A model generated the notes under the pieces. It was not told the origin of the DNA. It saw only the letters and a program-made list of their open reading frames with translations, and did not search any database. A DNA stretch of 34,008 nt from Methylococcaceae bacterium (GTDB lineage Bacteria > Pseudomonadota > Gammaproteobacteria > Methylococcales > Methylococcaceae): positions 1-34,008 of the forward strand of contig CADDZF010000015.1 of NCBI GenBank assembly GCA_902812445.1. Direction: 5' to 3'. Below, piece after piece: positions 1-34,008 of the stretch; position 1 is the stretch's first letter; each line of letters opens with the position of its first letter. Made by a program: the position numbers and the translations under genes.

Positions 1-863
1 TCGCCCAACTTTGCCCGATCGGGCGTCGCGACCATGCAGCAGGGCATCGCTTCGCCGCGGTAGCTGACGTACGCGCCGCGCCATGGCCAGTCGCAGCGCC
101 GCCCCGCCGTTTGCGCGCGCGGCTCGAGGCGCGGAAGGCGCAGCTCGATGCCGAGCCGGCTAGCGGTTTCGCGCGCCGCGCCGAAGTAATGTTCCATGGC
201 GTCCCGGTCGCTGGAGTCGAGCATCTCGCGGTCGATGAACTCGCGCATCGGCCGATACTGCGACGGCAGGCTGGCTTCGGCGAAGTCATGGCAAAGGTTT
301 TGTACTGAGACCGCGCCGATGCCGTAGCGGTGGGCGAACTCGACCAGGCGGGGCAGTTCTGCCAGGTTCTGCCGCATCGCCACGGCGACCAGATCAACCT
401 GGAACGCGTCCCGCCCCGCCTTGGCGCGCGCTGCCAACAGCCGCTCGAGATTACGCACGACACGGGCAAACCGGCCGTTGCGGCGGATGTGCTCGTAGGT
501 CGCCGCGGACGCGCCATCCAGTGAGACGTGGAGCTGACTCAGTCCGCTATCGATGCACTGACGGGCGCGCCGCTCCGACAGCAGGGTCAGGTTGGAGTTG
601 GCGTTGACCTCGATGCCGCGCCGCGCTGCATAGCTGACCATGTCGAAAAAACGCGGGTGCATCATTGGCTCGCCGAGGCCTTGTAAACGTAGCTCGCGCA
701 AATCCGGCAGTTCATCGATCAACCGCGTAAATAGCTCGAATGCCATGAAGGCGAGTGGACCGTGCGGGGGTCCATCCGGGCGGAACTGCACCGGACACAT
801 CTGGCAGCGCAGGTTGCACTGGCCCACCGGCTCGATCTGGATGAAATCGGGTAGTTCCATCAT
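1..863 (-). CDS. Radical SAM/SPASM domain protein, C-terminus cut by window edge
   Basis: The reading frame is open from an ATG at 863 (a second ATG lies at 860) to the window edge, giving about 287 residues. A CxxxCxxC cluster (C16, C20, C23) follows an IEPVGQCNLRC context, which is the SAM-binding [4Fe-4S] motif of radical SAM enzymes. Further on are LRLQGLGEPMMHP and HVSLDGASAATYEHIR, typical of the radical SAM barrel. Near the cut end, RCDWPW and EAMPCCMV look like the start of a SPASM auxiliary-cluster domain. It is the last visible gene of the minus-strand operon and starts 10 bases after the glycosyltransferase stop. Enzymes of this subtype modify peptides or sugars; the substrate cannot be read from the sequence. 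The family call is secure, the role is not. Confidence 0.88.
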   Translation of the reverse strand, partial: MMELPDFIQIEPVGQCNLRCQMCPVQFRPDGPPHGPLAFMAFELFTRLIDELPDLRELRLQGLGEPMMHPRFFDMVSYAARRGIEVNANSNLTLLSERRARQCIDSGLSQLHVSLDGASAATYEHIRRNGRFARVVRNLERLLAARAKAGRDAFQVDLVAVAMRQNLAELPRLVEFAHRYGIGAVSVQNLCHDFAEASLPSQYRPMREFIDREMLDSSDRDAMEHYFGAARETASRLGIELRLPRLEPRAQTAGRRCDWPWRGAYVSYRGEAMPCCMVATPDRAKLG

Positions 864-873
864 GGTGTCAGAT

Positions 874-1837
874 TCAGGCGAACGGCACGCGAAACAGGAG
901 GGCGCCGCGCAGGCGCCAGAACACGGCGAGCGGCGGGATCGCCGCGGAAGTTACGATCATCTCGGCGATGTGCGAGGGCGCGCGCGAAGTGCGGCGCAGA
1001 CGCTGCCAGCAAAATCGCCCGGTCAGCAGCAGCCACAGTGCACCGGCCGCAGCGGCCAGCCGGTCCGCGCCCGAAAGGGCAGCGGCGATGGCGATGGCCA
1101 GCGCGGCGACGATGGCGTAATAATGCAGCGGCGGTCGCGCGCGAATCTTCCTGCGGTAGAGCTCGGGATGCTTCTTGTAGAGCAGTGCATCGAAGAGGAT
1201 CTTCCGCTGCTGTTGCAGGCTGACGCCCCAGCGCGCGGGCCGCGGTGGATGGACGACGATCGCGTCGGCTGCGTGCACGATGCGGCCGTCCTGCTGCAAT
1301 AAACGGAAATAAAGGTCCGAATCTTCGCGCCAGGCGAGGCGGAAACGCTCATCGAAGCCGCCGGCGGCTATCAGCGCCATTCTGCGCACGAAGCAGTTCG
1401 CCGTCACGAATTCGCCGCTGGCCAGTTGCGCTGCATCGAGTTCGTAATCGGTGGGTCTCGCCGGTGTCGGCATCACCAGCTCGCCCGAGACCGCGATGAC
1501 GTCGTCCTTGAAGGCGGCGAGGCCGGCGCGCAGCCATTGGGGATCGGCGATGGTATCGTCGTCGGTGAAGGCGATGAGATCAGCCGACGCGCGCCACCAG
1601 CCGCAGTTGCGCGCCGCCGCCGGGCCGTGATTGGCCCTCACCGGGACGTAACGGATCAGGGGTGCGCCGTCGGTTCGGTCAGCCCAGCGCTCCACCAGCT
1701 TTCTGGTTTCCTCGCTCGGCGCATCGTCAGCGACGAGGATTTCGAACCGCTCATGGTCGAACGCCTGTGTGGTCAGCGCGGCCAGACAGCGGTCCAGCAT
1801 GTCCGGTCGCTGATACGTCGGCACCACGACCGAGACG

Positions 1838-1848
<11 letters not shown>
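874..1848 (-). CDS. Family 2 glycosyltransferase with C-terminal membrane helices
   Basis: The product is 324 residues. The N-terminus, MPADVSVVVPTYQRPDMLDRC, is the classic GT-A opening, and FTDDDTIADP carries the DxD-type metal/nucleotide-sugar site. EDSDLYFRL further on matches the acceptor-side ED motif of GT2 enzymes. The C-terminal third has two hydrophobic stretches (around YYAIVAALAIAIAAAL and AAAGALWLLLTG), so the enzyme is probably held at the inner membrane facing the cytoplasm. The ATG at 1848 overlaps the carbamoyltransferase stop (1838-1840) by 11 bases, which implies translational coupling. A longer in-frame opening exists upstream, but it would run inside the carbamoyltransferase gene and does not match the GT2 start. 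The sugar donor and acceptor are unknown. Confidence 0.9.
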
Positions 1849-3571
<1,723 letters not shown>

Positions 3572-3574
3572 GGT

Positions 3575-4807
3575 TCAGCCTGCCGTGCCCGGCGGTGCCG
3601 GCTGGGCCAGCGGCGATGCAGTCCTGTGCGCTGGCTGGCTGCGATCCACGGGCTCGTCGAGCAGTTCGCGGGCAGCTTGGCAGACCGCTTCCGGCGTGAC
3701 TCGCCGCAGACAATCATGGTGTCCCTGCGGACACACGCTCTGATAGCAAAACCCACACGCCACGTCGTGAAAAAGGATCCGATTGGGCACCTGCCACGGC
3801 GTGTGCTGAGGGTTGGTCAGGGCGTAGAGGTCCACCACCGGGGTGCCGACCGCGGCGGCGATGTGGGCGGGTCCGGTGTTGTTGACGATGAGAAGCTTGG
3901 CGAGGGCGATCAGTGCGCCCAGCTCGGCCACGTTCAGCTGTCCGGCTAGCGACACCGCGCCGCGCTGCACGTCGGAGCAAATGCCATCGGCCAGCGCCGC
4001 TTCTTCCGCCGATCCGGTCAGCACGATGCGGCAGGCCGTCTGTTCGGCGAGCAGACGCACAGCCTTGGCGAATTGCTCCGCGGGATAACGCCGCGAGGCC
4101 GTGCTGGCACCTGGATGTACGACCACCAGCGGCCCTTCGTGGCCGCCACCGGCTGCGTCCCCGATCAGCTCGAGGACCCGCCGCATCGCCCCTGGCAAGA
4201 CGCTGAAGCCCAGACGCTGGCTACCTGCCCGGCAGCCGATCGCGGCGACCAGTTCAAGCTGGCGGACGACTTCGTGGCGCACGCGCTGCTGCGGCTCCGG
4301 CTCCCTCACCCAATCTGTCAGCAGTTGGTAGGGATTTTCTCGGCAGTGCGCCAGCCGCAACGGGATATCCGCTAGATAGCAGAGCATGGCCGCCGGCAGT
4401 GGGTTCTGGCTGTACACGGTGAAGATCACGGCGCCCTCGAAGCGCAGGCGGCGCAGCGTACCGATCATCGCTTCATCAGGCGCGCTGGATCGGCTGGGCG
4501 GCGACGCTTTCATCCACGGCGCATCGTAAACGATGATGGCATCGATCTCGGGTACCAGCGTCGCCGCTGCGGCGCCGGCGCGCGATGTCAGCAGGGTGAT
4601 TTTGCGCTCCAGCTGCGCTTGCTTCAGTGCCCGCAGCGCCGGCGTCGTCATCAACACATCGCCCATGCCGTCGAGGCGGGCGCACAGGAGATTGTTCGCC
4701 GCGCCCCATCGCAGCGTGCGCTCGGCCGCCTGCTCGTCGGGGGTTGGCGCCGGCGGCTCGGCTCTTGTCGGTTCAGTAAGCCTTGTCGCCGCGAGCGGCT
4801 CAGCCAT
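3575..4807 (-). CDS. Family 9 glycosyltransferase (heptosyltransferase-like)
   Basis: From the ATG at 4807 the product is 410 residues. That start overlaps the upstream phosphatase stop by 8 bases (ATGGCTGA), which favours it over an ATG 27 bases further upstream. CARLDGMGDVLMTTPALRALK is the GT9 N-terminal signature, and VNNTGPAHIAAAVGTPVV is the donor-binding motif seen in the WaaC/WaaF heptosyltransferases. Near the C-terminus a Cys/His-rich segment (ACGFCYQSVCPQGHHDC) resembles that of WaaF-type enzymes. The first 35 or so residues are Pro/Ala/Glu-rich and probably disordered. The adjacent GmhB-like phosphatase supports a heptose donor, but not necessarily for LPS core, because the other genes here are not LPS-core genes. 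Confidence 0.9.
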   Translation of the reverse strand: MAEPLAATRLTEPTRAEPPAPTPDEQAAERTLRWGAANNLLCARLDGMGDVLMTTPALRALKQAQLERKITLLTSRAGAAAATLVPEIDAIIVYDAPWMKASPPSRSSAPDEAMIGTLRRLRFEGAVIFTVYSQNPLPAAMLCYLADIPLRLAHCRENPYQLLTDWVREPEPQQRVRHEVVRQLELVAAIGCRAGSQRLGFSVLPGAMRRVLELIGDAAGGGHEGPLVVVHPGASTASRRYPAEQFAKAVRLLAEQTACRIVLTGSAEEAALADGICSDVQRGAVSLAGQLNVAELGALIALAKLLIVNNTGPAHIAAAVGTPVVDLYALTNPQHTPWQVPNRILFHDVACGFCYQSVCPQGHHDCLRRVTPEAVCQAARELLDEPVDRSQPAHRTASPLAQPAPPGTAG

Positions 4808-5447
4808 CGCTACACTCCGCGCACGGCCGTTCAAATTGCCGCGGCGCGGCGGCGCGGCGGGCGAGGCGGTAGAACGGATCGGCTGCGGTAATAACGTTGA
4901 CGGCTTCGCGCATGCCGGCGACCACCCAGTGGGGATGGCGTTCGGCAGAGGTCAGCCATTCGGTTTCATTGCCGTTGTCGATCAGTATGGTGCGGCAGCC
5001 CGCACGGCGACCGGCCTCGACGTCGTGCAGGATATCGCCGATGAACCACGAGCGGCTGAGATCGATGGCGTGTTCCTGAGCGGCACGCAGGATCAATCCC
5101 GGCATCGGCTTGCGACAGCTACAAACGGCGGTGTGAGCCGGAATCGTACCGCGCGGGTGGTGCGGGCACCAGTAATAATCATCGATGCGCACGCCGTGCC
5201 CGGCCAGCAGTGTACTGATGCGCTGCTCGACCTGCGATAAGGCCGCCTGATCGAAATAGCCGAGGGCGACGCCGGGCTGATTGGAAATGACGATCAGGCG
5301 GTAGCCGGCTTTGGTCAGCAACGGCAACGCTTCCGCGACGCCGGGCGTCAGCCGGATCTTGTCCGGATCGACGTTGTACGGCAGGTCATCGATCAGCGTG
5401 CCATCCTTGTCGAGAAATACCGCGGGAGTCGGACAGATCAGGGCCAT
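4800..5447 (-). CDS. GmhB-like D-glycero-heptose-1,7-bisphosphate phosphatase (HAD-IIIA)
   Basis: The product is 215 residues. FLDKDGTLIDD carries the nucleophile and acid/base aspartates of the HAD family, VISNQPGVALG is motif II, and WFIGDILHDVEAGRRAG is the C-terminal metal-binding motif. A zinc-binding loop is visible as CPHHP followed by CSCRKPMPG, which is characteristic of GmhB. GmhB removes a phosphate from D-glycero-D-manno-heptose 1,7-bisphosphate in the ADP-heptose or GDP-heptose route. A histidinol-phosphatase-like activity is the main alternative for this HAD subclass, but no his genes are nearby. The start overlaps the SDR stop by 10 bases and the stop overlaps the family 9 glycosyltransferase start by 8, so all three are coupled. 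Confidence 0.88.
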   Translation of the reverse strand: MALICPTPAVFLDKDGTLIDDLPYNVDPDKIRLTPGVAEALPLLTKAGYRLIVISNQPGVALGYFDQAALSQVEQRISTLLAGHGVRIDDYYWCPHHPRGTIPAHTAVCSCRKPMPGLILRAAQEHAIDLSRSWFIGDILHDVEAGRRAGCRTILIDNGNETEWLTSAERHPHWVVAGMREAVNVITAADPFYRLARRAAAPRQFERPCAECSDG

Positions 5448-6172
5448 GACGTTTCCCTCATGGGTAGCACCATGACCTCCGGAATCACCGTCTCGTCCGG
5501 CAGACGGAGTACGAATTCGACCGTCGCCGCCACGTTGGCCGGGTCTTGCAACGTGGTCTCGTCAATGTCGGGAAAGCGGTCCAGCAGAAACGGCGTGCGC
5601 ATGCCGCCGGCGATGATCGCGGTAACCTTGATATGGTATGGCCTCAGCTCGGCGTGCAGGGCGTGGCTCAAACCCAGCAGTCCCCATTTGCTGGAATGGT
5701 AGGCGCAGGCATTGGGCCAAGCGCGTTTAGCCGCTGTTGAGACGATGTTGACGATCTGGCCGTAACCCTGCCGGCGCATCACGGGGGTGGCGTATTTGGA
5801 CATCAGGAAAGGCCCGCGCAGATTGGTTCGCACCACGCGGTCCCAATCGGCCACCGCGAGTTCATCGATCGGCAGGGTTACGTCCTTGCCGGCATTGTTG
5901 ATCAAGCCGTCCAGCTTGTCGAAACGGTTGATGACATACTCAATGGTGCCTTGGGCGGCGTGCTCGTCACCGACGTCGAGCCGGGTCGCGTACGCATCTC
6001 CGCCGGCGGAAGTCAGCCGCTGCACGAGGGCTTCGGTCTTTTCGATATTCAGGTCGCCGGCGATGACGGTTACGCCCGCACCGGCCAAGACTTCGCAGAT
6101 GGCCGCGCCCAGCCCTTGGCCGGCACCGGTGACAATCATCACTTTACCGCTGAGATCCTGCATTTCCTTCAT
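5438..6172 (-). CDS. Short-chain dehydrogenase/reductase (SDR)
   Basis: The product is 244 residues, classical SDR length. VTGAGQGLGAAICE is the TGxxxGxG NAD(P)-binding loop, INNAGKD is the NNAG motif, NIVSTAAKRA provides the catalytic serine, and AYHSSKWGLLG provides the YxxxK catalytic pair. The reaction is a reversible NAD(P)-dependent alcohol/carbonyl oxidoreduction. In this operon a sugar or sugar-nucleotide intermediate is the likely substrate, but the sequence does not identify it. A second in-frame ATG lies 9 bases downstream of the first; both have purine-rich AAGGA just ahead at short spacing. The gene begins 4 bases after the upstream glycosyltransferase stop. Confidence 0.92.
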   Translation of the reverse strand: MKEMQDLSGKVMIVTGAGQGLGAAICEVLAGAGVTVIAGDLNIEKTEALVQRLTSAGGDAYATRLDVGDEHAAQGTIEYVINRFDKLDGLINNAGKDVTLPIDELAVADWDRVVRTNLRGPFLMSKYATPVMRRQGYGQIVNIVSTAAKRAWPNACAYHSSKWGLLGLSHALHAELRPYHIKVTAIIAGGMRTPFLLDRFPDIDETTLQDPANVAATVEFVLRLPDETVIPEVMVLPMRETSWP

Positions 6173-6176
6173 TCCT

Positions 6177-7514
6177 TCATGCGTTTAAAAGACGTGCCGG
6201 GCGGGTGCCGGCAGACTGGGGGGTTCCATCGCCGGCCTGAGGCAGACCGCGGAGAAATCGGGCGTGATGGCTAATGGATGAGACCGCCATCGTTTCTTCA
6301 TACACCTGATTGAGTAGGTCCGCCACGCGGCTCCAGGTAAACAGCCGGTTGACGCGCTGTTTACCCGCCCGGCCGAGCGCCGCGCGTTCGGCCGGATGCT
6401 GGCACAGATAGGCGAGACGGTCTGACAGTTCCGCAGGATCGTGCGGCGGCACCAGGTAACCGGTTTTGCGATCGCGCACCGAATGGCGGATGCCGCCGAC
6501 TGCCGAGCCCACGACGGGGATGCCGCAGGCCATCGCTTCCAGCGGCGTGATGCCGAACGGTTCGTACCAAGGGGTGGTGACGAACACATCGGCGGCATTG
6601 TAATAATATTTCAGCGCTTCGCGGCCGCGCCGCCCGGTGAAATGCACCCAATCGGCCACACCCAGCTCCGCCGCGATGGCCTGGAGTCGCCCGATTTCTG
6701 GCGTCGCCGCCGGGTCAGGCCGTTCATGATCGCCGCCCACGATCACCAAGTGCGCGGCCACGGCGTGATTCCAGCGCAGCAGGGCGAGCGCCCGGATGAC
6801 ATCCTCGATGCCTTTGCGCGGCACCAGGCGCCCGAGCTGCAGCATCAGAAACACGCCGTCGGCGAAGCCGATCCTTTCTCGCGCCAGTTTGCGCTCGAGG
6901 GGTCGGAATTCCTCGGGATCGAAGCCGCAAGGAACGATCTTGACCTTATCGCTATCGGCGGCATAGAGATGGATCAGGTCGCTTAGGTCTTGCGGACACT
7001 CGGCGATGATGCAATCGCTCTCGCGGATGATCGCCTCCTCGATGGCGAAGCGCTCGTCCGGAAACTGATCGGCCTCGCCCTGATGGTATCTGCGCACTTT
7101 GCCGAGGGCGTGAAACGTCATGACGAAAGGTGTGCCGAACACTTGCTTGAGGCGTAAGGCGGTCAGGCCCGACATGAAGAAATTGGCGTGCACCAAGTGA
7201 TACGGCGGAGTCCGCGCGGCGAAGAAATCGACGACGTAATCGCTGAACTCGGCCATGAACGGCAGCATGTCTTCTTTGCGCACGAAACGCGCGGGCCCCG
7301 CCGGCACGTGAATCACCCGGATGCCGTGTATCCAGTGCAGAATTTCAGGCAGCCGAGCGTCATCACGTCGGGTGAAAATATCCACCGCGTGCCCCTGCTG
7401 CGCGAGCCGTTTGGCAATTTGCGCCACGTAGACGTTCTGTCCGCCGCTGTCCACATTGCCGATCGCAGTCAAGGGCGATGCGTGCTCACTGATCAAGGCT
7501 AGGCGCTTCGACAT
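6177..7514 (-). CDS. Family 4 glycosyltransferase (GT-B), first gene of the operon
   Basis: The product is 445 residues. The N-terminal domain has NVDSGGQNVYVAQIAKRLAQ, the glycine-rich acceptor-side motif shared with MshA and sucrose-phosphate-synthase-like enzymes. The C-terminal donor domain has WYEPFGITPLEAMACGIPVV, with the EX7E pair of retaining GT4 enzymes. No signal peptide or membrane helix is visible, so it should act in the cytoplasm. It is the promoter-proximal gene of the minus-strand operon that continues to the window start. A GGAG ribosome-binding site lies about 10 bases before the ATG, and the short upstream DNA (7520-7560) is AT-rich, which suits a promoter. Donor and acceptor are unknown. 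Confidence 0.92.
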   Translation of the reverse strand: MSKRLALISEHASPLTAIGNVDSGGQNVYVAQIAKRLAQQGHAVDIFTRRDDARLPEILHWIHGIRVIHVPAGPARFVRKEDMLPFMAEFSDYVVDFFAARTPPYHLVHANFFMSGLTALRLKQVFGTPFVMTFHALGKVRRYHQGEADQFPDERFAIEEAIIRESDCIIAECPQDLSDLIHLYAADSDKVKIVPCGFDPEEFRPLERKLARERIGFADGVFLMLQLGRLVPRKGIEDVIRALALLRWNHAVAAHLVIVGGDHERPDPAATPEIGRLQAIAAELGVADWVHFTGRRGREALKYYYNAADVFVTTPWYEPFGITPLEAMACGIPVVGSAVGGIRHSVRDRKTGYLVPPHDPAELSDRLAYLCQHPAERAALGRAGKQRVNRLFTWSRVADLLNQVYEETMAVSSISHHARFLRGLPQAGDGTPQSAGTRPARLLNA

Positions 7515-7577
7515 AAAAGGTACGCTCCGTCCGTTAAGTTATTTTTTATCCAGAATTGCCGTACAGGGGACCAAATA

Positions 7578-7862
7578 GTGAAGGCAAACCGCATGCCAAA
7601 GCGTTTGAATACACGCCTGGGAAGTGCTGAGTTAGCGATCAGCAAGATTTTATGCGAGGCGGGGCGCCACGGGCAGCGTAAAAATTACCGAAGGCGTGTA
7701 ACTTTTACCGTTCATGACAAACGTCTGGCAAGGTCGATCGAGTCCTCGCTGCCGGGATGGCGAGTGAGCGCAGCGAAATCGCTGATTCCAAATCGCCTTC
7801 TTGTTTTACGATCAGGCAAACCCAGTGCACCGCCGAGGATAACGCTCGCATTTCGACCTTGA
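7578..7862 (+). CDS. Doubtful small basic protein, 94 residues
   Basis: A GTG start at 7578 is preceded by AGGGGA at about 7 bases, an acceptable ribosome-binding site. The product is rich in Arg and Lys (about one residue in five), with no cysteine pairs, membrane helix or motif I recognise. Codon third positions are visibly less GC-biased than in the neighbours. It sits alone in the roughly 480-base gap between the divergent glycosyltransferase and the topoisomerase, and a strong hairpin starts 42 bases after its stop. It may be a short basic nucleic-acid-binding protein, or just an open frame by chance. No function is proposed. Confidence 0.3.
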   Translation: MKANRMPKRLNTRLGSAELAISKILCEAGRHGQRKNYRRRVTFTVHDKRLARSIESSLPGWRVSAAKSLIPNRLLVLRSGKPSAPPRITLAFRP

Positions 7863-7903
7863 TGGAAACTAACGGGGCGCCGCGCTGTAGGCTCCCTGTC
7901 CCT

Positions 7904-7939
7904 TTATTAACCCGGCCTGTTCAAGGGCCGGGTTAATAA
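7904..7939. repeat. Perfect 14-bp inverted repeat (hairpin)
   Basis: TTATTAACCCGGCC at 7904-7917 is the exact reverse complement of 7926-7939, separated by an 8-base loop (TGTTCAAG). It has no run of T on either side, so it is not a standard intrinsic terminator. It may end transcription of the small ORF before it, act in the leader of the topoisomerase gene (start 59 bases downstream), or be a protein-binding site. Confidence 0.75.
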
Positions 7940-7997
7940 CCTCGGGCACAAAACCTGCTCTAGAAAGCAGCAGAAAAAAGTCATCCACGAGGCAAGC

Positions 7998-9113
7998 GTG
8001 TCAGACAGTACGATGATGCCAGCCGTTTCGCCGTCTTCGTCAACCGTCCAGCCGGTACCCGTCGCCGCGGTAGAGGCTGCCAGGGAAGCGGGGCTTTGCT
8101 ACGTCAGCGATCGCCTGCCGGGGATCCGTCGCAAGAAGCGGGGAAAGGGTTTCAGCTATCTCGATCAAACCGGCGCACCGATTCGCGATGCAGCGGAGCT
8201 TTCGCGCATCGCTGCACTGGCGATTCCGCCGGCCTATACCGACGTCTGGATCTCGCCTTGGGCCAATGGGCATATCCAGGCCACCGGGCGAGATGCCCGG
8301 GGTCGCAAGCAATACCGCTATCACGCTCGCTGGCGAGAGGTTCGCGATGCGGGTAAGTTCGGCCGCATGACGGCCTTCGGTCTCGCCCTGCCGCGCCTTC
8401 GCGCCCGCATCCAGCGCGACCTCGGGCGTTCCGGCCTGCCACGGGAAAAGGTGCTGGCGACGGTGGTCCGCCTACTCGAGACGACGCTCATTCGCGTCGG
8501 CAACGTGGAATACGCGCGAGCCAACCGGTCCTTCGGCCTGACGACCTTGCGTAGCCGTCATGTCGCCGTATTGGGAACGGCGCTGCGCTTTGAGTTCAAG
8601 GGCAAGAGCGGAATCCGGCACGCGATTGCCCTGCACGATCGTCGACTGGCGCGCATCGTCAAGCGCTGCCAGGAACTTCCCGGTCAGGAATTATTCCAGT
8701 ATATCGATGAGGATAATCAGCGGCACGCCATCGGTTCAGGCGACGTCAACGGCTATCTCCGCGAGATTGCGGGTGAAGATTTCTCCGCCAAGGACTATCG
8801 CACCTGGGCGGCTTCGGCGCTCGCCATTGCCGAATTCGAGAAGCGGCCCGTGTGTGGATCGGCGACCGCGGCGAAAAAGAACGCCGCCGACGTGCTCAGC
8901 ACGGTCGCCGGGCAGCTCGGCAATACCGTGGCCATATGCCGGAAATGCTATGTCCATCCGGAAATTTTAGCGCGCTATTTCACCGCATACCGTTTCGCTG
9001 ATCTGGCAGCGGAGGCCGATGCCCTGCTGCCGGATTTCGCTGCACTGAACCGCGACGAGCGCTTGCTATTGGCCTTTTTGCGGCGCGTAGGCGGGCAACA
9101 TGATGGTGACTGA
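7998..9113 (+). CDS. DNA topoisomerase IB, poxvirus type
   Basis: The product is 371 residues from a GTG start at 7998, with GAGG 5 bases ahead. The first 25 or so residues are Ser/Pro/Val-rich. The following GLCYVSDRLPGIRRKKRGKGFSYLD and IPPAYTDVWI are the N-terminal domain signatures of bacterial TopoIB. GRDARGRKQYRYHARWREVRD and LIRVGNVEYARANRSFGLTTL begin the catalytic domain, and the nucleophile lies in ICRKCYVHPEI (Y318). The enzyme nicks one DNA strand through a 3'-phosphotyrosine bond and relaxes supercoils of either sign without ATP. The next gene, a DNA repair glycosylase, starts 3 bases after the stop, so the two should be co-transcribed as a DNA-maintenance pair. Confidence 0.95.
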   Translation: MSDSTMMPAVSPSSSTVQPVPVAAVEAAREAGLCYVSDRLPGIRRKKRGKGFSYLDQTGAPIRDAAELSRIAALAIPPAYTDVWISPWANGHIQATGRDARGRKQYRYHARWREVRDAGKFGRMTAFGLALPRLRARIQRDLGRSGLPREKVLATVVRLLETTLIRVGNVEYARANRSFGLTTLRSRHVAVLGTALRFEFKGKSGIRHAIALHDRRLARIVKRCQELPGQELFQYIDEDNQRHAIGSGDVNGYLREIAGEDFSAKDYRTWAASALAIAEFEKRPVCGSATAAKKNAADVLSTVAGQLGNTVAICRKCYVHPEILARYFTAYRFADLAAEADALLPDFAALNRDERLLLAFLRRVGGQHDGD

Positions 9114-9116
9114 TAC

Positions 9117-9743
9117 GTGAACGATCGTTCCGCCAATACCGCCCTCGCGCAACTGCGCAAGGCCGCGCTTTCGTGCACCGCTTGTCCCTTGTGGGAAAAC
9201 GCCACGCAGACGGTTTTCGGCGAGGGCGATGCGGACGCCAAAGCCATGCTGGTCGGCGAACAGCCGGGCGATCAGGAGGATGTCTCAGGCCGGCCGTTCG
9301 TCGGACCGGCGGGCAGGCTGCTCGACCGCGCGCTCGTGGCAGCGGGCGTGGAGCGCAGCGAGGTCTATGTCACCAATGCTGTCAAGCACTTCAAGTGGGA
9401 ATGGCAGGGCAAGCGGCGATTGCACAAGAAACCGACTCAGCGCGAAGTATCCATCTGCTGCCAGCAGTGGCTTGAGCGAGAGATTCACTTGATTCAGCCC
9501 CGCGTGATTGTCTGTCTCGGCGCCACCGCGGCCGGTGCATTGCTGGGACGTGGCTTCAGGATCACCACCCAGCGCGGCCGCCTGCTGGAAAGCACGCTGG
9601 CGAAGTACGTGTTCGCCACGGTGCATCCTTCCTATCTGTTGCGCCTGCCCGATGAAACGCAGCGGGCCGCGGCGTTTGCCAGCTTCGTCGAAGACCTCCG
9701 GCTGATCAGGCGGGGGATCGCGGACGAAGCGGCTCCGGTTTGA
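9117..9743 (+). CDS. udgX: Uracil-DNA glycosylase, UdgX type
   Basis: The product is 208 residues, starting with GTG 3 bases after the topoisomerase stop. VGEQPGDQEDVSGRPFVGPAGRLLDRA contains the UdgX form of motif A (GEQPGDxED). HKKP is preceded by GKRRL, giving the UdgX-specific R-loop, in which a histidine (here H103) becomes covalently bound to the abasic site. This loop is KRRLH where the best-studied enzyme has KRRIH. TVHPSYLLRLP is motif B. Cys20 and Cys23 (SCTACPLW) and the ICCQQW cysteines fit the [4Fe-4S] cluster of family 4-like glycosylases. UdgX excises uracil and remains cross-linked to the DNA. The alternative is a plain family 4 UDG, but the R-loop argues against it. Confidence 0.88.
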   Translation: MNDRSANTALAQLRKAALSCTACPLWENATQTVFGEGDADAKAMLVGEQPGDQEDVSGRPFVGPAGRLLDRALVAAGVERSEVYVTNAVKHFKWEWQGKRRLHKKPTQREVSICCQQWLEREIHLIQPRVIVCLGATAAGALLGRGFRITTQRGRLLESTLAKYVFATVHPSYLLRLPDETQRAAAFASFVEDLRLIRRGIADEAAPV

Positions 9744-9809
9744 GCGCGCCGGCACCGCGCCGGCTCGAGCGCGTGCGGATGACCCGCGCCTTCGGGGTAA
9801 CGGTCGTGA

Positions 9810-11909
9810 TCAACGAAAAAGGACCAAGGCGTCGCTGCCGATGACTTCTTCGAGCGGTAGCGGCGCGGCAATGCCGAATCCTTGCGCGTAGTCGATCCCG
9901 ATGGCCTTGAGGTGTTCCAGGACGGCATCATTTTCGACCGCCTCGGCGATGGTCTTGATGGCCAATACCCGGGCGATCCGCTGGATGGCTTCCACCAGAG
10001 AGGCATCGAGCGGGTCTTCGAGGATGCTCGTGACAAAACTGCCGTCGATCTTGAGATAATCCACCGGCAGGGTTTTCAGATAGTCGAACGAAGACAGGCC
10101 CTTGCCGAAATTGTCGAGCGCGAACTGGCATCCCATGCCGCGGAGAACATTGATGAAGTGCAGCGCCTCGTCGAGGCTCGAGATCGCGGCGCTCTCGGTG
10201 ATTTCGAAGCACACGCTTTGCGGTGGAATGGCCTTGGTTCTCAGCTGCTTGATGATGAAGCTGAGGAAGTCGCTATCGCCCAGCGACTGTCCGGATAAAT
10301 TGATCGCCACCATCGTGCGCGGACCGAGGCGCCCCTTTAAGCGGGTAAATGCGCTATTGACCACCCAGCGATCGACGGCGGACATGCGGTGGTAGCGTTC
10401 GGCGGGTGGAATGAAAGCGTCCGGCAGCACGATATCGCCCTGTTCGTCCAGCATACGCAACAGTATCTCACCATACGCGCTTTCGTCAGGTCCGCCGTTA
10501 ATCGGCACGATGGGCTGGTAATAGAGGCGGAACCGCTCGTCCTCCAGCGCCCGATGGATGCGCGACGCCGGGCGGGCGATCGCATGCTGTCGCGCCAGTT
10601 CGTGGAATTCGGGCAGGCAGACGTGAACGCGGTTGCGGCCTTTCTCCTTGGCGGTGTAGCAAGCGTGATCGGCCAGTATCAACACGTTGGAGAGGCTGCC
10701 GCTGTGTTCGGTCAAAGGCACCAGACCGATGCTGGCGCCGACGGAGAACGTCTTATCCTCCCAGACAAAACGGAAGTCCTGGATCACCTGCCGCAACTCG
10801 TTGGCGACGCGCAGCGCCGGCTCCAGTCCGCACTCGCCCAGCAGCATGCCGAATTCGTCGCCGCCGAGCCGGGCCAGCGTATCCCGCTCGCGCATCCGCG
10901 TTTTCAACAGCGCGGTGAGCTGACGCAGCAATTCATCGCCGGCCACGTGGCCGCAGTTGTCGTTGACCACCTTGAACTGGTCCAGATCGAGATAGCACAG
11001 CGCATGCTGGGTCTGGTTCTGCTCGGCGCGCTGCAGGATGAGTTCCAGGCGGCGCTCGAATTCCTGCCGGTTGGCGAGTCCTGTGAGCGGATCATGGGTC
11101 GCCTGATAGACGAGTTGATGGGTCAGCTTGCGCTGTTCGGTGACGTCGCGGAACACCATCACGGCGCCGATGACGTTATCCCGGCGATCCCGGATCAGTG
11201 CGGCCGAATCGTCGATCGGCAGCTCGTTGCCGTCCTGACGAATGAGCACGTTCTGACCGCCCTGATCGGCGTCTTTGCCGCCGAGCAAGCTCGCAACCGG
11301 ATTTTCCACCGCCTCCCGCGTGGTCTCGTCGATGACACTGAAGACCTTGTCGAGTGGTTGCTGACGGGCCCCATCGGCTGACCAGCCGGTCAAAAGCTCT
11401 GCCACCCGATTCATGAAGGTGATATAACCTTCGGTGTCGACCGCGATGACCGCATCCCCGATGGCGGACAGCGTCACGTCGAGCCATTCGCGCTGCCGGT
11501 CCAGCGTGCACTGCAGCTCCGATCGCTCTATCGCATTGGCAACAGTGCGCTGCAGCTGTTCCGGCGACAGGCTGCTCTTGTCCAGATAATCATGGGCGCC
11601 GCGCTTCATCGCCTGTACCGCGAGATCAGTGTCTCCCACGCCGGTCAGCATGACGACGGCGCAGCCGTGCAAGCTGTCCCGCCGGCTCAGCGCATCGAGA
11701 ATCTCCAGGCCATCCATATCCTGCAGTTGGTAATCGAGCAAGATGCAGTCTGGCATTTGTTCGCGGCACAGGTTCAGCGCCAGGTCGCCGCTGTCCGCTT
11801 CCAGCACGGCATAGCTATGCTGCCCTTCCTTCTGCAGATAACGGCGGAAGAAAACACGGTCTTCAGGCGCGTCATCGACGATCAACACGGTATGTGTCCT
11901 ATCGTTCAT
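9810..11909 (-). CDS. Response regulator with PAS, GGDEF and EAL domains
   Basis: The product is 699 residues. I place the start at the ATG at 11909, because GGAGG lies 4 bases ahead of it; a longer frame to 11945 lacks such a site. The domains in order are a receiver with phospho-acceptor D59 (LLDYQLQDMDG), a PAS domain near residues 140-250 (SAIGDAVIAVDTEGYITFMN), a GGDEF domain (LARLGGDEFGMLLGE, intact) and an EAL domain (EILLRM, CFEITES, LDNFGKGLSSFDYL, IAEAVE, YAQGF). The usual DDFGxG metal-ligand motif of the EAL domain reads DNFGKG, so phosphodiesterase activity may be reduced or lost. The protein should make or sense cyclic di-GMP under phosphorylation control. No partner histidine kinase lies in the window, but galU upstream fits a link to exopolysaccharide. 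Confidence 0.92.
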   Translation of the reverse strand: MNDRTHTVLIVDDAPEDRVFFRRYLQKEGQHSYAVLEADSGDLALNLCREQMPDCILLDYQLQDMDGLEILDALSRRDSLHGCAVVMLTGVGDTDLAVQAMKRGAHDYLDKSSLSPEQLQRTVANAIERSELQCTLDRQREWLDVTLSAIGDAVIAVDTEGYITFMNRVAELLTGWSADGARQQPLDKVFSVIDETTREAVENPVASLLGGKDADQGGQNVLIRQDGNELPIDDSAALIRDRRDNVIGAVMVFRDVTEQRKLTHQLVYQATHDPLTGLANRQEFERRLELILQRAEQNQTQHALCYLDLDQFKVVNDNCGHVAGDELLRQLTALLKTRMRERDTLARLGGDEFGMLLGECGLEPALRVANELRQVIQDFRFVWEDKTFSVGASIGLVPLTEHSGSLSNVLILADHACYTAKEKGRNRVHVCLPEFHELARQHAIARPASRIHRALEDERFRLYYQPIVPINGGPDESAYGEILLRMLDEQGDIVLPDAFIPPAERYHRMSAVDRWVVNSAFTRLKGRLGPRTMVAINLSGQSLGDSDFLSFIIKQLRTKAIPPQSVCFEITESAAISSLDEALHFINVLRGMGCQFALDNFGKGLSSFDYLKTLPVDYLKIDGSFVTSILEDPLDASLVEAIQRIARVLAIKTIAEAVENDAVLEHLKAIGIDYAQGFGIAAPLPLEEVIGSDALVLFR

Positions 11910-12027
11910 TTTTCCTCCACAGCTGTGAGCCGCTTTGACGCACAAGGCTGAGTTCGCAAGCTAGTCTTTTTTGTGATCGGCAAAGCTTAGAGCGAATCAG
12001 GGCTTAATTCAACCAAGACCGGGTCGT

Positions 12028-12939
12028 TCACGGCCGGGAGGCTTCCGCGAACGGCGTTGCCTCTGCCATGCGCAAGGGCATTTTGCTGAGGAATCTGGAA
12101 AACTCCTGCGCGATTTCGGGATGCTTCAGTCCATAACTGACCACGGCCTTGAGGTAACCCAGTTTGGACCCGCAATCGTAGCGGGTACCGTGGAATTCAT
12201 AGGCGAGGATCGTTTCTTCGAGCAGCAGTTGCTGCAGCGCGTCGGTCAACTGTATTTCGCCTCCCTTGCCGGCCGGGGTCGTTTGCAGATGGTGAAAGAT
12301 CGACGGCATCAGGATATAGCGGCCGACCACCGCGAGCGTTGACGGCGCTTCCTCCGGCCTGGGTTTCTCGACGATCCCTTGGATGCGCTTCACGCGACTG
12401 ACATCGGGCGCCGTTTCGACGACGCCATACTGGTCAGTTTCCGCGCGCGGCACCTCTTGCACGCCGATCATTGTCGCGAGGCGGCGCTCGAACAGATCCG
12501 CCATTTGTTTAAGCACCGGGGTCGCCGCATCGATCAAGTCATCCGCCAGCACAACGGCAAACGGTTCGTCGTCCACCAGCGCTCGCGCGCACAGCACGGC
12601 ATGCCCCAGACCAAGGGTATCGGATTGGCGCACATAGGCGCAACGAATGTTGCGCGGCAACGAGTTACGCAGTTCCGCGAGCAGGTGGGTCTTGCCGCGC
12701 GCTTGCAGTTCGGCTTCCAGCTCGTACGCCTTATCGAAGTGATCTTCGATGGTCCGCTTGCCGCGACCCGTAATGAAGATCATCTCCGTGATACCCGCGG
12801 CAGCCGCCTCTTCCACCGCATACTGAATCAATGGCTTGTCGACGACCGCAAGCATTTCCTTGGGCGAGGCCTTGGTGGCGGGCAGAAACCGGGTACCCAA
12901 TCCCGCCACCGGAAAGACGGCTTTACGAATTTTTGTCAT
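12028..12939 (-). CDS. galU: UTP-glucose-1-phosphate uridylyltransferase
   Basis: The product is 303 residues, essentially the length of characterised GalU proteins. The start [23 protein letters not shown] is the nucleotidyltransferase P-loop-like motif with the activating lysine, and [29 protein letters not shown] and [15 protein letters not shown] are GalU signatures. It forms UDP-glucose from UTP and glucose-1-phosphate, the donor precursor for exopolysaccharides, LPS sugars and probably several glycosyltransferases in this window. GAGG lies 8 bases before the ATG. It is transcribed in the same direction as the downstream c-di-GMP regulator, with a 118-base gap. Confidence 0.96.
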
Positions 12940-13045
12940 AACGGTTTCCTCGGTTGGTTTGGCGGGTGGCGTTCTTCATGGCCGCATCGGCCCGGACAGA
13001 ATTTAGTCTCCAGACATAAGACAGATAAAACCGGTAATGATTACA

Positions 13046-13085
13046 CGCCGGCCGCCCGGAGCAGGTTCCTCTCGCACGGCCGGCG
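13046..13085. repeat. 9-bp GC-rich inverted repeat between antiporter and galU
   Basis: CGCCGGCCG at 13046-13054 pairs perfectly with CGGCCGGCG at 13077-13085 around a 22-base loop. It lies just after the antiporter stop on the minus strand and about 100 bases before galU. It could be a weak terminator for the antiporter, but no T-run follows. Confidence 0.45.
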
Positions 13086-13114
13086 CGCACGCCTAGTGTG
13101 TCTGTTAGGTCCTC

Positions 13115-14434
13115 TCAGGCGCCATCCTGGGGAGAGCGCTTGTGGCGCCTTCGCTGTGAGTAGCGCTCCATCAACGGCGTCGCCGAAATGCCGTGCACGA
13201 CGATGGAGGCGGCCACCACATTGAACACCAGTGCGACAAAAATTTCGGCGAGCCCCAGGGGCAAGCCTTGCTCGATGGCGTACATGAGGTAGTAGATCGA
13301 GCCGATGCCGCGAATGCCGAACCAGCCCATCAGCTTTCGGTGCACGCGCGGAATGGCAGATCTGCCTAGACTGAACACGACACTGGCCGGCCGAATGACG
13401 AGGAACAGCAAAGGCGTCAGCCAAAGCGCATTGATGCTGACGTAGCGCGTCGACAGCATGCTGCCCAGCAACAGGACCACGGCGACCTCCACGATACGCT
13501 CGAGTTGTTCGCTAAACCCGAGCAGCGCTTGGGTCATGTAGGCGGGTCCTTTTTCCGGGTGGGCGGCGGCCTCGTCGCCGCTCTCCGGATTGGTCGCTTC
13601 GACGACGACCTGCGGACTTATCTCACCGCTCACGCCGTGTTCCATTCGGCGTAATGCCAGGCCGGCGGCGAATACCGCGAGGAAACCGTAGCTGTGGATG
13701 AGCAAGGCAAAGCCGTAAGAGAAGGCGATCAGTCCCAGTGCCAGGAATTCCTCCAGGCCGAGCGCCTCGCGATAGCTGCGCCGCAGGTAAACCACCAGAT
13801 TGCCGATGCTGAATCCCCAAAACCAGCCGCTGGCAAGTCCCGCGCCGACCGCCCAGACAAGGTCGATAGCGGCCCAGCGCAGGCCATAGGGACCGAGCTC
13901 GTGCAGGTTCAGCAGGCCTAGCCCGAGCATGACAAACGGGAACGCCATACCGTCGTTCAGGCCGCCTTCGCCGGTCAGCCCGAAGCGCAGTTGATCCCGC
14001 TCGCCCGGATTCCGTATCTGCACGTCGGATGCCAGCACCGGATCGGTCGGCGCCAGGATGGCTCCTAGCAGCAGGGCGGCGCCCGGGGATAGATCCAGGA
14101 CAAAAATCCCGACAGCGGCGATCAAGGCGATGGTTATCAGCATGCCGATCACAGCCAGGCGTACGGGCAAACGCCAAGCTCTATCCGCCAGGGAAAGGCG
14201 CAGTTTGAGACCGACCGTAAACAGCGACACCAGTACGGCGACTTCGGTGATCAACCTGAGCAGAGAGGTCTGCTGCAGCGGATCGAGCGCGATCAGGCGA
14301 GCGCCGGCCGGCCCCAGAATAAAGCCGATCGACAGATAGATCATCGCGGTGCTGAGCGGCAGGCGCTTCATCACCGACCCGGCCAGCGCCATGAGAATCA
14401 ACAGCGCGCCGATGCTCAAAAACCATAAAGTCAT
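13115..14434 (-). CDS. CPA1-family Na+(K+)/H+ antiporter (NhaP-like)
   Basis: The product is 439 residues with about 12 hydrophobic segments. ILAPTDPVLASDVQ is the unwound-helix motif of CPA1 exchangers, and LTGEGGLNDGMAFPF carries the ND pair expected to form the ion-binding site of electroneutral antiporters. GPYGLRWAAIDLVWAVGAG and IHSYGFLAVFAAGLALRR also fit the family. A charged cytoplasmic loop rich in Glu and Pro separates the last transmembrane block. It exchanges protons for Na+ or K+ across the inner membrane; the ion cannot be decided here. The gene stands alone on the minus strand, with 175 bases before galU. Confidence 0.92.
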   Translation of the reverse strand: MTLWFLSIGALLILMALAGSVMKRLPLSTAMIYLSIGFILGPAGARLIALDPLQQTSLLRLITEVAVLVSLFTVGLKLRLSLADRAWRLPVRLAVIGMLITIALIAAVGIFVLDLSPGAALLLGAILAPTDPVLASDVQIRNPGERDQLRFGLTGEGGLNDGMAFPFVMLGLGLLNLHELGPYGLRWAAIDLVWAVGAGLASGWFWGFSIGNLVVYLRRSYREALGLEEFLALGLIAFSYGFALLIHSYGFLAVFAAGLALRRMEHGVSGEISPQVVVEATNPESGDEAAAHPEKGPAYMTQALLGFSEQLERIVEVAVVLLLGSMLSTRYVSINALWLTPLLFLVIRPASVVFSLGRSAIPRVHRKLMGWFGIRGIGSIYYLMYAIEQGLPLGLAEIFVALVFNVVAASIVVHGISATPLMERYSQRRRHKRSPQDGA

Positions 14435-14941
14435 GCGTCGGGTAAAGCCAGGCGGTAGCAGCGATTTAGCGCATCGGTATAGGAAAGCAAGTCGTGTGCC
14501 TCGAGCGGGGCCGGTCGTTCGGGAAGCCGTCGACTCGATTGAGGAACGTCACGCAGGGGAATTGCCCGTCCGGGCCTGGAGAGCCTTTGGCGCATGCCCG
14601 CCTGCGCCAGCGGAAGCCGCAGAGAGGCCCACTGGCTCTTCGGTAGCTTTTACCGAATCAAGCAAAAATTACAAATACGGCGTCCCCTCCCGCCCTGTCG
14701 GAGGACCGCTGGAGGTTTTTGATTACTCGGATTTTCAATCGGCTGCGCGAGTCTTCTGCAGCGTCTTCTATCTCCTGGCATGGGTCCTGCTTTAGTAACC
14801 AGCGTTCCAGCGGCTTGCTGAGAACGCGAGCGGCATGCGCTTTGCGGTGGTGTTTTATTCCTGTCGGGCGTCGCTGTCCGGCTGCAAGCTGCTGTATCCA
14901 ACGAATATTTACCGAAGTCAGCCACCTGCACGAGGACCGCC
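14435..14941. other. Intergenic region, no gene seen
   Basis: This 507-base gap lies between the divergent antiporter and hemerythrin genes. Frames that cross it have no ribosome-binding site and no recognisable motif. It must hold promoters for both genes; I cannot place them with confidence. Confidence 0.6.
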
Positions 14942-15472
14942 ATGACTAAACGAAGCGAGAAAAAATCCACGCAAGACGCCATCAATCTGTTGCTGGAAGA
15001 TCACGCAAGAGTGCAAAAGCTGTTCAAGGAGTTCAAAAAGGCGAAAGAAGAGCCGGAGGCCAAGCAGGATATCGTCGAAACTGCCTGCACCGAACTGAGC
15101 ATTCACGCGCAGGTCGAGGAAGAAATTTTTTATCCGGCGGCGCGCGAGGCGATCGGGGAGGGCGCTGACTTGTTGAACGAAGCGGAAGTCGAGCACAACA
15201 CCGCCAAGGACCTGATCAGCCAGCTCGAAGAAATGGATGCTGACGATGAGCTATACGAGGCCACTTTCACGGTGCTCGGTGAATACGTCAACCATCACAT
15301 CGAAGAAGAACAAGAACGGCTTTTCCCGAAAGTGAAAAAAGCCAAGCTGGATCTCGAGGCGCTGGGTGAAGAGATCGCGCAGCGCAAGCAGGAACTCGAG
15401 GACGAGATGGGCATGAGCGAACGATCGCCATCACCCGACGAGCTGCACGTCAGCGGCGAGCAGAACCGTTAG
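14942..15472 (+). CDS. Hemerythrin HHE-domain protein
   Basis: The product is 176 residues. The metal-binding pattern is visible: DHARVQKLFKEF (first His), IHAQVEEEIFYP (HxxxE), EVEHNTAKDLI (His) and VNHHIEEEQERLFP (HHxxxE). These bind a non-haem di-iron centre in a four-helix bundle and serve for oxygen, NO or redox sensing or iron handling in bacteria. The last 45 or so residues are charged and probably helical, without a motif. GAGG lies 6 bases before the ATG. It precedes the large fusion gene by 24 bases and is likely its operon leader, which suggests the module is expressed under stress or low oxygen, by inference only. Confidence 0.93.
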   Translation: MTKRSEKKSTQDAINLLLEDHARVQKLFKEFKKAKEEPEAKQDIVETACTELSIHAQVEEEIFYPAAREAIGEGADLLNEAEVEHNTAKDLISQLEEMDADDELYEATFTVLGEYVNHHIEEEQERLFPKVKKAKLDLEALGEEIAQRKQELEDEMGMSERSPSPDELHVSGEQNR

Positions 15473-15496
15473 ATCGCTACCGGGAGACGCACGATT

Positions 15497-18400
15497 ATGG
15501 CGACACCACCACAAACATCCAGGCTGTTCCGCTCGTTCTGGATAGCCGGCTACGAAGGAGCGGATCACATCAACGGCTCGGGACTGCCCCTGGTCATGAA
15601 CGACCTGACCGGGCACGGTGCCGATCCTGTGGCAGATTACGCGTTATTGCGCGAATTCGATATCCACACGGTGCGTGAGAGCGTCGGCTGGCGGGTGACC
15701 GAACGGGCCGGTGGTCGATTCTGCCTAAATACTCTCGAACGGCGCGCGCGGGCCGCTGAGGAGTGCGGCCTGCAAGTCATCTGGACGCTCATGCATTACG
15801 GTTATCCGGCCGACGTCGATATTTTCTCGCCCGCCTTCATCGACCGGTTTGCCCGCTACTGCGGCCGGGTTGCCCGTTTTCTAGCGCCTTACTCCGACCA
15901 GCCGGTCTACTCGCCGATCAATGAAATCTCCTTTCTGTCGTGGGCAATCTGCGAGAGCAGGTTGTTTCATCCGTATACCGGAACGCTCAAGGACTACGGC
16001 TTCGAACTCAAAAAGCACCTCGTGCGCGCCTCGATCGCCGGCTGTGAAGCCATCTGGGAAGCCGACCCGCGTGCCCGCATCGTGCAGATCGACCCGCTGA
16101 TTTACGTCGTTGCCGCCGAGCCAGAGCCCGAGCTCATCGCGGCCGCGGAGCGCGAGAACGAGATCCAGTTTCAGGCATGGGACATGCTGAGGGGCTCGCT
16201 CGAACCCGGGTTGGGCGGAGCGCCCAAATACCTCGACATCATCGGCATCAACTACTACCACAGCAACCAGTGGGAGCATCTCACCGACGAGCGTCTGCAC
16301 TGGCATAAGCGCGACCCGCGTCGCGTTCCTTTCAGCCAATTGCTCGCACAGGCAAGCGAGCGCTACCAGCGACCGATGTTCATCGCCGAGACCAGTCATG
16401 TGGGCAACGGCCGCAGCATCTGGATTAGGGAACTCGCCGAGGAAGTCATGCGGGCCGATCAACGGGGCATCAAGCTGGAAGGCATTTGTCTTTATCCCAT
16501 CATCGACCGTCCGGACTGGGAAGATCCACGCCGCTGGCATAACAGCGGCCTGTGGGACCTGAGGGTGCAGGCAGACGGCACTATGCGGCGCGTTCTGCAC
16601 GAACCTTATGCCCGTGCGCTGAAGCGGGCGCAACGCCTGGTCGCCGGGGTATCGCACCAGGAATCCCGCCGTTCACCTACATCAACCGAAGGAAGCAAGC
16701 CCATGACATCCCTTATCGTGTTCTCCCATCTGCGCTGGAATTTTGTCTACCAACGGCCTCAACACTTGCTCAGCCGCCTGGCCGAGAACTACCCGATTTA
16801 TTTCATCGAAGAGCCGATATTCAGCGAGGGCAGCAGCTTCATCGACATCCAGGAGCCCGTGCCGAACGTACACGTGCTCACACCGCATACATCGATCGCG
16901 ACGCGAGGATTCAGTGACGACCAGTTGCCCACGCTGCAGAAACTCGTGCAGCAGTTCATCGTCGATGAAAAGCTGGATGATTACGTCGTCTGGCTTTATA
17001 CGCCGATGGCGCTGCCCTTGCTGCAGCAGACCCGGCCACGCGCCATTGTCTATGACTGCATGGATGAATTGTCCGCGTTCAGGAGTGCGCCCAAGCAGTT
17101 GCTGCAGCGCGAGAGTGCTCTGCTCAAGCTGGCCAGCATGGTGTTCACCGGTGGTCCCAGTCTTTACGGCGCCAAACGCTCGCGTCATCCGAATGTCCAC
17201 TGCTTTCCGAGCAGCGTGGATTATGCTCATTTCGCTCAGGGGCGCGACGGTGCCAACGAACACCCGGCGCTGAAAGAGCTGCCACGGCCGCGCCTGGGCT
17301 TTTACGGGGTCATCGACGAACGGCTGGACCTCGAGCTGATCAGGCATCTGGCGGACGAACGCCCCAACTGGCAGATCGTGTTGGTCGGTCCGGTGGTGAA
17401 AATCGATCCGGGCAGTTTGCCGAAGCGGCCCAACATTCATTATTTCGGGCAAACGCCCTACGCCGATCTACCGCGCTTTCTCGCCGGCTGGGACGTCGCA
17501 CTGATGCCGTTCGCGCTGAACGACTCGACCCGCTTCATCAGCCCGACCAAGACACTGGAGTACATGGCGGCGGACCGCCCCATCGTCAGCACGCCGATCA
17601 CCGACGTGGCCGAACCGTATGGCGACATCGTGCACATCGCCAGCGATCCGGCGGCGTTCGTCGCCTGCTGCGAGCGAGCGCTCGCTGAGCCGGCAGGGGA
17701 ACGCGCCGAGCGCAGTGCGAAGAGACAAGAAGTGCTCAAGGGCACTTCTTGGGACATGACGACGAGGAAGATGCACGAACTGATTCAGAGAGCTTGCGCC
17801 GAAGGTCTCAACCAGGCGGCCCAGTCGCTGTGGGAACGCAGTTTCCCGGCTGTCTCGTCAGAGGGAAGCGCGGAGGATGCGCGACCGGCGGCCGGCCGCT
17901 ATGACTGTATCATCATCGGCGCCGGGCCGACGGGCCTGAGTGCCGCTTACCATCTGGGCGACAAGAAGAGCACCCTGCTGCTGGACCAGAATGGCATCGT
18001 TGGCGGCTGGTGCCGCTCCGTCGAAGACAAAGGCTTCACCTTCGACTACGCCGGCCACATCATGTTCTCCAACGACAGCTATGTGCAGGAGTTGTATCAG
18101 ACTCTGCTCGGCGACAATGTGCATTGGCAGGATCGCGAAGCCTGGATCTACAGCAAGGACGTCTACACGCGCTATCCATTCCAGGGCGCACTCTACGGGC
18201 TGCCGCCAAAAGTGCTCAAGGAATGCATCGTCGGCGCCATCGAGGCGCGCTTCGGCAGCCTTAAGCAGCGCCCGGCCGAGCGGCGCCCGGAGAGTTCCCC
18301 CAGTGCCTGCAAGGCCGAGTCGATTACCGACTGCTGTGCCGATGGCATCGCCGAAAGTGTGACGCCACTGAGCGATGCCGCCCCGGCCAGCGCATCCGGC

Positions 18401-19435
18401 AATGCCGAGCCGCGCAATTTCGAGGAATTCATCTATCACGTCTGGGGTGCGGGCGTCGCCAAGCACTTTGCCATTCCCTATAACGAAAAGCTTTGGGCGG
18501 TGCCGCTCAGCGAAATGGAGACGTCCTGGCTCGGCGGGCGGGTACCGCTGCCCGATCTCGAAGAAATGATCGAAGGAGCGCTGGAGCCGGTGGCGAAACC
18601 CATGGGTCCCAATGCCCGCTTCGGCTATCCCTTGAAAGGCGGGTTTCAGGCTTTAATGAACGGGTTTCTGCCGCACCTCAAAGGCGATATTCGACTCAAC
18701 TCCAGAGTTGTCGGCATCTCTCCCGGCAAGCGCACAGTCAGGTTGGCTGACGGCATCGAGCATACGTATACCCACCTGATCAGCACCATGCCGCTGCCCG
18801 AGCTGATCAAGGCTATCGGAGACGAGGCGCCACCTGAGATCCATCAGGCCGCGCGGGGCTTGCGCCACGTGTCGGTGCGCTGCGTCAACCTCGGTGTGCA
18901 GCGGCAGAATATCACCGACAAGCACTGGATCTATTATCCGGAAGACACGGTGTTTCATCGTATCTTCGTTCAGGGCAACGCCAGTCCGCACTGCAATCCG
19001 CCGGGCGGTTTCGGCCTGACCTGCGAGATCACCTATTCAGGCTACAAGCCGCTCTCATGCGACGGCCAGGCCCTGACCGAGCGGTGTATCGCCGACTGTA
19101 TCAAGGTGGGCCTGCTGAGGGAAGACGACGCCATGCTGACGACCCACCAGGTCGATATGCCTTACGCCTACGTCGTCTACGACCATGGCCGGGCAGCAAA
19201 GGTCGAGCTGATCCGGAACTGGCTCGCCGATCGTGGAATCATCCTCGCCGGCCGGTACAGCGAGTGGGAATACTACAATTCGGACCACGCCTTCATCGCC
19301 GGGAAAAAAGCGGCCGGAGAGGTAGCCCTGAGCGATACCGTGACGGCCGCCGATGAATTGCGCCGTTCGGTGGAAAAAAGCCGTCTGCGGCTAATTCCGA
19401 AAAAATTCCGTCAAGCCAAGGGCGCGGTGAAGTGA
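15497..19435 (+). CDS. Three-domain fusion: glycoside hydrolase, glycosyltransferase, UGM-like flavoprotein
   Basis: This is one uninterrupted frame of 1312 residues. Residues ~8-385 resemble a clan GH-A (GH1-like) TIM barrel, with SPINEISF (E143, acid/base candidate) and FIAETSHVG (E298, nucleophile candidate). Residues 403-~790 form a GT-B glycosyltransferase: the start MTSLIVFSHLRWNFVYQRPQ is typical, and SPTKTLEYMAADRPIVSTP is its donor-site motif; it lacks the EX7E pair. Residues ~801-1312 begin with YDCIIIGAGPTGLSAAYHLG, the FAD-binding Rossmann motif, and continue with FDYAGHIMFSNDSYVQELY and YNEKLWAVPLSEM, as in UDP-galactopyranose-mutase-like or HemY-like flavoproteins. A low-complexity insertion spans residues 922-973. 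No signal peptide is visible, so it should be cytoplasmic. The stop overlaps the next gene by 4 bases. The domain calls are strong, the overall reaction is unknown. Confidence 0.88.
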   Translation: MATPPQTSRLFRSFWIAGYEGADHINGSGLPLVMNDLTGHGADPVADYALLREFDIHTVRESVGWRVTERAGGRFCLNTLERRARAAEECGLQVIWTLMHYGYPADVDIFSPAFIDRFARYCGRVARFLAPYSDQPVYSPINEISFLSWAICESRLFHPYTGTLKDYGFELKKHLVRASIAGCEAIWEADPRARIVQIDPLIYVVAAEPEPELIAAAERENEIQFQAWDMLRGSLEPGLGGAPKYLDIIGINYYHSNQWEHLTDERLHWHKRDPRRVPFSQLLAQASERYQRPMFIAETSHVGNGRSIWIRELAEEVMRADQRGIKLEGICLYPIIDRPDWEDPRRWHNSGLWDLRVQADGTMRRVLHEPYARALKRAQRLVAGVSHQESRRSPTSTEGSKPMTSLIVFSHLRWNFVYQRPQHLLSRLAENYPIYFIEEPIFSEGSSFIDIQEPVPNVHVLTPHTSIATRGFSDDQLPTLQKLVQQFIVDEKLDDYVVWLYTPMALPLLQQTRPRAIVYDCMDELSAFRSAPKQLLQRESALLKLASMVFTGGPSLYGAKRSRHPNVHCFPSSVDYAHFAQGRDGANEHPALKELPRPRLGFYGVIDERLDLELIRHLADERPNWQIVLVGPVVKIDPGSLPKRPNIHYFGQTPYADLPRFLAGWDVALMPFALNDSTRFISPTKTLEYMAADRPIVSTPITDVAEPYGDIVHIASDPAAFVACCERALAEPAGERAERSAKRQEVLKGTSWDMTTRKMHELIQRACAEGLNQAAQSLWERSFPAVSSEGSAEDARPAAGRYDCIIIGAGPTGLSAAYHLGDKKSTLLLDQNGIVGGWCRSVEDKGFTFDYAGHIMFSNDSYVQELYQTLLGDNVHWQDREAWIYSKDVYTRYPFQGALYGLPPKVLKECIVGAIEARFGSLKQRPAERRPESSPSACKAESITDCCADGIAESVTPLSDAAPASASGNAEPRNFEEFIYHVWGAGVAKHFAIPYNEKLWAVPLSEMETSWLGGRVPLPDLEEMIEGALEPVAKPMGPNARFGYPLKGGFQALMNGFLPHLKGDIRLNSRVVGISPGKRTVRLADGIEHTYTHLISTMPLPELIKAIGDEAPPEIHQAARGLRHVSVRCVNLGVQRQNITDKHWIYYPEDTVFHRIFVQGNASPHCNPPGGFGLTCEITYSGYKPLSCDGQALTERCIADCIKVGLLREDDAMLTTHQVDMPYAYVVYDHGRAAKVELIRNWLADRGIILAGRYSEWEYYNSDHAFIAGKKAAGEVALSDTVTAADELRRSVEKSRLRLIPKKFRQAKGAVK
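16690..16705 (+). promoter_or_regulatory. Internal ribosome-binding site and ATG within the fusion gene
   Basis: AAGGAAG followed by ATG at 16703, in frame at residue 403, sits exactly at the join between the hydrolase and the glycosyltransferase. The spacing is about 7 bases, suited to initiation. It may be a leftover from when the two were separate genes, or may still give a second shorter product. Confidence 0.5.
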
Positions 19436-20238
19436 TCATCGATGCGCATCTTCACTGCACGGGCCGCGAGCACACGGACGAAGTGCTCACAGCGCTAGAC
19501 GACGCGGAGGTCGACGCGGCGGTGCTGCTGGCGCCGTTTCTGAGTCCGCCGTTCCAGCTCAACGATCCTCATTCGCTACGCGTCGCTAACCAGCATCTGG
19601 CGAACCTGGTGGGCGGCCACGAGGACCGCTTGATCGGCTTCGCGGTGGTAAACCCGCTGCACGAGGAAGCGATCGATGACTTGCGCCACGCCATTGTTGA
19701 TCTCGGCCTGCGCGGTCTCAAGCTGGTGCCGACCGGCTGGTATCCTTACGATGAGCGCGCGCATGGCATCTACGAGAGCGCTGCGCTGCTCGGCATTCCG
19801 ATCTTGTTCCACAGCGGCATCTTTATCGACGGCCGCTCCGGACGCTTTTGCCGACCTGCATTTTTCGAAGCCGTTCGCGAACATCCCGATCTGCGCGTCA
19901 CCTTGGCCCATCTGGGCTGGCCCTGGTGCGATGAAGCCAACGCCGTGGGAGTAATCGATCTCATCAACGGCGTGGCGCCCGATGAGAGCCAATTCCGCTT
20001 CGATATCTCTTTCGGGGCGCCGCCGGTTTATCGCAAATCCGCCTTGAACAAAGCGCTTGCCGTGTTGACCCCGGAGCTATTGCAATTCGGCAGCGACCGG
20101 TTTCTGCCCTGCAGCGGTGAGCATATCGCGGAAAAAATTCACGAGGTCGACGCCTTGTTCGACGATCTTGAACTGGCCCCCGATGCCCGTAAACGCATCA
20201 TGTACGGTACGGCGGCGGCCTGGTTGGGAATTTCATGA
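19432..20238 (+). CDS. Amidohydrolase-2 family metal-dependent hydrolase
   Basis: The product is 268 residues. The GTG start at 19432 overlaps the fusion stop (GTGA), so translation is coupled. The start IIDAHLH supplies the HxH metal pair (H6, H8), ILFHSG gives H127, LAHLGWPW gives H160, and GSDRFLP gives D222: together the full ligand set of a (beta/alpha)8 amidohydrolase. LGLRGLKLVP is also typical of this group. Members act on decarboxylation or hydrolysis of small carboxylated or lactone substrates. As part of an operon with glycosyltransferases and a mutase-like flavoprotein, a sugar-derived substrate is possible but not shown. Only the family assignment is firm. Confidence 0.9.
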   Translation: MIIDAHLHCTGREHTDEVLTALDDAEVDAAVLLAPFLSPPFQLNDPHSLRVANQHLANLVGGHEDRLIGFAVVNPLHEEAIDDLRHAIVDLGLRGLKLVPTGWYPYDERAHGIYESAALLGIPILFHSGIFIDGRSGRFCRPAFFEAVREHPDLRVTLAHLGWPWCDEANAVGVIDLINGVAPDESQFRFDISFGAPPVYRKSALNKALAVLTPELLQFGSDRFLPCSGEHIAEKIHEVDALFDDLELAPDARKRIMYGTAAAWLGIS

Positions 20239-20256
20239 CTGACTGAGAGGAACCGC

Positions 20257-21489
20257 ATGGACAAACTGTCATCAAGTGATAAGCCTTTAACCGTATTGGA
20301 AGTCATCGGCAATGCGATAGTCGGTGGCATGGAGACATATGTGGCGCGGTTCATCGCGCGTTTGCCGGAGGACCGCTTCAAGGTGATTTGCCTGTGCCCG
20401 TTCGAGAGCCCGTTCACCGCGCAGTTGCGCAAACAGGGCTGCGAAGTCTTCATCGCCCAGATGAACGACGATCCGTCGTGGTACTCGATCCAGGCCACTA
20501 CGATGCTGGTGCGTACCCAAGGCGTCGATGTGATTCATGCGCACATGGCCAATGCGCATCTGCTGTCCGGCCTCGTCGGCAAACTGACCGGAACGCCGGT
20601 GCTGAGCACGATACACAGCCGCACCCTTTCGCTGCCGGATCTGGAAGTGCACCGGCTAACCGACACCTATCTGAGCGTGGTTTCGCAACTCGCATATCTG
20701 CAAGCTCTCAGCGTCGGGGTCAAAAGCGATCGGCTTCATTTTATTCGCAATGGCGTCGACAGCGCGAGCTTCACCGTCCGCGAAAGGTCGAGCAGCCTGC
20801 ATGCAACGTTCGGGATTCCCGCCACCACGCCCCTAATCGGCTTCATCGGCCGGCTGTCGCCGGAGAAGGGACCCGAGGTCTTTCTGCGCATGGCCTGGCT
20901 GGTGGCGCAGAGCGTGCCGGACGTCCACTTCGTATTCGTCGGCGAAGGCCCGATGCTCGATCGCCTGCGCAGCGGAGCCGACATCATGGGGCTTAAAGAC
21001 CGCTTGCACTTCGCCGGCACCCGCCATGATATGCCACAAGTCTATCCGTGCCTGGACCTCGCCGTAGTCAGTTCGTATTCGGAAGGCATGCCCCTGGCTC
21101 TCATGGAAGCCATGGCCTGTGGTCTTCCCGTCGTCGCCACACACACGGGCGGTGTAGCGGATGTCATCGAGGTCGGCACCACGGGCTTAATGCGGGCGCC
21201 GGGTGATCATGAAGGACTTGCGCAGGCGGTGATCAAGCTGATGACCCAGCCGGAATTGCGCAAGGCGATGGGACAGGCGGGGCGACAGCGCATCGAGAAT
21301 CAATTTTCCCTGGACAGCAGCGTTACCGACATGGCCAATTTATTGATGCTTCTAGGGCAATCCGGTAACCGCAAAGCGACCGTGGGCTATCGTATGGCAT
21401 CCGTATCGGCCGTCGATACGCCGCCGCCAGCGCTGAAAAGCGCTAGCGCTTCTTCTGCCAGCAGCAAGGCGACAGGACGAGAGACCTGA
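20257..21489 (+). CDS. Family 4 glycosyltransferase, last gene of the fusion operon
   Basis: The product is 410 residues. AIVGGMETYVARFIARLPE is the N-terminal GT-B opening with a GGxE motif. The donor domain has FIGRLSPEKGPEVFLRMA and SEGMPLALMEAMACGLPVVAT, with the EX7E pair of retaining GT4 enzymes. The final 30 or so residues are Ser/Ala/Lys-rich and probably disordered; their DNA holds three tandem AGCGCT palindromes (21429-21450). GAGAGGAA lies upstream of the ATG, and the gap to the amidohydrolase is 18 bases, so the same operon is likely. Its donor and acceptor are not known. It ends convergently with the BrkB/YihY gene. Confidence 0.92.
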   Translation: MDKLSSSDKPLTVLEVIGNAIVGGMETYVARFIARLPEDRFKVICLCPFESPFTAQLRKQGCEVFIAQMNDDPSWYSIQATTMLVRTQGVDVIHAHMANAHLLSGLVGKLTGTPVLSTIHSRTLSLPDLEVHRLTDTYLSVVSQLAYLQALSVGVKSDRLHFIRNGVDSASFTVRERSSSLHATFGIPATTPLIGFIGRLSPEKGPEVFLRMAWLVAQSVPDVHFVFVGEGPMLDRLRSGADIMGLKDRLHFAGTRHDMPQVYPCLDLAVVSSYSEGMPLALMEAMACGLPVVATHTGGVADVIEVGTTGLMRAPGDHEGLAQAVIKLMTQPELRKAMGQAGRQRIENQFSLDSSVTDMANLLMLLGQSGNRKATVGYRMASVSAVDTPPPALKSASASSASSKATGRET

Positions 21490-21549
21490 AAATGAACCCG
21501 TCGTCATGCATCCTTGCCCGCGGCGGCCGAGGATCAGGGCGGCGAGCCG

Positions 21550-22449
21550 TTATGCAGGTCTATCGCCAGTTGCTGTCTTGCTCACCGTTTCTGAATAAGC
21601 CACGGGACGGCGGATAGAACTTTGGCGCTCGGTATAGAGTCGGGTAAATTCGGCGCCGAACAGGAGGATCTGCGCCGAATAATAGATCCACATAAGAATG
21701 ACCGCCAGCGAGCCGGCAGCGCCGTAAGCGGAGGCAATACCGCTACTGCCGAGATAAAGGCCGATGGCGAACTTGCCAATATTGAACAATGCCGCCGTGA
21801 TGGCGGCGCCGAGCCAGACGTCCTTCCACTCGATCTCGACATCCGGCAGGACCTTGAACAGCAATGCAAAGAGTACGGTAATCACCGCAAAGGAAACCCC
21901 GAAGTTCAGCATGCTGATCAATTCCGTTCCACCGATTACCGCTTCCAAATAGCCACTAAACGCCGCCAAGGCGGCGCTGACCACGAGAGAGACCAGCAGC
22001 AAAAAGCCAATGGCGACGACCAGGAAGAACGAGCGCAGCCGGCTTTTCAACAGCGAAACCAGCGGAAAATCGCGCCGCCTCTTGACGTGCCAGATGACGT
22101 TCAAGGTGTTTTGTAATTCAGCGAACAGCGCCGAAGCGCCCACGACCAGTGCCGTGATACCCGCGATGGTGGCAAAACTTGCCGATGGCGATAGCCATGC
22201 GCTTTCAATCATGGCTTGCACCGTAGCGGCGCCTTCGCGACCGACCAAGCCGCCGATCTGCTCGACGATCTGCCCTTGCGCAGCAGCGCGCCCGAAAACC
22301 AGCCCAGCGACCGCAATGACCACGATCAACGCGGGAGCCAAGGAAAAAACGGTATAAAACGCTAGCGATGCCCCCAGCCGGGGTCCATTATCCTGGAACC
22401 AAGCCACCCCGCTGTCCACCAGCAGCCGGCCAAAGGTCTTGAAGGGCAT
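21550..22449 (-). CDS. YihY/BrkB family inner membrane protein
   Basis: The product is 299 residues with six hydrophobic helices. ASLAFYTVFSLAPALIVVIAVAG is the YihY/BrkB family signature near the start, and FGAEFTRLYTER closes the membrane domain in the expected place. Family members were once called RNase BN, which is wrong; their real role is unclear, with transport or envelope-integrity roles suggested. The C-terminus is short and polar. It is transcribed on the minus strand, downstream of a small membrane protein gene, with a hairpin between them. Confidence 0.93.
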   Translation of the reverse strand: MPFKTFGRLLVDSGVAWFQDNGPRLGASLAFYTVFSLAPALIVVIAVAGLVFGRAAAQGQIVEQIGGLVGREGAATVQAMIESAWLSPSASFATIAGITALVVGASALFAELQNTLNVIWHVKRRRDFPLVSLLKSRLRSFFLVVAIGFLLLVSLVVSAALAAFSGYLEAVIGGTELISMLNFGVSFAVITVLFALLFKVLPDVEIEWKDVWLGAAITAALFNIGKFAIGLYLGSSGIASAYGAAGSLAVILMWIYYSAQILLFGAEFTRLYTERQSSIRRPVAYSETVSKTATGDRPA

Positions 22450-22539
22450 TACGCGTCTTGATTCTGGGGCGACGGTTCCGCGCAGATATCCCTGAGGCGT
22501 TCGCCGACCGCATGAGAGAGCGCTAGATGGGCTTTCGAC

Positions 22540-22564
22540 AGCCGGCGCAAGCTTCGCGCCGGCT
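22540..22564 (-). terminator. Possible hairpin after the small membrane protein gene
   Basis: AGCCGGCGC (22540-22548) and GCGCCGGCT (22556-22564) pair over 9 bp with a 7-base loop, and the hairpin overlaps the stop codon of the gene at 22563. No T-run follows in the minus direction, so termination would be weak or protein-assisted. Confidence 0.4.
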
Positions 22565-22769
22565 AGACAATCAGCGCGCCCGACAGCGGCAGAAAAGCCG
22601 TTTCATCGCCATGAATCTGGGTGCCAAAGCCGCTCTTGAGACTGTCTGTTTGCTCGCTCACTGGCAGAGCGGTAGGCGCAAACACCTCCGCCTCCTGAAC
22701 GTCCAGTACATTAAAGAGAAAGGCCAGAAAGGCCGGCACCCCGATTAACCAGATGACCAGTAATCTCAT
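22563..22769 (-). CDS. Small membrane-anchored protein, 68 residues
   Basis: The ATG at 22769 has AAGGAG 6 bases ahead, a strong site; a longer frame starting 78 bases upstream has none. The product begins MRLLVIWLIGVPAFLAFLFNVLD, one hydrophobic helix that could be a membrane anchor or an uncleaved signal. The remaining 45 residues are polar and mildly acidic, ending in FLPLSGALIV. I do not recognise the family. It may be co-transcribed with the YihY/BrkB gene, though the hairpin between them may separate them. Confidence 0.6.
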   Translation of the reverse strand: MRLLVIWLIGVPAFLAFLFNVLDVQEAEVFAPTALPVSEQTDSLKSGFGTQIHGDETAFLPLSGALIV

Positions 22770-23375
22770 AAGGACTCCTTTGGTTAAAATGTACTCACCC
22801 TCAGTTTGGCGCTTAAAGTCGGCGCCTCGAGCTGTGATATGATCCAAAGCATTATTTATACCATAATCGAACAGAAAATAGTTGCTTATTTCACAACTCC
22901 TTGCATTCAGGCGCCTTTAGACTCTTGAACAAGCTTCTCGTGAGCTCGGTAATAATTACAAAACTTTTTTACAAAATCCCCCTCTTGCTCCAAGACCATG
23001 CGCTTTATCGATAACCCGATGACGGCATTCTGGTGGCGTTATTGCGCAGCCAAATTTCGCTATGTTAGATGCGGGATACCCGATGATATCCAGGTCCGCC
23101 GTTAGCCAATGGCTCATGGCCGATCGAGCTCACTTCTTGCGCCGCCCTGCAGGCCCGTATGAATAAACGCCTCACCGCTGTAAGGCGTTATTTGCCGGCT
23201 TGCCGCCGCGCTTTGGCATATCGGTTGCTAAGGCGTATTCGCGAGCGATTCTTCGGTCGTTTTGTGCAGCAGAAAATGAAGTAGGCATACCAGCATCAGG
23301 ATGAGCACTCGAGGGACTCCGTGCAGCTTGCTGCGATGCCTCATAAGGTAACCATTCATGATAGGAGAAACGGCT
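22770..23375. other. Intergenic region, AT-rich in part, no clear gene
   Basis: This gap of about 600 bases is noticeably AT-rich between about 22845 and 22990. A small hairpin is formed by AACGCCT (23166-23172) and AGGCGTT (23183-23189) with a 10-base loop. An ORF on the minus strand (28-40 hydrophobic residues near 23228-23360) lacks a ribosome-binding site. No RNA gene is recognised. Confidence 0.5.
22855..22863 (-). promoter_or_regulatory. Possible extended -10 element for the small membrane protein gene
   Basis: Read on the minus strand, the sequence is TGGTATAAA, an extended -10 form (TGnTATAAT-like) about 85 bases before the ATG at 22769. The -35 match (TTTTCT region) is weak. Placement rests on the AT-rich context only. 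Confidence 0.25.
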
Positions 23376-23936
23376 ATGACGAAATTTTCCACCGACTTGC
23401 TGATGATCGCATTGGGCATGGCGCTCAGTGCCACGGCCCTCGGCGCGCCGACAGATGACTTGCTGGGCAATAAAGCGGCGTACAACGCTGCCGTCGACAA
23501 GGCTGAAGCGGACTATACAGCGGCCAAAAAAACCTGTGAGGGCTTGAAGGGCAATGCCGAGGACATCTGCGTAGAAAAAGCCAAAGCCGAGTTGACAAAA
23601 GCCAAGGCCGACGCAGAAGCCGCTTACCGGGGTAATCGCGAAGCAACCCGCGAAGCGAAGGAAGAGAAGGCAGAGGCGGACTATGAAGTAGCCAAGGAAC
23701 GCTGCGAAAGCTTGAAGGGCAACGCCAAAGATGTTTGTCTGGAGGAAGCCAACGCTGCCAAAGAAAAGGCAGAAGCCGACGCGGAAGCCAGAAAGAAAAG
23801 CGGTGACGCCAGCGCCGAAGCCTTAGAAGAAAAGAGGAAAGCCGACTACGAAGTCGCCAAGGAAAAATGTGATGCGCTCAGTGGCGATGCCAGGGACGCC
23901 TGTATGGACGCCGCAAAACTGAAATATCAACAATAA
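23376..23936 (+). CDS. Secreted repeat protein with three paired-cysteine motifs
   Basis: The ATG at 23376 has AGGAG 8 bases ahead. The product is 186 residues. A Sec signal peptide (TDLLMIALGMALSATALGA) should be cleaved after A24. The mature part has three copies of a roughly 40-residue unit. Each has A(D/E)Y..AK, then CX10C with the core C(E/D)xLxGxAxDxC, then an Ala/Lys/Glu-rich helical stretch. The third copy is shortened at the end. The conserved cysteine pairs may form a disulphide in each unit in the periplasm. Similar short secreted proteins are common in betaproteobacteria and some have been labelled TolA-like, but I know of no established function. Composition suggests coiled coil. 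Confidence 0.85.
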   Translation: MTKFSTDLLMIALGMALSATALGAPTDDLLGNKAAYNAAVDKAEADYTAAKKTCEGLKGNAEDICVEKAKAELTKAKADAEAAYRGNREATREAKEEKAEADYEVAKERCESLKGNAKDVCLEEANAAKEKAEADAEARKKSGDASAEALEEKRKADYEVAKEKCDALSGDARDACMDAAKLKYQQ

Positions 23937-23949
23937 ATCAAGCCGTTGG

Positions 23950-23988
23950 CATAGTCGGGCGCCCACCCATGCACCCGACTATGGGTGG
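23950..23988. repeat. Two overlapping, mutually exclusive hairpins
   Basis: CATAGTCGGG (23950-23959) pairs with CCCGACTATG (23974-23983), a perfect 10-bp stem. CCACCCAT (23963-23970) pairs with ATGGGTGG (23981-23988), a perfect 8-bp stem. Bases 23981-23983 belong to both, so only one can form at a time. It lies 14 bases after the repeat protein stop. It lacks a T-run, so terminator function is uncertain. Confidence 0.6.
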
Positions 23989-24204
23989 TGCGAGGCTGAT
24001 CTAACATGGCCCCGGTTCGCCCTACACGCGGTACAGGGCTGTAGATTTTACCTTTGCTACCGGCGGGCGGGCAGGCAAGCAATCCCGACATACTGCCGCG
24101 GCGATACGAACGTCGATTCCTTAAACCTCGAAGAGGCGCCATCGTCAGCGCGATGACTAGCGCGCCGGCGGTCGGCGCACCGAAGCGCCTAACCAAACCA
24201 CGAA

Positions 24205-24480
24205 CGGTTATCTAACGAAATCGGCGAGCGCATCTTCGGCTACGCCCCAGCGGAGGTGATCGGGCACAACTGAGCATGTTGATGACAGAACCCGATCGCA
24301 GCGGGCACGACGCTTATCCGCGCAATTTTTTAACGACCGGAGCGCCTGGGATCATTAGCACTGGGCGCAAGGCTGGAGCTGGCTACAGGTCTTGCATTTC
24401 GATGAGCGGGAATGGGTGAAGCCGGCGTGGCGCCACACGCTCGAAGCGCGAGGTCGTTTAAGGTCGGTCGAATTCGGGTG
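24205..24480 (+). pseudogene. Decayed sensor gene fragment with two PAS domain relics
   Basis: Reading across frames gives two recognisable PAS pieces. The first is NEIGERIFGYAPAEVIGHN, then after one apparent single-base loss LSMLMTEPDRSGHDAYPRNF and LTTGAPGIIS, matching the PAS of FixL-type sensors (GYxxxEVIGxN...SMLMPEPDRSxHD). The second, in another frame near 24364-24470, is GWSWLQVLHFDEREWVKPAW followed by RHTLEARG and SVEFG, matching the C-terminal part of a second PAS (LHPDDRExVxxAW). The two pieces are joined without the usual linker, so a deletion is likely. No kinase or output domain remains. The region has no functional ORF. Confidence 0.7.
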
Positions 24481-24870
24481 CGCGCCCGGGTTTTCTTGCC
24501 GTCTAATCGGTGTTTCGGCGAGTCGTTTTACCACTTCCGCCGTTGCCCACCAGCAGGGCGATTCCGGTCTTTGCGAGGCTGCCTTACCGCCAAAAAACCC
24601 GTTTCGCGCGCGCTAGGCTAACATCAAGGATGATACCTAGACCGCGGGCACGCGGTAACGATTCTCGCTCGAGCTGGACGCTTGACGGGTACGCACCGCG
24701 AAGGCATCGCTGATCTGGGAAACGCTTGAGGAGTTCCATCCACGGCCATGCCGGCACGGCGGTGAGCCGAGAGCGCAGAGAATGCCAAGAAAGCCCACCC
24801 ACAATAGATTTTGCCCAAAGTCATATCCGGCAACCTTTGGGTTGAATCAGCAAATTAAGGAGAAACGGCC
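24481..24870. other. Intergenic region, probably more degraded coding DNA
   Basis: This stretch of 390 bases follows the PAS relic. Short open frames in all directions have no ribosome-binding site and no motif. It probably is further decay of the old sensor gene plus the promoter for the beta-helix gene. Confidence 0.45.
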
Positions 24871-26766
24871 ATGGCCATCCATTCGCATCCGTCCACACCA
24901 CGCTTCCTCCATCGTTCACTCGCCTTGGCAGGCATGGCAATCGCTGCCACCGCTGTGGAGGCGGCCGTTATCCACGTGGATGGGGTTGACTGCACCCTGA
25001 CTAACGCCATAACGGCGGCCAATACCGATACGGCAGTGAGGGGCTGTGCCGCTGGTAGCGGCGCGGATACAATCCTGCTGCACTCCGACGTTGTCCTGAC
25101 GGCCGTGGATAACGACAGCGACGGGCCAAACGGGCTGCCCTCGGTCACTACCATGATCACGATCATGGGCCGAAACCACGCCATCGAGCGTTCTGGCGTA
25201 GCCGACAGCCCGGCTTTTCGGCTGCTGCACATAGGAGCCGCGGGCGACTTGACGCTGGATGCCTTAAGACTCCAGAACGGACTCGCAACGTCGGGATTCA
25301 AGGGCGGCGCACTGTTCAACCTGGGCGCACTGAAACTCACCCGCAGCATCGTCTCGGGCAACCGTGCGACCTTGGGGAGCAGCTTCGAGTCAGCGGGCGG
25401 CGGCCTTTACAACGGCGGAGTGCTCACGCTCAGCCACAGCACGGTCTCGGACAACCTAGCTGAAGGCGGTACTTTCAGTCCCGAGGGCCTTTCACAGGGT
25501 GCCGGCGCCGGCGGCGGTCTTTACAACGAGGGCACCGCCACGCTGGTCCATAGCAGCGTCTCCGGGAATGAAGCTCACGGCTTCAATGGTATCAACGAGG
25601 GAGGCGGCATCTATAACCAAGGCGCTGTCACGCTTACCCACAGCACTGTGTCGCGGAACTCCGCCAGCGGCTCTGATGGCGGGAGCGGTCTGGGCGGTGG
25701 CATCTATGGCGGTACCGTGACGCTTACTCATAGCACGATTTCGGAGAACGGAGCTGGCGCTAACTTAAGAGGTGGTGCGGAAGGGGGCGGCATCTTGGCC
25801 GAGACGGTCACACTCGACCAAAGTACCGTTTCGGGCAACAAGGTCCTGGGTTCTGTTAGCGGCGGTCGCGGTGGCGGCATCTCCGCCGGTACCGTGACGC
25901 TCATTGACAGCACTATATCGGGCAACAGCGCCGGCGGCGGCGGCGGCATTTCGGCCGGCACTGTGGTTCTCACCAACAGCACTGTTTCGAACAATAACGC
26001 CAACATGTTAGGGGGCGGCGGCATTTCGGCCGGCACCCTAGTGCTGACCCACGGCACCGTCTCGGCCAATAGCGCTCTTCCCCGCAGCGAAGGATTTCCA
26101 GGTGGCGGCGGCCTCTTGTTCGGCACCGGCACGCTCACCAACAGCCTTGTTGCCGACAACACCGGCGGCGATTGCGTCTTCGACTGGTTTAGCGCGGACG
26201 GCACGGTTACGACCGCCGGTCTCAACCTGATCGAGGACGGCAGTTGCGGATCAGGCTTCCCGGCGAATACGGACCCCAATCTCGGGCCCCTGATGGCCAA
26301 CGGCGGCCCTACACAGACGCAGGCCTTGCTCACCGGAAGCCCGGCGATCGATCAGATCGCTTTCCTCCCGGGTATCGGCTGCGAGGCCGCCCCCGTCACT
26401 ACCGATCAGCGCGGGGTGAGTCGTCCCCAACCCCCGGGCGGCAGATGCGACATCGGCGCCTTCGAACAGGCGCAGGCCCCCGCGATACGCATCGGGCAGA
26501 TCATCGAGTTCATCGATCTATGGATACAGCGCGGCATGATCGGCCTTGATGAATCGACGAGGCAGCGCCTAGGCGCTCTGCGTAGCCAGCTGGTGGTGGC
26601 CGCCGATGCGATCGCCGAACACGAGCTAGCGACGGCTTGCGGGCAGCTCACGGCAACGCTCGAGCACATCCCTGATCACGGAAGGCTACAGCCTGGCGCC
26701 AGCGCCCAGCTAATGCAACTGATGCAAAATGTGCGCGAGGGTCTGCCGTGTAGCAATGCGGGCTAA
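24871..26766 (+). CDS. Secreted right-handed beta-helix protein with choice-of-anchor Q-like region
   Basis: The product is 631 residues, ATG at 24871 with AAGGAG 8 bases ahead. A signal-like segment (LALAGMAIAATAVEAA) sits near residues 18-33, followed by VDGVDCTLTNAITAANTDT, a CSLREA-like domain. About ten rungs of the form (V/L)TLTHST(V/I)SxNxA follow, rich in Gly and Ser, which form a right-handed parallel beta-helix. DPNLGPLMANGGPTQTQALL, GSPAID and RGVSRPQPPGGRCDIGAFE are the choice-of-anchor Q signature. The last 90 or so residues are polar and helical (IIEFIDLWIQRGMI...). It is probably surface-exposed or released. Function is not known; related proteins are adhesins or polysaccharide-binding. 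It ends convergently with the multicopper oxidase gene. Confidence 0.85.
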   Translation: MAIHSHPSTPRFLHRSLALAGMAIAATAVEAAVIHVDGVDCTLTNAITAANTDTAVRGCAAGSGADTILLHSDVVLTAVDNDSDGPNGLPSVTTMITIMGRNHAIERSGVADSPAFRLLHIGAAGDLTLDALRLQNGLATSGFKGGALFNLGALKLTRSIVSGNRATLGSSFESAGGGLYNGGVLTLSHSTVSDNLAEGGTFSPEGLSQGAGAGGGLYNEGTATLVHSSVSGNEAHGFNGINEGGGIYNQGAVTLTHSTVSRNSASGSDGGSGLGGGIYGGTVTLTHSTISENGAGANLRGGAEGGGILAETVTLDQSTVSGNKVLGSVSGGRGGGISAGTVTLIDSTISGNSAGGGGGISAGTVVLTNSTVSNNNANMLGGGGISAGTLVLTHGTVSANSALPRSEGFPGGGGLLFGTGTLTNSLVADNTGGDCVFDWFSADGTVTTAGLNLIEDGSCGSGFPANTDPNLGPLMANGGPTQTQALLTGSPAIDQIAFLPGIGCEAAPVTTDQRGVSRPQPPGGRCDIGAFEQAQAPAIRIGQIIEFIDLWIQRGMIGLDESTRQRLGALRSQLVVAADAIAEHELATACGQLTATLEHIPDHGRLQPGASAQLMQLMQNVREGLPCSNAG

Positions 26767-26952
26767 GCGAAGCCAATCATAATGTGCCGGAAGGTAAAAG
26801 CCCTGCAGCTCCCTCGGTTCACGCACGTGACCGGCCTATCTGAAATTCAGGTTGGCACGCTGCCTTGCTTGGCACAAACGGCGTGCGTTGAAGCAGCGTC
26901 GCCGGTACCGGAAACAGGGATTTTCCGATTCCGCTTTTCAGGACCTGGTGAG

Positions 26953-28662
26953 TCATACGATATGGAAATCCCGCATCATGCCGGCATCCTCATGCTCGAG
27001 ATTGTGGCAGTGAACCATGAAGATGCCTTTGTAGTCCCGAAACGGCTTGATCAGGCGTACCCTTTCCCCCGGCATGACCAGTACCGTGTCTTTCCAACCA
27101 TGGTCGATAAAGCCGTCGCGCACGCTGGCGTAGGCCTCCGTGTGCGCCTCGTGGATCGTCCGGCTGATGATCTGAAAAGCCTGACCGTGCATGTGGATGG
27201 GGTGGGCCATCGACATCATCATGCCCGTCGCGCCGCCCATTCTCATGCCGCCCATCATTCCCGTACCCCGCATTCCCCTGCCCATACCCATTCCAGCCAT
27301 GGCGGGTTGCTGGTCTCTCCTTTCTCCGTCGCCACTGTGTCCGGCGCCCTCGGGGCGAAAGATTTCGATCAGCTGTAAGGTGTCAAAGGGAATACGCTCG
27401 TTGGGCTGCACGTCGTCATAGGCATAGGCCCGGCCGTTGAGCAGCATGGCCATGGGACCCTCGGAAATACCGATGGGGACCGGCTGCTTGGGGTTGGCGG
27501 CATCTTCGGTTTGATACCGAGCGATCTTGCACAGGCGGGTCGGAAGGGCCGGGCTAGCGCCGACTTTGCGAATGACATGCGCCGTGAAAATAGGATAGTC
27601 ACTACCGACCGGCAGCTCGTTTTCCGCCATCATGGCGCCGCCCATGCCATGTCCGCCCATTCTGGGCAGCACGCCGGAAAAGGAACGGCTGCGCATCGCC
27701 AGCCGAGAACCGACACCACGGCCACTGAAATCCGCCCATACATCCAGCCGCTCGCCGGGTGCCAGCATGACGTAAGGCTTGTTCACCGGCTTTTCCAATA
27801 GTCCGCCATCGACACCCAAGACGGTAACGGGTGTGCCGTCATCCCAGGCCAGCTTGTAAATCCGCGCCGTGGAGCCGTTCATAAACCGCAGGCGATAGGC
27901 GCGGGTAGCGACGTCGATGCGGAAATCGGGGCGGCCGTTGACCAGGATGCGATCGCCATAGAACCCCAGCATCCGGTCATGCATGCCGCGTAGGTAGCGC
28001 AATTGATTGTGCTCATCGAAGCTGCGATCCTGAATGACGATGGGAATCTCATATTCTCCGGACGGCAGGTCGAGTGCGCGCTCTTCCTCGTCATTCACCA
28101 GGATGGCACCCGCCAGGCCATGATAAACCTGACTGGCGGTGGCCCCGTGCGGATGCGGGTGATATAGGTACAGGCCCGCTCGGTTGAGCACCTCGAACTC
28201 GTAAACAAACGTTTCGCCCTGATCGACGGCGTAGCGGGGATGTCCATCCATCGACGCCGGTACGTGCAATCCGTGCCAGTGAGTGATAGTGGGTTCGTCC
28301 AGCTCGTTACGCAGATGAATGCGGATCTTTTGGCCTTTCTGCAGCCGCATGACAGGTCCCAGGTAGGACGCGGGAAGGTTCGTCAGGGTGTTCTCCGGGC
28401 CTTTGATCAAATGGGCGGCGTATTGCTGCACCCGCGTGGCCGCGCCGGGCAGGATGGATAACGAACCGGGCCGGCAGCTCAGTTCGATCTCGACGTCCGG
28501 CTTGAAGCCGGGTGATGCCCGGTTAGGCGCCATTTTCGGCAAGCTAGGCATCGCTTCGCTTTCCATCGCGCGCAGCCAGCCGGTGAAGCCGGACAGCGTC
28601 AGCAGACCGAGACCGGAGTATTGGAGAAGTCTGCGGCGCCGGGCATCAATGGGTTCGTTCAT
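26953..28662 (-). CDS. Multicopper oxidase, CueO/CotA type, Met-rich
   Basis: From the ATG at 28662 (AGGAG 8 bases ahead) the product is 569 residues. A longer frame exists, but this start places RRRRLLQYSGLGLLTLSG at the N-terminus, a likely twin-arginine signal. The four copper sites are visible: HWHGLHVPASMDG, YHPHPHG, HPIHMHGQAF and MVHCHNLEHEDAGMM. A region rich in Met and Gly precedes the third (MGMGRGMRGTGMMGGMRMGG), as in CueO, where it helps bind cuprous ions. It should oxidise Cu(I) or phenolic compounds with oxygen in the periplasm after folded export. It lies 137 bases downstream of the RND pump gene on the same strand, so a metal-resistance role is likely but not proved. Confidence 0.93.
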   Translation of the reverse strand: MNEPIDARRRRLLQYSGLGLLTLSGFTGWLRAMESEAMPSLPKMAPNRASPGFKPDVEIELSCRPGSLSILPGAATRVQQYAAHLIKGPENTLTNLPASYLGPVMRLQKGQKIRIHLRNELDEPTITHWHGLHVPASMDGHPRYAVDQGETFVYEFEVLNRAGLYLYHPHPHGATASQVYHGLAGAILVNDEEERALDLPSGEYEIPIVIQDRSFDEHNQLRYLRGMHDRMLGFYGDRILVNGRPDFRIDVATRAYRLRFMNGSTARIYKLAWDDGTPVTVLGVDGGLLEKPVNKPYVMLAPGERLDVWADFSGRGVGSRLAMRSRSFSGVLPRMGGHGMGGAMMAENELPVGSDYPIFTAHVIRKVGASPALPTRLCKIARYQTEDAANPKQPVPIGISEGPMAMLLNGRAYAYDDVQPNERIPFDTLQLIEIFRPEGAGHSGDGERRDQQPAMAGMGMGRGMRGTGMMGGMRMGGATGMMMSMAHPIHMHGQAFQIISRTIHEAHTEAYASVRDGFIDHGWKDTVLVMPGERVRLIKPFRDYKGIFMVHCHNLEHEDAGMMRDFHIV

Positions 28663-28799
28663 GGTGGTATCTCCTTTTTGATAGGTTGAGGTGCGCCAGC
28701 CATTGACTCGCCGGTATCTCATCCCGAAGCGCCATCACCCAAGATCCGGCTTGCGGACGGTCGATTGCGATGGCGAGTCGGCGCGTGTTGGAAGGGTTC

Positions 28800-31700
28800 T
28801 CAGAGCTCATCTTTCTCGGTGGAATCCCGCCGGTGCAGCAGGAAATAGACCACGGGCACTACCAAGAGCGAGAACGCGGTGGAGGCAAAGATGCCGAAGA
28901 TGAAGCTCCAGGCGAGGCCGGAGAAGATCGGATCCAGCGTGATCACGAACGATCCGAACATGGCAGCACCGGCGGTGAGAAAAATGGGGCGCAGGCGCGT
29001 GGCGCCGGCCTCGACCAGGGCGTCCGCGAGGCCTATTCCCTGGGCGCGCAGCCGCTCGATGAAGTCGATGAGGATGATGGAGTTGCGCACCACGATACCG
29101 GCTAGGGCGATCATGCCGATCATGCCGGTGGCGGTGAACAGAATGGGATTTTCGTATCCGGCCACCGGGCTAGTGAACAGGTTCAGCAGCCAAAAACCCG
29201 GCATGATGCCGATGATCGTCAAGGGAATGGCCACCATGATGATAAGTGGCAGGCCGAGCGATGCGGTCTGCGCCACCAATAACACATAGATCATCAGCAA
29301 GGCCGCACCGAAGGCAAGCCCGAGGTCGCGGAACACGTCCACGGTGATTTTCCACTCGCCCTCGCCGGCTAGGTCGACCGCGTAACCGGCCGGCAGCGGC
29401 CGGGCCTTTTCGACGTCCCACCAGTCGAATACCGCCTCCACGGGGCTGCGTCCCACGGTTTCGGCGATGACGTAGTTGAGGCGCTTGAGATTCTTGTGAT
29501 AGAGGGTCAGATCAGCTTGATCCTCGATAATCCGGCCCAGTTCGCCCAGCGGAATCAGCGAACCGTCCGCCGCCTTCACCCGCAGATCCAGCAATCCCGA
29601 AGGACTGGATCGCTCGGAGCGTGTCAGCCGTAGGTCGATCGTCAAAGGCTGGCGCTCGCCGGGTGCATGCACCGTGCCCGCCTTGCCGCCGCCCAACGCC
29701 AGAGCCAGGGTCTCGGCGACTTCCCGCACCGTGACGCCATGCAGCGCGGCCTTCTGGCGATCGAGCCGATAGCTAAGCTTCTGCTGCGGTTCGTCCACCA
29801 GATCGTCCACGTCTCTCGCGCCTTCGATTTTTTCGACTTCGCCGCGCACGGCTTCGGTGACCCGAGCCAGCTCGCGGTAATCGCGATCGAGGGGACCATA
29901 GACCTCGGCGACGAAAGTGGCCAGCACCGGGGGCCCCGGCGGGGTTTCGACGATCTTGACCTTGGCGCCAGCGGCCTTGGCGATGCGCTCGATGTCCGGA
30001 CGCAACCGCAGGGCGATTTGATGCGACTGCTGTTCGCGCTGTTCCTTCGGGAGCAGGTTGACGCGGATTTCGGCTTGATGACCACCTTGGCGGAGATAGT
30101 AGTGGCGCACCATGCCGTTGAAGTCCATCGGCGAGGCGAGCCCGGTATAGGTTTCGAAATCGGTGACTTCGTTGATCCGGGACAGAAAGAAGCCCAGGTC
30201 GCGGGCGACCGCATCGCTTTCCTCCAGAGTGGCGCCGCGCGGCAGGTCGATGATCAGTTGCAGCTCGTTCTTGTTGTCGAAAGGGAGCAATTTCAACGGC
30301 ACCAGCCGGTACACGGCGAGCAGGGCGGATGCGAGGAAAGCCGCCAGCACCAGCCACAGGAACCACTTGGCGCGCGCCGGACGGCGTATCAAGCCGCCCA
30401 GGATCCTATCGTACAGACGGTACGACGAGCTTTGCTGGAGGCGGAACGGTCCTTCATCGCTCTTGCCGTACTCGCTCTTGAGCAAGTGATAGCTAGCCCA
30501 CGGCGTGACGGTGAACGCCACCAGCAAGGACATCAGCATGGCGATCGGCACGTTGAAGGCCATCGGCGCCATGTACGGCCCCATCATGCCGGTGATGAAG
30601 TAGAGCGGCAGAAACGACACAATGACCGTGAAGGTGGCGAAAATGGTGGGCGGCCGCACCTCGTCTACGGCGCTGAGCGCGGCGTCGAGTGGCGGCTCCA
30701 GGCGCAGCTTGAAATGGCGGTAGATGTTTTCCACGTCGACGATCGGATCGTCCACCAGAAGTCCCAGCGACAGGATCAGGGCGAACAGGGTCACCCGATT
30801 GATGGTGTAGCCGGAGATGAGATCGAGCAACAGCGTGACGCCCAGCGTCATGGGCACCGCCAAGGCGACGATAATGGCTTCCTTCGGCCCCAGCGCCAAC
30901 GCCAAGAGGACGATGATGGTGACGATCGCGATCCCCAAGTGCTTCACCAGCTCGTTGATCTTGTGGTTGGCGGTCCCGCCGTAGTCGCGCGTGATGCTGA
31001 CCATGACGTCTTCCGGAATCACCTGGCCATACAGTCCGCCGACCGTCTGCACGGCGGCCTCGGCGACCGCCACGGCGTTCGCACCCTTGCGCTTGGCGAC
31101 GGTTACGGTGACGGCCTGACGCTCCTCTCCCGGTTGGCCGGCCGCTGCTTCGCCGATGCGCCGACTGGCGGCTGCGGCCGCTCCGAAGCCGATGCGCGTG
31201 TAGCTCTCCGCTTCGGCGGGCGCGTCCTCCAACATGGCCACTTCGCTGAGATAAATGGGTCGGCCTTCCCGCGAGCTCACCACGGTCCTCGCCACCTCGT
31301 CCGCGCTCTCGAAAGCGGGGCCGGCGTCGAGCCTCACGAGATGGCCGGCGCGCTCGAAACGCCCCGCGGTCAGATTGACGTTTGCCGTCCCTAGGGCTTG
31401 CGCCAGGTCGAGCAGAGCGAGCCCGTGGGCCGCCAGCCGGGCCGGGTCCGGATAGACCCGCAGGTGCCGGGTTTCGCCGCCGACCACGCCGATTTTGCCC
31501 GTGTCCTTGACGGCGCTCAGCTTGTCCTTCAATTCGTCGGCCAGACGTCTGAGAGCGGCGGTATCGTAGGCGGGATTGGCCGAGGACAGGGTCAGGGTCA
31601 CGATAGGCACGTCGTCGATCTCGACCGGCTTGACGGTCCAATCGAGAACGCCGGGCGGAATGACGTCCTGGTTGGACATCAGCTTGTTCCACACTTTCAC

Positions 31701-32045
31701 CAGGCTGTCCTCGCGGTTCTCGCCCACGTAGAAGCGTACGGTGATCGCGGCCTCGCCCTCGCGCGAGGCGGAATAGACGTATTCCACGCCGTCGATCTCG
31801 CGCAGTTTCGATTCCAGTGGGGTGGCGGCGAGTTTCTCGACTTCTTCGGCCGACGCTCCCGGCATGCGCACGAAGACATCGGCGACCGGCACGACGATCT
31901 GCGGCTCCTCCTCCCGGGGCGTCAGCAGCAGCGCGGCGACGCCCGCCAACAGCGAGGCTATCAGCAGCAACAGCGATAGCTTGGAGGTAATGAAGACGCG
32001 AACGATTTCGGCGGTCAGGCCTCTTTTTACCGGCTCGGCCGACAC
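28800..32045 (-). CDS. RND efflux pump, inner membrane permease
   Basis: The product is 1081 residues from a GTG at 32045, usual for AcrB/CusA-like pumps. The first transmembrane helix is SKLSLLLLIASLLAGVAALLL, followed by the porter domain (VFVRMPGASAEEVEKLAATPLE). SLGLLVDDPIVDVENIYRHF carries the proton-relay aspartates of transmembrane helix 4. The second large periplasmic loop (RGATLEESDAVARDLGFFL) and the closing helices (FTATGMIGMIALAGIVVRNS) are in place. It pumps a substrate out using the proton gradient, with an adaptor encoded 29 bases upstream. The substrate (drug, metal or other) cannot be deduced; the neighbouring copper oxidase makes a metal or oxidant possible. GGAGG lies about 9 bases before the start. 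Confidence 0.95.
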   Translation of the reverse strand: MSAEPVKRGLTAEIVRVFITSKLSLLLLIASLLAGVAALLLTPREEEPQIVVPVADVFVRMPGASAEEVEKLAATPLESKLREIDGVEYVYSASREGEAAITVRFYVGENREDSLVKVWNKLMSNQDVIPPGVLDWTVKPVEIDDVPIVTLTLSSANPAYDTAALRRLADELKDKLSAVKDTGKIGVVGGETRHLRVYPDPARLAAHGLALLDLAQALGTANVNLTAGRFERAGHLVRLDAGPAFESADEVARTVVSSREGRPIYLSEVAMLEDAPAEAESYTRIGFGAAAAASRRIGEAAAGQPGEERQAVTVTVAKRKGANAVAVAEAAVQTVGGLYGQVIPEDVMVSITRDYGGTANHKINELVKHLGIAIVTIIVLLALALGPKEAIIVALAVPMTLGVTLLLDLISGYTINRVTLFALILSLGLLVDDPIVDVENIYRHFKLRLEPPLDAALSAVDEVRPPTIFATFTVIVSFLPLYFITGMMGPYMAPMAFNVPIAMLMSLLVAFTVTPWASYHLLKSEYGKSDEGPFRLQQSSSYRLYDRILGGLIRRPARAKWFLWLVLAAFLASALLAVYRLVPLKLLPFDNKNELQLIIDLPRGATLEESDAVARDLGFFLSRINEVTDFETYTGLASPMDFNGMVRHYYLRQGGHQAEIRVNLLPKEQREQQSHQIALRLRPDIERIAKAAGAKVKIVETPPGPPVLATFVAEVYGPLDRDYRELARVTEAVRGEVEKIEGARDVDDLVDEPQQKLSYRLDRQKAALHGVTVREVAETLALALGGGKAGTVHAPGERQPLTIDLRLTRSERSSPSGLLDLRVKAADGSLIPLGELGRIIEDQADLTLYHKNLKRLNYVIAETVGRSPVEAVFDWWDVEKARPLPAGYAVDLAGEGEWKITVDVFRDLGLAFGAALLMIYVLLVAQTASLGLPLIIMVAIPLTIIGIMPGFWLLNLFTSPVAGYENPILFTATGMIGMIALAGIVVRNSIILIDFIERLRAQGIGLADALVEAGATRLRPIFLTAGAAMFGSFVITLDPIFSGLAWSFIFGIFASTAFSLLVVPVVYFLLHRRDSTEKDEL

Positions 32046-32074
32046 GCCTCAAACCTCCCGGACCGCGGCGCAGC

Positions 32075-33145
32075 TCATTGTTTGGCTCCAGTCAACACCG
32101 TCTCGCCTTCCTTCAGGCCTGAGAGCACTTCGACCCACCCGCCACGCGTTTTGCCGGTGCGGACGTGGCGTAATCGGCTGATCCTCCCAATCAGCACATG
32201 AACGCTCTCCAACTGCCCCGTGTGGCTGACCGCGTTCGCGGGGATCAGCAGCGCGCGGTGGCGACCGCACGCTTGCTCCAGCCAGGCGAATGTTCCCGGC
32301 TGCGGGTGCGTCCGTGGATCCAAGGCTGTCTTGATGAGGACCGTCCGGGTCTGCGCATCAGCTGCCGGTGCGATTTCCTCGATCCTGGCAAGATACGTTT
32401 TTTCATCGATGCGGGCCGTCAATTCCTGGCCTTGCTGCAGCGATCGCGCACAGCTTTCCGGGATGGCGGCTTCGATGCGCAAGCGTTGCATTGATTGCAT
32501 CGTGATGACCGGCTGCCCGGGCAGCGCCAGGTCGCCAGGCTCCATGAGGCGTTTGACGACCGCTCCATCAAAAGGCGCCCGCAGCACCCCCTCGCTGACT
32601 ACTGATGCGGCGGCGCCGACGGCGGCACGGGCTTCGGCGATCTGGGCAGCGCCGCTACGGGAAGCGGCCAGAGCGGTATCCAACTGCTGCCGGGTAGCGG
32701 CTTCCGCATCGAATAGAGTCTGGGTCCGGCGAGCATCCGCGCTGGCCTTGGCCCACTGCGCTTCAGCGGCCGCCAGAACGGAACGCGCCTGGCTCAGACG
32801 GGCTTTGAGTTCCCGTTCATCGAGCCGAACCAGCACTTGGCCCGCCTTGGCGTTATCGCCGGGTCTCACCGTGATTTCGAGTACGCGGGCCGGCACTTTC
32901 GAGGCGATCTGTGCCACCGTGTGGGCGCTGACCGTGGCCGGCCACGACCGCATGTCATCGATTTCCGTGAATTCGGCCCGGGCGCTCGGTCCCGGATTGG
33001 GTTCCGTCTTCCCGGCGATTTCGGTAACGCCCGCGGGGGTCTTGGCGGTGAAGCCGCCTTCGATCCAGACGAGAAGCACGATCATGCCGAGGATAGAACC
33101 GAGTACCTGGTAGAGCTTGCGGCGGGACCGCTGCGGATGGGCCAT
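32075..33145 (-). CDS. RND periplasmic adaptor (membrane fusion protein)
   Basis: From the ATG at 33145 the product is 356 residues. A hydrophobic anchor (KLYQVLGSILGMIVLLVWIEGG) comes first. The lipoyl/barrel-sandwich half is seen in VARILEITVRPGDNAKAG-like sequence, then a coiled-coil hairpin (SQARSVLAAAEAQWAKASAD and following) and the return half with APFDGAVVKRLMEPGDLALPG. The beta-barrel and membrane-proximal parts follow. It links the inner membrane pump to an outer membrane channel. It begins 10 bases after the TolC-type gene stop and precedes the pump gene by 29, so all three form one operon. The start chosen trims a 21-residue upstream extension that overlaps the TolC-type gene. Confidence 0.92.
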   Translation of the reverse strand: MAHPQRSRRKLYQVLGSILGMIVLLVWIEGGFTAKTPAGVTEIAGKTEPNPGPSARAEFTEIDDMRSWPATVSAHTVAQIASKVPARVLEITVRPGDNAKAGQVLVRLDERELKARLSQARSVLAAAEAQWAKASADARRTQTLFDAEAATRQQLDTALAASRSGAAQIAEARAAVGAAASVVSEGVLRAPFDGAVVKRLMEPGDLALPGQPVITMQSMQRLRIEAAIPESCARSLQQGQELTARIDEKTYLARIEEIAPAADAQTRTVLIKTALDPRTHPQPGTFAWLEQACGRHRALLIPANAVSHTGQLESVHVLIGRISRLRHVRTGKTRGGWVEVLSGLKEGETVLTGAKQ

Positions 33146-33155
33146 GGCGTGCGTC

Positions 33156-33884
33156 CTATTTCCAGTATCCAATAGCTTTCTGCAAGTTGGCCCGCGCCGT
33201 CTGGGCATCGAAATGGGCCAGCACGGCGCCGGTTTCGGCCTGAGCTCGGTCCGCTTCGGCTTCCAGATAGCGCGTCACCGTCGCTGCGCCGTTGCGATAT
33301 TCTTGCTCGACTAGCCGGTACGCTTCATTGGCCGAAACCGAGGAGCTTTCCGCCACGTGCTGTCTTGCTACCGATTCTTGCAGCGTGGCGAAAGCCTTCT
33401 GGACCTCCTCTTCGATTTCCAGCCGCGTGCGCTCGCGCAGGGCTCGGGCTTCGGCCAGCCGGCGACGCGCGCCCTCGATGCGGGCGGACGTGGCGCCACC
33501 TGCGAACAGATCCACCTCTGCGGTTACGCCTAGCGTCAGGTTGTCATGGTCGAAATTGAATTCGGGCGAGCGCTCGTTGAGGCCGTATGCCGCATAGGCG
33601 TTGACTCGCGGCAGATGGCCGCCCTGTTCGGCGCGCAGCTCTTTGGCGTGCATTTCCACTTGGCGGCTCCAAGCCTGCATTTCCGCGCGTTGAGCCAGCG
33701 CTTGCGCGACTAGCTGAGGAAGATCGACGGTCGCTGCGGCGGTTTCGGCATCGCCCGCATCCCGGACGTCGAGGGCGTCGTCCGCTCCCAGTCCGAGCAG
33801 TGTCCGCAGCCCGGTGCGAGTCAGAGTCACGGCGTTCTGGGCACTCAGCTCCAATTCCCGGGCTCGCCCCTGCCGAGTCTCCAA
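33156..33884 (-). pseudogene. TolC-type outer membrane efflux protein, 5' half missing
   Basis: The remaining 242 residues are the C-terminal half of a TolC-like protein. LELSAQNAVTLTRTGLRTLLGLG is the end of the first structural repeat; a second repeat follows (LRAEQGGHLPRVNAYAAYGLNER, GVTAEVDLFAGGATSARIEGAR, VQKAFATLQESVARQHVAESS, AEADRAQAETGAVLAHFDAQ). Intact proteins have some 420-470 residues with a signal peptide, so about half is gone. The frame continues upstream (through INSHQAL) to about 33905 but then hits a stop and stops resembling the family. A different gene, transposase-like, runs the other way immediately beyond. The channel is therefore probably not functional unless another TolC serves the pump. 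Confidence 0.75.
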
Positions 33885-33929
33885 CGCTTGGTGTGAATTG
33901 ATTTTATAGATTCCACGACGGCATCACTC

Positions 33930-34008
33930 ATGGCCATGGATGCTCTGAGCTTTAATGGGACTCGGAGCATGACAATGATTGACCTCGACACCTTTTTGAC
34001 GATGTTGT
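33930..34008 (+). mobile_element. Probable start of a transposase gene, cut by the window edge
   Basis: A frame open from 33930 reaches the window end. The likely start is the ATG at 33975, with GGAG 7 bases before. The product begins MIDLDTFLTML, which resembles the first residues of transposases (IS4/IS982-like), but about 11-26 visible residues are too few for a firm call. Its position directly next to the broken TolC-type gene supports an insertion sequence end between about 33905 and 33930. No terminal inverted repeat can be confirmed because the other end is outside the window. Confidence 0.35.

Follow-up and report, generated by a model that had tools for sequence, protein, structure and literature searches.

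An open reading frame joining a GH1-like hydrolase, a glycosyltransferase and a eukaryotic-type UDP-galactopyranose mutase, with a predicted second start at its first joint

Results and discussion

Layout of the locus

The window analyzed here comprises 34,008 nucleotides of a Methylococcaceae bacterium, and its contig is part of a 3.2-Mb draft genome of 260 contigs. The feature under study is a frame that begins with ATG, ends with TGA and runs through 1312 residues without an internal stop, combining a glycoside hydrolase (GH), a glycosyltransferase (GT) and a UDP-galactopyranose mutase (UGM) domain. The features of the locus are collected in Table 1.

Table 1. Features of the fusion gene and its neighbors in the window
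Feature	Position	Strand	Basis or remark
GalU, UTP-glucose-1-P uridylyltransferase	12028..12939	-	373 bits, cut-off 327
Whole ORF, 1312 aa, GH1-like + GT-B + eukaryotic-type UGM	15497..19435	+	One-frame layout also in loci L033, L069, L074, L088, L118, L145, L173-L190 and others
GH1-like clan GH-A (beta/alpha)8 domain, residues 7-384	15515..16648	+	AF2, fold match, profile, conservation
Catalytic pair E143, E298	15923-15925, 16388-16390	+	Aligned to GH1 acid/base and nucleophile
GH-GT linker, residues 385-402	16649..16702	+	Sequence not conserved
Shine-Dalgarno-like AAGGA	16689..16693	+	9 nt before internal ATG
Internal in-frame ATG (M403), GT residue 1	16703..16705	+	Predicted second start of a 910-aa GT-UGM product
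GT-B glycosyltransferase, GT4-like, residues 403-770	16703..17806	+	Pfam Glyco_trans_1_4, GT-B fold
Eukaryotic-type UDP-galactopyranose mutase, FAD domain, residues 797-1282	17885..19342	+	Sequence, active site, fold
Amidohydro_2 protein	19432..20238	+	GTG start overlaps fusion stop by 4 nt (GTGA); 68% identical neighbor beside GT-UGM in Nitrosospira
GT4 glycosyltransferase, probably same operon	20257..21489	+	Order kept in Nitrosospira/Nitrosomonas

An earlier note on this DNA had described a single unbroken frame, which would be called into question by a sequencing error at 16700 or 17890. Homologous ORFs of about 1240 to 1400 residues from other organisms cross both joints at 55–60% identity, so no error at either place needs to be assumed; a chance frame was rejected on the same evidence, and the description of the frame stands. 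The draft state of the source genome would speak for an assembly or sequencing artefact. However, completed genomes and plasmids show the identical layout, Pantoea soli WP_145890824.1 being one example, and since independent genomes show the same frame, the artefact is in effect refuted and its probability is negligible.

Identity of the three domains

The GH part and the GT-UGM part were folded separately, the former with AF2. For the GH domain, the mean pLDDT was 93.5, and the model matched the GH1 structure 1ug6 with a Z of 36.6 over 353 residues (2.6 Å, 18% identity). A profile built from 39 sequences matched GH1 chains and aligned both catalytic glutamates with theirs; E298 is a glutamate in all 39 aligned sequences and E143 in 38 of them. 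The domain thus combines a (β/α)8 fold with the acid/base and nucleophile glutamates of clan GH-A, as had been proposed. A phmmer search of the PDB with the GH part alone returned no match, GH1 being found only via profile and fold, and the curated Pfam GH1 score was narrowly missed (20.3 bits, cut-off 22.6). It is for this last reason that the domain is named GH1-like here and not a GH1 member.

The central domain reached 36.7 bits against Pfam Glyco_trans_1_4 (cut-off 27) and matched the fold of MshA (3c4q) with a Z of 31.9. It therefore carries both the group 1 transferase signature and the GT-B fold of GT4-type enzymes, in agreement with the original assignment. By sequence, the GT part had no match in the PDB. 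An identity as TuaH of teichuronic acid synthesis was considered and rejected, with 83.6 bits against an NCBIfam equivalog cut-off of 550.

The flavoprotein domain had been called mutase-like, and this holds in a more specific form, its closest relatives being the UGMs of Trypanosoma cruzi and Aspergillus. It matched the T. cruzi enzyme 4dsg with an E value of 6e-58 and the fold of 4dsh with a Z of 41.2 over 431 residues, and a GAGPTG Rossmann motif for FAD accompanies the UGM fold. The predicted model of the GT-UGM part had a pTM of 0.57. Of 19 active-site positions of the Aspergillus enzyme, 18 are identical in the window and S93 is replaced by alanine; these positions include His63, Arg182, Arg327, Tyr317, Tyr419, Tyr453 and Asn207, among others (A. 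fumigatus numbering).

Distribution of the fusion

A contig scan with the UGM domain yielded 80 loci. In 77 of them GT and UGM are fused, which makes GT-UGM a true, near-universal fusion in this UGM family and corrects, for GT and UGM in this family, the earlier statement that these activities are normally on separate proteins. The complete GH-GT-UGM order in one frame was found at 21 of the 80 loci (Polaromonas, Nitrosospira, Nitrosomonas, Janthinobacterium, Herminiimonas and others), while the GH is a separate gene just upstream in about a dozen. Whole-genome sampling added about 20 genomes with the triple fusion in the same order from a family assigned to Pantoea/Erwinia on the basis of plasmid matches, and further fusions in another family, probably Burkholderiaceae. 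Among plasmids, 16 records matched at least 80% of the query at a single place, including Pantoea, Erwinia, Chimaeribacter and Ewingella; viral contigs contained no relatives of the fusion. The possibility raised earlier that homologs are always separate genes, or that the fusion is a singular local event, is therefore rejected; the join is present in dozens of species.

Other layouts occur as well. GH-GT fusions exist without a eukaryotic-type UGM, some GH-GT frames are followed by a separate glf, and some other lineages have this GT joined to a classical GLF (PF03275), which is an independent partner swap. This recurrence of pairings between GH, GT and UGM or GLF speaks for a joint action of the three parts. 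The database name of the fusion is "FAD-dependent oxidoreductase", and our literature search found no description of it in the open papers searched.

Within the same family, Methylomagnum and Methylocaldum carry GH and GT-UGM as separate genes. In the GT tree, the window protein stands beside unfused Steroidobacter-type sequences with weak support, at a distance from the large groups of fused proteins; its origin may be an independent fusion or a transfer together with a Nitrosospira-like operon.

A conserved predicted start at the GH-GT joint

The earlier note placed the domain boundaries at natural linkers. The first joint is indeed a linker, but it also carries a Shine-Dalgarno (SD) sequence and an ATG in frame. 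In the first 26 fusions examined, a methionine always lay within two residues of the GT start, and most had a purine-rich SD before it, although the peptide of the linker is not conserved among them. Of 62 GH-GT fusions, 28 carry an SD of at least 5 nt at the joint, compared to 26 of 1364 other in-frame ATGs (1.9%) of the same ORFs. This is a conservation beyond chance, although the p-value of 7e-27 is overstated, given the relatedness of the sequences and a search for the ATG that was confined to a short interval about its expected position. Among fusions with both a eukaryotic-type UGM and a joint ATG, 40 of 43 have an SD of at least 4 nt. Three to four codons upstream of the joint ATG, glycine is encoded by GGA in 22 of 24 cases, compared to a background of 10% in these ORFs. 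Across the 77 GT-UGM loci, the GT start is preceded by an SD of at least 4 nt in all 21 fused and in 51 of 56 unfused cases.

The feature is conserved but not universal: 7 of the 62 fusions lack the joint ATG, L189 and L190 lack the SD, and most GH-GT fusions without a eukaryotic-type UGM have a weak SD at the joint. A corresponding start at the GT-UGM joint was not supported, with no methionine in 46 of 77 loci and an SD of at least 5 nt in only 4 of 77.

Four Nitrosospira loci of the fused group (L101, L102, L104, L111) represent natural deletions. Only about the first 80 GH residues are recognizable and the remnant contains stops, yet the GT-UGM part is intact (880–885 aa) behind the same AAGGA and ATG. 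Pairwise dN/dS was about 0.12–0.15 among the GT-UGM parts of L101, L102 and L111; for L104, synonymous change was saturated. GT-UGM is thus kept without a GH in cis, most simply by expression from the joint start.

The frame itself also appears to be under selection. The joint linker falls into 18 length classes; on the GT tree, its length changed in frame at least 26 times, whereas adjacent pairs switched between the fused and the separate state 4 times. Given an expectation that two thirds of indels break a free frame, the binomial probability is 2e-9, which is approximate, as the anchor was found by pattern, the tree was made with FastTree and the sequences are related. With a linker varying in multiples of three and a conserved inner start, selection seems to act on the long form as well as on this start.

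Galactofuranose context

Near the 80 UGM loci, GH2 genes were found at 40, GalK at 18 and GalT at 15. The GH2 taken as representative clusters with 7xyr, 7sf2 and a β-D-galactofuranosidase from Streptomyces, 9j6m/9j6n (E 2e-72), while other GH2 enzymes are far off (E 4e-24). According to the literature, 9J6M belongs to GH2_18 and 7XYR to GH2_19, a furanosidase group (PMC12243196), and GH2_19 enzymes are mostly unsecreted (PMC12243196). Galactose freed in the cell could therefore return via GalK and GalT to UDP-galactose and from there to UGM and the GT. Judged from gene content, GalK, GalT and a GH2 near the galactofuranosidases support a galactofuranose pathway. They cluster mostly with unfused loci, and none of the three lies within the window; GalU in the window could supply UDP-glucose for a GalT-type exchange. 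A GH2 stands beside 35 of 56 unfused but only 4 of 21 fused loci (p 8e-4, with lineage as a confounder), and a GH1-like domain standing in for the GH2 would fit this scarcity.

Proposed mechanism and alternatives

We consider it probable that the locus is an in-frame gene within a gene, yielding both GH-GT-UGM and GT-UGM alone. The long product would be the GH1-like glycosidase joined to GT-UGM, and the ATG at 16703 with its own SD would give rise to GT-UGM by itself. The UGM domain would convert UDP-galactopyranose to UDP-galactofuranose, and the fused GT-B domain would transfer this sugar onto an acceptor. As no signal peptide was seen, the GH1-like domain would reside in the same compartment; it would be attached to some of the copies only, where it probably removes or recycles a (galactofuranosyl) sugar or edits the acceptor.

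A plain trifunctional protein that is made at full length only, with the internal SD and ATG as a relic of once separate genes, seems rather unlikely to us. It would be in line with a frame that stays open across many linker indels, with tandem separate GH and GT genes as a possible source and with the loss of the SD or ATG in some fusions. However, it leaves unexplained why the SD outlives a fully diverged linker across families, why GGA is preferred at its position and why the joint SD is as strong as those of real starts, and the GH-deleted Nitrosospira loci need the joint start. The opposite view, two independent genes that merely have no stop between them and a GH-GT-UGM read-on product without its own function, appears quite unlikely. 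Against the expected breakage of a free frame stand the 26 in-frame changes and 4 breaks, and in the Pantoea/Erwinia family all complete joints scanned were open, with an otherwise disrupted copy (L191) as the sole exception, even though the internal start resembles a normal gene start, GH and GT are separate in a dozen loci and the Polaromonas locus L128 is interrupted by a stop that its relatives lack.

A system unrelated to galactofuranose, in which the flavoprotein would be another mutase (for instance for UDP-arabinopyranose) or an oxidase (for instance of amines), is also very unlikely. The Pfam label of the domain is Amino_oxidase, UGM-type enzymes are able to use other UDP-pyranoses, and arabinofuranosidases also occur in the neighboring GH2 group. 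Nevertheless, UGM fits sequence, fold and active site far better than the oxidases do, and both the exchange of the GT partner for a classical GLF and the GalK and GalT genes close by at surveyed loci argue against this alternative.

The earlier interpretation keeps its three domains and the unbroken fusion, whereas the normal separation of GT and UGM had to be revised, and the triple fusion proved to recur. Its "one protein" is probably incomplete, because the joint has a functional-looking start and GT-UGM is likely also made alone. As a hypothesis, isomerisation and transfer of a sugar by the complex has good support from UGM and GT, while the proposed trimming or sensing remains guesswork.

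Of these results, the start conserved within the fusion is the most informative, as it predicts two products where genome annotation shows the long one only. A more far-reaching idea, possible but doubtful, is a widespread and hitherto undescribed galactofuranose "writer plus eraser" in one frame, whose nested SD-driven start sets the share of GT-UGM units that carry the GH1-like hydrolase. If true, one mRNA would tune the making versus the removal of the same sugar. More generally, the analysis connects a protein with an empty name to galactofuranose metabolism in a testable way, its carriers being many soil, plant-associated and nitrifying bacteria. It also offers a clear evolutionary case: selection seems to maintain the domain fusion together with its old internal start, and deletion mutants occur in nature.

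Comparison with known systems

The GH1 β-glycosidases (1ug6 and others) share the fold and both catalytic glutamates with the window GH, which is set apart by an identity of 16–21% to them, a score below the Pfam GH1 cut-off and its fusion to GT-UGM. Eukaryotic-type UGMs (A. fumigatus 3ute, T. cruzi 4dsg) match the window domain with fold Z values of about 38–41 and 18 of the 19 listed active-site residues in common. In contrast to them, the window domain is bacterial, lies behind a GT, has alanine for S93 and contains a long variable, probably disordered insert at residues of about 925–968.

Concerning the combination of activities, the pamABC galactan locus of Kingella kingae also pairs a UGM with galactofuranosyltransferases (PMC12269835), but as separate genes, with GT2/GT111 transferases and a GH unmentioned (PMC12269835). 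GT-GLF fusions annotated "glf", as in Azospirillum brasilense (WP_059399593.1), join the same GT to a UGM and have a GH ("beta-galactosidase") as the next gene; unlike in the window, the flavoprotein is annotated as classical bacterial GLF, and the relatives tested are PF03275, another branch. The Pantoea/Erwinia plasmid protein (WP_145890824.1) has the three domains in one frame as in the window and is 55–57% identical, but the plasmid copies have other genomic neighbors.

For the second start, the N-terminal proteoforms described in Salmonella, with clpA cited there as a case (PMC11005335), offer a likeness in which a shorter product arises from a second in-frame start. The predicted start in the window differs in lying exactly at a domain fusion joint, where it would split a hydrolase from a sugar-building enzyme.

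Genomic neighbourhood and related fusions

In an Azospirillum and a Methylocaldum locus, the frame encoding the GT-B glycosyltransferase and UDP-galactopyranose mutase (GT-UGM) is adjoined by an MsbA-like ABC exporter, by which the product could be exported. Expression under stress is hinted at by the stress-type neighbours, namely Mn catalase, a ferritin-like protein, a DUF421 protein and a zinc alcohol dehydrogenase on an Erwinia plasmid, and a hemerythrin protein in the window. In L078, GT-UGM lies next to a further fused protein, GH1-RmlD (758 aa), in which a GH1-type domain is joined to a sugar-nucleotide enzyme; such a fusion was also found beside GT-UGM in approximately 10 more loci (e.g., L062, L066, L068, L076, L096, L130, and L135). 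On a Comamonas antarctica plasmid, a GH-GT fusion is followed after a gap of 24 nt by a separate glf gene.

Coordinates of the features (L, loci with homologues of fusion parts; G000, the window's own genome)
Feature	Position	Strand	Remark
ABC exporter, Azospirillum	L144:13672-15438		
ABC exporter, Methylocaldum	L126:6699-8540		
Stress-type neighbours, Erwinia	L142:4300-11605		
Hemerythrin protein	window 14942-15472		
GH1-RmlD	L078:5212-7488		
GH-GT and glf, Comamonas	L143:11920-15519		
Second GH	G000:C12:1297-2487 (L017:1258-2550)		
Repeat-rich protein	window 24871-26766		631 aa, choice-of-anchor Q domain
Multicopper-oxidase-like gene and adjoining apparent RND efflux pump, adaptor, outer-membrane factor	window 26953-33884	-	judged from translations only

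Loss and additional copies of the GH domain

Four Nitrosospira loci (L101, L102, L104, and L111) are natural domain-deletion mutants: a GH remnant of approximately 80 residues, interrupted by stops, lies directly upstream of the GT start, and GT-UGM is intact. The window's own genome holds a second, unfused GH of the same family (43% identical). A second, unfused GH paralogue is also present in L047 and L055, from genomes of the family that plasmid matches indicate to be that of Pantoea/Erwinia; here, as in myrosinases, the acid/base Glu is replaced by Gln (NQIS versus NEIS), and the nucleophile is conserved.
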